64,000 bases of DNA from Conexibacter sp. CPCC 206217. Lineage in GTDB: Bacteria > Actinomycetota > Thermoleophilia > Solirubrobacterales > Solirubrobacteraceae. Positions 1 through 64,000 of this stretch are shown piece after piece. The notes under the pieces were generated by a model, which worked only from the letters and a program-made list of their open reading frames with translations, was not told the origin of the DNA and searched no databases. The stretch lies in assembly GCF_030646165.1 (NCBI RefSeq), contig NZ_JAUTDO010000017.1:1-64000 (forward strand), written 5' to 3'. A program made the translations under genes and the position numbers. The first letter of the stretch is position 1. Every line of letters begins with the position of its first letter.

Positions 1-4
1 CGAC

Positions 5-2800
5 TTGGACGCCGCGCCCGCCGGCGCGGCACCCGCGCCCGGCGCCGCGCCCGCCGCCGCCCCGCCCGCCCCCAACGGCGCCCCGATCACGATCGCGCGC
101 CGTGCCGCCGCCGCGCGGCACGAGCTGCTGGAGGGCACGGGGCTGGCGATCCCGCTCGTCGCCGGCGGCGCCTGCGAGGGCGTGCTGGAGCTGCACCTGC
201 GGCCGGGCGCGGCGTTGGACCGCGAGCTCGTCGCCGACGTCGGCGCGCTCGCCGGCCAGGTCGCGCTGCACCTGCACTACCGCCGCGGGGCGGCGCTGCT
301 GGACCTGCACCAGCGCGCGCTCGCGGCGACCAACAACGGCATCGTGATCGCGGAGGACGACGGCGCCGGGCGCTGGCCGGCGACGTTCGTCAACGAGGCC
401 TTCGAGCAGCTGACCGGCTACCGCTCCGACGAGGTGCTCGGCCGCAGCCTGGCGCTGCTGCAGGGCGCCGAGACCGACGCGGAGGCGATCGCCGAGATGG
501 GCGCCGCGTTGCGCACCGGCGAGGAGTGCTGGGTGACGGTGCGCAACTACCGCCGCGACGGCTCGCCGTTCTGGAACGAGATCTTCCTGATGCCGGTCGC
601 CGACGACGACGGCACCGCGCGCCGCTACGTCGGGATCCTGCACGACGTGACCGAGCGCGTCAGCGACGCGATCGAGCTGGCCGAGACCGAGTCGCGCTAC
701 CGCACGCTGATCGAGACGATCCCGGCCGTCACCTACGTCAGCGAGTGGGACGAGCTCGGCACGTTCGTCTACGTCAGCCCCCAGATCGAGCAGCTGCTCG
801 GCTTCCCGTCGCAGCGCTGGATCGGCGAGACGACGCTGTGGGAGGACCAGATCCACCCCGACGACATCGACCGCGTGATGGCGGAGACGCGCTACGCCTT
901 CCGCGAGGAGACGTCGTTCGACTGCGAGTACCGGATGCTGCACGCCGACGGCCGCGTCGTGTGGGTCTGGGAGCACGACACCGTGATCCGCGACGAGCAC
1001 GGCAACCCCCGCCTGACGCAGGGGATCATCACCGACGTGACCGCGACGCGGATCGCGGAGGCGGCGCTGGCGGAGAGCGAGGAGCGCAGCCGCGCGGTGA
1101 TCGGCGCGCTGGAGGAGGGGCTGCTGATCTACGGCTCCGACGGCCGCGTGATCAGCTGCAACGACGCCGCCGTGCGGATCTTCGGCGCGCGCTCCGCGGA
1201 GGAGCTGATGGACATGGGCCAGGGCGCGAGCGGCGTCACGATGACGTTCGAGGACGGCACGCCGATCACGAGCGAGACCTCGACGGCCGGGCGCGCGTTC
1301 GAGACCGGGCTGCGCCAGCCGGAGAGAGTCGTCCACTTCGAGCGCGCCGACGGCTGGGAGCTGTGGGCGACGGTCAGCAGCCATCCGATCTTCCACGAGG
1401 GCGACACGCGGCCCTACGGCGTCGTGTCGGCCTTCACCGACATCACCGAGCGCCGCCGCGCGCAGGAGCAGATCGCGTTCCTCGCCTACCACGACTCGCT
1501 CACGAAGCTGCCCAACCGCGCGCTGCTGGACGAGCACCTCGCGCTCGCGCTCGCGCGGGCGCGGCGCGCCGGCAGCTCCGTCGCGCTGCTGTACGTCGAC
1601 CTCGACGACTTCAAGGCCGTCAACGACAGCCTCGGCCACGCCGCCGGCGACGAGCTGCTGCGGCGGATCGCGGTGCGGCTGAAGACGGTCGTGCGCACGA
1701 CCGACCTGCTCGCGCGCCAGGGCGGCGACGAGTTCCTGATCCTGCTGACCGACCTCGACAAGGACGCGCGGCTGCGCGCCGAGGCGGTCGCCAAGCAGGT
1801 CGAGGCGGCGCTGCTGGAGCCGTTCCACCTCGCCGACGCGGAGTTCGAGGTCGGCGCCTCGATCGGGATCTCGATGTACCCCGACGACGCCGCCGACGCG
1901 GACACGCTGCTGCGCCACGCCGACGCCGCGATGTACGAGGTCAAGCACGCCGGCCGCGGCGGGATCGCCAGCTACGGCGGCGACTCGCGCCAGACGCTGG
2001 CGCGGCTGTCGCTGACGAGCAAGCTGCGCCGCGCGCTGCAGCGCGACGACTTCGTCGTGCACTACCAGCCGATCGTCGCGCCCGGCGACGGCGGGCTGCA
2101 CGCGTTCGAGGCGCTCGTGCGCTGGCAGGACGCCGAGCGCGGCATGGTCGGGCCCAACGAGTTCATCCCGCTGGCCGAGGACGCGGGCCTGATCGAGGCG
2201 ATCGGCGGCTGGGTCCTGCACGCCGTCTGCGCGCAGCAGCGCGCGTGGTGCGCGGAGGGGCTGGCCAGCCACGTGCACGTCAACGTCTCGCCGCGCCAGC
2301 TGCGCAGACCGGACTTCCCCTCGACCGTGCGCGCGGCGCTGGACGAGCACGGCCTCGACGCCTCGATGCTGACGCTGGAGATCACCGAGTCGGCCGCGAT
2401 GCTCGACGCCGAGCGCGCGAACCCGGTCGTGCTGGCGCTGCACGAGCTGGGCGTGCGGCTCGCGATCGACGACTTCGGCGCCGGCCACTCCTCGCTCGTG
2501 CGGCTGCGCGACGTGCCGGTGCAGACGCTGAAGATCGACCAGTCGTTCCTGCGCGGCGTGCCCGACGACGCGCAGGCCTCCTCGATGCTGACCGCGATCA
2601 TCGAGCTGGGCGCCGCGCTCGGCATGGTGACGATCGCCGAGGGTGTCACGAGCGAGGCGCAGCGCCGCTTCCTGGTCGAGCGCGAATGCCCGCTCGCGCA
2701 GGGCTTCCAGTTCGCCCGCCCGCTCTCCGCCGACGACGCGACGGCGCTGCTGAAGCGCGGCGGCGCGGTCGGCGGCGCGGCGCGCGGCGGGGCGCGCTGA
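5..2800 (+). CDS. PAS-GGDEF-EAL cyclic-di-GMP turnover protein, probably 5'-truncated by the window
   Basis: The protein is a sensory diguanylate cyclase/phosphodiesterase. The first ~95 residues look like the end of a GAF domain, followed by three PAS/PAC units (about 105-215, 230-350 and 355-480), a GGDEF domain and an EAL domain. The GGDEF motif is intact at residues 573-577, and the EAL motif (702-704, in FEALVRW) and the downstream DDFGAG motif are also intact, so both activities are possible. No transmembrane segment is visible, so it is probably a cytosolic sensor. The first in-frame start in the window is a TTG after only four bases, and the GAF domain looks incomplete, so the real start probably lies upstream of the window. 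A tRNA gene follows; no partner gene is visible. Confidence 0.9.
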   Translation: MDAAPAGAAPAPGAAPAAAPPAPNGAPITIARRAAAARHELLEGTGLAIPLVAGGACEGVLELHLRPGAALDRELVADVGALAGQVALHLHYRRGAALLDLHQRALAATNNGIVIAEDDGAGRWPATFVNEAFEQLTGYRSDEVLGRSLALLQGAETDAEAIAEMGAALRTGEECWVTVRNYRRDGSPFWNEIFLMPVADDDGTARRYVGILHDVTERVSDAIELAETESRYRTLIETIPAVTYVSEWDELGTFVYVSPQIEQLLGFPSQRWIGETTLWEDQIHPDDIDRVMAETRYAFREETSFDCEYRMLHADGRVVWVWEHDTVIRDEHGNPRLTQGIITDVTATRIAEAALAESEERSRAVIGALEEGLLIYGSDGRVISCNDAAVRIFGARSAEELMDMGQGASGVTMTFEDGTPITSETSTAGRAFETGLRQPERVVHFERADGWELWATVSSHPIFHEGDTRPYGVVSAFTDITERRRAQEQIAFLAYHDSLTKLPNRALLDEHLALALARARRAGSSVALLYVDLDDFKAVNDSLGHAAGDELLRRIAVRLKTVVRTTDLLARQGGDEFLILLTDLDKDARLRAEAVAKQVEAALLEPFHLADAEFEVGASIGISMYPDDAADADTLLRHADAAMYEVKHAGRGGIASYGGDSRQTLARLSLTSKLRRALQRDDFVVHYQPIVAPGDGGLHAFEALVRWQDAERGMVGPNEFIPLAEDAGLIEAIGGWVLHAVCAQQRAWCAEGLASHVHVNVSPRQLRRPDFPSTVRAALDEHGLDASMLTLEITESAAMLDAERANPVVLALHELGVRLAIDDFGAGHSSLVRLRDVPVQTLKIDQSFLRGVPDDAQASSMLTAIIELGAALGMVTIAEGVTSEAQRRFLVERECPLAQGFQFARPLSADDATALLKRGGAVGGAARGGAR

Positions 2801-2866
2801 GCGGCTCGCCGGCCCGCGCGGCGGCGTTCGCCCCCGGCTCTGCGAGCGCCGCGCGCCAGGGTTCGC

Positions 2867-2872
2867 TACGCT
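2867..2872 (+). promoter_or_regulatory. Possible -10 element of the tRNA-Thr promoter
   Basis: TACGCT lies 11 bases upstream of the mature tRNA 5' end, the distance expected for a -10 hexamer serving a stable RNA with a very short leader. No convincing -35 is seen, so this is a position-based suggestion. Confidence 0.3.
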
Positions 2873-2883
2873 GGCACCTCGTC

Positions 2884-2956
<73 letters not shown>

Positions 2957-2960
2957 TGCT

Positions 2961-2992
2961 GGAAGCCGCCTGCGAGGGCGGCTTCCTTGTTT
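2961..2992 (+). terminator. Rho-independent terminator of the tRNA-Thr gene
   Basis: A perfect 10-bp inverted repeat (GGAAGCCGCC / GGCGGCTTCC) with a 6-nt loop TGCGAG is followed by TTGTTT. It starts 4 nt after the tRNA, which marks the tRNA as a monocistronic unit. Confidence 0.9.
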
Positions 2993-3017
2993 CCGGGCTC
3001 GGTGTCAGGAGAGCGTG

Positions 3018-3218
3018 ATGGGCGCAGTGATCGTGACCGACGCGACGAACGCGGGCGACAGCGTCAAGCTGATCGTGCGCGAGTCCTACGACGACGTCGT
3101 CGAGCGGCTGCGGGCCGCGGCCGGCGGCGGGCTCGCGCTGTTCACGCTGCACCAGGACGGCAAGCGGGTCGCGGTCAACCCCGCCCACGTCGCGTTCGTG
3201 CGCGAGCCGTACGCGTAG
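3018..3218 (+). CDS. Small conserved-looking hypothetical protein (66 aa)
   Basis: This short soluble protein has no recognised function. An AGGAGA ribosome-binding site lies just upstream of the overlapping GTG (3015) and ATG (3018) codons; ATG is preferred. The sequence has a helix-forming stretch (VRESYDDVVERLRAA) followed by a beta-type segment with KRVAVNPAHVAFVREPYA. This arrangement vaguely recalls FlbD-like or LytTR-like small beta proteins, but no family can be assigned. Strong third-position GC supports real coding. It is transcribed from the same strand as the tRNA but after the terminator, and converges with the antiporter gene, leaving 3 bp between the stops. Confidence 0.7.
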   Translation: MGAVIVTDATNAGDSVKLIVRESYDDVVERLRAAAGGGLALFTLHQDGKRVAVNPAHVAFVREPYA

Positions 3219-3221
3219 GGC

Positions 3222-4733
3222 TCAAGAGCCCACCGGCGAGCCTTCCTGGAAGTCCAGCTCGCGCTGAAGGATCCGCAGGCTCGCGTCGGGCAGGCGGCCG
3301 GCGTCGCGCCAGCGCACCAGTTCCTCGCGCTCGGCGTCGATCATGCTGCGGCGCAGCAGGCCGCGGGCCTCGGTCTCGCGCGCGAACTGGTCGTCGTCGA
3401 CCTCGTCGTCGGCGAGCGTGCTGACGCGGTTCTGCGCCCGCGTGCGCCGCACCTCGTAGAGGCTGCGCAGCCGCGCCCCGACGTCGGCGGGGACGCGCTC
3501 CTCCTCTATCAGCTCGTCCAGCCGCCGCAGCGCGGCCTCGACCGCCGCCAGCCGCGCCTCCGCGCGCACGCGGCGCTGCTCCGCCTCGTCGGCTCTCAGT
3601 CTCAGCGCTCGCAGCAGCGGCGCGAACGTGAGGCCCTGCCCGACGAGCGTGATCAGCACGACGAGGTAGGCGCAGAACAGCAGCAGGTGGCGGTCGGGGA
3701 AGTCGAGCGGCAGCGCGAACGCGGTCGCGAGCGTGATCACGCCGCGCGTGCCGGCCCACCACAGCGCGACGACCTCCCGCAGCGACAGTCTCGTCTCGCC
3801 CGCGGCACGCGTGATGCGCCGCAGCCACAGCAGCCACAGCGGGCGCACGAGCAGCACGGCGCCGACGGTCCCCAGCGCCGCGGCGGCGATCGTCGAGGCG
3901 GAGTAGTCGCCGAGCCCCTCGACGACGTTGTCCGCCTGGTTGCCGATCAGCAGGAAGACGTAGCCCTCCAATATGAACTCGAGCAGCCGCCAGACGGCGC
4001 GCGTCTGCAGGCGGGCGGGACCGGACTCGATCACCGGCGACTGGTGGCCGAGCGTGAGGCCGGCGACGACGACCGCGAGCACACCGGAGGCCTCGGCCGA
4101 CTGCGCCAGCGCGAAGGCGGCGAACGGCGTCGCGAGCGAGAGCGCGTTCTCCAGCAGCGGATCCGACAGCCGCCTTGCCGCGAAGCGCACGATCGCGGCG
4201 ATCAGCAATCCTGCCGCGACGCCGCCGGCGACCGCCCAGATGAAGCGCCCGACGCCCTCCGGCAAGGCGATCCCGCCGCCCGCCGCGGCGGCCGTGACGG
4301 CGATCCCGTAGAGCGTCAGCGCGGTCGCGTCGTTCAGCAGCCCCTCGCCCTCGATCAGCGTCGTGAGCCGCTCCGGCATCCGCGCGCGGCGCCCGATCGC
4401 GAGCGCGGCGACCGGGTCCGGCGGCGCGACCGCGGCCCCGAGCGCGAGCGCCGCCGCGAACCCGATCGCCGGCACGATCGCGTCGAGCACGACCGCCACG
4501 ACCAGCGCCGTCGCGAGCACCAGCCCGACCGACAGCGACCCGATCACGCGCAGATGCGAGCGCATCTGCAGCACGCTCGCGTTGAGCGCCGCGGCGTACA
4601 GCAGCGGCGGGATCAGCAGCTCCAGCACGACGTCCGGATCGAGGTCTCTCGACGGCCCGACGTTCAGCACCGACAGCACCGTCCCGGTCAGCACGAACAG
4701 CACCGCCGCGGGCAGCCCGGTCCGATCCGCCAC
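3222..4733 (-). CDS. CPA1-family Na+/H+ (cation/proton) antiporter, start uncertain
   Basis: The protein is a membrane cation:proton exchanger of the NhaP/CPA1 family for pH and sodium homeostasis. The family signature regions are visible: GAAVAPPDPVAALAIG and EGEGLLNDATAL, the latter containing the conserved Asp of the ion-binding site, within ten or more hydrophobic segments. A long, charged cytoplasmic C-terminal tail follows the last helix. From the first GTG (4733) the product is 503 aa but lacks the usual first transmembrane helix. That helix (VILIGLSGLLIILAVRVV) is encoded in the same open frame immediately upstream, to about 4793, where no ATG, GTG or TTG occurs. The true start is therefore probably non-canonical or disrupted. 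Confidence 0.9.
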   Translation of the reverse strand: MADRTGLPAAVLFVLTGTVLSVLNVGPSRDLDPDVVLELLIPPLLYAAALNASVLQMRSHLRVIGSLSVGLVLATALVVAVVLDAIVPAIGFAAALALGAAVAPPDPVAALAIGRRARMPERLTTLIEGEGLLNDATALTLYGIAVTAAAAGGGIALPEGVGRFIWAVAGGVAAGLLIAAIVRFAARRLSDPLLENALSLATPFAAFALAQSAEASGVLAVVVAGLTLGHQSPVIESGPARLQTRAVWRLLEFILEGYVFLLIGNQADNVVEGLGDYSASTIAAAALGTVGAVLLVRPLWLLWLRRITRAAGETRLSLREVVALWWAGTRGVITLATAFALPLDFPDRHLLLFCAYLVVLITLVGQGLTFAPLLRALRLRADEAEQRRVRAEARLAAVEAALRRLDELIEEERVPADVGARLRSLYEVRRTRAQNRVSTLADDEVDDDQFARETEARGLLRRSMIDAEREELVRWRDAGRLPDASLRILQRELDFQEGSPVGS

Positions 4734-4966
4734 GACGCGGACGGCCAGGATGATCAGCAGTCCGCTGAGTCCGATGAGGATGACGTCGAGGATTCCTTGA
4801 TGATCGCGGATGGCACGTCGGCGACAGTCGCTCCCCAGCCGTCCGCTCGTCGATTCCGAGTGGCAATGTGCCAGCGCGGGCGGCAGACGGCACGGGACAC
4901 TCGTGCTGAGCGAGCCGGCGCGGCGCGGTCCGGCGCGGCGCTGCCCAGCTCGACGCGGAGTGGATC

Positions 4967-5299
4967 GTGCTGTACGGCGGCGGCTGGTGGCGCGGGCCGC
5001 CGGTGCTGTGCCGGCGCACCTCGCCGTGGCAGGCCAAGAGCGGCGCGGAGCTGAACGCGAACGACTACCCGGCGGCTCTGCACGCCGCGTACTTCTGCTG
5101 CTCGCTGACGCCGCTCGAGCGCCAGCCGCGCTGGATGGAGGCGCTCGATCCCGCCGTGCTGCTGCCGCCGAGACACGTGCGTGACGCTCCGTTCTCGAGC
5201 AGCTGGCTCGACGTGATGCTGGCGGTCGACGCGGCCCGGCTCAATCCGGTGCGAGCCGCTCGTCGAGCGCGCGCAGCGTCACCTCGAGCGAGCGTCTGA
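4967..5299 (+). CDS. Possible small hypothetical protein, Trp/Cys-rich (110 aa)
   Basis: This frame has strongly GC-ending codons and a protein-like composition rich in Trp, Tyr and Cys (for example WIVLYGGGWWRGPP, YFCCSLTPLERQP). The first start codon is GTG 4967, but plausible coding begins slightly earlier (from the stop at 4907), so the 5' end may be lost or use an odd start. The last 59 bp overlap the 3' end of the convergent SRPBCC gene, and the Arg/Ala-rich tail there is probably not native. No family is recognised. It could be a real small gene or the remnant of one; it is the only coding signal in the 450 bp between the antiporter and SRPBCC genes. Confidence 0.35.
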   Translation: MLYGGGWWRGPPVLCRRTSPWQAKSGAELNANDYPAALHAAYFCCSLTPLERQPRWMEALDPAVLLPPRHVRDAPFSSSWLDVMLAVDAARLNPVRAARRARAASPRASV

Positions 5300-5672
5300 G
5301 CCAGTGCGCGCCGCCGCACACGAGCAGGAGGCGGTCGAGCCAGGCGGCGACCTCGGTGCGGGCGGTCAGCGTGACGCTGGACGAGGCGGTGTGCTCTCGT
5401 ATCTCCCAGCGCACGGTCCCGATCGTCGTGCCGCCGCCGGCCTCGACGCGGCCGACCAGCTCGTGCGGCGGGTCCGACACCGCCATCCGGATCCACAGCG
5501 TGCGGTGGATTCCGAGCGGACCGCGCAGGCGCACCTGCGAGCGCTCGCCGTCGTAGGGGCGCAGCGGCTGCAGGCGCCGGCCGAGCAGCTGCCAATGGCG
5601 GTCCGGGTTCTCCAGGAACGTGTAGATCTCCACGGGTGAAGCGGCGATCGTGCGAGTCGCGTGGACGTCCAC
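5241..5672 (-). CDS. SRPBCC (START/Bet v1-fold) family protein
   Basis: This 143-aa protein begins with the typical pattern of the polyketide cyclase/SRPBCC family: a first strand (ATRTIAASPVEIYTFLENP) followed by helices, then strands TVRWEIREH and VTLTARTEV, and a C-terminal amphipathic helix ending in LEVTLRALDERL. Such proteins bind hydrophobic ligands in a deep cavity. It starts at GTG 5672 with no clear Shine-Dalgarno. It lies just downstream of the TetR/MFS efflux operon on the same strand (84 bp gap), so co-transcription is possible. The ligand is unknown. Confidence 0.8.
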   Translation of the reverse strand: MDVHATRTIAASPVEIYTFLENPDRHWQLLGRRLQPLRPYDGERSQVRLRGPLGIHRTLWIRMAVSDPPHELVGRVEAGGGTTIGTVRWEIREHTASSSVTLTARTEVAAWLDRLLLVCGGAHWLRRSLEVTLRALDERLAPD

Positions 5673-5756
5673 CAGCGGGAACGATGACCGGTCAGGCGGT
5701 CGAGGCGTGCCGCGGAGGCGCCGACGAAGGGCCGGACGGGATCGTGGAGCGAAGGA

Positions 5757-7325
5757 TCACTGCTGTTCTACGACAGCAATCTTGCGGTCCTCGCGGCGGA
5801 CCGGCGTCGGCGTCGGCGCCGGCGCCGACCGCCCGCGCAGCACCAGTGCCGCGAGCAGGGCGCTGACGGCGAGCAGGGCGATGCTGACGATGAGGACGAC
5901 GTGCAGGCCGCTCAGGAACGCGTCGCGCGCGGCGGCGACGAGTGCGTCGCCGGCTGCCGCGGGCAGGCTGCCGACGACCTCGACCGCGCGGCCGAGCGAC
6001 TCGTCGGCGGCGCTCTGCGCGCTGCTGCCGACGCCCGGCACGACGCCGATCGCGTCGGTGTAGACGGCCGCGAGGATCGAGCCGAGCAGGGCGACGCCGA
6101 GGCCGCCGCCGAGCTCGTAGGCGGTCTCCTCGATCGCCGCGGCGTTGCCGGCGCGCTCGGCCGGCACGGCCGAGATGATCACGTCGTTGGCCGCCACGAG
6201 CGCGATCTCGAGGCCGAGGCCGATCGCGACGAACGGGATCGACAGCAGCAGGACGCGGTCGTCGAGGCCGAGCGCCAGCAGCGGCACGAGCGCGACCGTC
6301 GTCAGCGCCAGCCCGCCGGTGATCGTCGTGCGCGTGCCGAGGCGGCGCAGCACCGGCGCCGCCAGCAGGCCGCCCGCGAGGCTCGCGATCATCAGCGGCA
6401 GCAGCCGCACGCTCGCCGCCAGCGGCTCCAGCCCGAGCACGAGCTGCAGGTACTGCGCGAAGAACAGCTCCAGCCCGACGAGGCCGAACATCGACAGCAG
6501 CACGCAGCCGGTCGCGACGGTGAAGGCGCGGTCGGCGAACAGGCGCATGTCGAGCAGCGGCTCCGAGCGCGCGAGCTGACGGCGGGTGAAGACCGTCAGC
6601 GCGACGAGCGCGGCGACCAGCACGCCGATCACGAGCGGATCGGCAAAGCCGTGACGCGCGCCCTGCTTGAGGCCGAACGCGAAGCCGAGGATGCCGGCGC
6701 CGACGAGCACGACCGACGGCGTGTCCCACGGCGGCGGGACCAGCGCCTTGCTCTCGGGCAGCAGCTTCAGCCCGAGCGGCAGCACGATCAGGACGACCGG
6801 GACGTTGATCAGGAAGACCGCGCCCCACCACCAGTGCTCGACGAGGAAGCCGCCGACGAGCGGGCCTATCGCCGCGCCGCCGGCCATCGTCGCGCTCCAG
6901 ATGCCGACGGCGGTACGGCGCTCGTCACGATCCTCGAACGCATTGCGCACGATCGACATCGTCGAGGGCAGGATCATCGCGCCGCCGACGCCCATCACCG
7001 CGCGCGCGGCGATCAGCACCGCCGGTGACCATGCGGCCGCGGCGAGCGCCGAGGCGGCCCCGAAGACGACGAGGCCGCCGAGCAGGATCCGCTTGCGCCC
7101 GAAGCGGTCGCCGAGCGCGCCGGAGGCGACCAGCAGCGGCGCCACGACGAGCGGGTAGACGTCGATGATCCACAGCAGTGCGACCGCCGACGGCTTCAGG
7201 TCCTCCGTCATCGCGGGCGCCGCGACGTGCAGCACCGTGACGTCGATCACGACGACGAGGACGGCCGCGCAGATGACGGCCAGCACGGTCCAGCGACCGG
7301 CGGCGGCGGGGAGTCTCGGGCTCAT
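5757..7325 (-). CDS. MFS drug:H+ antiporter, DHA2 (14-TM) family
   Basis: This 522-aa polytopic exporter has the DHA2 pattern: first helix VLAVICAAVLVVVIDVTVLHVAAPAM carrying the conserved Asp, motif A in GALGDRFGRKRILL, RAVMGVGGAMILPSTMS (motif C region) and about 14 hydrophobic segments. The ATG at 7325 is chosen because it overlaps the TGA of the upstream TetR gene (ATGA), indicating translational coupling; no separate ribosome-binding site is seen. Export of toxic amphiphiles under TetR control is the likely role; the substrate cannot be read from sequence. Confidence 0.93.
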   Translation of the reverse strand: MSPRLPAAAGRWTVLAVICAAVLVVVIDVTVLHVAAPAMTEDLKPSAVALLWIIDVYPLVVAPLLVASGALGDRFGRKRILLGGLVVFGAASALAAAAWSPAVLIAARAVMGVGGAMILPSTMSIVRNAFEDRDERRTAVGIWSATMAGGAAIGPLVGGFLVEHWWWGAVFLINVPVVLIVLPLGLKLLPESKALVPPPWDTPSVVLVGAGILGFAFGLKQGARHGFADPLVIGVLVAALVALTVFTRRQLARSEPLLDMRLFADRAFTVATGCVLLSMFGLVGLELFFAQYLQLVLGLEPLAASVRLLPLMIASLAGGLLAAPVLRRLGTRTTITGGLALTTVALVPLLALGLDDRVLLLSIPFVAIGLGLEIALVAANDVIISAVPAERAGNAAAIEETAYELGGGLGVALLGSILAAVYTDAIGVVPGVGSSAQSAADESLGRAVEVVGSLPAAAGDALVAAARDAFLSGLHVVLIVSIALLAVSALLAALVLRGRSAPAPTPTPVRREDRKIAVVEQQ

Positions 7326-7903
7326 GGCCGTGTGTAGGTGGCGCCGGCCGGCGCCTCGGTGGTGCCGCGCGTGGCGATGCCGCCGAGCACGGTCGCGCGC
7401 ACGAGGCGCGGTGCTTCGCGGGGCCCGACGTGGCCGTCGTCGATCGCCCACCAGATCGCTTCCAGCTGGGCGCCGACGGAGTAGGCGAGCCAGCGCGGCG
7501 GCAGGTCGGGACGGAAGGCGCCCTCGACCTGCCCGCGCGCGAAGAAGCGCTCCAGGCGCGCGTCCTGCGTCTCTATCTCGGCGACGAGCCGCGGGACGCG
7601 GTAGACGTACGGCTCGGCGAACAGCAGCGCGTACGCCTTCGCGAACGCGAGCGTCGAGTCGAGCAGCCGCTCGAACGCCTCCAGCACCGGCGCGTGGTCG
7701 ATGCCGGCCGCGTCGAACAGCCGCTCGCAGTCGGCCAGCACGTGCTCGCTGAGACGCTCGACGAGCGTCTCGCGATCGCCGAACGCGCGATGCAGCGTCG
7801 TGCGGCTGATGCCGGCGGCGCTGGCGATCTCCTGCATCGAGGAGCCCGGCTGGCGGGCCAGCACGCGCGCGACGGCGTCAAAGAGCTGTGTCTGGTCCGC
7901 CAT
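7322..7903 (-). CDS. TetR-family regulator of the adjacent efflux pump
   Basis: This 193-aa regulator has an N-terminal helix-turn-helix (SMQEIASAAGISRTTLHRAFGDRETLVERL, residues about 22-50) of TetR type, followed by an all-helical ligand-binding domain. It is the first gene of a two-gene operon with the MFS exporter (4-bp overlap). A near-palindromic site (7923-7940) lies 20 bp upstream of its start, consistent with autorepression and ligand-triggered induction of the pump. The inducing ligand is unknown. Confidence 0.93.
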   Translation of the reverse strand: MADQTQLFDAVARVLARQPGSSMQEIASAAGISRTTLHRAFGDRETLVERLSEHVLADCERLFDAAGIDHAPVLEAFERLLDSTLAFAKAYALLFAEPYVYRVPRLVAEIETQDARLERFFARGQVEGAFRPDLPPRWLAYSVGAQLEAIWWAIDDGHVGPREAPRLVRATVLGGIATRGTTEAPAGATYTRP

Positions 7904-7922
7904 GGAACGTCAGCGTAGCAGG

Positions 7923-7940
7923 TGGAACAAAACTGTTTCA
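7923..7940. promoter_or_regulatory. Probable TetR operator
   Basis: TGGAACA-AAAC-TGTTTCA is an inverted repeat with 7-bp arms and one mismatch. It lies 20 bp upstream of the TetR start codon, where it could occlude the TetR/MFS promoter. This is inferred from symmetry and location only. Confidence 0.55.
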
Positions 7941-8011
7941 TCTGCTGCTTGAGTGTTGCGTTCTCTGGGTGAGCGTTCGCGACCGTCGTCGCGCTGTCCC
8001 GGCGTTGCTCC

Positions 8012-8344
8012 CTACTGCGCCAGTCCGCACCGCGCGCAGACTGCCGCGAGTCGCTCCATCGCCGCGTCGGGGCGGTCGGGGAGCGCGTCGAGCGCCGCCG
8101 CGGCTGCCTGCACGTCCTCGATCGTGACGTTGCCGGCTTCGAGCGCGAAGCGGCCGAGCCAGCGCACCGCGGCGCGGTCGTAGCCGTCGTGGTCGCGCAT
8201 CAGCAGGCAGATCCGCAACGCGTCCTGGAGGCTGATGTGCGGCATCGCCGCGGCCAGTGAGCGGATCCGCGGGAGGTCGCCGGCGTCGAGCGCCTGGCGG
8301 AAGATCACGTACGGAGGAATGCCGGTGCCTGTAGTCACGAACAT
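8012..8344 (-). CDS. Small hypothetical protein with an SOS box at its start
   Basis: This 110-aa, mostly helical soluble protein has no recognised function. It shows two short similar helical stretches (VIFRQALDAGDLPRIRSLAAAMP and AALDALPDRPDAAMERLAAVC) and several Cys residues near the C-terminus. Codon use is strongly GC3-biased, supporting real coding. The start ATG (8344) lies inside a perfect LexA-type palindrome; an in-frame GTG at 8338 is an alternative start. If the box is functional, the gene should be induced by DNA damage. It is preceded by a 347-bp hairpin-rich gap and transcribed independently of the TetR gene upstream. Confidence 0.75.
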   Translation of the reverse strand: MFVTTGTGIPPYVIFRQALDAGDLPRIRSLAAAMPHISLQDALRICLLMRDHDGYDRAAVRWLGRFALEAGNVTIEDVQAAAAALDALPDRPDAAMERLAAVCARCGLAQ

Positions 8345-8351
8345 ATGTTCG
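8338..8351. promoter_or_regulatory. Candidate LexA (SOS) box
   Basis: CGAACATATGTTCG is a perfect 14-bp palindrome matching the Gram-positive/actinobacterial LexA consensus CGAAC-N4-GTTCG in all ten defined positions. It overlaps the ATG of the minus-strand gene at 8344, so LexA binding would block both transcription and initiation. No second box was noticed elsewhere in the window. Confidence 0.6.
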
Positions 8352-8482
8352 CAGTGGGTTCTACAGCCTATGAGTGGAGTCGGCGGCTCGGTGGGGCCGC
8401 TTGGGCGCGGTCGAACCGTTCGAGCGAAATCTTCGCCATCGGGCCAACCACGTCGCTGGCTGCGTCCCGCAATATCCCTCTC

Positions 8483-8507
8483 GTTCTAAATCTCTCCTCC
8501 TTAGAAC
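8483..8507 (-). other. Hairpin presenting a Shine-Dalgarno-like loop
   Basis: A perfect 7-bp inverted repeat (GTTCTAA / TTAGAAC) encloses 11 nt. On the minus strand the loop reads GGAGGAGAGAT, a perfect Shine-Dalgarno sequence, yet no convincing start codon or coding frame follows. It sits in the gene-free stretch 8345-8691, which otherwise holds only the two larger hairpins listed next. Confidence 0.4.
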
Positions 8508-8511
8508 ACAA

Positions 8512-8557
8512 GGGTTGGGCGCCGGTGCACCCGGGGGGGCACGCCGGCGCCCAACCC
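8512..8557. terminator. Strong 14-bp hairpin, possible terminator
   Basis: A perfect 14-bp inverted repeat (GGGTTGGGCGCCGG / CCGGCGCCCAACCC) flanks an 18-nt C/G-rich spacer. On the minus strand it is followed by TTGTGTT. It lies 135 bp beyond the stop of the minus-strand TetR gene at 8692 and may be its second terminator or insulate the next gene. Confidence 0.45.
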
Positions 8558-8603
8558 GATCCCCCTTCGAAATCTCGTGGCTGTGGTGGCCGCTGGTGGC
8601 ACG

Positions 8604-8635
8604 GGGCTCGCTCGCCGGCAACGGCGGGCGAGCCC
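8604..8635 (-). terminator. Probable terminator hairpin of the downstream TetR gene
   Basis: A 14-bp stem (GGGCTCGCTCGCCG / CGGCGGGCGAGCCC, one G-T wobble) with a GCAA tetraloop lies 57 bp past the stop of the TetR gene that ends at 8692. There is no T-tract, which is common for terminators of GC-rich actinobacteria, but this reduces certainty. Confidence 0.5.
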
Positions 8636-8691
8636 TCAGCCGCGCCGCAGACCGCCCGGCAGGCGGCCCGCGCCCGGTGCGCTGCGTCCGC

Positions 8692-9348
8692 TCAATCGCC
8701 CGCCCGCGCCCCGCGCACGATCGTCAGCAGCGCGTCGGCGGTGCCGTGCGCGTCCTGCGCGCCGGTGCCGAGGCGCCGCATCGTCAGGCCGATCATCAGC
8801 GCGACGACCGACGGCGCGTGGCGTGCCGGCTCGGGCACGCCGAGCGCCTCCAGCACGGCGGTCGCGAAGTCCTCGTAGGCCGCGAAGCAGCGCGCCGAGG
8901 CGTCCTGCAGCGCCGGGTCGCGCGACGCCTCCAGGTGCAGCTCCAGCTCGGCGACCGCGCCGGGCCGCGCCGGGTCGCTGTCGAGCAGCTGCTCGACGGC
9001 GACCGCCGCCTGCTTCGGCGTCGCCTCCGCCGCGCGCAGGCGCTCCGCGATCGCGCCGAGCCTCGCGACCTCGCGTTCGACGTAGCGCAGCAGGCTGTCG
9101 CGCAGCAGCTCCGTCTGGCTGCGGAAGTGGTAGGTCAGCGAGCCGAGCGCGACGCCCGCCTCCGCCGCGACGCGGCGGTTCGTGACGGCGCCGATCCCGT
9201 CCTGCGCGATCACGCGCAGGGTCGCGTCGAGGATCCGCTCGCGCGTGGCGGCCGGGGCCGGCGCTGCGACCGGCGCTCGTAGCGCGGCGGCTCGGGTTCG
9301 CTGCGGGATCGGCGTGGGCGCCCCCGCGGGCGGCGTTGGCGCGGACAC
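8692..9348 (-). CDS. TetR-family regulator, divergent from an amidase
   Basis: This is a TetR-type repressor of about 218 aa if started at GTG 9348, the first reasonable start upstream of the DNA-binding domain. The DNA-binding domain runs TRERILDATLRVIAQDGIGAVTNRRVAAEAGVALGSLTYHF, a textbook TetR helix-turn-helix; the ~35-residue Pro/Ala-rich leader in front of it is atypical and could mean a later start. The C-terminal ligand domain is helical. It is divergent from the amidase gene, with a perfect 20-bp palindrome between them, so it probably represses the amidase and itself. No Shine-Dalgarno is obvious. Confidence 0.9.
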   Translation of the reverse strand: MSAPTPPAGAPTPIPQRTRAAALRAPVAAPAPAATRERILDATLRVIAQDGIGAVTNRRVAAEAGVALGSLTYHFRSQTELLRDSLLRYVEREVARLGAIAERLRAAEATPKQAAVAVEQLLDSDPARPGAVAELELHLEASRDPALQDASARCFAAYEDFATAVLEALGVPEPARHAPSVVALMIGLTMRRLGTGAQDAHGTADALLTIVRGARAGD

Positions 9349-9427
9349 GTTGGACGGGGTCGCGGACGACTCGCGATCGGCTGTCGAGGTGGGTTCGATG
9401 GTGGCGGAGCATATCCGCCGTGGCGTA

Positions 9428-9447
9428 TCGTTCGTTCGAACGAACGA
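9428..9447. promoter_or_regulatory. Palindromic operator between TetR and amidase genes
   Basis: The 20-bp sequence TCGTTCGTTCGAACGAACGA is a perfect palindrome, centred between the divergent TetR (start 9348) and amidase (start 9475) genes. Its symmetry, length and position are those of a TetR operator controlling both directions. Confidence 0.75.
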
Positions 9448-9474
9448 GATCGAACCGGATCCGTGGAGGAGCCC

Positions 9475-10935
9475 ATGGAGGCAGCCGGGAGCAGCACGCG
9501 GGACGAGCTGGCGTTCGCAGGACTGGGCACGCTCGCCGCGCTGGTGGCGGCGGGAGACGTGTCCGCACGGGAGCTGGTGGAGCTGTCGCTGCGGCGCATC
9601 GACGCCGCCCAGCCGGTCCTCAACGCGTTCCGCTGCGTGCGCGACGAGGCGGCGCTGCGAGAGGCGGCCGAGGCCGACCGCGCCCGCGCCGCGGGCACCC
9701 GCCTGCCGCTGCTGGGCGTGCCGGTCGCGATCAAGGACGACATGGACCTGGAGGGCGAGGCGACGCCGTTCGGCTGCGAGGGCGCGTTCGCGCTGCGCGC
9801 CGCCGACGGCGAGGTCGCCCGGCGCCTGCGCGCGGCCGGCGCGGTGATCGTCGGCAAGACGACGACGCCCGAGCTGGGCCAATGGCCGTTCACCGAGGGT
9901 CCGGCGTTCGGTGCGACGCGCAACCCGTGGGCGCCCGCGCACACGCCCGGCGGCTCCTCGGGCGGCTCGGCGGCGGCGGTCGCGGCGGGGCTCGTGCCGG
10001 CCGCGGTCGGCTCCGACGGCGCCGGCTCGGTCCGCATCCCCGCCGCCTGGACGCACCTCGTCGGCGTCAAGCCGCAGCGCGGCCGGATCTCCACGCTGCC
10101 CGACCCGGACCCGTTCTACGGCCTCACCTGCATCGGCCCGCTGGCGCGCAGCGTCGAGGACGCGGCGCTACTGCTGGACGTGCTCGCGGGCGGCGCTGCA
10201 GGAGAGCGGCACGCCCCGCCGCAACCGCAGGAGCCGTACGTGCTCGCGGCGCGCCGCGACCCGGGCCGGCTGCGGATCGCGCTGTCGCTGCGGATCCCGT
10301 TCAGCGCCGCGCCGGCGCGGCTCGACGCCGCGGTGCGCGGGCGAGTGCTGTGGATCGCCGGCCTGCTGGCGGAGCTCGGCCACGACGTCGAGATCGCCGA
10401 CCCCGCCTACGGGCTGATCGGCGCGAGCTTCATCCCGCGCGCGATGGGCGGCCTCGGCCGCTGGGCGGACGAGCGCGTCGAGCAGCCCGAGCGGCTGGAC
10501 CCGCGCACGCGCCACGCGATCGCGGTCGGGCGCAGGCTGCGCCCGCTGCTCGGCATCGCACGCGCGCTGGAGCGCCCGCTGCAGCGCCAGGTCGGGCGGA
10601 TCTTCCGCGACTTCGACGTCGTGCTGGCGCCGACGACGGCGCAGCCGCCGCCGCGGATCGGCGCGATCGACGGCCTCGGCGGCTGGGAGACCGACAAGCT
10701 GATGGTCGCGGCCTGCCCGTACACGTGGCCGTGGAACGTGCTCGGCTGGCCGGCCGTCAACGTGCCCGCCGGTCTGACCGACGGCGGCCTGCCGATCGGT
10801 GCGCAGCTGCTCGGTCCGGGCGGCGCGGAGCCGCGCCTGCTCGCGCTCGCCGCGCAGCTGCAGGCGGTCGAAGGATGGACCGAGTTGCAGCCGCCGCTGG
10901 GCGCGCTGACCGGCACGTTGCGCGTCGTCGCCTGA
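9475..10935 (+). CDS. Amidase-signature family hydrolase
   Basis: This 486-aa enzyme hydrolyses an amide bond using the Ser-cisSer-Lys triad of the amidase signature family. Visible residues are Lys87 (VAIKDD), the GGSSGG loop with cis-Ser at 161/162, and the nucleophile Ser185 in GSDGAGSVRIPA (usual form GSDTGGSIR). ATG 9475 is preferred over GTG 9463 because GGAGGAG lies just in front of it. It is a stand-alone enzyme of catabolic type rather than GatA, as no gatB or gatC neighbour is present. The divergent TetR gene and the shared palindrome suggest substrate-inducible expression. The substrate is unknown. Confidence 0.93.
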   Translation: MEAAGSSTRDELAFAGLGTLAALVAAGDVSARELVELSLRRIDAAQPVLNAFRCVRDEAALREAAEADRARAAGTRLPLLGVPVAIKDDMDLEGEATPFGCEGAFALRAADGEVARRLRAAGAVIVGKTTTPELGQWPFTEGPAFGATRNPWAPAHTPGGSSGGSAAAVAAGLVPAAVGSDGAGSVRIPAAWTHLVGVKPQRGRISTLPDPDPFYGLTCIGPLARSVEDAALLLDVLAGGAAGERHAPPQPQEPYVLAARRDPGRLRIALSLRIPFSAAPARLDAAVRGRVLWIAGLLAELGHDVEIADPAYGLIGASFIPRAMGGLGRWADERVEQPERLDPRTRHAIAVGRRLRPLLGIARALERPLQRQVGRIFRDFDVVLAPTTAQPPPRIGAIDGLGGWETDKLMVAACPYTWPWNVLGWPAVNVPAGLTDGGLPIGAQLLGPGGAEPRLLALAAQLQAVEGWTELQPPLGALTGTLRVVA

Positions 10936-10997
10936 GCGGCGTGCCGTGGCGGGACGCACCGCTCGCCGGCGCATCGCGCGCCTGCTCGCGAACCTGT

Positions 10998-11024
10998 TGT
11001 CACACTCCGGCGGCCTGTGTCGTC
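10998..11024 (+). promoter_or_regulatory. ECF41-type sigma promoter (TGTCACA-N16-CGTC)
   Basis: TGTCACA (10998-11004) and CGTC (11021-11024) are separated by 16 bp, 44 bp upstream of the NmrA-like gene. This matches the promoter pattern described for ECF41 sigma factors, and an ECF41-type sigma factor is encoded in this very operon, so autoregulation is the natural reading. Confidence 0.75.
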
Positions 11025-11067
11025 TCCGCATCGAAACGGTGAACGGAACGCGGACAGGAGCGCAACG

Positions 11068-12030
11068 ATGGACGTAGCGGTGATCGGAGGAACGGGGGTG
11101 CTGGGGCAGCCCGTGGTGGCAGAGCTGCTGGAGCGCGGTGACACCGTGCGGATCGTCAGCCGCAGCACGCCGGTGCCGGGCAGCGCGGCCGCGGCGCTGC
11201 TGGAGCGGGGCGCGCAGCATCGCGCTGCCGACATCCGCGACGGCGACGCGCTGGCGGCGGCGCTGCAGGGCGTCGAGACGGTCGTCGACGCGTCGAACGA
11301 CCAGAGAGCGGCGCGCGAGCTGCTGGTCGAGGGCAACCGCAGGCTGTTGGCGACCGAGGCGGCGGCCGGCGTCGCGCACCATGTCGCGATCTCGATCGTC
11401 GGCTGCGATCAGGTGCCGCTCGGCTACTACCGCGCGAAGGTCGAGCAGGAGCAGGTCGTGGCCGGCGGACCGGTGCCGTGGAGCCTGCTGCGCGCGACCC
11501 AGTTCCACCAGCTGATCGACTATCTCTTCACGGCGTTCGCGCGCATGCGCATGCTGCCGAGCGGCGCCGCGCGCGTGCAGCCGATCGATCCCGCGGTCGT
11601 CGCCGCGCACCTCGCCGACGCGGTCCACGCCGGACCGTCCGGGCGGCGGCCGGAGATCGGCGGGCCGCGCGTGCAGACGCTCGGCGAGCTGGCGACGAGC
11701 TGGCGCGAGGCGCACGGCCGCCGCCTGCCGAAGGCTCCGCTGCCGCTGCCGCCGAAGCTCGGTCGCCCGCTGCGCGCGGGTGCGCTGTGCACCGGGGCGG
11801 CCGCGACCGGGACGCCGGACTTCGCGCAGTGGCTGGCGCGCGCCGGCGAGCGGGCAGCTGGCGCCGGCGGCGGCGAGTCCGTGTCCGAGGCAAGCGGCGC
11901 CGCACGCGCCGACGCCGCACGCGACGACGCCGCACGCGACGACGCCGCACGCGACGCCGGTACGCGACGCGCTGGTGCGCGCGCTGCCAACACGCTCCAC
12001 GGCGACGTGAAAGAGTCGGTCTCGCGATGA
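11068..12030 (+). CDS. NmrA-like NAD(P)-binding protein (atypical SDR), ECF41 partner
   Basis: This 320-aa protein starts with the Rossmann motif GGTGVLGQPV and has the atypical short-chain dehydrogenase layout of NmrA/epimerase-like proteins; the catalytic Tyr-x3-Lys appears as YYRAK. It is the kind of oxidoreductase/epimerase ('COE' group) that typically neighbours ECF41 sigma factors. The start ATG has ACAGGAG at good spacing. Its stop overlaps the sigma factor start (ATGA). The last ~60 residues are low-complexity Ala/Asp/Arg and include three copies of DAARD from a 15-bp tandem repeat. Its substrate is unknown; it could sense redox state rather than catalyse. Confidence 0.88.
   Translation: MDVAVIGGTGVLGQPVVAELLERGDTVRIVSRSTPVPGSAAAALLERGAQHRAADIRDGDALAAALQGVETVVDASNDQRAARELLVEGNRRLLATEAAAGVAHHVAISIVGCDQVPLGYYRAKVEQEQVVAGGPVPWSLLRATQFHQLIDYLFTAFARMRMLPSGAARVQPIDPAVVAAHLADAVHAGPSGRRPEIGGPRVQTLGELATSWREAHGRRLPKAPLPLPPKLGRPLRAGALCTGAAATGTPDFAQWLARAGERAAGAGGGESVSEASGAARADAARDDAARDDAARDAGTRRAGARAANTLHGDVKESVSR
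11911..11955 (+). repeat. 15-bp tandem repeat, three perfect copies
   Basis: GACGCCGCACGCGAC occurs three times in direct succession inside the NmrA-like gene, encoding DAARD each time in the disordered C-terminal tail. The copies are identical, pointing to recent slippage. Confidence 0.9.
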
Positions 12031-13286
12031 GCAACCCTGCAGAGGCCGAGCAGCTCGCGGTCGCGTTCGAGGCCGAGCGGGGGTACCTGCGGCGGATCGC
12101 CTACGGCACGCTCGGCAGCTTCGCCGAGGCCGATGACGTCGTGCAGGAGGCGTGGCTGCGGCTGCAGCGCGTCGACGGTGCGCAGATCGACGATCTGCGC
12201 GCGTGGCTGACGACGGTCGTCGGTCGGCTGGCGCTTGACGCGCTCGGCTCCGCGCGCAGCCGTCGCGAGCGCTACGTCGGACCATGGCTGCCCGAGCCGG
12301 CGGTCGGCGCGGGCGGCGCGAGCGGCGAGCGACCGGTCTGGGGCGCGCAGGCATCGGCCGCCGACGCACGCGATCCGGCCGATCGCGTCACGCTCGACGA
12401 AGAAGTGACGACGGCGTTGCTGGTGGTACTGGAACGTCTCTCCCCGGCTGAGCGGACGGCGTTCGTGCTGCACGACGTCTTCGGCCTCGACTTCGGCGAG
12501 GTCGCCGAGGTCGTCGGACGCAGCCCCGCGGCCGTGCGTCAGCTGGCATCACGCGCGCGCAGACACGTCGACGAGGGGACGCCGCGCTATCCCGCCTCGC
12601 GCGAGGAACACGCGCAGATCGTCACCGCGTTCGCCGGCGCGTGGCAGGCCGGCGACGTCGACGCGCTCGTGAGCGTGCTCGACCCCGACGTCGTGATGAC
12701 CTCCGACGGCGGCGGGATCGTCAACGCGATCCGCAGACCGGTCCTGGGGCGCGACCATGTCCTCGAGACGCTCGCCGGATTGGCCCGTGCCAACAGAGTC
12801 ACCGGCCGCGTCGTGCGCGGCGCGCTCGTCGACGTCAACGGGCTGCCGGGCCTCGTACTGCACGACGGTGCGCAGTTGAGCGTCGTCTCGTGCACGATCG
12901 ACAGGGGCCGGATCGTCGCGATTGACGTCGTGCGCAATCCGCAGAAGCTGCAGCACGTGCCGCTGCCGCCGGAGGCCGGTGGACCGCCGTCCGGGAGCGG
13001 CGCCGCGGATCCGTCGGCGATCGCCGGCGAGCCGTCCGCGGGTGACGACGCGATCGAGCCGTCCGCGGGTGACGACGCGATCGAGCCGTCCGCGGGTGAC
13101 GACGCGATCGAGCCGTCCGCGGGTGACGACGCGATCGAGCCGTCCGCGGGTGACGACGCGATCGAGCCGTCCGCGGGTGACGACGCGATCGAGCCGTCCG
13201 CGGGTGACGACGCGATCGAGCCGCCCGCGGGCGACGACGCGATCGAGCCGTCCGCGGGTGACGACGCGATCGAGGAGGAGCGCTGA
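12027..13286 (+). CDS. sigJ: ECF41-family RNA polymerase sigma factor (SigJ-type) with C-terminal SnoaL-like domain
   Basis: This 419-aa extracytoplasmic-function sigma factor carries its regulatory domain in cis. Sigma region 2 lies at about 10-75 (ADDVVQEAWLRLQ) and region 4 at about 125-185 (LSPAERTAFVLHDVFGLDFGEVAEVVG). The ECF41 linker motif WLPEP is at 87-91. A SnoaL-like extension (about 195-310) carries the DGGG (227-230) and NPQK (304-307, usual NPDK) motifs known from this family, where the extension modulates activity. After residue 335 come nine 9-residue repeats (PSAGDDAIE), absent from ordinary family members. It is coupled by ATGA to the upstream NmrA-like gene and by TGATG to the next gene. 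Confidence 0.93.
   Translation: MSNPAEAEQLAVAFEAERGYLRRIAYGTLGSFAEADDVVQEAWLRLQRVDGAQIDDLRAWLTTVVGRLALDALGSARSRRERYVGPWLPEPAVGAGGASGERPVWGAQASAADARDPADRVTLDEEVTTALLVVLERLSPAERTAFVLHDVFGLDFGEVAEVVGRSPAAVRQLASRARRHVDEGTPRYPASREEHAQIVTAFAGAWQAGDVDALVSVLDPDVVMTSDGGGIVNAIRRPVLGRDHVLETLAGLARANRVTGRVVRGALVDVNGLPGLVLHDGAQLSVVSCTIDRGRIVAIDVVRNPQKLQHVPLPPEAGGPPSGSGAADPSAIAGEPSAGDDAIEPSAGDDAIEPSAGDDAIEPSAGDDAIEPSAGDDAIEPSAGDDAIEPSAGDDAIEPPAGDDAIEPSAGDDAIEEER
13032..13274 (+). repeat. 27-bp coding minisatellite, nine copies
   Basis: Nine consecutive 27-bp units encode PSAGDDAIE at the C-terminus of the sigma factor. Units 1-7 and 9 are essentially identical at DNA level; unit 8 has PPAGDDAIE with two base changes. 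The period is a multiple of three, so copy-number change would lengthen or shorten the acidic tail without a frameshift. Confidence 0.97.
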
Positions 13287-13714
13287 TGCGCGCGCCTGGG
13301 ATCGCGCGCGCGGCGCTCGTCGTGCTCGCGCTGGAGGCGGTCAGCGTCGGGTTGCCGGCGGCGTTCGCGCCGCGCGGCTTCTACGACGACTATCCGTTCT
13401 TCGCCAACTGGGTCGACCTGCTGCCGCCCTACAACCAGCATCTGGTGACCGACGTCGGCGGGCTCTACCTCGGCTTCGCGGTCGTGCTCGGCTGGGCGGC
13501 GTGGAAGCTGCAGACCGATCTCGTGCGCGCCGTCGGCACGGGCTGGGCGCTGATGTCGCTGCTGCACTTCGTCTTCCACGCCTCGCACCTCGACAACTTC
13601 TCGACAGTCGACGCGATCGCAGAGCTGATCGGCCTCGCGTTCGTGCTGGTCCTGCCGGCGTTCGCGATCTGGGGCGTCGGAGCGCGCAAGCAGCCGGCGG
13701 TCGCGTCCGGCTGA
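13286..13714 (+). CDS. Small integral membrane protein (142 aa) in the sigma factor operon
   Basis: The protein has about four transmembrane helices (ALVVLALEAVSVGLPAAFA; GGLYLGFAVVLGWAAWKL; GTGWALMSLLHFVFHA; IAELIGLAFVLVLPAFAIWGV) and an exposed loop with FYDDYPFFANWVDLLPPYNQH. The His-rich segment LLHFVFHASHLDNF could bind metal or haem, but this is speculation. The start ATG overlaps the sigma factor stop by one base, and the upstream GAGGAGGAG serves as ribosome-binding site. It is probably co-regulated with, and perhaps the output of, the ECF41 operon. No family name is assigned. Confidence 0.85.
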   Translation: MRAPGIARAALVVLALEAVSVGLPAAFAPRGFYDDYPFFANWVDLLPPYNQHLVTDVGGLYLGFAVVLGWAAWKLQTDLVRAVGTGWALMSLLHFVFHASHLDNFSTVDAIAELIGLAFVLVLPAFAIWGVGARKQPAVASG

Positions 13715-13825
13715 GGGCGCGCGGCGGCGCCCGTGCCCGCCGGCTGAGCCCGCACGGCGACGGCTCACGCGCGGCCGCGCCGCTGCCGGGCGCGCCGGGC
13801 GGGCCGGGCGTGCCCACCTGCCGGC

Positions 13826-13855
13826 GCGATGACGTCGCGGGCGATGACGTCGCGG
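13826..13855 (+). repeat. Two tandem 15-bp copies in the intergenic region
   Basis: GCGATGACGTCGCGG is repeated twice head to tail. Each copy contains the palindrome GACGTC, so the pair could be a double binding site. The 237-bp gap 13715-13951 holds nothing else recognisable. Confidence 0.7.
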
Positions 13856-13951
13856 GCGTCTGTCACCTTCCGGGGCAATGGCAGACCGGGAATACGCGAC
13901 GTTCACACGACTGCAATCTCAGGCGCGTCCCCGACGGGGACCATTCAGATC

Positions 13952-15886
13952 ATGAGCGTGCAGTCTCCTCGCCGCCACCTGCGGCCCACCCGCACGGCCC
14001 TTCGCTTCGCCACGGGCTGGAGCCGGCGCCGCCGCACGGTGCTGGCGCTCGTCGCGCTCGGGATCGCCTATGCGCTGGTGATGCAGAACCTCGGCTGGGC
14101 ACAGACGGCGTACTTCGCGCAGGTCAAGGCGTTCGCCGACGGCAACGCGCAGATTGACGCGTATCACTGGGAGACGCGTGACAAGTCGTGGTACGACGGC
14201 CACTTCTACTCCGTCAAGGCGCCCGGAATGGCGCTGCTGCTGACGCCGGCGTACCTCGCGCTCGACGCCGTCGGCGCCGACCGGCTCGCCGACGACGCGG
14301 CCCGCACCGCGCGTGAGCACGGGCCGAGCCGCTGGGACTACAGAGCGCTGCCGGTCCACAACTACGGCTTCAGCGCGGTACGCCGCGACCGCATCCAGGA
14401 TCAGCTCGAACGGCAGTCGCCGATCGTCTGGGCGCTCGGGCTGCTGGGGAGCGTGCTGCCGGCGGTGCTGCTGCTGGCGCTGGTCCGCTGGGCGGGCGAC
14501 CGGCTCGTGCGCGGCGGCGGCCTCGCGGCCGCGGTCACGCTCGGCGCGGGCACGCTGATCCTGCCGTTCTCGACGCAGCTGTTCGGCCACGTGCTGGCGG
14601 CGGCGCTCGCGTTCGCGGCGTTCGCGGTCCTGTTGCGAGAACGCGCAGGACCGTCACGACTCACGCTCGTGGCGCTCGCGGGCCTGTGCGCCGGTTTCGC
14701 CGTGACGGTCGAGTACCCGCTCGCGATAGCCGGCGCGCTGATCGGCCTCTACGCGACCTTCCGCGGCGGCGCGCTCGCGACGTGGCCGGCGCGACTGCGG
14801 CGGGGCGGCGCCTTCGCCGGCGGCGTGCTCGTCGGCGTGCTGCCGCTGATGGCGTACAACGTGTGGGCGTTCGGGACTCTGTGGCACAACTCCTACACGG
14901 GCGCGGTCAGCGTGTCCGGCCGCAGCGGACACGCGCAGCTCGGCCTCAACGACTCGCACTTCTTCGGCATCAACTGGCCGGAGCCGGGCACGGCGCTGGA
15001 GCTGCTCGTGTCGGCGCGCGGCCTGCTGACGATCGCGCCGATCGCCGCCGTCGGCGTCTACGGCCTCGTGCTGCTGTTCCGTCGCGGTCAGCGCGCCGAG
15101 GCGCTGCTGGCGGGCGGGATCGTGCTCGCGTATCTGACCTACGACTCCGGCTACTGGACGCCGTTCGGCGGCGGCACGCCTGGCCCGCGCTTCCTCGTCC
15201 CGCTGCTGCCGTTCCTGGCGCTCGGCTTCGCGACCGCCTGGCGCGCGCGGCCGGCGCTGTGCGCGGCGCTGATGGGGCCGTCGCTCGTGGTGCTGCTGGC
15301 CGCCACGCTCACCCGCCCCCTGATCGGGGATCTCGACAGCGCGGGGATCTGGGCGAGCCTGATCGACTACGACCTGTTCTCCAACACGCTGCTGAGCGCC
15401 TTCGGTCTCGGCAACAGCTGGCCGACGATCCTCCCGGTCCTCGCCTGCGTCGCCTTCGCACTCGCGCTCGCGCTGCCGTGGGGGTCGGGTGGGGGAGCGG
15501 GTGCGCCGGCGGATGACGCCGCGCGCTTGGGAAGTCGCGACGAGCGCGACCTCGCGGCGTCGCTGCGCGCAGGCGGGTCGGCCGCGACGGCTGCGCCTGC
15601 CGGCGCAGCACGCGTCTCACGGCGCGACGTCGTCGTCGCGATCGGGGCCCTGGCGCTGTGGTTGGCGATCGCGGCGACGGCACCGGCGCTGTGGGACGTG
15701 CCGGCGGTCGTCACCGGCGACAGCGGGGCGGCGGCGCTGTTCGCCGCCGGTGCAGCACTCGGTCTGCTGTTGCTCGCGCTCGTCGCACGTTCCCCGCGGA
15801 ACATGGCTGTTGCGGATGAAACAGATACGTCACGGACGCAACGCGGGAACACGGAAGAGCACGACGCCGTCCCGCAGTTCGCGTGA
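13952..15886 (+). CDS. Large polytopic membrane protein, possibly GT-C-type glycosyltransferase
   Basis: This ~644-aa protein has a basic N-terminus, a first helix (VLALVALGIAYALVMQNLGWAQTAYF) and then a long luminal-type loop with conserved-looking aromatic and charged residues (DAYHWETRDKSWYDGHFYSVKAPG), followed by about ten further helices. That topology, with an acidic loop after helix 1, is what membrane-embedded GT-C glycosyltransferases show, but no signature proves it. ATG 13952 is chosen for its position before the basic leader; upstream in-frame starts exist. The last 57 bp overlap the end of the convergent membrane protein gene, and the C-terminal ~120 residues are low-complexity with two extra helices. 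Confidence 0.85.
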   Translation: MSVQSPRRHLRPTRTALRFATGWSRRRRTVLALVALGIAYALVMQNLGWAQTAYFAQVKAFADGNAQIDAYHWETRDKSWYDGHFYSVKAPGMALLLTPAYLALDAVGADRLADDAARTAREHGPSRWDYRALPVHNYGFSAVRRDRIQDQLERQSPIVWALGLLGSVLPAVLLLALVRWAGDRLVRGGGLAAAVTLGAGTLILPFSTQLFGHVLAAALAFAAFAVLLRERAGPSRLTLVALAGLCAGFAVTVEYPLAIAGALIGLYATFRGGALATWPARLRRGGAFAGGVLVGVLPLMAYNVWAFGTLWHNSYTGAVSVSGRSGHAQLGLNDSHFFGINWPEPGTALELLVSARGLLTIAPIAAVGVYGLVLLFRRGQRAEALLAGGIVLAYLTYDSGYWTPFGGGTPGPRFLVPLLPFLALGFATAWRARPALCAALMGPSLVVLLAATLTRPLIGDLDSAGIWASLIDYDLFSNTLLSAFGLGNSWPTILPVLACVAFALALALPWGSGGGAGAPADDAARLGSRDERDLAASLRAGGSAATAAPAGAARVSRRDVVVAIGALALWLAIAATAPALWDVPAVVTGDSGAAALFAAGAALGLLLLALVARSPRNMAVADETDTSRTQRGNTEEHDAVPQFA

Positions 15887-17641
15887 GATGCCGAGGGTGC
15901 GCCACGGGCGTTGCGCCCATGCCGCCCAGGGGCTGCCGGCGAGCCGGTCGCGGTGCAGGACGACCGTGCGCACGCCGAGCGCCTGCAGACGAGCGACCGA
16001 GGCGGCATCGGGGAATCCGGCGATCCGCGTTCTGAGGCCGAGGAAGGCCGGCGGGTTGGTCGAGCTGCGGCCGTTGACCATCAGCGGGAAGCCGTCGGTC
16101 GACCACAGCAGGTAGCGGCGGTTGTCGTCCGCCTCGATCGGCAGCTCCAGCAGCGGCGGCGTCGCGGCCGCGAGGCCGGCGGGCGGCCGCGGCACGGTCG
16201 GGTGCGGCGGGCCGGACAGGCGGCCGCCGTCGAGCGAGAAGGCGCTGCCCTCGAGCAGCACGAGCGCGGTCAGCAGCAGCGGCGCCCAGCGCCAGCGGCC
16301 CTGCAGACGTTGCGCTCCCGCCGCGGCCAGCAGCGCGAGCGCCAGCGTCGTCAGCGTCATCAGGCGGCCGGGGGTGCGGATCGCGTCCCAGCCGGGCAGC
16401 GCCGACAGCCAGCCGTAGGGGAAGAGAAAGCGCACGTCCGGGTCGGAGTAGCCGAGCGCGAGCACCGCGGTCACCAGCACGCCGATCCCGAGCCCCCGTC
16501 GCAGCGGCCGCGGCCAGCTGCCCCAGCCCGCGCCGAGCACCGCCAGCACGACGACGACGAGGCCGGGGAAGAGCGACTGCTCCGCGACGGCGTCGAAGCG
16601 GTCGCGCACCGGCGCCGTCGCGTCCGCCCACACGAAGCTGTCGCGCCCGGCGGCGAGGAACTGCAGCGGCCCGTCGGAGTAGGCGGCGACGATCTCAGGC
16701 CCCCGTCGCGCGCTCGGAAACGCATCGGCGACGCGCAGGTAGATCCGCCCGATCGCCACGCCGACGACGAGGAACAGCAGCCCGCCGGCGGCGGTCGCGG
16801 CGAGCAGCGGCCGGGGGAGCGGCGATGCGGCCGTCCCGCGCCCACCGTCCGCGGCAGCCGCGTCCGCGTGTCGGTCACTCGCCGCGCTTGGGTCGCCAGG
16901 CACGGTCGCGCCGCCGCCTGCGCCGCCGCTTGCGCCGCCGCCTGCCCCGCGCGCCGCTGCCCCCGCGCCGCGTCGCAGCCACCATCGGCGCGTGAGCAGC
17001 ACGAGACCGAGTGCGAGCAGCAGGTAGGCGAGCTGGAGGCCGAGCGTCCAGCCGAGCGAGAGCTGCCACGTCGCGACGATCCAGCCGAGCAACAGGGTCC
17101 ACGGTGCGTCGCGCCGCCAGCCGCGCACGAACAGCGCGAGCGCGAGCGGGATCCCGCCGCTGGAGATCACGTGCAGATGGCCCGCCTGCTCCAGCCGCCA
17201 GGGGGAGAACGCGAACGCCGCGCCGGCGACGAGCGCGGCGGCCGGCGGTGCGCCGAGCGTGCGTGCGAGCAGGTACGCGCCGGAGAACGCGAGCGCGTAC
17301 GCGAACAGGTAGAGCACGTCGTAGCGCGCGATCGCGGCGTGCGGTCCGCGGCCGATCACGCCGGCGGGCGCATAGCCGATCAGCGCGTCGGAGAAGGCGA
17401 GCGTGTCGCGGTACGGATAGAACTGGTTCGCGTCGAACAGGTGCAGCGGCTGGTGCAACAGCGCGTGCCCGCCCCACGCGACCTGCCACGACTGCGACAA
17501 CGGGTCGCCGAGGTCCTTCGCGACGTCGCCGCCGAGGTGCAGCACCAGCGGCCAGTGCATCAGCACGGCGAGCGCCGCGGAGCCGACCGCGAGCAGCAGC
17601 AGCTCGACCGCGAGCGGGGAGGGGCGGCGGACGCGCGACAT
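15830..17641 (-). CDS. Large polytopic membrane protein, GT-C/YfhO-like
   Basis: This 603-aa protein has about twelve helices, a long first exoplasmic loop (DPLSQSWQVAWGGHALLHQP, then FDANQFYPYRDTLAFSDALIG) and a soluble C-terminal domain of ~130 residues containing ELPIEADDNRRYLLWSTDG. This arrangement resembles YfhO-like and other GT-C-fold membrane glycosyltransferases. A ~60-residue Gly/Ala/Asp-rich insertion (around residues 230-285) is probably a cytoplasmic linker. The start is ATG 17641, with no clear Shine-Dalgarno. It converges on the other large membrane protein and overlaps it by 57 bp. The pair may serve the same surface-glycan process; that is inference from type and position. 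Confidence 0.85.
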   Translation of the reverse strand: MSRVRRPSPLAVELLLLAVGSAALAVLMHWPLVLHLGGDVAKDLGDPLSQSWQVAWGGHALLHQPLHLFDANQFYPYRDTLAFSDALIGYAPAGVIGRGPHAAIARYDVLYLFAYALAFSGAYLLARTLGAPPAAALVAGAAFAFSPWRLEQAGHLHVISSGGIPLALALFVRGWRRDAPWTLLLGWIVATWQLSLGWTLGLQLAYLLLALGLVLLTRRWWLRRGAGAAARGAGGGASGGAGGGATVPGDPSAASDRHADAAAADGGRGTAASPLPRPLLAATAAGGLLFLVVGVAIGRIYLRVADAFPSARRGPEIVAAYSDGPLQFLAAGRDSFVWADATAPVRDRFDAVAEQSLFPGLVVVVLAVLGAGWGSWPRPLRRGLGIGVLVTAVLALGYSDPDVRFLFPYGWLSALPGWDAIRTPGRLMTLTTLALALLAAAGAQRLQGRWRWAPLLLTALVLLEGSAFSLDGGRLSGPPHPTVPRPPAGLAAATPPLLELPIEADDNRRYLLWSTDGFPLMVNGRSSTNPPAFLGLRTRIAGFPDAASVARLQALGVRTVVLHRDRLAGSPWAAWAQRPWRTLGISRELRDGVVLFRVPALRP

Positions 17642-17775
17642 CGGCGTCACCGTACGGGACGATGCGGAGGATCGTGTGTCGATCGCGGTGAACGGATCGC
17701 GCTGCCGGCGCAGAGCAGCGGCAAGCTCTGTCCCGCCATGGCGGCACAAACTGCGGCTGCTCGCGGACTGCGGCT

Positions 17776-18834
17776 CTACGCCCGGCCGGCCGAGGTCGCT
17801 GACGTGTCGGGCGACGACGCGACGAGCGCCGTCGCCGGCGGCGGGGCGGACGGGTCGTAGGCGGGCGGGCTGTCGTTGTGCTCGTCGACCCATGTGCGCA
17901 GGCCGCGCCGCAGCGCGCTCAGCGACCTGCCCTGGTCCTCGGCGAACGCGTCGCGCCAGTAGACCGAGACGATCCGGCGGTGCGTGTGCGCGGCGACGCG
18001 TTCGTGGCGACTGCTGGGCGGGACGCGCAGCAGTCGCACGCCGCCGCCCGCGGTGGCGTCGAAGATCGATCGCTGCGAGGCGCCGTCGTTGCGCACGACG
18101 ATCGCGCTGAGCCGCAGACCGCGCATGTCGAGATCGGCGGCGAGGCGGCGGACGAAGCCGGTCGCGTCCTGCGGCGACGGCGGCCCGCCGCGCGTGCGCT
18201 TCAGCTCGGCCCACACGAAACGCGCGTCGACGTCGACGGCGATCAGCTGCCACAGCTGCTGCCCCCTGTGCGTATGCGGCAGCTTCAGGCAGGCGACATC
18301 GACGATGCGGTCCGTCGCTCTGCGCGCCTCTGCGGCCGTGATCGCCATTCCGGTCGCCCGCAGCGGTGCGTCCCGTACGCGGCGTTCAGTCGCGTCGGCA
18401 TTGCGCACCAGGCGACTCGCTCTCGTCCCGGCGTCCTCCGCACCGCCCTCCGCGCCCTTCCCGCGCGCCCCCGCGCGTCTGTCGGCGCGCGGCTTGTTCG
18501 CTCCGCGCGCCTTCCGGCCCGGCACGCGTCGCGTCGGTTTCGCAGGCCGCTTCGGCGGCGCCGCGACGGGCGGCGGCGGGAACCTGTCGGCCAGCTTCAG
18601 GACCGGTCCCCAGCGGCGGCCGACGAAGCGCAGCACGAGTGCGTCGCGCTCGTAGGAGTAGCGGAAGCCGCAGCAGCGCGCGAGCGAGTAGACGCGATTG
18701 CCGACGCGCGTGCGCGGGCGCGGGACGCTGCGCGGCAGGCGCCACGGCGGGATGCCGGCCCAGTGCTGCCACAGCCCCGCGACGCACAGCATGCAGCCGA
18801 TCAGCAGCAACAGCCCGATGAGGAACGCCGTCAT
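17776..18834 (-). CDS. Membrane-anchored protein with a degenerate integrase-core (RNase H-like) domain
   Basis: The 352-aa protein has an N-terminal transmembrane helix (about 3-24), a Cys-containing segment, a long Lys/Arg/Pro/Ala-rich linker (about 88-160) and a C-terminal domain (about 165-335). By eye this domain follows the rve integrase core of IS481/IS3-type transposases: IVDVACLKLP; WQLIAVDVDARFVWAEL; AIVVRNDGASQRS; HTHRRI; and LRTWVDEHNDSPP, like the usual LxxWLxxYNxxRPH. Of the DDE triad, Asp179 is kept, the second Asp is Asn249 (order swapped, ND for DN), and the Glu position appears to be Ala282. It is therefore probably catalytically dead and domesticated. No terminal inverted repeats or transposase N-terminus are seen. 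Confidence 0.6.
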   Translation of the reverse strand: MTAFLIGLLLLIGCMLCVAGLWQHWAGIPPWRLPRSVPRPRTRVGNRVYSLARCCGFRYSYERDALVLRFVGRRWGPVLKLADRFPPPPVAAPPKRPAKPTRRVPGRKARGANKPRADRRAGARGKGAEGGAEDAGTRASRLVRNADATERRVRDAPLRATGMAITAAEARRATDRIVDVACLKLPHTHRGQQLWQLIAVDVDARFVWAELKRTRGGPPSPQDATGFVRRLAADLDMRGLRLSAIVVRNDGASQRSIFDATAGGGVRLLRVPPSSRHERVAAHTHRRIVSVYWRDAFAEDQGRSLSALRRGLRTWVDEHNDSPPAYDPSAPPPATALVASSPDTSATSAGRA

Positions 18835-18917
18835 CGGATCGCACCTCGCCGATCGCCCGCGCCGGGGCGTGACGGCACCGCTTCGAATCCGCTCGGTTCG
18901 GTCAACGTGGAACTTCC

Positions 18918-18952
18918 CTATTCCTCGTTAAAGCTCCTGGTTCCGAGAATAG
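18918..18952. other. Imperfect inverted repeat in the gap upstream of the integrase-like gene
   Basis: CTATTCCTCG and CGAGAATAG form an inverted repeat (one-base bulge) around 16 nt in a locally AT-richer patch. It lies between the stop of the ATP-grasp gene (19007) and the start of the integrase-like gene (18834), so it could be a terminator for the first or an operator for the second. Confidence 0.35.
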
Positions 18953-19006
18953 ATACCGGAATCTGGCGCGGCATGCAGGAGATTGCCGCTACGTGTCGTG
19001 CCGGAG

Positions 19007-19888
19007 CTATGCGCGCGCGGCGTCCAGAACGAGCTGCGCGAAGCGCTCGGCGCTGCCCGGCGCCGCTTCGAAGTAGAGCGTCGGCTCGACCAGTTCCAGC
19101 TCCATCAGCCAGACCTCGTCGGCCGGTCCGGCGACGAGGTCGACGCGCGCGTACAGCAGCGCGTCGTCGTCCACGCACGCGAGCGCGCGCTCGGCGACGG
19201 CGAGCTGCCGCGGGGTCGCCGTCGCGGGCACGGTGACGGCGCCGAACTCCGGCTGCACGCGGAACTCGCCCGCGGCCGGGCGCTTGCGCAGCACGTGGCT
19301 GAGACGGCGCTCGAAGAAGACGAGCGACAGCTCGCCCGCGACCGGCAGCGACGGTACGAACGGCTGCACCATCGCGTCGCCGGCGGCCGCGAGCGCGGAC
19401 AGGTGCGCCGCGCCCGCCCCGCCGGGATCGCCCGCCGGCACGCGCAGCAGTCCCGACGAGCCGAGTCCGACCGCCGGCTTGACGATCGCCTCGCCTCCGG
19501 CCCAGCCGCGCTCGGCGAGCAGGTCGGCGAGCGAGGGGGAGGGGCCCGCCTGCCCCACCCACGCCGTCGGCACCGTCGGCACCCCGCGCTCGGCGAGCGT
19601 GCGCAGGTAGGTCTTGTCGGTGTTCCAGGCGATCGTCGCGGCGTGGTTGAGCAAGCGTGTCTCGCGCTCGACGCGCGCGGCCCAGTGGACGAACGCGTCG
19701 CGGCGCAGGTGGTAGTCCCACGGCGAGCGCACCAGCACGAGGTCGAACGCAGACCAGTCGACCGCGCCGTCGTCCCACGCGCGCGGCACGACCTCGGCGC
19801 CGAGCGCGCGCACGGCGTCGGCGAGGAGGGCGTCGTCGGGGTCGAGCGCGAGCAGCTCGGTGCAGGTGGCGAAGGCGATCGTCGTCAT
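19007..19888 (-). CDS. ATP-grasp family protein (RimK/glutathione synthetase-like)
   Basis: This 293-aa protein follows the ATP-grasp plan: an N-terminal pre-grasp part (IAFATCTELLALDPDD, then FDLVLVRSPWDYH), a nucleotide-binding lysine region (AIVKPAVGLGSSGLLRV), and a C-terminal metal-binding stretch (ARVDLVAGPADEVWLMELELVEP), where Glu residues ligate Mg-ATP. It probably ligates an amine to a carboxylate through an acyl phosphate. ATG 19888 is preferred because the upstream extension is unlike the family. It is divergent from the PQQ/cytochrome gene. The substrate cannot be determined, and no peptide or siderophore cluster is nearby. Confidence 0.88.
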   Translation of the reverse strand: MTTIAFATCTELLALDPDDALLADAVRALGAEVVPRAWDDGAVDWSAFDLVLVRSPWDYHLRRDAFVHWAARVERETRLLNHAATIAWNTDKTYLRTLAERGVPTVPTAWVGQAGPSPSLADLLAERGWAGGEAIVKPAVGLGSSGLLRVPAGDPGGAGAAHLSALAAAGDAMVQPFVPSLPVAGELSLVFFERRLSHVLRKRPAAGEFRVQPEFGAVTVPATATPRQLAVAERALACVDDDALLYARVDLVAGPADEVWLMELELVEPTLYFEAAPGSAERFAQLVLDAARA

Positions 19889-20066
19889 CGCGCGGCGACG
19901 ATAGCGAGCCCCTGGGAGAGCTGCGGGGAGGGCCTGAAACGTATGGTTGTGCATGCAAGCTTCGCGCCAGAACGCGCTATGTTCGCACGGTCAGAGAAGG
20001 GTCAAGCACCGCAGCATCGGGAAGGGAAGGCTCGTGAGGCCGTTGTTGAGAATCGAGGAGGCAGGC

Positions 20067-22106
20067 ATGGGAGGTAACGGTGGAAGTCGCGCGCGCGGCA
20101 TACGCCGTCTCGCGATCGTCGGAGCGCTGTTGGCAGCGCTCCTGTTCGTCGTGAGCGGCTGCGGCGGCGATGACGACGACGACACGTCGGCGAGCAGCAC
20201 GACGTTCGTCGCGGCCGGTTCGGGCTCCAATCCGGAGGGCTCGTGGGCGCACCCCAACGGCGACCTCCAGAACACGCGCAGCGTCGAGGGGCCGATCAGC
20301 ACCTCGACGGTCACCAGACTCGGCGTCGCGTGGTCGGTGCCGATCACCGCGGCCGGCACGTTCGGCGGCTACGCCTCCACCCCCGTCGTCGTCGACGACA
20401 CCGTCTTCACGCAGGACCTCGCCTCGAACGTCCAGGCGATCGACCTCAGAAGCGGCCAGGTCAAGTGGGAGATGAGATACGACTCCCCGACCGTCGGACC
20501 CAACGGCGTCGCGGTCGGTGACGGCCGCGTCTACGGCGGCACCGGCGACTCCGCCTTCGCGCTCGACGAGGCGACCGGCAGAGAGCTGTGGAACGTCAGA
20601 ATCACGCGCAACGACCGCGAGGGCGTCGACATGGCGCCCGGCTACCTCGACGGGATCGTCTACATCTCGACGGTGCCCGGCAACGCGAGAGGCTTCTACA
20701 GAGGCGACGGCGTCGGCATCGTGCACGCGCTCGACGGCGCGACCGGCAGAAGAATCTGGGACTTCGCGACGGTGCCCGAGAACCTCTGGGACGCCAGACA
20801 CATCGACATCAACTCCGGCGGCGGCCTCTGGCATCCGCCCGCGTTCGACGGCGAGGGCAACATCTACATCGACGTCGCCAACCCGGCGCCGTGGCCCGGC
20901 ACCGACGAGTTCCCGTGGGGCTCCAGCCGCCCCGGCCCGAATCTCTTCACGAACTCGCTCGTGAAGCTGAACGCGACCTCCGGCGACGTCGAGTGGTACA
21001 GACAGGTTCTGCCGCACGACGTCTACGACTGGGATCTGCACCTCCCGCCGATCCTGACCGAGTCCAACGGCAAGAGAGTCGTGCTGTCGTCCGGCAAGCA
21101 GGGCTACGTCTACGCGTTCGACGCCGACAACGGCGACAGACTGTGGGAGAGAGCGGTCGGCGTCCACAACGGGCACGACAGAGACAACGAGCTGGCGCTC
21201 GACGGCAGATACGAGGACCTGCAGACGCCGGTCACCGTCTACCCCGGCAGCCTCGGCGGCGTCGAGACGCAGATGGCCGTCAAGGACGGCGTCGTCTTCG
21301 CGCCGATCGTCGACCTGCCGACGCAGTACCTGACGCAGGAGAGAAGCAGACTCGACATCGCCGGCGGCAAGGGCGAGATGGTCGCGCTCGACGTCGCCAC
21401 CGGCGACCAGAAGTGGGTGCGCAGATTCCCGACGCCGGCCTACGGCGCCGCGACCGTCGTCAACAACCTCGTCTTCACGACGACGTTCGACGGCACGATC
21501 TACGCACTCGACGTCGACAACGGGCAGATCGTCTGGCAGGAGAGACTGCCGGCCGGCACCAATGCGACGATCGCGATCGCCGGCGACACGCTGATCACCG
21601 CCGCCAGCTTCCCGCAGGGTCCCGGTCAGCAGGCGCAGATCATCGCGTACCGGATCGGCGCGACCGGCAGAGCGGTCACGCCGACGGAGCAGCCCGCCGC
21701 GGGTGAGACCGGCGAGGGCGAGTCGCAGTCGGCGGAGACCGAGAGAAGACCCGAGGAAACCGAGAGAAGACCCGCTGAGGAGAGAAGAGCCGAGACGCCG
21801 AGCACCCCGGACACCGGGACCAGTGCAGCGCTGCTGGCGGCCGGCAGAACGGTCTTCACGGGCCAGTGCGCGGGCTGCCACACGCTCGCCGCCGCGGGCG
21901 CGAACGGCACCGTCGGCCCCAACCTCGACGACCTCAGACCGGACTCCGCGACCGTCGAGCAGCAGGTGATCAACGGCGGCGGCGGGATGCCGGCGTTCGG
22001 CGGGCGCCTGTCGAGAGAGCAGATCACGGACGTGTCGGACTACGTCGCGGCGGTCGCCGGCAGAGGCGGCGACGGCGGCGGCGGAGGTGGCGGCGGCACG
22101 CCGTAA
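20067..22106 (+). CDS. PQQ-type beta-propeller lipoprotein fused to a C-terminal cytochrome c domain
   Basis: This 679-aa exported electron-transfer protein begins with a lipoprotein signal (basic GIRR, hydrophobic stretch, lipobox VSGC with Cys32) followed by an Asp-rich spacer. Residues ~55-540 form a beta-propeller with repeated AxDxxTGxxxW blades (AIDLRSGQVKWE, ALDEATGRELWN, ALDGATGRRIWD, ALDVATGDQKWV, ALDVDNGQIVWQ), as in quinoprotein alcohol dehydrogenases. A Glu/Arg-rich linker leads to a class I cytochrome c with CAGCH at 601-605 and a candidate axial Met at 641 in GMPAF. It ends in a Gly-rich tail. AGGAGG precedes the ATG. About 31 of 43 Arg codons are AGA, remarkable here. The oxidised substrate is unknown. 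Confidence 0.9.
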   Translation: MGGNGGSRARGIRRLAIVGALLAALLFVVSGCGGDDDDDTSASSTTFVAAGSGSNPEGSWAHPNGDLQNTRSVEGPISTSTVTRLGVAWSVPITAAGTFGGYASTPVVVDDTVFTQDLASNVQAIDLRSGQVKWEMRYDSPTVGPNGVAVGDGRVYGGTGDSAFALDEATGRELWNVRITRNDREGVDMAPGYLDGIVYISTVPGNARGFYRGDGVGIVHALDGATGRRIWDFATVPENLWDARHIDINSGGGLWHPPAFDGEGNIYIDVANPAPWPGTDEFPWGSSRPGPNLFTNSLVKLNATSGDVEWYRQVLPHDVYDWDLHLPPILTESNGKRVVLSSGKQGYVYAFDADNGDRLWERAVGVHNGHDRDNELALDGRYEDLQTPVTVYPGSLGGVETQMAVKDGVVFAPIVDLPTQYLTQERSRLDIAGGKGEMVALDVATGDQKWVRRFPTPAYGAATVVNNLVFTTTFDGTIYALDVDNGQIVWQERLPAGTNATIAIAGDTLITAASFPQGPGQQAQIIAYRIGATGRAVTPTEQPAAGETGEGESQSAETERRPEETERRPAEERRAETPSTPDTGTSAALLAAGRTVFTGQCAGCHTLAAAGANGTVGPNLDDLRPDSATVEQQVINGGGGMPAFGGRLSREQITDVSDYVAAVAGRGGDGGGGGGGGTP

Positions 22107-22120
22107 CACGTCGGACCAAC

Positions 22121-22143
22121 GCCGCACCGGATCGCGGTGCGGC
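22121..22143 (+). terminator. Terminator hairpin after the PQQ/cytochrome gene
   Basis: A perfect 9-bp stem (GCCGCACCG / CGGTGCGGC) with loop GATCG starts 14 bp after the stop codon. There is no T-tract; the next bases, TGTCACA, look like a promoter element, so the hairpin would separate two units. Confidence 0.6.
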
Positions 22144-22150
22144 TGTCACA
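22144..22150 (+). promoter_or_regulatory. Possible -35 element of an ECF-type promoter
   Basis: TGTCACA lies 29 bp upstream of the ECF sigma factor start, identical to the -35 box seen before the ECF41 operon. The matching CGTC -10 box is absent at 16-bp spacing (AAGG instead), so the assignment is weak. Confidence 0.3.
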
Positions 22151-22179
22151 CGTGGGAGTCATCGGCAAGGTACCTGTAG

Positions 22180-22740
22180 ATGGCCGACTCCCGGAGCGAC
22201 GACGAGCTGCTGAAGGCCTCCGTGCAGGACGCGGAGGCCTTCGCCGTCTTCTACCGTCGCCACGCGGAAGCGGTGCTGATGTATCTGCGTCAGCGCACCG
22301 GCGACGTCGAGGCCGCGGCGGACCTGACCGCGGACGTCTTCGCCGGCGCCTTCGAAGGCCGCCATCGCTTCAAGCCGCGGCGCGAGCCGGCGCGCGCATG
22401 GCTGTTCGGGATCGCGAACAACCTGCTCGCGATGAACCGGCGCAAGCAGCGTCGCGCGCTGGCGGCACGCGCCCGTCTGGGCGTGCCGCGGATCGAGTTC
22501 CAGGACGAGGAGCTCGAACGTGCGGAGGCACGCCTCAGCGCGCGCATGCGCGACAAACCCTTGACCGCGCTCGTCGACGACCTTCCCCCCGAGCAGCGTG
22601 CCGCCGTGCTCGCACGGGTCGTCGACGAGCGCGACTACGACGACATCGCCCGCGAACAGGATGTGAGCGAGGCGCTCGTCCGCCAGCGCGTGAGCCGGGC
22701 ACTCGCGCGGATCAGCGGAAGTCTGCGGGAGGGCAAATGA
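22180..22740 (+). CDS. ECF-type RNA polymerase sigma factor
   Basis: This 186-aa sigma-70-family protein has only regions 2 and 4. Region 2 is seen in FAVFYRRHAEAVLMYLRQRTGDVEAAADLTADVFAGAF, and the WLFGIANNLLAMNRRKQ stretch marks the end of region 2. Region 4 runs VDDLPPEQRAAVLARVVDERDYDDIAREQDVSEALVRQRVSRALARI. The length is normal for the family. Its stop overlaps the start of a membrane-anchored protein (ATGA), the position usually held by an anti-sigma factor. No strong Shine-Dalgarno is seen, so the message may be close to leaderless. Confidence 0.92.
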   Translation: MADSRSDDELLKASVQDAEAFAVFYRRHAEAVLMYLRQRTGDVEAAADLTADVFAGAFEGRHRFKPRREPARAWLFGIANNLLAMNRRKQRRALAARARLGVPRIEFQDEELERAEARLSARMRDKPLTALVDDLPPEQRAAVLARVVDERDYDDIAREQDVSEALVRQRVSRALARISGSLREGK

Positions 22741-23582
22741 ACGAGGTGCTCGACACGATCGAGCGGGAGCTGATGGTGGCGATCCGCCGCCGCAACGCCA
22801 GACGTCGGCGACGGCGACGGCTGGGCTTCTTCAGCGGCGCCGTCTTCGCGGTCACGTTGACGATCGGCGGCGGCGTGGCCGCGATCCCCGGTTCCCCGCT
22901 CGAGAACCTGCTCAGCGGCAACGCGGGCGAGGACCTCGGGGTCGTCGCGCAGCGTCAGCCGCCGCCGGACGCAGCGCAGGGGTCGGGCCGGTCGCCCGCA
23001 CGCACCGACATGACGCTGACCGACGCGATCGGCACGCACTGGACGGTGACGAACTACAAGGCGCGCGGTGGCTGGATCGTCGCCACCGCGGTGCCCGAGC
23101 GGCTGCCGCGGCGCGTGCCGGACCTGGTCGGCCGCAACGCGTTCACGCTCGCCTCGGCGCTCGCCGACGGTCCGGCGATCGGCGTCTGGCTGACCGCCGC
23201 GCAGCACGATGGGCGAGTCGGGCGCCTGCTCGTCGGGCAGGTCGACGCGACCGCGCGCAGCGTCGCGGTGGAGCTGGGCGGCCGCCGCTACGAGGCGCAG
23301 CTGTCGCCCGACGCGATCACCGCGAAGGTGCAGCGCCCACCCGAGGACGACCTGCTGCCGGCCGGCAGGGCGCTGCTGGAGAGACTCGGCCCGACGATCA
23401 GCCTGCGCACGTTCGCCGTCGCGCTGCCGGAGGACGCGATCGCATCTGGCACGTCGCGGCTGTCGGCGACGATCGAGACGACGCTCGACGACGGCACCAG
23501 CCACGTCGAGTCCGACGACCGCCTCTGCGTCAGCGAGCGCTGCGGGGTGGAGGTCTACGAGCTGCCGGACCAGGACGGGTAG
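22737..23582 (+). CDS. Single-pass membrane protein coupled to the ECF sigma factor
   Basis: The 281-aa product has a short N-terminal cytoplasmic part (MNEVLDTIERELMVAIRRRNARRRRRRR), one transmembrane helix (about 29-50, LGFFSGAVFAVTLTIGGGVAAIPG) and a ~230-residue extracellular domain of mixed beta character with two Cys near the end (LCVSERCG). Gene order and the 4-bp overlap suggest a role controlling the sigma factor, but the cytoplasmic segment is far shorter than a classical anti-sigma domain and lacks the zinc motif HxxxCxxC. It could equally be a surface protein whose expression the sigma factor drives. Confidence 0.8.
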   Translation: MNEVLDTIERELMVAIRRRNARRRRRRRLGFFSGAVFAVTLTIGGGVAAIPGSPLENLLSGNAGEDLGVVAQRQPPPDAAQGSGRSPARTDMTLTDAIGTHWTVTNYKARGGWIVATAVPERLPRRVPDLVGRNAFTLASALADGPAIGVWLTAAQHDGRVGRLLVGQVDATARSVAVELGGRRYEAQLSPDAITAKVQRPPEDDLLPAGRALLERLGPTISLRTFAVALPEDAIASGTSRLSATIETTLDDGTSHVESDDRLCVSERCGVEVYELPDQDG

Positions 23583-23590
23583 GGCAAGGC

Positions 23591-23625
23591 GTCCCGGCCG
23601 GCCCGCCCCTCGGGCCGGCCGGGAC
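23591..23625. terminator. Bidirectional terminator between convergent genes
   Basis: A perfect 15-bp stem (GTCCCGGCCGGCCCG / CGGGCCGGCCGGGAC) with a 5-nt loop sits exactly between the stop of the plus-strand membrane protein (23582) and the stop of the minus-strand secreted protein (23634). Confidence 0.85.
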
Positions 23626-23633
23626 ACCGTCGC

Positions 23634-24302
23634 TCAGCTGTACGGCGGGAACGTGAACGACTCCGGACCCGAGGGTCCGGTCCAGGTGAGCGATCTGGGC
23701 CACTCCTCCGTCTCGACGTCGAAGAAGTTGTCGGTCGCGGTGACTGGGACTCTGGTGCCGTCGGCCTCGACGAGCACGATCGAGCTGACGTCGTCGCCGG
23801 CGATGCCCCAGACGTGGAACGGGTCGCCGAGCCGGCCGTTGATCCCGGGCGAGAGACCGGTCACCTCCAGCAGCGCCGCCGGTGGGCAGGCGATGGCGCC
23901 GGCGCGCACGGCGCAGACGGAGGTGCCGTCGGAGGAGGGAGCGATCCAGGCGCGCTCGCCGCCGGATGCGGCAACCGCTCGTGCCTCGCCGAGGTCGACG
24001 TCGCCGCCTGCCAGCAGGCCGGACCTGCGCAGGTGCGCGGGGACGGTGTCGCGCCGCGCGTCGCGCGGCGTGCGCAGGATGCGCAGGTGGGAGCGCGCGC
24101 TGGTGCGGGCACCGGCACCTGCAGCGGTGTTGGCGGGGGTGTTGACGGCGGTGCCGGTCGCGCTGCGCGTGCCGGCGTCGTGGGGGGCGGCCGATGCGGG
24201 TCGTTGCGCGCCGATTGATCCGCCGGCCGCGTGCGCGACCGAGACTGCGACGGCACAGCAACCGAGCACCGACAGTTGAACGATGGTGCGCTTGGCGTTC
24301 AT
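23634..24302 (-). CDS. Secreted protein of unknown function (222 aa)
   Basis: A Sec signal peptide is visible (MNAKRTIVQLSVLGCCAVAV followed by SVAHA-A), then an Ala/Thr/Ser-rich linker of about 60 residues and a C-terminal domain with a short Cys pair (SVCAVRAGAIACPP). The end (VVLVEADGTRVPVTATDNFFDV-like strands) resembles an immunoglobulin-like beta sandwich. A perfect AGGAGG precedes ATG 24302. Only 11 bp separate it from the upstream secreted Cys-rich protein gene, so the two form an operon. No known family is recognised. Confidence 0.8.
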   Translation of the reverse strand: MNAKRTIVQLSVLGCCAVAVSVAHAAGGSIGAQRPASAAPHDAGTRSATGTAVNTPANTAAGAGARTSARSHLRILRTPRDARRDTVPAHLRRSGLLAGGDVDLGEARAVAASGGERAWIAPSSDGTSVCAVRAGAIACPPAALLEVTGLSPGINGRLGDPFHVWGIAGDDVSSIVLVEADGTRVPVTATDNFFDVETEEWPRSLTWTGPSGPESFTFPPYS

Positions 24303-24313
24303 TCTGAGCCTCC

Positions 24314-24778
24314 TCATGCCATGCCGCGGCCGTGGACGGTGTGCGTGACACCCGACTGATTTCTGACCGACAGCTCGAAGGCGACGAGGTCCTGGTCGTC
24401 GCACGTCGTGTAGTAGCACGCACGTGCGATGTTGTATGCGCAGCCGACGAAATAGATCGAGCCCTGAATGCAGATGTAGACGTCGCCGGCCCCGTCGTAG
24501 GAGGCCGAGCCCCATCCCCAGCTGCTGGTGGTCGCAGCTCTGGCGCTCAGGGTGGCGTTGTAGTAGCAGATGTCCGACCCGACGATGCCGCCGCAGTTCC
24601 ACGGGCCGACCGTGACGGTGTAGCCGCTGCCGGGCAGGCAGCCGCTGCCGCCGGTAGTGCAGGCGCCGGCGGGCGAATGAGAGCCGGCGAGGGCCATGAT
24701 GGCCACGCTCAACGCTGCGGCCAGGCTACAGCGAGATCGCCACGCGCGGGCGATCCTTCGGACGTGCGTATGCAGCAC
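24314..24778 (-). CDS. Small secreted Cys/Gly/Tyr-rich protein (154 aa)
   Basis: A signal sequence (basic RRIARAWRSR, then LAAALSVAIMALAGSHSPAGA) is followed by a mature part of ~115 residues holding about nine Cys (GGSGCLPGSG, PWNCGG, DICYY, VYICIQG, VGCAYNIARACYYTTCDD), suggesting multiple disulfides in a beta-rich extracellular fold. It starts at GTG 24778 behind GAGGGGGG. It is first gene of a two-gene secreted-protein operon. Its function is unknown; composition resembles secreted toxin- or inhibitor-like and adhesion proteins, with no specific match. Confidence 0.8.
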   Translation of the reverse strand: MLHTHVRRIARAWRSRCSLAAALSVAIMALAGSHSPAGACTTGGSGCLPGSGYTVTVGPWNCGGIVGSDICYYNATLSARAATTSSWGWGSASYDGAGDVYICIQGSIYFVGCAYNIARACYYTTCDDQDLVAFELSVRNQSGVTHTVHGRGMA

Positions 24779-24882
24779 GATGTTCCCCCCTCGGGAAATG
24801 GTGAACGGCCTTTTAGTTATCTACTGACCGCCACGCGGCCACGCGCAGCGTTGACCCGGCAAGCTCGCCAATCCGACCTTCA

Positions 24883-24917
24883 ATTATTTAAAGATCGAAG
24901 TTTATTTAGCATGTCAA
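24883..24917 (-). promoter_or_regulatory. AT-rich promoter island of the secreted-protein operon
   Basis: On the minus strand a perfect -35 TTGACA (24917-24912) is followed by an extended AT stretch with TTTAAATAAT (24892-24883), in sharp contrast to the surrounding GC. It would give a leader of roughly 100 nt to GTG 24778. The exact -10 is ambiguous because several A/T hexamers fit with 17-21 bp spacing. Confidence 0.45.
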
Positions 24918-25002
24918 CGTGTGATTGCGCTGTCAAGCTCCAGCGTGCGCATCGGAACACGAGGCCGCGGCGCGGTCCGCGGGAGCAGAGCGATCGCTGG
25001 GC

Positions 25003-25062
25003 GGGAGCGTGGCCGCCGGGAGCGCCGCTGTCGGGAGCGCCGCCGAGGGGAGCGCCGCCGCC
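25003..25062. repeat. Four degenerate 15-bp tandem repeats
   Basis: GGGAGCGCCGCYGNC-type units begin at 25003, 25018, 25033 and 25048. The core GGGAGCG is identical in all four, the rest differs slightly. They lie just beyond the stop of the PASTA protein gene (25072, minus strand). No coding role is apparent. Confidence 0.75.
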
Positions 25063-25071
25063 GCTGGCTGC

Positions 25072-25665
25072 TCAGCGGCTGACGAACAGCGTCACGAACG
25101 CGCGCGATCTCGCGCGGCGACCGGAGGCCGGCGTCTGGCCGATCACGCGTGGATTGCCGCGCAGGTCCGCGACGCGCTCGACGGCCGGCGTGAATCCGTG
25201 CTGGCGCACGACCGCGAGCGCGTCCACCGGCGCGAGGCCGGTGATGCGCGGCACGCGCATCGGATCGCGGGCGGGGGCCGGGGGAAGCAGCCGCGATCGG
25301 GCCGGAAGCTGCCGCGGGCCGACGACGAGGCGCCCGCGCACCGGCGCCGCAAGCCGCGCCACCAGCGGGACGGGAGCGTAGTCGGCCGTGCAGATCTGCT
25401 GCGGCGCCAGCGTCACCGCGACGGTCAGGCGGATCCGCGAGCGCGACTCCACCGCGGTCGCGGTGAGGTTGCCGGGGAAGCACGAGTTGCTGCCGAACGT
25501 GGTGAGGTCGAGCGAGAGCGCGTCGCGCCCGGCTTGGTCCAGGCGCCAGTCGACGGGCGTCGTCACGGGCGCGGGCGCCGGCTCCTGCGCGCGCACCGTC
25601 GTCGCCGCGGCGAGCGACAGCACGGGCACGGCGCAGACGGCGGACACGAGCAGCGAGCGGAGCAC
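25072..25665 (-). CDS. Secreted PASTA-domain protein
   Basis: The ~197-aa product has a signal peptide (LRSLLVSAVCAVPVLSLAAATTVRAQ), a ~90-residue middle region with a Cys pair (SNSCFPGNL, QQICTADY) and a C-terminal PASTA domain (VPRITGLAPVDALAVVRQHGFTPAV, ending in VTLFVSR). PASTA domains recognise muropeptide or beta-lactam-like moieties, usually on Ser/Thr kinases or penicillin-binding proteins; here a single one is on a small exported protein. GTG 25665 is chosen because it begins the signal peptide; TTG 25704 is also possible. Confidence 0.8.
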   Translation of the reverse strand: MLRSLLVSAVCAVPVLSLAAATTVRAQEPAPAPVTTPVDWRLDQAGRDALSLDLTTFGSNSCFPGNLTATAVESRSRIRLTVAVTLAPQQICTADYAPVPLVARLAAPVRGRLVVGPRQLPARSRLLPPAPARDPMRVPRITGLAPVDALAVVRQHGFTPAVERVADLRGNPRVIGQTPASGRRARSRAFVTLFVSR

Positions 25666-25714
25666 GCCCGGGACGCTAGCGCGACGGGCGTGTGCGCGTT
25701 GCAACGCGCGTGCG

Positions 25715-25815
25715 CCGTGCGGAACGACGCCGTTGCATGCGGGACGGCGTTGTCCCCGGCTGGGCGACCCGGTTCCTTGCGAGACGGCGCCGTCTCACGC
25801 GAGACGGCGCCGTTG
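25715..25815 (-). repeat. Degenerate ~20-bp repeat array with nested palindromes
   Basis: On the minus strand, units resembling AACGGCGCCGTCTCGC recur with a period near 20 bp. The two best copies of GCGAGACGGCGCCGT (plus strand 25779-25793 and 25799-25813) are exactly 20 bp apart, and GAGACGGCGCCGTCTC (25781-25796) is a perfect palindrome. More degraded units follow towards 25720. It fills the gap between the PASTA gene and the pseudogene. Confidence 0.6.
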
Positions 25816-25829
25816 CTCACGAACCAGAT

Positions 25830-26285
25830 CTACGCCGGCGGCTGGGTGCATCCGGCGCCGCCGTTGAGGTAGCCGGGCCCGGAGCCCGGGCGAGTTGCGA
25901 CGGTTCCGCTCGAGGTGTCGCGCTCGTTCAGGTACGCGATCACCGCCGCGGTGTCGGCCGAGCCACTGGCATAGCTGGGCAGGCGGAGCGTGTTCTGCGG
26001 GAAGTCGAACAGCACGCGGATGTCGCTGCTGAACGGTCCCGCGCCGGTCACGACGTTGCCGCTGACGTCGAGGCACTCGGTCGATCGTTGCCGTTGCCGC
26101 TGACGTCGAGGCACTCGTCGATCGTCGCCGCCGGATCGGCCTGCTCGTTGTGGATGCCGGTCAGCGTTCTCGCTGGGCCCGGCTCGGTCACGGTGCTGTT
26201 CGCGACCGTCAGCTGGACGTCGACGACGCTGTTGTCGTCCGCGCTGGCGTCGCCGTTGACCGTGCCGCCAGCTTCGCCCGCTAGC
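25830..26285 (-). pseudogene. Frame-broken C-terminal remnant of a large surface repeat protein
   Basis: Two minus-strand frames read as one protein interrupted by a frameshift. The upstream part (about 26285-26090) reads GGTVNGDASADDNSVVDVQL, then NSTVTEPGPARTLTG and ECLDVSGN. The downstream part reads ECLDVSGNVVTGAGPFSSD, then LRLPSYASGSADTAAVIAYL and GYLNGGAGCTQPPA-stop. The break coincides with a 38-bp direct duplication (26055-26079 and 26093-26117 carry the same 25 bp), which shifts the frame. The end resembles the terminal segment of large bacterial Ig/beta-repeat surface proteins. No N-terminus or signal peptide remains, because the gene is cut off by the acyltransferase gene's upstream region. 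Confidence 0.65.
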
Positions 26286-26342
26286 CTTTCGCGCTGGTCG
26301 CCGATCGCACCTGAGCCCTGACCCGCTTGAGGAGGCGCTGCT

Positions 26343-27560
26343 GTGGGGCGCGGGCGCCGCTCGACCATGACGACGAATCGCACGACATCAGATCGCAGCT
26401 CTGCGATCGACGGCCTGCGCGGCCTCGCCGCGCTCTCCGTCCTGCTGTTCCACGCCTGGCTCTACACGCGTGTGAACGTCTCGGCGTCGTCGCGCTCGAC
26501 GACGCTCGACTACGTCGTGCACGAGGGGCGGCTGGGTCTCGTGCTGTTCTTCGTCCTGTCGGGCTTCCTGCTGTGGCGGCCGTTCGTCGCCGCGGCGCGC
26601 GGGCGACGGCCGCGTCCCGGCACGCGCGAGTACCTCGTGCGCCGCGGCGCACGGGTCGTGCCCGCGTACTACGTCGCGCTCGCCGGCTCGATCGTGCTGC
26701 TGTGGGGCGCACGCGAGACGCCCGGAGTGCGACTGCCCGACGCCCATCTGCTCCCGCTCTTCCTCGTCTTCGCGCAGAACTTCAACCCAGGCGCGGTGAT
26801 GAAGCTCGATCCGCCGATGTGGACGCTCGCGATCGAGGTCAGCTTCTACCTGCTGCTGCCGCTCGTCGCCCTGCTGGCGCTGCGACTGCCGCGCTCGCGC
26901 CTGGTGCAGACGCTGGTCCCGCTCGCGCTGCTGGCCTTCGGCGTGCTGTGGAACGTCGACATCGCCGGCGAGGGCTCGATCGTCGCGGGCAAGGTCCTGC
27001 CGGCGATGCTGCCCTACTTCGCGCTCGGGATGCTGACCGCGCTGGTGCTCGACGGCCGCCGCCAGTTCGGTCGCCCGGTCGCCTACGGGCTGCTGGCCGC
27101 CGGCGTCGCGCTGGTCGCCGCCGACGCGTTGTGGCAGGCGCACGGCGCGGCCGTCCACTCGACCTCGTACGTCTATCGGATCTGGCGCGATCTGCCCGGC
27201 GCGGCGGGCTTCGCGCTGATCGTCGCGGTCGCGGCCGGCAGCGCGGGCGCCGGCACCGCGCTGCTGCGCGTGCGACCGCTCGCCTACTTCGGCACGATCT
27301 CCTACGGCGTCTACCTGTGGCACGTCCCGCTGCTGCTGACCGCGCGCCACTTCGGGCTGCTGCCGTTGCACACGCTGCCGGCGGTGCTGATCGCGCTCGT
27401 GTTGACGATCCCGGTCGCGGCGGCGAGCTGGCGCTGGATCGAGCAGCCGGCGATCGAACGCGCGAGAACGCTCACGCGCCGTTGGCGCGCTCCGGCCGCG
27501 AAGCGTGCCGGGCACGGCCAGCGCGCTGAAGTGGCGGCCCCGGAGCCTGGGCGGGGCTGA
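26343..27560 (+). CDS. Acyltransferase family 3 membrane protein
   Basis: This 405-aa integral membrane O-acyltransferase has the AT3 hallmarks: IDGLRGLAALSVLLFHAW near the N-terminus with the conserved Arg/His, then VLFFVLSGFLLWRPF, about ten helices, and SYGVYLWHVPLLL near the end. Such enzymes move acetyl or other acyl groups from the cytoplasm onto surface sugars or lipids. GAGGAGG (26329-26335) lies 7 bp before GTG 26343, which strongly favours that start over ATG 26367. Its stop abuts the stop of the convergent double-HTH regulator. The acceptor is unknown; the nearby surface-protein genes fit an envelope role. Confidence 0.93.
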   Translation: MGRGRRSTMTTNRTTSDRSSAIDGLRGLAALSVLLFHAWLYTRVNVSASSRSTTLDYVVHEGRLGLVLFFVLSGFLLWRPFVAAARGRRPRPGTREYLVRRGARVVPAYYVALAGSIVLLWGARETPGVRLPDAHLLPLFLVFAQNFNPGAVMKLDPPMWTLAIEVSFYLLLPLVALLALRLPRSRLVQTLVPLALLAFGVLWNVDIAGEGSIVAGKVLPAMLPYFALGMLTALVLDGRRQFGRPVAYGLLAAGVALVAADALWQAHGAAVHSTSYVYRIWRDLPGAAGFALIVAVAAGSAGAGTALLRVRPLAYFGTISYGVYLWHVPLLLTARHFGLLPLHTLPAVLIALVLTIPVAAASWRWIEQPAIERARTLTRRWRAPAAKRAGHGQRAEVAAPEPGRG

Positions 27561-28169
27561 TCAGGCCGCGAGCGCGCGGCTCTGGACCTGCTCGCCAGCG
27601 AACACGCGTGCGAGCAGCCCGACGCTGGACGCGAGCGTCGCGAGGTCGGCCGTCGCGTCGTGCTGCAGGCCGATCACCAGGCGTGTGACGGTCAGCAGGC
27701 CGGGGCTCGCGATCGCGCCCTCCTCGAGGCTGCCGATGTAGTTCTTGTGCATCCCGGTCCGCTCTGCGAGCACCGCGCGCGTAAGCTCCCGTCGCCGACG
27801 CAGCAGGCGCAGCGCGCGTCCCAGCGCCTCCGCGCTCGGCTCTCTGCCGGGCGCCGAGGTCGCGTCCGGCAGACGGCCCGCGACGTGCGCTCCGGCCGTC
27901 GGCACGGAGCGCACGAAGCTCTCCGCCAGCACGGAGACGCTGACGCCGAGCGCGTGCGCGAGGCGGTTCGCCGTTGCGAGGCCCGGGTTCGCGACGGTCC
28001 CGCGTTCGAGCGCGCCGAGGTAGTTGCGATGCAGCCCTTGGCGGGCGGCGAGCTCGCGCTGCGTGATCCCCGCGCTCGTGCGCAGCTGGCGCAGCGTCAC
28101 GCCCAACGCGGCGGCGCCGCCGATCTCGTCCGCGTCGGACGCGAGGGAGAGGAGCAAGAGCAGCGGCAT
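27561..28169 (-). CDS. Regulator with two XRE (Cro/C1-type) helix-turn-helix domains
   Basis: The 202-aa protein carries an internal duplication. Domain 1 (about 23-82) contains LRQLRTSAGITQRELAARQG and HRNYLGALERGTVANPG; domain 2 (about 116-180) contains LRLLRRRRELTRAVLAERTG and HKNYIGSLEEGAIASPG. Both retain the recognition-helix pattern, so the single chain may bind a pseudo-palindrome as a monomer. The two domains are joined by a ~30-residue Pro/Ala linker. No sensor domain or toxin partner is visible. Its stop is immediately adjacent to that of the convergent acyltransferase. Confidence 0.88.
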   Translation of the reverse strand: MPLLLLLSLASDADEIGGAAALGVTLRQLRTSAGITQRELAARQGLHRNYLGALERGTVANPGLATANRLAHALGVSVSVLAESFVRSVPTAGAHVAGRLPDATSAPGREPSAEALGRALRLLRRRRELTRAVLAERTGMHKNYIGSLEEGAIASPGLLTVTRLVIGLQHDATADLATLASSVGLLARVFAGEQVQSRALAA

Positions 28170-28369
28170 CTTGGCGCATGCTCACTTCGCGTCCGTCGCG
28201 CCGCTAGTGGAGTGCCGAACGTTCCAGGCGTTGAATAGTCAGCGCTAGGTAACCGATCGTGAACAGATCCTGTCCGTCGCCCGCGATGTGAGGAGACACA
28301 CCTCCCGGTCCGGGTACGTGCAATAGGGTCGATCGCAGACTGCGGCAGACGCACAGGAGGTCACGAATC

Positions 28370-29545
28370 ATGGGCATGACCACGAAGCGGACGGCGCTCG
28401 TCGCCGCCGGAGCGCTCGGAGCCGGGCTGGTGGCACAGCGACTGTTGCAAACGGAACAGATCCGTTTCGCGCGAATGAGCGGCAACTCGATCGCCGGCCC
28501 TGACGCCGCCGGCTGGGTGACTGACTTCCTCAACGCCGCCTATTACGCGCGCGAGCCGCAACTGCGCGACGTCGATGACCTGCGGCTCGCGTTCGGGATC
28601 GTCACGACGTTCTGGCAGCGCGGCGGCGGCCGTCGTCTGCACGCGCACGACGTCTTCGCCTTCCATCGCGCGTTCGGCCGGCGGCGGCTGCGTGACGGCG
28701 TCAGCGCCCGCCGCGGCACGCTCGACCGCGCCGAGCTGATGCGCGGCGCCGCGAGACTGCTCGGGGACTGGTTCCCCGCCGCGTGGGAGGACGACGCGCG
28801 GCGCGGCTGGGGGATCGCCTTCGAGACGGCCGCGGAGAAGGCCGCGCACGTCCCCGAGCGGCGGCTCGCGCTGGCGAAGCTCGGCGCGCTGACGCCTGCC
28901 GTCAGACCCGAGGCGGAACAGGTCTGGCACACCTACGACCCGGTCGAGGTGCCGGACCCCGACGCGGTCGTCGCCGCGCTGACGCAACCGGAGACGTGGC
29001 CCGACTACGGGACCGCGGTCGGCCGCTTCACGCCGCTGCGCAGCGGCGGGCTCGCGGGCCAGACGTTCGAGATCGAGGTCGCTGCGCAGCCGGCCGAGAA
29101 GGCGCCGATCTTCACGCGCGGCTACGTCACGATCACGCGCCTGGTGACGCACGCCGAGCCCGACGCGCTGCGCGCCTACGTCGAGCAGTTGAACGAGGGC
29201 ATGGCGCGGATCGGCCGCGACGAGCCGCAGCCGGTGCCCGACGACGCGACGCCGCTCGTCGGCTTCGACCTCACCACCCACGCCGGCCATTTCATCGGCG
29301 CCGGCAACAACCGCCTGCTGCTCTACACCCGAGCCGGTCGCGCCTACCTGCGCGCAGCCGGCACCTGGGACGACATGCCATGGCACCTCGAACAGGCGTA
29401 CCGGCACGCCGGCGCCGAGGCGCAGGCGGCCTTCTGGGGCGAGGGTCCGATCGAGGAGAGCCTGCTGCACCAGTTGGCATTGCGGGCAGGCGGGGGTGCG
29501 GCGGGCGATGCGACGCCCGACGACGCCGACGAGGCCGGGCGATGA
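28370..29545 (+). CDS. Conserved hypothetical protein coupled to an FAD oxidoreductase
   Basis: The 391-aa protein has a hydrophobic N-terminus (ALVAAGALGAGLVAQRLL) that could anchor it, then a domain with FLNAAYYAREPQLRDVDDLRLAFGIVTTFW and a C-terminal half beginning at the repeated FTRGYVTITRLVT region, with GFDLTTHAGHFIGAGNNRLLLYTR. The second half has the look of an alpha/beta SRPBCC- or DUF-type domain, but no family can be named. AGGAGG lies 8 bp before the ATG. The last four bases overlap the start of the FAD oxidoreductase (ATGA), so the two products probably act together. Confidence 0.82.
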   Translation: MGMTTKRTALVAAGALGAGLVAQRLLQTEQIRFARMSGNSIAGPDAAGWVTDFLNAAYYAREPQLRDVDDLRLAFGIVTTFWQRGGGRRLHAHDVFAFHRAFGRRRLRDGVSARRGTLDRAELMRGAARLLGDWFPAAWEDDARRGWGIAFETAAEKAAHVPERRLALAKLGALTPAVRPEAEQVWHTYDPVEVPDPDAVVAALTQPETWPDYGTAVGRFTPLRSGGLAGQTFEIEVAAQPAEKAPIFTRGYVTITRLVTHAEPDALRAYVEQLNEGMARIGRDEPQPVPDDATPLVGFDLTTHAGHFIGAGNNRLLLYTRAGRAYLRAAGTWDDMPWHLEQAYRHAGAEAQAAFWGEGPIEESLLHQLALRAGGGAAGDATPDDADEAGR

Positions 29546-31116
29546 GCGCTCGCGCACAGTACGACGCGGTCGTCGTCGGTGCTGGCCCCAACGGGCTCGC
29601 TGCGTCGATCGCGCTCGCACGCGCCGGCCGCGGCGTGCTGCTGCTGGAGGCCGCTCCGCGGATCGGCGGCGCCGTCGCGACCGAGGAGCTGACGCTGCCG
29701 GGCTTCCGCCACGACGTCTTCTCGTCGGTCTACCCGGCCGGCGCCGCGTCGCCGGTCTTCGCGCGCATGCCGCTCGACGAGCACGGCTTGCGCTGGATCC
29801 AGCCGGAGCTGCCGATGGCGCATCCGCTGCCCGACGGCGCCGCCGCGCTGCTTTCACGCGACCTCGACGCGACGGTTGCCTCGCTCGACGCGCTCGCGCC
29901 CGGTGACGGCGCGCGCTGGCGCGAGCTCGCGCAGCCCTACCTCGATCGTTTCGACGCGCTGCGGGCGACGATGCTCGGCAGCTTCCCGCCCGTCGCCGGC
30001 GGCGCGCGGCTGCTCGCGGGCCTGGGCCTGGAGGGGACACTGGAGTTCACGCGGCTGCTGTTCGCCTCCGCGGAGTCGCTCGGCGGCGAGCTGTTCGGCA
30101 GCGACGGTTCGAAGGCGTGGCTGTTCGGCTCGGCGCTGCACGGCGACGTCCCGGTCGGCGGCGCCGGCAGCGCGATCTCGGGCCTCTACCTTGCGCTGCT
30201 CGGCCACGCGGTCGGCTGGCCGAGCCCAGAGGGCGGGGCGGGGCGGCTGGCGCAGGCGCTCGGCGGCTACTTCGCCGCGCTCGGCGGCGAGACGCGCACC
30301 GGCGCGAGGGTGACCGCGGTCGACAGCGCGGCCGGTCGCGTCAGCGGCGTCACGCTGCACGACGGCATCCGTGTCGGGGCGCCGATCGTGATCCTCGACA
30401 CCACCCCGCACGCGCTCGTCGCGCTGGCCGGCGCCGCACTTCCTGCGCAGTACGTGCGCAAGCTGGTGCGATTCCGCTACGGACAGCCGACGCTGAAGCT
30501 CGACTGGGCGCTCGACGCGCCGATCCCATGGGAGGCGCCCGACGTTCGCCGCGCCGGAACCGTGCACGTCGGCGGGACGGCACCCGAGATCCGCACGGCG
30601 CTGTTGGAGGTCGAGGCGGGACGGCTGCCGGCGAGACCGTTCCTGCTGCTGGGCCAGCAGTCCCTTGCCGATCCGACGCGCGCGCCGGCCGGCAAGCACA
30701 CGGCCTGGGCGTACACGCACGTGCCCGCCGGGGTGGGCGTGGACGCGGCGGTCGCGGCCGCCGAGGCGCAGATCGAACGCTTCGCGCCGGGCTTCGGAGA
30801 CGCGATCCTCGCCCGCCACGTGCTCGCGCCCCCGCAGCTCGAGGACCGCAACGCGAACCTCGTCGGCGGCGACGTCGGCGGCGGCTCCTACGCGCTCGAC
30901 CAGCTCGTCTTCCGCCCGCTGCCGTCGCTGAGCCCGTACCGCACGCCGCTCCCGGGCCTCTATCTCGGCAGCGCCTCGACGTTCCCCGGCGGCGCGGTGC
31001 ACGGCGTCCCCGGCGACGCCGCCGCCCGTGCCGCGCTGATGGACGCCAAGCTGCGCCGAATCCCCCGCCCGCCGCTGCCGCGGGGGCTGACGCGGCGGAT
31101 GAGGGGACTGGGCTGA
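29542..31116 (+). CDS. FAD-dependent oxidoreductase, phytoene desaturase-like (CrtI/PYROXD2 type)
   Basis: This 524-aa flavoprotein starts with the dinucleotide-binding motif VVVGAGPNGLAASIALARAG (residues ~9-28) followed by LLLEAAPRIGGAV, and ends with the second FAD signature PLPGLYLGSASTFPGGAVHGVPG. This is the layout of phytoene dehydrogenase-like proteins of the PYROXD2 type rather than true carotenoid desaturases, as no carotenoid genes are nearby. It is translationally coupled to the preceding conserved protein. The substrate is unknown; a lipid or isoprenoid-like hydrophobic compound is plausible. Confidence 0.9.
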   Translation: MSARAQYDAVVVGAGPNGLAASIALARAGRGVLLLEAAPRIGGAVATEELTLPGFRHDVFSSVYPAGAASPVFARMPLDEHGLRWIQPELPMAHPLPDGAAALLSRDLDATVASLDALAPGDGARWRELAQPYLDRFDALRATMLGSFPPVAGGARLLAGLGLEGTLEFTRLLFASAESLGGELFGSDGSKAWLFGSALHGDVPVGGAGSAISGLYLALLGHAVGWPSPEGGAGRLAQALGGYFAALGGETRTGARVTAVDSAAGRVSGVTLHDGIRVGAPIVILDTTPHALVALAGAALPAQYVRKLVRFRYGQPTLKLDWALDAPIPWEAPDVRRAGTVHVGGTAPEIRTALLEVEAGRLPARPFLLLGQQSLADPTRAPAGKHTAWAYTHVPAGVGVDAAVAAAEAQIERFAPGFGDAILARHVLAPPQLEDRNANLVGGDVGGGSYALDQLVFRPLPSLSPYRTPLPGLYLGSASTFPGGAVHGVPGDAAARAALMDAKLRRIPRPPLPRGLTRRMRGLG

Positions 31117-31188
31117 GGGAGCGGCGCGACGCGGTTGTCGTGTGTGCGACATGGCTGTAGCGGGTGCACCGCCGCTGTTGCGCGCTTT

Positions 31189-34100
31189 CTAACGCCGCAG
31201 CGCGGGCGTCGGCGCCGGCGGAGCGACCGGGGCGACGCGGATGCGGGCGTCGACGACGACGGCGCCGTCCGGGTGCACGACGACGGGATTGCAGTCGAGC
31301 TCGACGACCTCGGGGTGCGCCTCCACCAGCGCGCTGATCCGCAGCACGACGTCTTCGAGCGCGGCGACGTCGACCCCCGGCGCGCCGCGGTAGCCCTCCA
31401 GCAGCGGATAGGTGCCGAGCTCGCGGACCATGTTGTGCGCGCCGCGATCGGTCACCGGCGTCAGCCGCACCGCGACGTCTCTCAACAGCTCGACCGCGCG
31501 TCCGCCCAGACCGCACGCGACGACGGGCCCGAACAGCGGATCGGTCGTCGAGCCGACCAGCAGCTCGACTCCCGCCGGCGCCATCGCCTGCACGACCCAA
31601 CCGTCGAGTGAGGAGACGCCCGCGCCCGCCCCGCCCGGCGTGTCCGCCGTGGCCGCGCCCGCCCCGCTCGCGCCTCCACTCGCTCCGCCCACCGATACGA
31701 ACTGCTCGCGCATCTCCTGCGCCGCGCGTCGGACGGCCGTCGGACCGGTCAGGTCGAGCGTCACGCCGCCGCGGTCGGACTTGTGCAGCAGGCCGGGCAC
31801 GAGTGCCTTCAGCGCGACGCGGCCGCCCAGTTCGCGCGCGGCACGGGCCGCGGCGGTCGGGCTGCGGACGATCCGCTGCGCCGGGAGCGGCAGGCCGTAA
31901 CAGGCGAGCAGCTCGTGGGTCTGCAATGCGTCGAGCCAGCTGCCGTCGCGCTGCGCGGCGAGCGCCCGCGCGACGATCGCCGACGCCTCGTCACCACGCG
32001 TGTCGGTCAGCTCCGGCACCTGCCCGTGCGGCGTTCTGCGCCACCTCGCATGATCGGCCGCCCGCGCGAGCGCCCGCGCCGCGTCCTCCGGATAGCGGAA
32101 CACCGGCAGCGGCCCGCTCGCGTGGTCGGTTCCGCGCGCATCGTCGCTGCCGCGCACCCGGTCGGTCCCGCCCCCGCGCTCCCGGTCGCCGACACCGAGC
32201 CGCCCGGCCGCGCCGCCCCGCGACCCCACATCCGTGGTGTCACTGAGACGAGGACCGGCAGTTTGCTGCTGCAGAGCGGTCGTGATCCTGCGGTCCTCGG
32301 CCGCGACGGCGCCCGGCGCCCCGTCGTCCGGCACCGCCCCCGCGCCCGGCGCCGCGATCGAGTCGCCGGTCATGAAGACCGACAGCAGCGGCAGCCGGCC
32401 GTCGAGTCCGCTCGCCGCGCGCCGCAGGGCGGCCGCGACGTCCTCGGCGCGCGCGAACGGGCGGGCGACGAAGACGGCGATGATCGCATCGACCGCGTCG
32501 CTGCGGCCGATCGCCGCGACCGCGGCCGCGAACGCGTGCGGCGACGCGTCGACGAGCAGGTCGACCGGGTTCGCGAGGCCGGCGCTTCTCGGCACGATCG
32601 CGGCCAGCTCTTCGCGCAGCGCCTGCGGCAGCGGCGGCAGCTCCAGCCCCGCCGCCTGGCACGCGTCCGCGGCGAGGATCCCGGGACCGCCGGTGTTGGT
32701 GACGATCGCGACGCGGCGGCCGGCCGGCAGCGGCTGGCGCTCCAGCAGCGCGGCGAGGTCGAACAATTCGCCGAGCGTGTCGGCGCGCAGCACGCCGGCC
32801 TGGCGGAAGAGCGCGGAGACGGCCAGCTCGGAACCGGCCAGCAGCGCGCCGGTGTGCGACGACGCGGCCCGCGCGCCGGCGCTCGTGCGACCCGCCTTGA
32901 CCGCGACGATCGGCTTGGTCTGGCCGACTCGTCTGGCGATCCGCGCGAACTTGCGCGGGTTTCCGAACGATTCGAGGTAGAGCAGGATCGCTCTCGTGCG
33001 CGGGTCCTGCTCGCTCCACTCGAGGAAGTCGTTGCCGGACAGGTCGGCCTTGTTGCCGACCGACGCGAACGTCGCGATCCCGACGCCCAGCTCGCGCGCC
33101 TGCTCCAGCAGCGCGATCCCGACGCCGCCGCTCTGCGACAGCAGCCCGATCCCGCCGGGCGGCGGCTGCGTCGGCACGAAGGTCGCATCGAGCCGCACGT
33201 CCGGGTCGGTGTTGAGCACGCCGAGGCAGTTGGGGCCGACGAGCCGCATCCCGCTGCCGCGACAGGTCGCCAGCAGTTCGCGCTGGCGCTCGGCGCCGGC
33301 CGGCCCGCTCTCGGCGAAGCCGGCGGCCAGCACCGCCAGCGCGCGCACCCCGCGCTCCCCGCACTCGCGCGCCACCGTGACGACGTCGGCGGCCGGGATC
33401 GCCAGCACGACGAGGTCCAGTTCGCCCGGCACCTCGTCGAGCGAGCGGAAGCAGGGGTGCGAGCCGATCGCCCGGCCGCGCTTGTTGACCGCGTGCAGGG
33501 CGCCGGTGAAGCCGCCCGCGACAAGGTTGGCGAACAGCGCGCCGCCGATCGTCGAGCGGTCGGGCGAGGCGCCGAGGACGGCGATCGAGCGCGGCCGCAG
33601 GACGGCGTCCATCGCGTTGACGGCGGCGATCCGCTCGCGCTGCCGGAAGCGCTCGCGCGCCTCGTCGGTGAACGCCGTCGGCATCTCGACCGTCAGCACA
33701 CCGGGCTCGGAGTGGACCGTCAGCGGCAGTCTGCTCTCGCGGAAGACGCGCAGCATCTTGTGGTTGTCCGGCAGCACTTCCGCGACGAACGTCGCGATTC
33801 CCTGCGCACGTGCGCCGAACGCGAGATGCGCCAGCAGGATCGTCGCGAGGCCGCGCCCGCGCATCGTCTCGCCGACCTCGAACGCGACCTCGGCACGGTC
33901 TGGGCCGAGCCGCGCCCAGGCGGCGTGGCCGGCGATCTCACCGTCGCCGGTCAGCGCCAGCAGGCCGTCGCGCTCCTTGCGGTCGACCTCGGCGGCCCAG
34001 CGCGCGGCGGCGGCGAGATCGGTCGCGGGCGTGAAGAAGCGCAGCCGCCGCGAGTCGGCCGAGAGCGACTCGAGAAACGCGCGCAGCGCCGGCAGGTCGT

Positions 34101-34194
34101 CACCGTGGACCGGTCGCACCTGGATCGGGGAGCCGTCGCGCAGCGCGACGTCGACCGCGCGGGCAGCGAGCGCCGCGGGGCTCGGGACCGGCAT
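31189..34194 (-). CDS. GNAT-acyl-CoA synthetase (NDP-forming) fusion, Pat-like protein acyltransferase
   Basis: This ~1001-aa multidomain protein has an N-terminal GNAT acetyltransferase (about 15-180, with VGETMRGRGLATILL as the acetyl-CoA loop), a CoA-binding domain (LGASPDRSTIGGALFANLV), ligase domains (LLSQSGGVGIALLEQA; SSHTGALLAGSE, the phospho-His-type loop; NTGGPGILAADAC) and a C-terminal ATP-grasp domain (ALKALVPGLLHKSDRGGV, ELDCNPVVVHPDG). GNAT-first order differs from enterobacterial Pat, where GNAT is last, but occurs in actinobacteria. Two low-complexity insertions (around the hinge before ATP-grasp, and a Gly/Ala stretch inside it) are unusual. ATG 34194 is provisional; no Shine-Dalgarno is seen. 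Confidence 0.9.
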   Translation of the reverse strand: MPVPSPAALAARAVDVALRDGSPIQVRPVHGDDLPALRAFLESLSADSRRLRFFTPATDLAAAARWAAEVDRKERDGLLALTGDGEIAGHAAWARLGPDRAEVAFEVGETMRGRGLATILLAHLAFGARAQGIATFVAEVLPDNHKMLRVFRESRLPLTVHSEPGVLTVEMPTAFTDEARERFRQRERIAAVNAMDAVLRPRSIAVLGASPDRSTIGGALFANLVAGGFTGALHAVNKRGRAIGSHPCFRSLDEVPGELDLVVLAIPAADVVTVARECGERGVRALAVLAAGFAESGPAGAERQRELLATCRGSGMRLVGPNCLGVLNTDPDVRLDATFVPTQPPPGGIGLLSQSGGVGIALLEQARELGVGIATFASVGNKADLSGNDFLEWSEQDPRTRAILLYLESFGNPRKFARIARRVGQTKPIVAVKAGRTSAGARAASSHTGALLAGSELAVSALFRQAGVLRADTLGELFDLAALLERQPLPAGRRVAIVTNTGGPGILAADACQAAGLELPPLPQALREELAAIVPRSAGLANPVDLLVDASPHAFAAAVAAIGRSDAVDAIIAVFVARPFARAEDVAAALRRAASGLDGRLPLLSVFMTGDSIAAPGAGAVPDDGAPGAVAAEDRRITTALQQQTAGPRLSDTTDVGSRGGAAGRLGVGDRERGGGTDRVRGSDDARGTDHASGPLPVFRYPEDAARALARAADHARWRRTPHGQVPELTDTRGDEASAIVARALAAQRDGSWLDALQTHELLACYGLPLPAQRIVRSPTAAARAARELGGRVALKALVPGLLHKSDRGGVTLDLTGPTAVRRAAQEMREQFVSVGGASGGASGAGAATADTPGGAGAGVSSLDGWVVQAMAPAGVELLVGSTTDPLFGPVVACGLGGRAVELLRDVAVRLTPVTDRGAHNMVRELGTYPLLEGYRGAPGVDVAALEDVVLRISALVEAHPEVVELDCNPVVVHPDGAVVVDARIRVAPVAPPAPTPALRR

Positions 34195-34356
34195 CGGAGG
34201 CGTCGCGCCCGGGGCCACAGTCTGGTGATACCCGACCCGGCCCGGCCGTGTCGCCTCCCCGAAAGGTTCGTCGCCACGCCTCTCGGCCAGCTCCCCGTCC
34301 GTCGCCGTGTCGCTCAGGCGACCGCGTGCACGCCGCGCACGCTGCACCCCACGCGC

Positions 34357-34623
34357 TCAGTGCGGCACGACGTCCCGATGGCCCTCGCCGTCGCCGTCGT
34401 CCAGCAGCCGCTTGATCGCGAGCATCACGAAGCCGGTCGTGACGGCGATCGTCGCGATCGCGACGCCGACGAGCAGCCAGGTCGGCGACTGGCCGATCCA
34501 CAGCACCATGCCGACGATCGCGAGCATCGGCAGCAGGAAGACGAACAACAGCGGCGCGTCGGATCTGTTCGGCGTGACGGTCGCGGGCTGCTGGGCGTGC
34601 GTCGGTGCGTCGGCAGTGGACAT
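34357..34623 (-). CDS. Small two-helix membrane protein (88 aa)
   Basis: After a ~25-residue hydrophilic leader come two helices (APLLFVFLLPMLAIVGMVLWIG and WLLVGVAIATIAVTTGFVMLAIKRLL) and a charged tail rich in Asp/Gly/His. AGGAG lies 8 bp before ATG 34623. The gene sits between the GNAT-acyl-CoA synthetase (same strand, 162 bp away) and the divergent sulfatase operon. Function unknown. Confidence 0.8.
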   Translation of the reverse strand: MSTADAPTHAQQPATVTPNRSDAPLLFVFLLPMLAIVGMVLWIGQSPTWLLVGVAIATIAVTTGFVMLAIKRLLDDGDGEGHRDVVPH

Positions 34624-34783
34624 CGGAAGGCTCCTGTTCGCGGTCGGGAATCCACCCTCTCGCACCGTCGCGCCGCTGCCAGCCGGCGGATTCCGCAGCG
34701 TCGCGTGGTGAACTACTGACCTGCTCCCGTTGCACCTGAGACACCACCGCACCTTTTGGCGCACCCGCGTGTCGCAGGAACCG

Positions 34784-36283
34784 ATGGAGTCACGGATCGA
34801 CCGCCGCCGGTTCATCGGCGTCGCAGGTGCAGGAGTAGCGGGGGCCGGCATCGCCGGCGCGACCACGCGTGCCAGTGCACGGGCGGCGATCGCGCCGCCG
34901 CCCAAGGGCCCACCGGTCCCCGACGGGCCGAACGTGCTGGTGATCGTGATCGACTCGCTGCGCTACGACCACGTCGGCGCCAACGGCAACAGATGGATCA
35001 GAACGCCGAACATCGACGCGCTCGCGCGCGAGAGCCTGCGCTTCCATCGCGCGTTCCCCGAGGCGATGCCGACGGTCCCCGCGCGGCGTTCGCTGATGAC
35101 CGGCCGCCGCATCTACCCGTGGACCAACTGGCACCCGACGCGCAACCTGCCCGGCACGCCCGGCTGGACCGGACTGGCCGCTGAGGAGCAGACGTGGCTG
35201 AAGGTGCTCAGAGCGGCCGGCTTCTGGACCGGCTACGTGACCGACAATCCGTTCCTCGGCTTCGATCCGTCGTGGGCGCCGCTGCGCAGAGGGGTCGACC
35301 GCTTCATGCGGATCGGCGGCCAGGTCGGCGCGCGCCGCCCGGCGTCGTCGATCTCGCTCGCGACGGCCGAGCACTGGCTGCCCGTCAACATGGAGACGGA
35401 CCACTACATCAGAGGGATGCGCCAGCATCTGGCCAACCTGGCCGGCGCGCGCGACGAGCGCGAGCAGTGCGCCGCGCGCGTCTTCAGCCACGCCGTCGAC
35501 ATGCTCGCGACGGCCAAGCGCGCCAGACGGCCGTTCGCGCTCGTCGTCGACTGCTTCGACCCGCACGAGCCGTGGGCGCCGGTGCAGAAGTACCGCGACC
35601 TCTACCTCGACAAGACCTACACCGGCAACGAGCCCGGCAACGTCCGCTACCAGCCGTCGAGATACCTGACGCCCGACGAGCTGAAGCGGTTGCCCGGCCT
35701 GTACGCCGCCGCGGTCACGCAGACCGACGCGTGGCTCGGCCACTTCCTCTCGAAGTTCTACGACAGCGGCGTCGCCGACGACACCGCGATCGTGCTGCTG
35801 AGCGATCACGGGATCGTGCTCGGCGAGCGCGGGTGGACGGGCAAGCCGGCGCTGGAGCTGCATCCAGAGCTGACGCACGTCCCGATGCTGATCCGCTCGC
35901 CGGATCGCCGCCGCGCCGGTCAGACGACGGACTACTTCGCCTCGCCGCATGACGTCGGTCCCACGTTGCTGTCGATCACGGGGGTGAAGCGACCGACGAC
36001 GATGGACGGATCAGACATGTCACCCCTGCTCTCGGGCAGCGCTCCCGCGATGAAGCGCACCTTCTGGTACGGCGGCTACGCAAACCACTGGTACTACCGC
36101 GACGACCGCTGGGCGCTGATCGCCGACGGCAACAACAGCGGCCGCGAGCTGTTCGACCATCGCAAGGACCCGGGCGAGCGCAGAAACATCGCGCGCGACC
36201 ACCTCCCGCTGCTGGACCAGATCTACAAGCGGGTGCTCAAGAGCGCGAACCTCACGCGCTTGCCGTACTTTGGGAAGAGATGA
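34784..36283 (+). CDS. Exported sulfatase-fold hydrolase with Thr at the nucleophile position
   Basis: This 499-aa alkaline-phosphatase-superfamily hydrolase has a Tat-like signal (IDRRRFIGVAGAGVAGAGIAGA), so it probably acts outside the membrane as a folded protein. The metal-binding Asp57 (VIVIDSLRYDHVGANGN) and later LSDHG are present. The formylglycine motif C/S-x-P-x-R reads T97-V-P-A-R101, so the usual oxidised Cys is replaced by Thr; it cannot form formylglycine and may instead be a phosphodi- or monoesterase using Thr. ATG 34784 begins the signal. It is coupled (ATGA) to a canonical sulfatase. Several Arg codons are AGA. Confidence 0.88.
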   Translation: MESRIDRRRFIGVAGAGVAGAGIAGATTRASARAAIAPPPKGPPVPDGPNVLVIVIDSLRYDHVGANGNRWIRTPNIDALARESLRFHRAFPEAMPTVPARRSLMTGRRIYPWTNWHPTRNLPGTPGWTGLAAEEQTWLKVLRAAGFWTGYVTDNPFLGFDPSWAPLRRGVDRFMRIGGQVGARRPASSISLATAEHWLPVNMETDHYIRGMRQHLANLAGARDEREQCAARVFSHAVDMLATAKRARRPFALVVDCFDPHEPWAPVQKYRDLYLDKTYTGNEPGNVRYQPSRYLTPDELKRLPGLYAAAVTQTDAWLGHFLSKFYDSGVADDTAIVLLSDHGIVLGERGWTGKPALELHPELTHVPMLIRSPDRRRAGQTTDYFASPHDVGPTLLSITGVKRPTTMDGSDMSPLLSGSAPAMKRTFWYGGYANHWYYRDDRWALIADGNNSGRELFDHRKDPGERRNIARDHLPLLDQIYKRVLKSANLTRLPYFGKR

Positions 36284-37872
36284 AGGTCGGGCATCGGATC
36301 CTGGCCGCGCTCGCCGCGGCCGCACTGATGTGCACGCTCGTCGTCGCTGCCACCGGCGGCGCGTCCGGGGCGAGAAAGGTCGCGCGCCAGGTGCCGGCGC
36401 AGCCGGGGCCGCAGCAGCCGCCCGCCGCCGCTGCCCCGCCCACCGCCGGCGCTCCGGTCGGTTCGGCGTCGAAGCCGAACATCGTCTTCGTCCTGACCGA
36501 CGACCTGTCGTGGGACCTCGTCGACTACATGCCCAACGTGCAGCAGTTGCGACGCGAAGGCGTGACGTTCTCCAACTATGTCGTGACGGATTCGCTCTGC
36601 TGCCCGTCGCGCGCGTCGATCCTGACGGGCAAGTACCCGCACAACACCGGCATCTTCAAGAACACGGGTGAGGACGGCGGCTTCCTCGCCTTCCGCGCCA
36701 ACGGCCAGGAGCAGGCGACGTTCGCGACAGCGCTGCAGGGCGCCGGCTACCGCACCGCGCTGATGGGCAAGTACATGAACCAGTACAGCCCGGGCCGCGT
36801 GCGCGACGGCGACGGCGGCCCGTACGTGCCGCCCGGCTGGACCGACTGGCAGGGGATCGGCAACGGCTACGGCGGCTACGGCTACCGGATGGCGCGCGGC
36901 AGCAGGGTCGTGCATCGCGGCTATCGCGCGCGCGACTACGTCACCAACGTGCTGCGCCGCGACGCCGTCGGCTTCGTCGCGTCGGCGGTCGGCGCCGGGC
37001 AGCCGTTCCTGCTGGAGCTTTCGAGCTTCGCACCGCACACACCGGCGACGCCGGCCCCGCGCGACCGCGGGCGCTTCGCCGACGTGAGAGCGCCGCGCAC
37101 GCCCGCCTTCGACGAGGCGGACCTGTCCGACAAGCCCGCCTGGCTGAGCGGGCACGGCCGCCTCACACCCGATCAGGAGCTGCGGATCGACGCGCTGTTC
37201 CGCAAGCGCGTGCGTTCCGTGCAGGCGGTCGACCGCGCGCTGGGACGGATCCGTGTCGAGCTGGAACGACTCGGTGTCGCACGCAACACGTATGTCGTCT
37301 TCAGCTCCGACAACGGCTTCCACATGGGCCAGCACCGCCTCACGCCCGGCAAGCTGACCGCCTACGACCCCGACATCCGCGTGCCGCTCGTCGTCGCGGG
37401 GCCGGGCGTGCCGGTCGGCACGACGGTCGACGACGTGACCGAGAACGTCGACCTCTGCCCGACCTTCAGCGAGCTGGGCGGCGTGCCCTCGCCGGCGAGC
37501 GTCGACGGCCGCAGCCTCGTCCCGTTCCTGCAGGGACAGCCGGCGCCGGCGGACTGGCGGCAAGCGGCGCTGATCGAGCACCGCGGCGCGGTCACCTCGC
37601 CTGAGGATCCCGACTTCCCCGAGCGCGGCAGCGGCAACCCGCCGACGTACGAGGCGCTGCGCACGAAGGACAAGCTCTACGTCGAATACGCCGACGGCGA
37701 GCGCGAGCTCTACGATCGCAGCGTGGATCCCGACGAGCTCGACAACCTCGCCGACGAGCTGCCGGACGCGGAGCTGGAGCAGTGGACCGCCGACCTCGAC
37801 GCGCTGCGCGCGTGCTCCGGAATCGCCTGCCGCGTCGCGTCACGTCTCGGTCAGGTGTCATCGCTGCCATGA
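36280..37872 (+). CDS. Exported sulfatase (Cys-type), N-acetylglucosamine-6-sulfatase-like
   Basis: This 530-aa enzyme has a signal peptide (ILAALAAAALMCTLVVAATGGASG), a Pro/Ala-rich linker and a sulfatase domain from residue ~66. The metal pair Asp74-Asp75 (FVLTDDLSWD) and the complete formylglycine motif Cys107-C-P-S-R111 followed by ASILTGKYPHNTG are present, as is FSSDNGFHMGQHRL. It should hydrolyse sulfate esters, probably of sugars, once Cys107 is converted to formylglycine; no converting enzyme gene is visible in the window. Its start overlaps the stop of the Thr-type hydrolase by 4 bp, indicating coordinated production. Confidence 0.92.
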   Translation: MKVGHRILAALAAAALMCTLVVAATGGASGARKVARQVPAQPGPQQPPAAAAPPTAGAPVGSASKPNIVFVLTDDLSWDLVDYMPNVQQLRREGVTFSNYVVTDSLCCPSRASILTGKYPHNTGIFKNTGEDGGFLAFRANGQEQATFATALQGAGYRTALMGKYMNQYSPGRVRDGDGGPYVPPGWTDWQGIGNGYGGYGYRMARGSRVVHRGYRARDYVTNVLRRDAVGFVASAVGAGQPFLLELSSFAPHTPATPAPRDRGRFADVRAPRTPAFDEADLSDKPAWLSGHGRLTPDQELRIDALFRKRVRSVQAVDRALGRIRVELERLGVARNTYVVFSSDNGFHMGQHRLTPGKLTAYDPDIRVPLVVAGPGVPVGTTVDDVTENVDLCPTFSELGGVPSPASVDGRSLVPFLQGQPAPADWRQAALIEHRGAVTSPEDPDFPERGSGNPPTYEALRTKDKLYVEYADGERELYDRSVDPDELDNLADELPDAELEQWTADLDALRACSGIACRVASRLGQVSSLP

Positions 37873-37963
37873 CGCGGATCGCGTGCGTCTGCGTCCGCCG
37901 ACTGGAGCCGCCGCCGACGACGCGGGAACTGCGCGGCCCCGCCTGTCAGGCGCAGTCACCGCG

Positions 37964-38446
37964 ATGACGCGGATCCTGTTCGTCTGCCTCGGCAACATCT
38001 GCCGCTCGCCGACGGCCGAGGCGGTGATGACGCGGCTGGTCGCGGAGGCGGGCCTGGCGGGGGAGATCGAGCTGGAGAGCGCCGGCACCGGCGGCTGGCA
38101 CGTCGGCAGCCCGCCCGACGTCCGCGCGACCGCGGCCGCCGGCGCCCGCGGGTTCGCGATGCAGAGCGTCGCGCAGCAGGTCGACGCCGCCGACTTCGGC
38201 CGCTTCGACCTGCTGATCGCGATGGACCGCGACAACGTCCGCAACCTGAAGCGCCTGGCGCCCGACGCAGAGTCGGCGCAGAAGGTGCGTCTGCTGCGCG
38301 AATTCGATCCGCACAGCGCAGGCGCCCCCGACCTCGACGTACCCGACCCCTACTACGGCGGCGACGACGGCTTCGGCCACGTCCTCGATCTCGTCGAGGA
38401 CGCCTGCGCGGGCCTGCTCGACGAGCTGCGCGCGGCAACAATGTGA
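37964..38446 (+). CDS. Low-molecular-weight protein tyrosine phosphatase
   Basis: This 160-aa cytosolic phosphatase has the P-loop VCLGNICRSPTAE at the N-terminus (Cys8 nucleophile, Arg14, Ser15) and the general-acid Asp128 in VPDPYYGG. It removes phosphate from tyrosine or possibly arginine in proteins. ATG 37964 places the catalytic loop at the usual distance from the N-terminus; an upstream start would add 27 atypical residues. No tyrosine kinase gene lies beside it. It follows the sulfatase pair on the same strand after 91 bp, so co-transcription is possible. Confidence 0.93.
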   Translation: MTRILFVCLGNICRSPTAEAVMTRLVAEAGLAGEIELESAGTGGWHVGSPPDVRATAAAGARGFAMQSVAQQVDAADFGRFDLLIAMDRDNVRNLKRLAPDAESAQKVRLLREFDPHSAGAPDLDVPDPYYGGDDGFGHVLDLVEDACAGLLDELRAATM

Positions 38447-38555
38447 GCGCCGTGCTCGCGGCGGTTCGCGGGGCCGTGCCGGCGCGCCGAGCGTTCGCAC
38501 TCCTCACGCGCGCACGATCGGGACCGTCAGCGGCGCCGGCGGGCCGTCCCCGCCC

Positions 38556-39536
38556 ATGACCAGCGCACTCGCCACCGCGCTCGCAGGCGTGCTCGGCGAA
38601 CCCGTCGCGCGGCTCGACCGCGTCACGGGCGGCGACCTCAACGAGGCGTACGCAGCGACGCTTGGCGGCGGCGAGCGCGTGTTCGTGAAGACCAGCGTCG
38701 ACGCCGCCCCCGGCGCGTTCGCCGCCGAGGCCGCCGGCCTGCGCTGGCTCGCCGTCGCCCGCGCGCTGCCGGTGCCGCAGCCGCTCGCGGTGCTCGATCG
38801 CGCCGATCCGATCGACGTGACCGCCGCGGCCTCCACCGCCGATCCGTCGATCGCCTCCCCCGATGCCGGCACCGGGGCGCGAGCGGGGGATCCCGCCGTA
38901 CGCCTCCTCGTGCTCGAATGGATCGAGTCCGGCCCGTCGTCGCGCGCGTCCGACGAGCTGCTCGGCCGCGGACTCGCACGACTTCACACAGCGGGCGCAC
39001 CGAACTACGGCGGACCTCAGCAGACGCTGCAGATCGGCCCGCTCACGCTGCCGAACCAGCCGGCGCGCGACTGGTCGTCGTTCTATGCCGAGCGCCGGCT
39101 GGTCCCGCTCGCCGAGCTGGCGCAGCAGCGCGGCGCGCTGCCTGCCGGCGCGCTCGGCCTGCTCGACCGCGTCGTCGAGCGCCTGCACGCGGGCGACAGC
39201 GGCGGCGGACCCGGGATCGGCGGCCCGCCGGAGCCGCCCGCGCGCCTGCACGGCGACCTCTGGGGCGGCAACGTGCTGACCGACACCTCCGGCCAGCCGT
39301 GGCTGATCGACCCCGCTGCCTACGGCGGCCACCGCGAGGTCGACCTGGCGCTGCTGCGCCTGTTCGGCGGTCCGTCAGAGCGAGCGTTCGCGGCCTACGA
39401 GGAGGTCGCCCCGCTCGCCCCCGGCGCCGCCGAGCGCGTCGCGCTGTGGCAGCTCGCCCCGCTGCTCCTGCACGCCGCCCTCTTCGGCGGCGGCTACGGC
39501 GCGAGCGCCGTCACGGCGCTGCGCCGCTACGTCTGA
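38556..39536 (+). CDS. Fructosamine kinase family protein
   Basis: This 326-aa protein belongs to the fructosamine-3-kinase/aminoglycoside-phosphotransferase fold. The ATP loop region is VTGGDLNEAYAATL, the Lys is in RVFVKTS, and the catalytic loop is HGDLWGGN with the metal-binding Asp in WLIDPAAYGGHREVDLAL. Family members phosphorylate protein-bound ketosamines, allowing deglycation. A ~25-residue Ala/Thr/Asp-rich insertion around residues 90-112 is probably a surface loop. No Shine-Dalgarno is clear before ATG 38556. It may be in the same transcript as the phosphatase 109 bp upstream. Confidence 0.9.
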   Translation: MTSALATALAGVLGEPVARLDRVTGGDLNEAYAATLGGGERVFVKTSVDAAPGAFAAEAAGLRWLAVARALPVPQPLAVLDRADPIDVTAAASTADPSIASPDAGTGARAGDPAVRLLVLEWIESGPSSRASDELLGRGLARLHTAGAPNYGGPQQTLQIGPLTLPNQPARDWSSFYAERRLVPLAELAQQRGALPAGALGLLDRVVERLHAGDSGGGPGIGGPPEPPARLHGDLWGGNVLTDTSGQPWLIDPAAYGGHREVDLALLRLFGGPSERAFAAYEEVAPLAPGAAERVALWQLAPLLLHAALFGGGYGASAVTALRRYV

Positions 39537-39546
39537 CGCGCCCGCT

Positions 39547-39609
39547 GCGCCGCGCCCGTTCGCCGCGCCGCGCCCGTAACCCGTCGCGCCGCAGCTGCGC
39601 CGCGCCCGT
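39547..39609. repeat. Three copies of a 13-bp GC repeat between convergent genes
   Basis: GCGCCGCGCCCGT occurs exactly at 39547-39559, 39565-39577 and 39597-39609, with related CGCGCCCG cores between. The array fills the 89-bp gap between the kinase and fatty acid synthase stops. It shows no hairpin of its own. Confidence 0.7.
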
Positions 39610-39625
39610 CGCCCGCCGCGCCCGC

Positions 39626-40885
39626 CTACCCCTTGCGCCCGTCCGCCCCCACCGGCGTCTGCCCTGGCAGCACGCCCTCGCCGGGCAGTTGCGCGCGGAC
39701 CTGGTAGATCCCGATGAAACCCGTGCGGAAGCCGTTGCGGGCCGTGCGCAGATACAGGCGCCAGACGCGGATCCGCTCTTCGCCGGCGAGGCGCGTCGCC
39801 TCGTCGAGGTTGGCGTCGAGGTTCTCGTACCAGTGGCGCAGCGTCTCGGCGTAGTCGTCCGCGAAGCCCTCGACGTGCTGCGTCACGAAGCCGGCCCGCT
39901 CGAGCGCGAGCAGGTTGCGGCTGAGGTGCAGCGGCTCGCCGTCGGGGAAGACGTAGCGCTCGGAGAACGGGCCGGCCGCCGGGTCGGTATGGCGCAGGCG
40001 CGTGATGCCGTGGTTGAGCAGGCGGCCGCCCGGCTTCAGCGCCGCGGCGAGCACGCGCGCGTACTCGTCGAGGTTGGCGTCGCCGACGTGCTCGACCATG
40101 CCGATCGACGAGACGGCGTCGAACTGCTCGCCGCCGAGGTCGCGGTAGTCCTGCAGGCGGATGTCGATCTTGTCCGACAGGCCCGCGGCCGCGACGCGCT
40201 CGCGCGCGATCTGCGCCTGCGAGGGCGACAGCGTGATGCCGACGACCTCGACGCCGTACTCGCGCGCCGCGTGGATCGCCATGCTGCCCCAGCCGCAGCC
40301 GACGTCGAGCAGCCGCTCGCCGGCTCTCAGGCCGAGCTTCGACGCGACGAGGTCGAGCTTCGTCTCCTGCGCCTCCTGCAGCGTTCTCGCGCCGCGCGAG
40401 AAGATCGCGCACGAGTACGTCATGTCGTCGCCGAGGAACAGTCTGAAGAAGTCGTTGGAGACGTCGTAGTGGTGACGGACCGCCTCCGCGTCGCGCTCGC
40501 GCGAGTGCGCCTTGCCGCTGAGGATGATCTCGGCGGCGGGTCGTCTCGGCGGTCGCGTGAGGCCGACGGCGCGGGCCGCGGCGAGCATCAGCCGCGCCTG
40601 CGTGCGACCGTCGACCGGCGCCGGCTTCCACTGCTGCAGCAGGTCCATCGCGGCGTCGATGTCGTCGACCTGGACCTCGCCCGCGACGTAGGCGCGGCCG
40701 ATTCCGAGCTGGCCGGGCGCCCGCAGCGCGTGCGCCACGGCCCTCGGGGAGCGGATCGTGAAGACCGGGCCGGCACCGTTGGTGGTCGGCACTTCCGTGC
40801 CGTCCCAGAAACGGATCGTGAACGGTCGGTCGGGGAACGCGCGCTCCACTTCCTGGCGGAGCGGCTTGGTCACGGCAAAGGGCAT
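39626..40885 (-). CDS. cfa: Cyclopropane-fatty-acyl-phospholipid synthase
   Basis: This ~419-aa SAM-dependent enzyme cyclopropanates or methylates unsaturated acyl chains in membrane phospholipids. The N-terminal lipid-binding domain (FTIRFWDGTEVP, then LGIGRAYVAGEVQVDDID) is followed by the class I methyltransferase fold (HHYDVSNDFFRLFLG; LLDVGCGWGSMAIHAA, the SAM loop; SSIGMVEHVGDAN) and the C-terminal MCAP-type end FRTGFIGIYQ. ATG 40885 is preferred; GTG codons just upstream in frame are possible. It is divergent from the alpha/beta hydrolase across 121 bp, so the two may share a control region. Confidence 0.94.
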   Translation of the reverse strand: MPFAVTKPLRQEVERAFPDRPFTIRFWDGTEVPTTNGAGPVFTIRSPRAVAHALRAPGQLGIGRAYVAGEVQVDDIDAAMDLLQQWKPAPVDGRTQARLMLAAARAVGLTRPPRRPAAEIILSGKAHSRERDAEAVRHHYDVSNDFFRLFLGDDMTYSCAIFSRGARTLQEAQETKLDLVASKLGLRAGERLLDVGCGWGSMAIHAAREYGVEVVGITLSPSQAQIARERVAAAGLSDKIDIRLQDYRDLGGEQFDAVSSIGMVEHVGDANLDEYARVLAAALKPGGRLLNHGITRLRHTDPAAGPFSERYVFPDGEPLHLSRNLLALERAGFVTQHVEGFADDYAETLRHWYENLDANLDEATRLAGEERIRVWRLYLRTARNGFRTGFIGIYQVRAQLPGEGVLPGQTPVGADGRKG

Positions 40886-41006
40886 GACGTCCACGCTATC
40901 GGTTCGACAATTTTCGATGCAAGTTGCACCACCATCAGCCAGATTCCGGGCCCAGGCTATCGCGGGACCGGCTCGCTCCGCCGGCATCCCGGGTACGGTC
41001 AGCAGG

Positions 41007-41912
41007 ATGGAGCGCTTCGAGTTGCAGGAGATGCGGCTGCACGGTCACAAGATCGCGTACCGCGCTGGTGGCAGCGGCCCGGTGCTGGTGCTGGTGCACG
41101 GGATCACCTCGACCTCCGCGACGTGGGAGGCGATCATGCCGCTGCTTGCGCGCCGCTTCACCGTGATCGCGCCCGACCTGCTCGGCCATGGCGGCTCGGC
41201 CAAGCCGCGCGGCGACTACTCGCTCGGCGCCTACGCCAGCGGCGTGCGTGACCTGCTCGTCGCGCTCGGTCACGAGCACGCGACCTTCGTCGGCCACTCG
41301 CTCGGCGGCGGCGTCGCCATGCAGCTCGCCTACCAGTTCCCGGAGCGTTGCGAGCGGCTGGTGCTGGTCGGCAGCGGCGGCCTCGGCCGCGAGGTCAACA
41401 TCCTGTTGCGCGCCTCGACGCTGCCGGGCAGCGACGTCGTGCTGCCGCTGCTGGTCAACCGGCACCTGCTCGACGCGGGGCGCTTCGCCGGCACGTTCCT
41501 GGCGAAGGTTGGCCTGCGCGCCGGCACCGACATCGCCGAGATGGCGCGCGGCCACGCCTCGCTGGCCGATCGCGACGCGCGCGAGGCCTTCATCCACACG
41601 TTGCGCACGATCGTCGACGTCGGCGGCCAGCGCGTCGATGCGCGCGACCGTCTCTACCTCGCCGAGCATGTCCCGTTCCTGATCGTCTGGGGCGAGCGCG
41701 ACAGCATCATCCCGGTCGCCCACGGCCGCGACGCGCACGCGCTGGTGCCGTCCAGCCGGTTGGAGGTGTTCGAGCACTCGGGCCACTTCCCGCACATCGA
41801 CGAGCCGACCCGCTTCCTGCACGTGCTGGAGCAGTTCGTCGACACGACCGAGGCGGCCGCGGTCGAGCCGGACGCGTGGCGCGAGCTGCTGCGGATCGGC
41901 CGCGCGGCCTGA
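41007..41912 (+). CDS. Alpha/beta hydrolase
   Basis: This 301-aa hydrolase has the nucleophile elbow GHSLGGG (Ser near residue 98), an oxyanion-hole HGITSTSATW, a catalytic Asp in WGERDSIIPV and His in HSGHFPHID, which gives a full triad. The cap region is helical (REVNILLRASTLPGSDVVLPLLV). The substrate could be an ester or a lipid; the divergent neighbour makes cyclopropane fatty acids, but a functional link is unproved. AGCAGG precedes ATG 41007. Confidence 0.92.
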   Translation: MERFELQEMRLHGHKIAYRAGGSGPVLVLVHGITSTSATWEAIMPLLARRFTVIAPDLLGHGGSAKPRGDYSLGAYASGVRDLLVALGHEHATFVGHSLGGGVAMQLAYQFPERCERLVLVGSGGLGREVNILLRASTLPGSDVVLPLLVNRHLLDAGRFAGTFLAKVGLRAGTDIAEMARGHASLADRDAREAFIHTLRTIVDVGGQRVDARDRLYLAEHVPFLIVWGERDSIIPVAHGRDAHALVPSSRLEVFEHSGHFPHIDEPTRFLHVLEQFVDTTEAAAVEPDAWRELLRIGRAA

Positions 41913-42130
41913 GCACCCGCATCGCGACCGCACGTCGCTTCGCTCCTGCCGCCTCCGCCGGCTGCGTCCGCGCCGCCGGCCGCGCGCCGCGCTGGCGCTG
42001 CACGACCCGTTCGTCGCGCTGACGATGCGCGAGCGCCTGTTCCGCGCGCGGCTGCTGGAGCAGCTGGTGGAAAGAGGACCGTCGCGCGATCCGGCGATGC
42101 GCATCGCGTTCCGCGCGCTCCAGTCGCCGC
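41913..42130 (+). other. Gap with a coding-like stretch, possible gene remnant
   Basis: From about 41990 a plus-strand frame reads ALALHDPFVALTMRERLF, then LLEQLVERGPSRDPAMRIAF, with GC-ending codons, and runs into the ABC transporter gene on the other strand. It resembles the end of a real protein but has no good start or own stop before the overlap. It could be a decayed gene or a chance frame; nothing else is seen in this gap. Confidence 0.25.
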
Positions 42131-44002
42131 TCAGTCCGCCAGCGGCTCCCCGGCGTGGTCGCGGGCGACCAGCTGGGCGTAGAGGCCGCCGCGCGCGAGC
42201 AGTTCCTCGTGGCGACCGCGCTCGGCGATCCGGCCTCTGTCGAGCACGACGATCTGATCGGCGTCGCGGACGGTCGAGAGGCGATGGGCGATCGTGATCG
42301 TCGTGCGGCCCTCGGCGAGCCGTTCGAGCGCGTCCTGAACCGCCAGCTCGGTCTGCGTGTCGAGCGCGCTGGTCGCCTCGTCGAGCACGAGCACCGGTGG
42401 ATTGCGCAGCAGCGTGCGGGCGATCGCCATGCGCTGCTTCTCGCCGCCGGAGAAGCGGTAGCCGCGCTCGCCGACGACGCTGTCGTAGCCGTCCGGCAGC
42501 GAGGCGATCAGCTCGTGGATGCGGGCGCTGCGGGCGGCTGCCTCGATCTCCTCGTCGCTCGCGTCCGGCCGCGCGAAGCGGAGGTTCTCGCGGATCGAGG
42601 CGTGGAACAGATACGTCTCTTGTGAAACGACGCCGACGGTCGCCGCGAGCGATCCGAACGAGACGTCGCGCACGTCGACGCCGTCGATCGTGATCGAGCC
42701 CCGCTCGGCCTCGTAGAGGCGCGCGACGAGGTACCCGAGCGTCGTCTTGCCGGCGCCGGTCTCGCCGACGATCGCGGTGCGCGTGCCTGCCGGCACGACG
42801 AGGTCGATGTCCTCCAGCGTCCAAGCTGCCTCGGGGACCGGCCCACTCGCATCGGCCGCCGCCGCCACCGCCGCACTCGCGCTCGCCGCGGCCGCGTAGC
42901 GGAAGCCGACGTGCTCGAAGCGGACCTCGCCGAGCACCTCGTCGGCGCGCAGGCGAACCGGGTTCGCCGCCTCGTCGATGTCGACCGGCAGGTCGAGGTA
43001 CTCGAAGATCCGTTCGAAGAGGGCCAGCGAGGTCTGGATGTCGAGGCTGACCGACAGCAGCTGGCCGATCGGGAACAGCAGCCGCGTCTGCAGGGTCGTG
43101 AACGCGACGACGGTGCCGATCGAGATCGCCGGCCCGCTGCCCGCGATCGACTGCCCGGCGAACCAGTAGACGGCTGCCGGCATGATCGCGAACGTCATCT
43201 GCACGGTCGCCATCCGCCAGCGCCCGGCCATCCGCTGGCGCACCTCGATCGCCGCCAGCTCCTCCGACTCGCGCGCGAACCGCTCGGCGAGGTCGCCGCC
43301 ACGGCCCATCGTCTTGCCGAGCAGGATCCCGGACACCGACAAGGACTCCTCCACCAACGAGGAGAGGTCGGCGAGGCGGCCCTGCTTGGTCGCCGTGATG
43401 CGCTTGCGCTCCTGGCCGACGCGGCGCGTCAGCCAGACGAAGAACGGCAGCAGGATCAGCGAGAAGATCGCCAGCCGCCAGTCCAGCAGCGTCATCGCGA
43501 CGATCGTCGCCACGACCGTCGTGACGTTGGAGGCGATCGAGGTCGCGGTCGAGGTGACGACGTTGTCGATCCCGCCGATGTCGTTGGCGATCCGCGACTG
43601 CACCTCGCCGGTGCGCGTGCGCGTGAAGAATGCGAGCGAGAGCCGTTGCAGATGCTTGTAGACCGACGCGCGCAGGTCGTGCATGACCTGTTGGCCGACG
43701 ACGTTGGAGAGGTACGTCTGCGCGACGCTGAGCGCCCCGGTGATCACCGCGATCGCGATCATTCCGGCGACGAGCGCGCTCAGCAGGCCGGTGCGCTGTT
43801 GCGGGATCGCGACGTCGAGCACCTCGCGCAGCAGGAAGGGGGAGACCATGCTGAGCGCGGCCGAGAAGACGATCAGCCCCAGCACGAGCGCGAGCCGGCG
43901 GCGGTAGGGGCGGAACAGCGCGAGGATCCGGCGCCCCTCGCGCTCGCGAGCGGGCGTCGGCACCGCTGCGGTCGAGGGGCTGGCGCTGTTCTTCACGTCC
44001 AT
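42131..44002 (-). CDS. ABC exporter, fused permease-ATPase (MsbA/lipid A exporter-like half-transporter)
   Basis: This 623-aa half-transporter has six helices in an ABC exporter type 1 permease domain (about 30-335), where LRASVYKHLQRLSLAFFTRTRTGEVQSRI is the usual coupling region. It is followed by an ATPase domain with Walker A GETGAGKTT, Q-loop region SQETYLFHASIRENLRFA, signature FSGGEKQRMAIARTLL, Walker B VLVLDEATSALD and switch His in TIAHRLSTV. It likely works as a homodimer exporting a hydrophobic compound or lipid. An Ala-rich insert (around 405-425) sits at the start of the ATPase domain. ATG 44002 is preferred to upstream starts. Confidence 0.94.
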   Translation of the reverse strand: MDVKNSASPSTAAVPTPAREREGRRILALFRPYRRRLALVLGLIVFSAALSMVSPFLLREVLDVAIPQQRTGLLSALVAGMIAIAVITGALSVAQTYLSNVVGQQVMHDLRASVYKHLQRLSLAFFTRTRTGEVQSRIANDIGGIDNVVTSTATSIASNVTTVVATIVAMTLLDWRLAIFSLILLPFFVWLTRRVGQERKRITATKQGRLADLSSLVEESLSVSGILLGKTMGRGGDLAERFARESEELAAIEVRQRMAGRWRMATVQMTFAIMPAAVYWFAGQSIAGSGPAISIGTVVAFTTLQTRLLFPIGQLLSVSLDIQTSLALFERIFEYLDLPVDIDEAANPVRLRADEVLGEVRFEHVGFRYAAAASASAAVAAAADASGPVPEAAWTLEDIDLVVPAGTRTAIVGETGAGKTTLGYLVARLYEAERGSITIDGVDVRDVSFGSLAATVGVVSQETYLFHASIRENLRFARPDASDEEIEAAARSARIHELIASLPDGYDSVVGERGYRFSGGEKQRMAIARTLLRNPPVLVLDEATSALDTQTELAVQDALERLAEGRTTITIAHRLSTVRDADQIVVLDRGRIAERGRHEELLARGGLYAQLVARDHAGEPLAD

Positions 44003-44148
44003 CGATGATAGGCGCGTCGCGCGGGCGGCCACCACGCCCGCCCGCGTTCGCGCCTGCAACAGCGCTGTTCCAACTGGGACGCGGATGGTTCATCCGCGTC
44101 CCGGCGGTGCGACGTGCGTCAGATCTCGACCACCCCGCCCAGCTTGCG

Positions 44149-44973
44149 TCAGATCTCGGCCACCGTGTTCGTGACCGTCCCGATGCCCTCGACCTCGACC
44201 TCGACGACGTCGCCGTCGGCGAGCGAGCGGATCGGGTCCATGAACTCGCCGCAGCCCCACGGCGTGCCGGTCAGCACGACGTCGCCCGGTTCCAGCGTGA
44301 AGCTGTGGGAGCAGAAGGAGAGCAGTTCGGCGACGCCGAAGACCATCTCCTGCGTGTTCGAGTCCTGCACGGTCTCGCCGTTGACGCGGGTGCGCAGGGC
44401 GAGTGCCTGCGGATCGTCGATCTCGTCGGCGGTCACGATCACGGGGCCGAGCGGGCAGAACGTGTCGAGGCTCTTGCCGCGCACCCACTGGCCGTCGGCG
44501 AACTGCACGTCGCGCGCGGAGACGTCGTTGGCGACCGTGTAGCCGAACACGTGCGACAGCGCGTCGGCTCTCGACACGCGCGTCATTCGTCTGCCGACCA
44601 CGGCGGCCAACTCGACCTCCCAGTCGACTCTCCGCGTGATCGCGCGGTCGACGCGGATCACGTCGCCGCTGGCGATCACGCTGCTCGTGAACTTCGTGAA
44701 GACGAGCGGGGAGGTCGGCGTCGCCATGTTCGCCTCGCGGATGTGGTCCATGTAGTTGAGGCCGATCGCGACGATCTTGCCGGGCGCCAGCGGAGCGGCG
44801 AGGACGGCGTCGGCGAGCGGCGCGGCGCCGGCCGCGGGCGACGGCAGCGCGCCGCCGCCGGCGATCAGGTCGGCGACGGTCGTACCGGCGGGCACGTCGA
44901 GCGGGACGAGCGCGCCGTCGAGTTCGGCGACGGGCGTCGGGACGCCGTTGGAGATGACGGTGGCAAGGCGCAT
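44149..44973 (-). CDS. Fumarylacetoacetate hydrolase-family protein
   Basis: This 274-aa enzyme has the FAH-domain pattern: IVAIGLNYMDHIREAN, the metal-binding glutamates in DWEVELAAVVGR, the GYTVANDVSARDVQ motif, FCPLGPVIVTADEI and ELLSFCSHSFTLEPGDVVLTGTPWG. Such enzymes hydrolyse or decarboxylate diketo acids in aromatic or sugar acid degradation. ATG 44973 has TTGGAG 6 bp upstream. It is divergent from a FadR-type regulator across 54 bp that contain two matching operators, so its expression is probably induced by its substrate or a precursor. Confidence 0.93.
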   Translation of the reverse strand: MRLATVISNGVPTPVAELDGALVPLDVPAGTTVADLIAGGGALPSPAAGAAPLADAVLAAPLAPGKIVAIGLNYMDHIREANMATPTSPLVFTKFTSSVIASGDVIRVDRAITRRVDWEVELAAVVGRRMTRVSRADALSHVFGYTVANDVSARDVQFADGQWVRGKSLDTFCPLGPVIVTADEIDDPQALALRTRVNGETVQDSNTQEMVFGVAELLSFCSHSFTLEPGDVVLTGTPWGCGEFMDPIRSLADGDVVEVEVEGIGTVTNTVAEI

Positions 44974-44987
44974 GATGGGCTCCAAAT

Positions 44988-45013
44988 TGGTCAGACCATT
45001 GTGGTCGGACCAC
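44988..45013. promoter_or_regulatory. Twin FadR-type operators
   Basis: TGGTCAGACCA (44988-44998) and TGGTCGGACCA (45002-45012; GTGGTCGGACCAC counting flanks) are perfect odd palindromes with centres 14 bp apart. They match the TGGT-N3-ACCA pattern bound by FadR-subfamily GntR regulators and lie between the FAH-family gene and the regulator gene, so one protein would control both. Confidence 0.85.
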
Positions 45014-45019
45014 TATAGT
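45014..45019 (+). promoter_or_regulatory. -10 element of the FadR-type gene promoter
   Basis: TATAGT lies 8 bp before the ATG at 45028 and directly abuts the second operator. At that distance transcription would start at or very near the ATG, giving a leaderless message; no Shine-Dalgarno is present. The -35 is unclear. Confidence 0.5.
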
Positions 45020-45027
45020 CAGGCGCC

Positions 45028-45639
45028 ATGCCGCCCCGCAACCATGTCGCCGAGCGCCTGCGCGAGCTGCTCGCCGACGAGCACGTCGCGCCCGGCGACA
45101 GACTGCCGCCCGAGCGCGAGCTGGCGACTCAACTGGGCGTCTCGCGCTCGAGCCTGCGCGAGGGCCTCAGACGGCTGTCGGACCTCGGCATCATCGAGTC
45201 GCGTCAGGGTTCGGGCACGTACCTCGCGCCGCTGGACCTCGGCGACCTGTTCGCCGTCCGCCAGCAGCTGGAGCCGCTCGCCGCGCGGCTGGCCGCGCAG
45301 CGCTGCTCCGAGGCGGGTCTGCTGCGGCTGGACGAGTCGGTCCGCGAGATGCGCGCCGCTCTGCCGGACGCGGGTCACTTCGGGATCGCCGACGTGCGTG
45401 CCCACGCGGCGATCGTCGAGGCCTCCGCGAGCCTCCCGCTGCGCGTCTTGTTCGCCGCGATCGCCGACCTGCTGCAGCACTCGCGCACGACGACCGCGAA
45501 CGATCCGGCGCTGCGCGAGCAGGCGCTCGTGGAGATGACCGCGATCGTCGCCGCGATCCGCGCCCAGGACGCCGACGCCGCCGAGCACGCGATGCGCGAC
45601 CACCTCGCGCACATCGGCACGGCGCTGCCGCTCGGTTAG
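45028..45639 (+). CDS. FadR-subfamily GntR regulator
   Basis: This 203-aa regulator has a winged helix (residues ~5-70: VAERLRELLADEHVAPGDRLPPERELATQLGVSRSSLREGLRRLSDLGIIESRQGSGTYL in outline) and a C-terminal FCD ligand domain with several His and Asp residues (DVRAHAAIVEA, EHAMRDHLAHI) that usually bind a metal ion and an organic acid. Two palindromic operators overlap its promoter, so it should repress itself and the divergent FAH-family gene. Its stop overlaps that of the convergent molybdenum enzyme gene by three bases. Confidence 0.92.
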   Translation: MPPRNHVAERLRELLADEHVAPGDRLPPERELATQLGVSRSSLREGLRRLSDLGIIESRQGSGTYLAPLDLGDLFAVRQQLEPLAARLAAQRCSEAGLLRLDESVREMRAALPDAGHFGIADVRAHAAIVEASASLPLRVLFAAIADLLQHSRTTTANDPALREQALVEMTAIVAAIRAQDADAAEHAMRDHLAHIGTALPLG

Positions 45640-47948
45640 GCAGCAGGAACGAGCCGAACAACCACAGACTTCGACGCCGGCTGGTTGGAGCCGTCGGCCG
45701 TCGAGTCGAGCGGGACGAGCGGGTTCGTCTCGGGGTAATAGGCGGCGGCGCAGCCGCGCGGGGTCGCGTACTCGATCACGCGGAAGCGCTCGGCGCGGCG
45801 CTCGACGCCGTCGTCCGCCTCGCCGACGAGGTCGACGACGTCGCCGTCGGCGAGCCCGAGGTCGTCGAGGTCGCGTCTGCTGACGAAGACGACGCGGCGC
45901 CCGGCCTTGACGCCGCGGTAGCGGTCGTTGAGGCCGTAGATCGTCGTGTTGTACTGGTCGTGCGAGCGCAGCGTCTGCAGCAGCAGCCGGCCTTCCGGCG
46001 CGCGCGCGTAGGTCAGCGGGTTGACGAGGAAGCGGGCCTTGCCGGTCGTCGTCGGGAACGTGCGCGAGTCGCGCGGCGGGTGCGGCAGCGCGAAGCCGCC
46101 CGGCCGCGCGATCTTGGCCTCGAAGTCGTCGAAGCCGGGCACGACCGCCTCGATCAGCGCGCGGATGCGGCGGTAGTCGCCGGCCAGCTCCTCCCACGGG
46201 ATCGAAGCGCCGGTCCCGCCCGCGCCAGCCCCGCCTGAATCCTCCCCGAACACCGCTCGCGCCAGCCCGCAGACGATCGCGACCTCGCTGCGCAGCTGAT
46301 CGGATGCCGGCGGCAGCGTGCCGCGCGAGTGGTGGACCATGCCCATCGAGTCCTCGACCGTGACGTCCTGCGCGCCGCGCGCCTGCATGTCGACCTCGGT
46401 GCGGCCGAGCGTCGGCAGTATCAACGCCTGCGTGCCCGTCACGAGGTGGGAGCGGTTGAGTTTGGTCGAGACGTGGACCGTCAGCCGGCAGCGTCTCAGC
46501 GCGGCCGCGGTCGCGTGCGTGTCGGGCGCGGCGGCGGCGAAGTTACCGCCCATCGCGAAGAAGACCTGCCCGCCGCTGTCGCGCATCGCGCGGATCGCTC
46601 TGACGGCGTCGAGCCCGTGCTCGCGCGGCGGCTCGAAGCCGAGCGCGTCGCCCAGCGCGTCCAGGAACGCCGGTGCCGGTCTCTCGTAGATCCCCATCGT
46701 GCGGTCGCCCTGCACGTTGGAGTGACCGCGCACGGGGCAGACGCCGGCCCCCGGCCGGCCGATGTTGCCGCGCAGCAGCAGGAAGCTGACGATCTCGCGG
46801 ATCGTCGCGACGGCGTTCTTGTGCTGCGTGACGCCCATCGCCCAGCAGACGATCGTGCGCTCGGAGGAGATCGCCAGCTGCGCGACCGCCTCGATCTCCT
46901 CGCGCGTCAGCCCCGTCGCGGCCAGCACCTCGTCCCAGTCGAGCTGGTCGAGCGCCGCGGCCCAGGCGTCGAAGCCGTCGGTGCAGTCGTCGATGAAGGC
47001 GCGGTCCAGGACCGTGCCCGGCGCGGCCCGCTCGGCGTCGAGCAGCAGCTTCGAGAGCGCCTGGAACAGCGCCAGGTCGCCGTTGACGCGGACCTGCAGC
47101 CAGCGGTCCGCCAGCTCGGTCCCATGGCCGAGCACCCCCTGCGGCTTCTGCGGGTTCTTGAAGCGCATCAGCCCCGCCTCCGGCAGCGGGTTGATCGAGA
47201 CGATCTTCGCCCCGTTGCGCTTCGCGGCCTCCAGCGAGGAGAGCATCCGCGGGTGGTTGGTGCCGGGGTTCTGGCCGACGATCAGCAGCAGGTCGGCGTG
47301 CTCGACGTCCTCGATCGTGACGCTGCCCTTGCCGATCCCGATCGTCTCGGTCAGCGCGACGCCGCTGGACTCGTGGCACATGTTCGAGCAGTCGGGCAGG
47401 TTGTTCGTGCCGAACGCGCGCACGAACGCCTGGTAGGCGAACGCGGCCTCGTTGGAGGTGCGCCCGGAGGTGTAGAAGATCGCCTCGTCGGGGCTCGCGA
47501 GCGCGTTCAGCTCGCTCGCGATCAGCCCGAACGCCTCCTCCCACGCGATCGGCTCGTAGTGCGTGCCGCCCTCGCGCAGGACCATCGGGTGCGTCAGCCG
47601 GCCGCGGCGGCCGAGCTGGTAGTCGGTCCAGCCGTCCAGTTCGGCGACGCTGTGGCGGGCGAAGAACTCGGGCCCGACGCGCTTGCGCGTCGCCTCTTCC
47701 GCGACGGCCTTGGCGCCGTTCTCGCAGAACTCCGCGCGGTGCGTGTGGACGGGGTCGGGCCAGGCGCAGCCGGGGCAGTCGAAGCCGTCGGCCTGGTTGA
47801 GTCGCACGAGCGTCTTGACGCTGCGCGCGATCCCCATCTCGCCCTGCGCGTGGCGCAGCGCCACCGCCACCGCTTCCACGCCCGCAGCGTAGGTGTGCGG
47901 CGGTGCGACGGTGAGCTTGCGGTCCTCGGCGTTCGTCGGTGCGGCCAT
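45636..47948 (-). CDS. Molybdopterin oxidoreductase, FdhF/YdeP-type alpha subunit
   Basis: This 770-aa protein resembles the FdhA/YdeP branch of the molybdopterin family (oxidoreductase alpha (molybdopterin) subunit, formate dehydrogenase-like). The N-terminal cluster site is reduced to Cys58-PG-Cys61, as in YdeP-type proteins. The region NLPDCSNMCHESSGVAL contains Cys191, a candidate Mo ligand. Cofactor loops include LLIVGQNPGTNHPRMLSSLE, and the C-terminal dinucleotide-binding domain is present (LRSHDQYNTTIYGLNDRYRGV). No selenocysteine codon or membrane anchor is seen. It may use formate or serve acid-stress redox; no electron-transfer subunit is adjacent. An fdhD homologue is not in the window. 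Confidence 0.88.
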   Translation of the reverse strand: MAAPTNAEDRKLTVAPPHTYAAGVEAVAVALRHAQGEMGIARSVKTLVRLNQADGFDCPGCAWPDPVHTHRAEFCENGAKAVAEEATRKRVGPEFFARHSVAELDGWTDYQLGRRGRLTHPMVLREGGTHYEPIAWEEAFGLIASELNALASPDEAIFYTSGRTSNEAAFAYQAFVRAFGTNNLPDCSNMCHESSGVALTETIGIGKGSVTIEDVEHADLLLIVGQNPGTNHPRMLSSLEAAKRNGAKIVSINPLPEAGLMRFKNPQKPQGVLGHGTELADRWLQVRVNGDLALFQALSKLLLDAERAAPGTVLDRAFIDDCTDGFDAWAAALDQLDWDEVLAATGLTREEIEAVAQLAISSERTIVCWAMGVTQHKNAVATIREIVSFLLLRGNIGRPGAGVCPVRGHSNVQGDRTMGIYERPAPAFLDALGDALGFEPPREHGLDAVRAIRAMRDSGGQVFFAMGGNFAAAAPDTHATAAALRRCRLTVHVSTKLNRSHLVTGTQALILPTLGRTEVDMQARGAQDVTVEDSMGMVHHSRGTLPPASDQLRSEVAIVCGLARAVFGEDSGGAGAGGTGASIPWEELAGDYRRIRALIEAVVPGFDDFEAKIARPGGFALPHPPRDSRTFPTTTGKARFLVNPLTYARAPEGRLLLQTLRSHDQYNTTIYGLNDRYRGVKAGRRVVFVSRRDLDDLGLADGDVVDLVGEADDGVERRAERFRVIEYATPRGCAAAYYPETNPLVPLDSTADGSNQPASKSVVVRLVPAA

Positions 47949-47981
47949 CTCCCGAGAGTACCCCGGGAGGGGTCGCGGACT

Positions 47982-48488
47982 TCAGCTCGTGGCGCTCTCC
48001 AGCGGCCGCAGCTCCTCCTCGTAGGAGACGGAGTGGCGCTGCAGCGTGCCGTCGTCCTCGACCAGGTAGGAGCCCATCCGCACGAGCGGCGGCGAGTAGA
48101 CGTGGACCGTCACCGCGGGGCGGTCGCCGTGGTGCAGGACGCGGTGGATGTCGGCGGCGCCGAAGTCGAACGCGTCGCCGGCACGCGCCACCCGCCGCGT
48201 CGGCTCGCCGCCGAGCGCGAGCCGCTCCTCGCGCACCGCGCCGTCGACGACCGCGACGGCGCCGCTGGAGGCGTCGTGATCGTGGAAGCCGGTGTCGTGG
48301 TCCTGCGACCAGCAGATCAGCCAGACGTCGAGATGGTCGTCGCGCAGCAGCTCGGCGTAGGTGCGCTGCGACGGGTCGTGGGCGACGTGCTCGGACCACA
48401 GCGAGGGGTTCTCGGCGATCTGCCGCGCTATCTCGCGCAGCTCGTCACGGGTCAGGTCACGGTCGGTGGGACGGTCGATCTCGATCAT
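47982..48488 (-). CDS. Cysteine dioxygenase type I (cupin)
   Basis: This 168-aa non-haem iron enzyme should oxidise cysteine or another thiol (for example 3-mercaptopropionate) to the sulfinate. Iron ligands His69 and His71 (GFHDHDASSGAV) and His115 (ADIHRVLHH) are visible, with Tyr156 (HSVSYEEEL) in the position of the Tyr of the Cys-Tyr-type active site. It lies 29 bp downstream of the amidohydrolase gene in the same operon. An Rrf2-type regulator that may sense cysteine status controls the promoter (inference). Confidence 0.92.
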   Translation of the reverse strand: MIEIDRPTDRDLTRDELREIARQIAENPSLWSEHVAHDPSQRTYAELLRDDHLDVWLICWSQDHDTGFHDHDASSGAVAVVDGAVREERLALGGEPTRRVARAGDAFDFGAADIHRVLHHGDRPAVTVHVYSPPLVRMGSYLVEDDGTLQRHSVSYEEELRPLESATS

Positions 48489-48517
48489 TGGCTTCGCCTT
48501 GCGGTTCTCGCGGCCGC

Positions 48518-49615
48518 TCACGCGGGAGCTGCCGCGCTGGGAACGAGCGCTTCCGGGGTCGTGGGGTTGAGCAGCCGCGCCGGGTTGACGCGCAGCAGCG
48601 CGTGGCCGAGCGCGGTGTCGGCGGCCGGCACGGCGGCGCCGACGACGGGACGGTCGGAGCCGTGCACGAGCTGCGCGGCGCCGACCGCGTGGATCGTCGC
48701 CTCGATCGCGCGCGGGCCGTAGGAGGAGGTGTCGTAGAAGGTCAGCGGGTCGTGCGCGGCTTGCGCAGCGGGACCGCCGCGCGCGGCGAGCCGCTCCAGT
48801 TGCAGCGGCGCGAGCCCGGCGAGCATCGCGTACAGCACGCGCAGCCGGGGGAGTGCGGGGCGCCCGGCGACGAGGAACGCGTGCCAGGCGGCGTTCATCT
48901 GCGCGACGTAGCCGGTCAGCGCCGGCCACCAGCCGGGGAGGGCGGGCGCGGCGGTCGGCCCGGCGGCCGCGCTCGCGCGCCCGGTGCGGCTCGTGCGCGT
49001 CGTGCGCGAGCCGCCGTTGGGGCGGCTCGCGCCGGTCCGGCCCGCGCCGGCGGCGGGGTCGGGCATGCGGGCGTCCCCGCCCGCGCGCTCGGCGCCCGCG
49101 CCGGGCGCGACCGGACCCGGGTGGGCGAGCAGCGGCGGGGCGGGCTGCTGCAGGCGCTCCAGCAACGGGCCGAGCCGCTCGACGGCGGCCGGGGTCGCGA
49201 GCGCGGTCGCGGGCAGCGAGACGCCGGCGAAGCCGCGCGCCAGCAGCGCGTCGACCGTCGCCGGGTCGGGCTCGTGGACGCCGACGGCGGCCCAGGCGCC
49301 GAAGCGGTCGCGCGGGAGCGCGGCGGCACCGTCGTGGTACGCGTCCAGCAGCGGCTGCGCCTGCTCGGCCGGGAGGTGCTCGATCCCGAGCGCGCTCGAG
49401 AGCGCGACGAGCGCGCGGTCGACGCCGTCGTCGTCGAGTTGAGCGACGCGGGTGCGCGGGTCGGCGTCGGCGAACGGGAGCGCGCTGTCGGGCTCACCGG
49501 CGAGGTGGTAGGTCCAGCCGGCGTGACCGCGCGTCAAAGAGGGGACCGCCCCCCGCCGCTCGAGAGCGGCGAGGAGCGGCTGTGAGAGGAGATGCTGGTG
49601 CACGTCGATTCGCAT
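48518..49615 (-). CDS. Amidohydrolase (ACMSD-like, amidohydrolase_2)
   Basis: This 365-aa protein is a metal-dependent TIM-barrel hydrolase or decarboxylase. The N-terminal metal motif is VHQH, a His lies in LLAHPGPVAPG, and the distal Asp is in VHGSDRPVVGAAV. About 55 residues in the middle (around 170-225) are low-complexity Gly/Ala/Arg and probably a loop. It is first gene of the operon with cysteine dioxygenase. TAGAAT 8 bp before the ATG suggests a leaderless promoter; upstream is an element shared with the Rrf2 gene. The substrate is unknown. Confidence 0.88.
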   Translation of the reverse strand: MRIDVHQHLLSQPLLAALERRGAVPSLTRGHAGWTYHLAGEPDSALPFADADPRTRVAQLDDDGVDRALVALSSALGIEHLPAEQAQPLLDAYHDGAAALPRDRFGAWAAVGVHEPDPATVDALLARGFAGVSLPATALATPAAVERLGPLLERLQQPAPPLLAHPGPVAPGAGAERAGGDARMPDPAAGAGRTGASRPNGGSRTTRTSRTGRASAAAGPTAAPALPGWWPALTGYVAQMNAAWHAFLVAGRPALPRLRVLYAMLAGLAPLQLERLAARGGPAAQAAHDPLTFYDTSSYGPRAIEATIHAVGAAQLVHGSDRPVVGAAVPAADTALGHALLRVNPARLLNPTTPEALVPSAAAPA

Positions 49616-49623
49616 CGAGATGC

Positions 49624-49646
49624 ATTCTAGCTAATCCCGACCGAAA
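49624..49646 (-). promoter_or_regulatory. Rrf2-type element at the amidohydrolase/cysteine dioxygenase promoter
   Basis: On the minus strand this reads TTTCGGTCGGGATTAGCTAGAAT. It closely matches the element 6 bp upstream of the rrf2-type gene (50256-50279). It ends in TAGAAT, which can serve as -10 for a transcript starting near the ATG. Confidence 0.6.
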
Positions 49647-49787
49647 TAGCCAGGAATAGGCGCAAGTGCCGTCAGAGCGGGGGAATCGGGCGGCTGCTGC
49701 AGCCGCGTCAGATGAAGCGACGCGACCCGCGAGTTCCCGCTGCGGCTGGCCGCTCGGCTCGCCGACGGGGGACTCGCGACGACGAAG

Positions 49788-50249
49788 TCACCCGCGCTTG
49801 GACCACGCCGCCGGATCCCCGGCGAGTGCGGTCACGTGCTCCGGTAGATCGCCGGAGACGACGTCCGCGAGCGTCGTGCGGTCGAGCACGTCGCGCAGCG
49901 CCGCGCGCGCGGCGACGAGCAGTTCGGGGAGCTTCTCCGCGGCGCCGTCGTAGGACAGCTCGTGCGGGCGCTTGCCGGAGACGTTGGCGAGCGGGCCGTC
50001 GATCGCGCGGATGATGTCCGCGACGTAGATCTCCTCCGGCGGCGCGGCAAGCAGATGGCCGCCCTCGACGCCGCGGCGGCTCTCGACGATGCCGGCGCGC
50101 CGCAGGTCGTTGAGGATCTTCTCGAGGAAGCGCGGCGGGATCTGCTGGGCCGTCGCGATCGTCTCGGCCTTGACGGGGTGGGTGCCGTCAGAGGCTGCGA
50201 GCTCGAGCGCGGCCCGCAGCGCGTAGTCGGTCTTGGCTCCAATGCGCAC
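49788..50249 (-). CDS. Rrf2-family transcriptional regulator
   Basis: This 153-aa regulator begins MRIGAKTDYALRAALELA (GTG start), the classical Rrf2 N-terminus, with winged-helix elements TIATAQQIPPRFLEKILNDLRRAGIVESRRGVEGG. It contains no cysteine, so it cannot carry an iron-sulfur cluster like IscR; it is closer to CymR-type members that respond to cysteine metabolism. An element in front of its own start recurs at the amidohydrolase/cysteine dioxygenase promoter 600 bp away, suggesting autoregulation plus control of that operon. Confidence 0.92.
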   Translation of the reverse strand: MRIGAKTDYALRAALELAASDGTHPVKAETIATAQQIPPRFLEKILNDLRRAGIVESRRGVEGGHLLAAPPEEIYVADIIRAIDGPLANVSGKRPHELSYDGAAEKLPELLVAARAALRDVLDRTTLADVVSGDLPEHVTALAGDPAAWSKRG

Positions 50250-50255
50250 GTTTCG

Positions 50256-50279
50256 ATTCTCGTCTATTCCGACCTGAAA
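50256..50279 (-). promoter_or_regulatory. Rrf2-type element at the regulator's own promoter
   Basis: On the minus strand TTTCAGGTCGGAATAGACGAGAAT precedes the GTG start by 6 bp. With small gaps it aligns to the element upstream of the amidohydrolase gene (TTTC-GGTCGGRAT-AG-GAAT), indicating a shared regulator. Confidence 0.6.
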
Positions 50280-50495
50280 GGCAAAATTGCAGGGAAGGCC
50301 CTGGGGTCTCGCGCCTGCCTGATCAGCAGACGCTAGCGGGTCGCGTCGGTGGGCCGGGCAGAGACCGTCGCGTCCCACCGCCAAGGCGTTTCCCGCTACA
50401 CTGCCTGGCTCGCGCCGGTTGGCGACGCGCTTCTGCGTCTGCCGCCGGTCGCTGGCACTTGCCCTGAGACGACGAAACTGGACCCTGGAACGACC

Positions 50496-50660
50496 ATGGC
50501 TCGCGGAGACGTTCGCATCGCAGTCACCCTCGCGTGCGAGGAGTGCAAGCGGCGCAACTACCAGACGAACAAGAGCAAGCGGAACAACCCTGAGCGGATT
50601 CAGCTCAGAAAGTACTGCCGCTGGTGCAAGAGACATACCGCCCATCGGGAGACTCGCTAA
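50496..50660 (+). CDS. rpmG: 50S ribosomal protein L33
   Basis: This 54-aa large-subunit protein matches L33 ([21 protein letters not shown], ending [15 protein letters not shown]). It keeps both CxxC pairs, so it is the zinc-binding C+ form, in contrast to the zinc-free form made in zinc limitation. It opens the conserved rpmG-secE-nusG-rplK-rplA cluster. TACACT at 50397-50402 could be a -10 of the cluster promoter, giving a ~90-nt leader. Confidence 0.96.
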
Positions 50661-50678
50661 CCGCGTGTAGAGGTTGAC

Positions 50679-51236
50679 GTGGCCCGCGATCGCAGACGAG
50701 CGAAGCAGCGCCGTGAACGGGATTCTCGTTCCGGTGACCCCTCGGCCCAGCACGCCGACGGCGGCGCGCTGCCCGAGGAGAACGCTCTCCACCAGCACGA
50801 GCCGGCGGAATTCGCGTCCGGTGAAGTCGACATCGCCGACGCGCAGCTTGCGATGGGCCGGCCCGAGTTGGCCGACGCCGACGCCAGCAGCGAGCCCTCG
50901 CTCGGCGGCAGCACTGCAGAAGAGCTGTTCGAGAGCGCCCGTCGCGACGACGGGGGCGCGCTCGTCCCGGCCGGCGGCGGAGGCGACGACGGCGACGGCG
51001 GCGAGGCCACCGGCGCCACGCGCTTCGGCGACCGCTCGCCGGAGCCCAGGCGCGGCGGCGGCCGTTTCATCAACTTCCTGCGTGGCAGCTGGCGCGAGCT
51101 GCAGCGCGTTCAATGGCCCGACCGCAACCAGGTCGCGCAGGCCACGGCCGTCGTGATCGGCTTCGTGCTGATCGCCGGCGGCTATCTCGGGCTCGCCGAC
51201 TGGGTCTCGCAGCGGATCGTCGACATCATCATCTGA
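50679..51236 (+). CDS. secE: Preprotein translocase subunit SecE, with long acidic N-terminal extension
   Basis: The last ~60 residues are SecE: the amphipathic helix FINFLRGSWRELQRVQWPDRNQVAQ and one transmembrane helix (TAVVIGFVLIAGGYLGLADWV). It stabilises SecY in the translocon. At 185 aa it is much longer than the usual 60-130; the first ~125 residues are hydrophilic, Asp/Glu/Gly-rich and probably disordered. The GTG start at 50679 lies 18 bp after rpmG, with AGAGG upstream. A shorter start cannot be excluded but no better internal start with a ribosome-binding site is seen. Confidence 0.95.
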   Translation: MARDRRRAKQRRERDSRSGDPSAQHADGGALPEENALHQHEPAEFASGEVDIADAQLAMGRPELADADASSEPSLGGSTAEELFESARRDDGGALVPAGGGGDDGDGGEATGATRFGDRSPEPRRGGGRFINFLRGSWRELQRVQWPDRNQVAQATAVVIGFVLIAGGYLGLADWVSQRIVDIII

Positions 51237-51285
51237 GTCTGAGCTCCGGCTCGCGCCCCCTTCCGAAGGAATCTCCCCCGACAAC

Positions 51286-51807
51286 ATGTTTCGCTGGTAC
51301 GTCGTCAACACCTATTCCGGTCACGAGAACAAGGTCAAGCACAACCTCGAGCACCGCGTCGTCTCGCTCAACCAGAGACGCGCCGTGCGGCAGGTCGTCG
51401 TTCCGACCGAGTCCGTGACCGAGATGAAGGACAACCAGAGAGTTGTCACCGAGAAGCGCACGATGCCGGGCTACGTGCTGGTCAACATGGACCTCAACGA
51501 GGATTCGTGGGCGCTGGTGAAGGGCACGCCGGGCGTGACGGGCTTCGTGGGGGCGTCCAACGAGCCGGTTCCGCTGACGCAGGCGGAGGTCGATCGACTG
51601 CTGCACCGCGAGACCGCGGAGCGTCCGCGCAGCCGCGCGCAGTTCGCGATCGGCGAGTCCGTCAAGGTCGTCTCCGGGCCGCTGTCGGACTTCTCGGGTG
51701 AGATCTCGGAGATCAACGAGGATGGCGCCCGTCTCAAGGTGCTGGTATCAATCTTCGGCCGTGAAACCCCGGTCGAGGTCGGTTTCGACCAGGTGAAGAA
51801 GATCTGA
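51286..51807 (+). CDS. nusG: Transcription termination/antitermination factor NusG
   Basis: This 173-aa NusG has an NGN domain ([44 protein letters not shown]-like segment) that binds RNA polymerase beta prime/beta, and a C-terminal KOW domain ([24 protein letters not shown]) that contacts Rho or S10. AAGGA precedes the ATG. Only one base separates its stop from rplK. The N-terminal acidic extension common in other actinobacteria is absent. Confidence 0.97.
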
Positions 51808-51808
51808 A

Positions 51809-52231
51809 ATGGCGAAGAAGGTACTGACAGTCATCAAGCTCCAGGCCGTTGGTGGCCAGGCGAGCCCGGCCCCGCCGGTCGGCCCTGCACTGGGCCAGCA
51901 CGGGGTCAACATCATGGAGTTCGTCAAGGCGTTCAACGCCGGGACGCAGCAGGACACCGGCACGGTCATCCCCGTCGAGATCACGGTCTACGAGGATCGC
52001 TCGTTCACGTTCGTGCTCAAGAGCCCGCCGGCCGCCGTGCTGATCAAGCAGGCGCTCGGCATAGACAAGGGTTCGCCGGAGCCGCACGTGAGAAAGGTCG
52101 CGCAGATCACGCAGGACCAGCTCCGCGAGATCGCGCAGAAGAAGCTTCAGGATCTGAACGCACACGACGTCGACCAGGCCGCGAAGATCATCGCCGGCAC
52201 GGCGCGTTCGATGGGCGTGGAGGTGGTGTGA
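51809..52231 (+). CDS. rplK: 50S ribosomal protein L11
   Basis: This 140-aa L11 shows the N-terminal [21 protein letters not shown] and the C-terminal 23S rRNA GTPase-centre-binding domain ending in [11 protein letters not shown]. It is needed for factor binding and the stringent response. It starts one base after the nusG stop and ends 2 bp before rplA. Standard length. Confidence 0.98.
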
Positions 52232-52233
52232 GG

Positions 52234-52956
52234 ATGGCCAAGCACGGAAAGTCCTACGTCGAGGCGCGTCAGCGTCTGGACCGCGAGCACAACTACGATC
52301 CGGCCGAGGCGGTCAGACTCGTCAAGGAGCTGAAGAGCTCGAAGTTCGACGAGTCGGTCGAGCTGCACGTTCGCACGGGCCTGAACGTCCGTCATGCGGA
52401 CGAGCAGCTGCGCGGCACGATCGCGCTGCCGCACGGCCTCGGCAAGGACGTCAAGGTCGCCGTCTTCGCACAAGGCGACAAGGCGCGCGAGGCCGAGGAG
52501 GCCGGCGCTGACGTCGTCGGCGCCGACGACCTGGCGAAGAGAATCGAAGAGGGCTTCAGCGACTTCGACGTCGCGATCGCGACGCCGGACCTGATGCCGG
52601 TGGTCGGCCGTCTCGGCCGCATCCTCGGCCCGTCGGGCAAGATGCCGAACCCGAAGGTCGGCACGGTCACGATGGACGTCGCCAGAGCCGTTGCCGAGTC
52701 GAAGGCCGGCAAGGTCGAGTACCGCACCGATCGCACCGCGATCGTGCACATGGTGATCGGCAAGTCGAGCTTCGACGAGCAGCGTCTGCTCGAGAACTAC
52801 GCCGCCGTCGTGGAGGAGCTCGTTCGCGCGAAGCCCTCCGCCGCGAAGGGCAAGTACATCCAATCGATCACGCTTGCCTCGACGATGGGCCCCGGCGTCA
52901 AGGTGGACCCGTCGAAGACCCGCGACATCCTCGGGGAGGCGCCGGTCGCGGCGTAG
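52234..52956 (+). CDS. rplA: 50S ribosomal protein L1
   Basis: This 240-aa L1 stalk protein has the signature [27 protein letters not shown] and the second RNA-binding stretch. In many bacteria it represses its own operon by binding rplK mRNA. ATG 52234 follows GGAGG in the end of rplK. Several Arg codons are AGA (for example at 52317, 52540 and 52683), as seen in other highly expressed genes here. Confidence 0.98.
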
Positions 52957-53112
52957 CCTCGTCTTCCAGACGCACTGCCAGAGACCCCCGGCACGGATAA
53001 GTCCGGGACAGGCGGAGCTTCGACGCAGCGTGCGGCATCATGCCGCCCGCCTTCTCGACGCCCGCCCTCTGTGCGGGCGTTTTGCTTTTCGAGCAGAGAA
53101 AGTTGACCTGAA
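52957..53112 (+). promoter_or_regulatory. L10 leader (ribosomal protein autoregulatory leader)
   Basis: The 156-nt leader before rplJ contains several helices (CCCCGG-CACGGATAAGT-CCGGGA-type stem-loop; GCGGCATCATGCCGC) and an attenuator-like terminator. This is the position and type of structure that the L10(L12)4 complex binds in bacteria to control rplJL. The exact consensus match was not tested. Confidence 0.6.
53058..53089 (+). terminator. Attenuator-like terminator in the rplJ leader
   Basis: ACGCCCGC-CCTCTGT-GCGGGCGT forms a perfect 8-bp hairpin followed by TTTTGCTTTT, 24 nt before the rplJ start. Such a terminator inside the leader would set the ratio of rplKA to rplJL and rpoBC transcripts. 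Confidence 0.75.
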
Positions 53113-53838
53113 ATGAACAGAGACGAGAAGGCGGCGGTGATCGACCGGATCGCTGGGGAGCTCGAGGCTTCCTCTGCGGTCTTCGCGGTCGACTACCGCG
53201 GCATCACAGTCGCGCAGGTCGCGAGCCTGCGCACCAGACTGCGCGAGGTCGACACGACGCTCAGCGTCGTCAAGAACTCGCTGACGGAGCGTGCGGCCGA
53301 CCGGGTCGGCGCCGAGGCGCTGAAGGAGATCCTCGCGGGTCCCACGGCGCTGGCGTTCGTGCGCGGCGACGCGGCTGCTGCAGCGAAGGCGCTCAGCGAC
53401 GCGCAGAGAGAGACGCAGGTGCTGGCGTTCAAGGGCGGCCTGATGGATGGGCAGCCTGTGACGCCGGACGAGATCAGAGCGATCTCGAGACTGCCGTCGC
53501 GCGAGGTGCTCTACCAGCAGCTCGTCGGCGTCGTCGCGGCACCGCTCAACGGCCTCGCACGCGGCCTCAACGCGCTCATCGCGGGCGTTGCGATCCAGCT
53601 GCAGGCGATCGCCGACCAGGGTCTGGTCGGCGGCGGCGCATCCGCGCCGGCGGCTGACGCCGCGCCCGCCGAGACCGAGGCCGCTGCGGCGGCCGATGCT
53701 GCACCGGCTGAGACCGAGGCCGCACCGGCGGCCGAGGCCGACGCTGCACCGGCCGCTGAGGCCGACACCCCCACCACTGACGACAAGACGGACGACGCGG
53801 CGGCAGCCGACGGCGCTTCCGACGCGAAGGAGGACTGA
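53113..53838 (+). CDS. rplJ: 50S ribosomal protein L10, with acidic C-terminal extension
   Basis: The first ~175 residues are L10 ([49 protein letters not shown]), including the C-terminal helix that binds L12 dimers. A further ~65 residues are an Ala/Glu/Asp-rich repeat ([18 protein letters not shown]) not found in typical L10; total 241 aa. It is followed within 1 bp by rplL. Confidence 0.96.
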
Positions 53839-53839
53839 C

Positions 53840-54220
53840 ATGGCGACCACTCAGGAGTGGATCGAGGAGCTCAAGAGCATCTCCGTGCTGGAGCTGGCCG
53901 GGCGCATCAGAGCGCTCGAAGAGGAGTTCGGCGTGTCCGCGACGGCCGTCGCCGCTGCGGCGCCGGCTGCGGGCGGCGCGGGCGGCGGCGAGGCTGCCGA
54001 GGAGGCTTCCTCGACGGTCGACGTGGTCATCACGGGCGCCGGCGACAAGAAGATCCAGGTCATCAAGGTCGTCCGCGCGGCGACCGGCCTCGGTCTGAAG
54101 GAGGCCAAGGCGCTCGTCGACGAGGCCCCCAAGGCCGTCAAGGAGGGCATCGAGCGCGACGAGGCCGAGAAGCTCAAGGCCGAGCTCGAAGAGGCCGGCG
54201 CGAGCGTCGAGCTGAGATAG
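53840..54220 (+). CDS. rplL: 50S ribosomal protein L7/L12
   Basis: This 126-aa stalk protein has the N-terminal dimerisation domain ([28 protein letters not shown]), an Ala/Gly hinge and the C-terminal factor-binding domain ([34 protein letters not shown] in outline). AAGGAGGA precedes the ATG. Two strong hairpins follow. Confidence 0.98.
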
Positions 54221-54228
54221 CGCTGGAG

Positions 54229-54292
54229 CCGGCCCCTCCGGGCCGGTGCAGCACCGACGGTTTCCGGGCCGGTTCCAGTTGGAACCGGCCCG
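54229..54292 (+). terminator. Tandem hairpins after rplL
   Basis: A 7-bp stem (CCGGCCC-CTCC-GGGCCGG, 54229-54246) is followed by a perfect 12-bp stem (CGGGCCGGTTCC-AGTT-GGAACCGGCCCG, 54265-54292). They probably terminate or attenuate transcription between rplL and rpoB. The rest of the 347-bp gap holds a promoter-like element only. Confidence 0.7.
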
Positions 54293-54350
54293 TCGTCGTT
54301 CTGGGGCGCGCTCCGCGTGGCTGGCCGGTTCCACCGCCGTTCGGACCGGA

Positions 54351-54380
54351 TTCGCCGGATTTGGCGATCACCGGTACAAT
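54351..54380 (+). promoter_or_regulatory. Possible rpoBC promoter
   Basis: TACAAT (54375-54380) is a good -10, with TTCGCC at 54351-54356 as a poor -35 at 18-bp spacing. A separate promoter would explain the strong hairpins after rplL. The leader to the TTG start would be about 180 nt. Confidence 0.4.
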
Positions 54381-54567
54381 GCCCTCCGTTGGCCGATAGT
54401 CGCAGCCGCCCTGTAGTACCGAGACCGCGCCACATACGCGATCTCCCGGGCGGGGTCCGTGAGCGCTGACTGCCCCGCACAGGGCATCGCTAGCCTGTGC
54501 TATCTTCGCTGGTCGCGCTTTTCGCGCTTCCTCTGCTCGCCTCTCGACTGCCCGAGGAGTTGCCGTC

Positions 54568-62222
<7,655 letters not shown>

Positions 62223-62237
62223 GCAGACGGACGTGAA

Positions 62238-62298
62238 CGCGCCGGCTCTTGCCGGCGCGGCAGCGGTGCACGACGGCCGCCCTTCGGGGCGGCCGTTT
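62238..62298 (+). terminator. Double terminator of the rpo operon
   Basis: CGCGCCGGC-TCTT-GCCGGCGCG (9 bp, 62238-62259) is followed by ACGGCCGCCC-TTCG-GGGCGGCCGT (10 bp with a UUCG loop, 62273-62296) and TT. The rest of the gap to 62571 shows no gene, RNA family or clear operator; it is somewhat less GC-rich and presumably carries the next promoter. Confidence 0.85.
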
Positions 62299-62571
62299 GC
62301 GTGTCGGTCAGCATGCGAACCTCGAGTGCGAATCGCCGGTTCTCGGACAGCTGGCGCAGGGGATCGCGAGGTCCGGCCGAACCTTTCTCCATCTGGAGCA
62401 TGGCGTGGGGGAAACTCTCCCCAATCTGGCGTTAACCTGCAGGCAGTACTCTGCTTCCCTTCTTCGGGGGCGAGACTCAAGAGACGGCCTCAGGCTGCCG
62501 AACACGCTGTCTGAGGACAATCCGACCGGTTCGAAGTACCGGCTGCTGAGAGTGCAGCCTCATTTCGATTT

Positions 62572-63447
62572 ATGACGATTTATCTTGGCATCCTGCTTGC
62601 GCTGATCTGCGCTTTTACGACGAACCTGGCGTTCCTCTACAAGCATCGCGGCGCTTGCGCTGCGCCCACCGTGCACGTCCGCCATCCGGTCAGATCGGCC
62701 GTCGGCCTGTTCAGCTCGCGCTGGTTCGCGGTCGGCATGGGCGTCGCCGTCTGCGCCTGGGTCTTCCACGTCGCCGCGCTCGCCGTGGCGCCGATGTCGG
62801 TCGTGCAGGTCGTGCTCGCCGGCGGCGTCGTGATGCTCGCCGTGATGGCGGAGCGGATCTTCGGCTTCAAGGTCGGGCCGCGTCAGTGGCTCGGGCTCGG
62901 CTTCACCGCCCTCGGCCTGGTGCTGCTCGGGATCACGCTGCCGGCCGTCCACAACCCGCAGTCGCAGTTCTCGCTGCCCGGCATGATCGCCTTCGAGGCC
63001 GGTCTCGTCGCCGTCGGCGGCCTGCTCGTGATGGGCAAGCGGATCGGCGCGCCGGACCATCATCACGGCGTGATGCTCGCCGCCGCCGCGGGCCTGCTGT
63101 TCGGCGTCTCCGACGTCGCGCTGAAGGCGCTCACCGGCCTCGTCGCCGACGACGGGGTGCTGGCGCTGCTGACGACGCCGTGGACCGGCGTCGCGATCGC
63201 TGCCTCGGTCGCGGCCTTCTACGCCTCTGCGAAGGCGCTGCAGGAGGGCGAGGCGGTCCCCGTGATCGCCTTCACCGGCACCGCCGCCAACGTCTCCGGC
63301 ATCGCCGGCGGCATCATCGTCTTCGGCGACCCGCTGCCGGGCGACGCGCTCGGGATCGTCGTGCAGGCGATCGCGTTCCTGCTCGTGATCATCGCCGCCG
63401 CGCTGACGCCCGCGCCCGTGCGCGCCGCGCAGCCCGCCGCCGCCTGA
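62572..63447 (+). CDS. DMT-superfamily-like (EamA-type) membrane protein
   Basis: This 291-aa protein has about nine to ten helices (YLGILLALICAFTTNLAFLY; FAVGMGVAVCAWVFHVAALAV; MSVVQVVLAGGVVMLAVMAERIFG; QWLGLGFTALGLVLLGITLP and further pairs), with the two-fold repeat typical of drug/metabolite transporters. A His-rich loop (APDHHHG) lies at the centre. The substrate is unknown. No Shine-Dalgarno is visible before ATG 62572, suggesting a leaderless or weakly translated message. The stop is followed by 156 bp before the aminotransferase. Confidence 0.88.
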   Translation: MTIYLGILLALICAFTTNLAFLYKHRGACAAPTVHVRHPVRSAVGLFSSRWFAVGMGVAVCAWVFHVAALAVAPMSVVQVVLAGGVVMLAVMAERIFGFKVGPRQWLGLGFTALGLVLLGITLPAVHNPQSQFSLPGMIAFEAGLVAVGGLLVMGKRIGAPDHHHGVMLAAAAGLLFGVSDVALKALTGLVADDGVLALLTTPWTGVAIAASVAAFYASAKALQEGEAVPVIAFTGTAANVSGIAGGIIVFGDPLPGDALGIVVQAIAFLLVIIAAALTPAPVRAAQPAAA

Positions 63448-63540
63448 GCCAGGCTGAGTCGCGCGGCTCGGCGGTAGCCGAGCCGCCATCGAACGAATCG
63501 TCCAGCCGGACTCCTCCCCGGCCGCGCTGCGGAGTACCTT

Positions 63541-63570
63541 TGTACGAAGTGGCGCTGTACGTGGTGGCGA
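63541..63570 (+). repeat. Two 15-bp direct repeats upstream of the aminotransferase
   Basis: TGTACGAAGTGGCGC and TGTACGTGGTGGCGA follow each other directly (12 of 15 bases identical), 33 bp before the start codon. A further GTAC lies at 63533. They could be a regulator binding site at the promoter. Confidence 0.4.
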
Positions 63571-63603
63571 AACGCTCTATCCGCTTGGGAGGCTGATCCA
63601 CAG

Positions 63604-64000
63604 ATGGCGACGACAGCTGGCGCAGGCAGCGGCACTGCGGCGACGCTCCAGGAGCAGGCCAAGCGCCATCTCTGGATGCACTTCACGCGCATGGGCGCCT
63701 ACGCCGACAGCGACGTGCCGATCATCGTCAGAGGCGAGGGCGTCTACGTCTGGGACGAGCACGGCAAGCGCTACTTCGACGGCCTCTCCGCGCTGTTCTG
63801 CTCCAACCTCGGCCACGGCCGCGCCGACATCGCGCAGGCGGGCGCCGACCAGGCCAAGGAGCTCGACTTCTACTCGACCTGGTCCTACGCGCACCCGCGC
63901 GCGATCGAACTGGCGGCGCGCGTCGCGTCGAAGACGCCCGGGGACCTCAACCGCGTCTTCTTCACCAGCGGCGGCGGCGAGGCGGTCGAGTCGGCGCTGA
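63604..64000 (+). CDS. Class III (omega) aminotransferase, cut by the window end
   Basis: The first 132 residues are visible: a short Ala/Gly leader, HLWMHFTRMGAYADSDVPIIVRGEGVYVWDEHGKRYFDGLSALFCSNLGHGRADIA in outline and FFTSGGGEAVESAL at the edge. These are the conserved N-terminal and phosphate-binding regions of PLP-dependent omega-amino acid:pyruvate transaminases. The PLP lysine lies beyond the window. GGGAGG precedes ATG 63604 by 11 bp. The amino donor cannot be told. Confidence 0.93.
   Translation, partial: MATTAGAGSGTAATLQEQAKRHLWMHFTRMGAYADSDVPIIVRGEGVYVWDEHGKRYFDGLSALFCSNLGHGRADIAQAGADQAKELDFYSTWSYAHPRAIELAARVASKTPGDLNRVFFTSGGGEAVESAL

What the first reader, a model, noticed from the sequence alone, without database searches (positions are those of the whole stretch)
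17776..18834. Domesticated, membrane-anchored dead integrase
A protein with an N-terminal transmembrane helix and a basic linker ends in a domain that follows the integrase-core pattern but appears to have lost two of the three DDE residues (Asn249, Ala282). No inverted repeats or transposase DNA-binding domain are present. A transposase fold tethered to the membrane, facing DNA or RNA through a Lys/Arg-rich linker, would be an unusual reuse.
Basis: inference. Interest (0 to 1): 0.7.

Follow-up and report, generated by a model that had tools for sequence, protein, structure and literature searches.

The report
Membrane-anchored dead integrase, domesticated
Bacteria of the genus Conexibacter carry a single-copy gene in which the DNA-cutting part of a jumping gene has lost its cutting residues and been fused to a small undescribed protein domain, in some species also to a membrane anchor, so a parasite's enzyme seems to have become a non-cutting host protein of still unknown use.

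Summary
The finding holds. The minus-strand gene 18834-17776 (352 aa) has an N-terminal hydrophobic helix, a basic middle and a C-terminal integrase core. The core is homologous to IS481-family transposases (profile comparison 98.5%, E 3.7e-15). An AlphaFold model built from dead orthologues only matches retroviral integrase cores (Foldseek probability 1.00). All five orthologues found, all in one genus (Conexibacter), lost the second Asp (R/R/R/Q/Q) and the Glu (A/A/A/V/V). The first Asp is lost or shifted to the invariant D179. The dead cores form one clade, lack the transposase helix-turn-helix, and keep one chromosomal address in three species: domestication rather than a decaying insertion. 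First, the 'linker' begins with a separate conserved ~45-residue domain (RYSxxRDAYVLRxVGxRxGPVL) that occurs alone as small proteins across the order, matches nothing in Pfam, NCBIfam or PDB, and is unrelated to the transposase. Second, the membrane helix is in only three of five orthologues. The gene evolves fast, so a relic is not fully excluded. Function, DNA/RNA binding and membrane location are untested.

The parts
17776..18834 (-). whole gene, 352 aa, stop included
   Evidence: this gene or an orthologue in 5 of 7 genomes of the genus
18842..18847 (-). Shine-Dalgarno-like GAGGTG, 7 bases before the ATG
   Evidence: AGGAGG upstream of the G003 orthologue
18772..18828 (-). hydrophobic N-terminal helix, residues 3-21, predicted membrane anchor
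   Evidence: hydropathy 2.73; 2.75 and 2.78 in two orthologues, none in the other two; helix 2-25, pLDDT about 80-86 over residues 1-20
18589..18738 (-). small conserved domain, residues 33-82 (RYSxxRDAYVLRxVGxRxGPVL family)
   Evidence: no family in Pfam, NCBIfam or PDB
18325..18588 (-). variable basic linker, residues 83-170
   Evidence: 9-35% identity, length varies; mostly pLDDT below 50
17860..18324 (-). integrase core without its active site, residues 171-325
18292..18300 (-). D179 to A181: place of the first catalytic Asp (A181 by alignment; invariant D179 two residues before)
18088..18093 (-). R248-N249: place of the second catalytic Asp (lost)
17989..17991 (-). A282: place of the catalytic Glu (lost)
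19010..19891 (-). upstream neighbour on the same strand, ATP-grasp protein (weak GSH-S_ATP match); the same neighbour in three species

Best explanation
It is a domesticated, non-catalytic IS481-type integrase core fused downstream of a lineage-specific small basic domain, kept as a single-copy chromosomal gene in Conexibacter. Shown: homology and predicted fold of the core, loss of catalytic residues in all orthologues, single clade, conserved synteny in three species, and the separate conserved small domain. Inferred: in this species the protein is a signal-anchor membrane protein with its C-terminal part in the cytosol (few charges before the helix, many positive charges after it). The dead core works as a pairing and binding module, as integrase cores are known to dimerise, rather than as an enzyme. 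It thereby gives the older small domain (free, or singly anchored, in other genera) a scaffold that can hold nucleic acid or a protein partner near the membrane. The identity is about 90% likely; the scaffold role about 30% likely, and no direct evidence names its ligand.
For: Homology: profile comparison of five dead orthologues with four live IS481-like transposases, 98.5%, E 3.7e-15 over 153 columns; the live relatives match NCBIfam IS481 at E 1e-56 to 1e-58. Fold: AlphaFold from dead orthologues alone gives strand-strand-strand-helix-strand-helix order, core pLDDT about 80; best PDB matches are HIV-1, STLV, ASV and MMTV integrase cores with probability 1.00. Loss of Asp2 and Glu in all five. 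One clade with support 100/99. Conserved address near ATP-grasp, PQQ/cytochrome and sigma-factor genes in three species. No match on plasmids or phages, one copy per genome. Constraint: the core aligns almost without gaps over 154 residues at 42-51% identity in the three syntenic orthologues, while the linker falls to 9-29% and varies in length. Small domain: coding shown by free third positions at invariant residues and by Ser coded as AGC or TCN.
Against: The gene evolves fast: counted dN/dS is 0.9-1.0 over the whole gene against 0.5-0.8 for the ATP-grasp neighbour and 0.15-0.19 for the sigma factor. dS is capped by 91-97% GC at third positions, so this is not a clean neutral signal, but it weakens the claim of strong selection. 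Two orthologues lack the membrane helix and sit at other loci. Two of seven genomes of the genus lack the gene. AlphaFold confidence is moderate (mean pLDDT 72 for the core alone). Nothing tests dimerisation, binding or location.
Confidence: 0.6

Rival explanations
1. A slowly decaying relic: an IS481 piece that fused by accident to a small gene, its open frame surviving because stop codons are rare in GC-rich DNA.
For: Overall counted dN/dS near 0.9-1.0 among three species; absent from two genomes of the genus; fast divergence.
Against: Five intact frames over divergent species; the core keeps register and its Trp and Leu positions while the adjacent linker does not; dN/dS 0.5 for the core of the closest pair; good ribosome sites in two species; conserved address.
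Confidence: 0.15
2. A transposition inhibitor: the dead core pairs with live IS481 transposases and poisons them, the membrane helix sequestering them.
For: Live or degraded IS481 copies are present in the genus, and integrase cores multimerise (general knowledge).
Against: The nearest live relatives are in other genera. G003 carries the gene and also three identical full-length IS481 copies. The DNA-binding HTH part expected of a competitor is missing.
Confidence: 0.12
3. The core retains an enzymatic activity through invariant D179 and other acids, as a different nuclease of the RNase H-like superfamily.
For: D179 is invariant in all five and lies in the first strand of the core.
Against: No second or third invariant acid lies at the catalytic places; E278 is missing in G003 and D250 is not shared.
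Confidence: 0.07

Closest known systems
IS481-family transposases (NCBIfam NF033577; Pfam rve PF00665, rve_3 PF13683)
   Same: homologous core over about 153 aligned columns, including the WQ, W and N landmark positions
   Different: no HTH domains, catalytic Asp2 and Glu lost, no terminal repeats, single copy, fused to another domain
Retroviral integrase catalytic cores (HIV-1, ASV, STLV)
   Same: predicted fold, target-normalised TM-score about 0.6
   Different: under 20% identity, no active site; the resemblance reflects the shared DDE superfamily
TnpA_REP (RAYT), described as the first bacterial domesticated transposase (PMC8266576)
   Same: bacterial transposase kept as a housekeeping-like gene
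   Different: an active HuH enzyme of the IS200/IS605 kind; this one is a DDE core without active site
Eukaryotic domesticated transposases that lost catalysis, such as ALP1/ALP2 (PMC7282668)
   Same: catalysis lost, new role for the host
   Different: eukaryotic, another superfamily, partners known

Membership tests
IS481-family transposase | homologous integrase core | tested here: met
   E 3.7e-15; fold
IS481-family transposase | DDE triad | tested here: not met
   Asp2 and Glu replaced in all five orthologues
IS481-family transposase | N-terminal helix-turn-helix DNA-binding region | tested here: not met
   the N-terminal domain is unrelated to the HTH part (probability 0.2%)
IS481-family transposase | terminal inverted repeats and mobility | tested here: not met
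   conserved synteny in three species
domesticated transposase | single copy at a stable chromosomal place, inherited vertically | tested here: met
   (three species; two others have it elsewhere)
domesticated transposase | purifying selection on the protein | tested here: inconclusive
   core constrained relative to linker, but counted dN/dS near 1 overall with capped dS
domesticated transposase | a function for the host | not testable with these tools
   needs expression and knock-out
single-pass membrane protein | one hydrophobic helix of membrane length | tested here: met
   hydropathy in this and two orthologues, not in two others; no experiment

The most novel reading that the evidence does not exclude
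A bacterial host protein in which a DDE integrase core without active site has been recruited as a membrane-tethered scaffold, by fusion to an order-specific ~45-residue domain that is itself a new protein family, linking chromosomal DNA or RNA to the membrane.
Probability: 0.25. Interest if true: 0.75.

Novelty: new variant of a known kind. Interest (0 to 1): 0.52.

Why it matters
The paper on bacterial domesticated transposases read here treats the catalytically active TnpA_REP as the first. A DDE core that lost catalysis in every descendant yet kept its fold would show that bacteria, like eukaryotes, reuse transposase folds for non-enzymatic work. The fused small domain marks an undescribed family present in about one in six sampled Solirubrobacterales-type genomes (37 of 232) and gives a handle on its role.

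Tried and rejected
Pfam and NCBIfam scans of the protein and orthologues gave nothing above threshold, so homology had to be shown by profile comparison with live relatives. Rfam found nothing in the region. The idea that the N-terminal domain is a relic of the transposase HTH, suggested by the joint alignment, was rejected by profile comparison. Neighbours of the free-standing small domain (19 loci) show no shared partner (by reading their sequences: rplL and rpoB, lysC, hrcA and dnaJ, nuo genes, phoH), so context gives no function. A phylum-wide sample found the small domain only in the order apart from two borderline matches; a class-wide sample found dead cores only in the genus, other matches being transposases or weak. 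Sequence search of PDB with the profiles gave only chance matches. A lipoprotein reading (LIGC at residues 11-14) was dropped because the Cys is not in the orthologues and sits inside the helix. Papers on Conexibacter or on dead bacterial integrase domestication were not found in the held library; Bertels 2017 on domesticated bacterial transposases is not held.

Full report
What is there. The frame lies on the minus strand, 18834 to 17776, 352 residues. Its ATG has a GAGGTG seven bases upstream, and the G003 orthologue has AGGAGG upstream of its start, so the hydrophobic N-terminus is likely real. Four segments can be told apart: a hydrophobic helix (3-21), a small conserved domain (33-82), a variable basic linker (83-170) and a core (171-325).

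The core is an integrase core. A direct protein search finds transposases of other genera with modest matches, including an element with five copies in one genome (E 7e-11). Those proteins carry HTH and rve domains and an intact DDE and belong to the IS481 family. A profile of the five dead orthologues matches a profile of four live ones at 98.5%, E 3.7e-15, over 153 columns. Independent of any transposase sequence, AlphaFold on the window protein with three dead orthologues gives the strand and helix order of an RNase H-like fold. Foldseek then returns retroviral integrase cores (HIV-1, STLV, ASV, MMTV) with probability 1.00 and target-normalised TM about 0.6 for the isolated cores.

The active site is gone in every orthologue found. 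In the joint alignment the second Asp is R, R, R, Q, Q and the Glu is A, A, A, V, V. The first Asp aligns to A, V, A, A, A, but an invariant Asp (D179) sits two residues earlier and a small shift of a gap would align it, so the first position is left open.

It is not a decaying insertion copy in the usual sense. There is one copy per genome, none on plasmids or phages, no HTH and no convincing flanking repeats. The dead cores form one group against all live ones, support 100/99, although long branches are involved. In this genome, G005 and G003 the gene sits after the same ATP-grasp gene and near the same PQQ/cytochrome and sigma-factor genes. The public names of three orthologue records are Conexibacter sp. 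CPCC 205762, MAG Conexibacter sp. RYN_242 and a MAG named Solirubrobacterales bacterium. In G001 and G002 the gene is elsewhere and has no membrane helix. G004 and G006 of the same genus lack it.

The overlooked domain. Residues 33-82 recur mostly as free small proteins in 37 of 232 genomes of the order, with the pattern PRPRRxV...LRPLFRYSxxRDAYVLRxVGxRxGPVL. In a phylum-wide sample the domain is otherwise absent but for two borderline matches. It is coding: at invariant residues the third position is free, and one conserved Ser uses AGC in 15 and TCC or TCG in 14 of 31 rows. No Pfam, NCBIfam or PDB family matches. It is unrelated to the transposase HTH. Some free members also have an N-terminal hydrophobic helix (the second copy in L026, and the one in L029). 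The free genes have no common neighbour. The likely history (inference) is that a gene for the small domain captured the core of an IS481-type element in an ancestor of Conexibacter.

Constraint. Among the three syntenic species the core is 42-51% identical and the small domain 52-69%, against 9-29% for the linker, and the core keeps its length. Counting dN/dS gives 0.9-1.0 over the whole gene against 0.5-0.8 for the ATP-grasp neighbour and 0.15-0.19 for the sigma factor. With third positions at 91-97% GC in the fusion and ATP-grasp genes, dS is capped and the ratio inflated, but the gene is clearly fast-evolving. For the closest pair the core gives dN 0.17, dS 0.34.

How it may work (inference). 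Few charges before the helix and many positive charges after it predict a cytosolic C-terminal part. With no active site, the core can serve as a pairing or binding module. The small basic domain and the linker could touch nucleic acid. The ligand, the dimer and the membrane location are untested. In two species the same fusion exists without the helix, so the tether cannot be the essence of the function.

Novelty. Domesticated transposases are known. TnpA_REP is called the first bacterial one and is a HuH enzyme (PMC8266576). I found no account of a bacterial DDE core that lost catalysis and was fused in this way, in a library that lacks many journals. I file it as a new variant of a known kind.

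Noticed in passing
L024-L048, L104-L122: An undescribed family of small basic proteins (RYSxxRDAYVLRxVGxRxGPVL) is spread over the order at unrelated chromosomal places, such as between rplL and rpoB, after an aspartokinase gene and before hrcA; some genomes have two or three copies.
   Followed up: partly
L032 / L111 (G144): The same small domain is the N-terminus of a much longer protein with a basic middle and a membrane helix followed by a further domain: a second, independent fusion.
   Followed up: no
L026 1240-2080: Two small-domain genes lie in tandem in G225, the second with its own N-terminal hydrophobic helix.
   Followed up: no
G000:C1:587512-588416 (L126): The window's own genome carries a broken IS481-family transposase gene (internal stop and split frame).
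   Followed up: no
window 15833-17690 (-) and 13829-15883 (+): Two large predicted membrane proteins beside the gene have no Pfam match at E 0.001; they are present beside it in this genome and G005 but not at this place in G003.
   Followed up: partly
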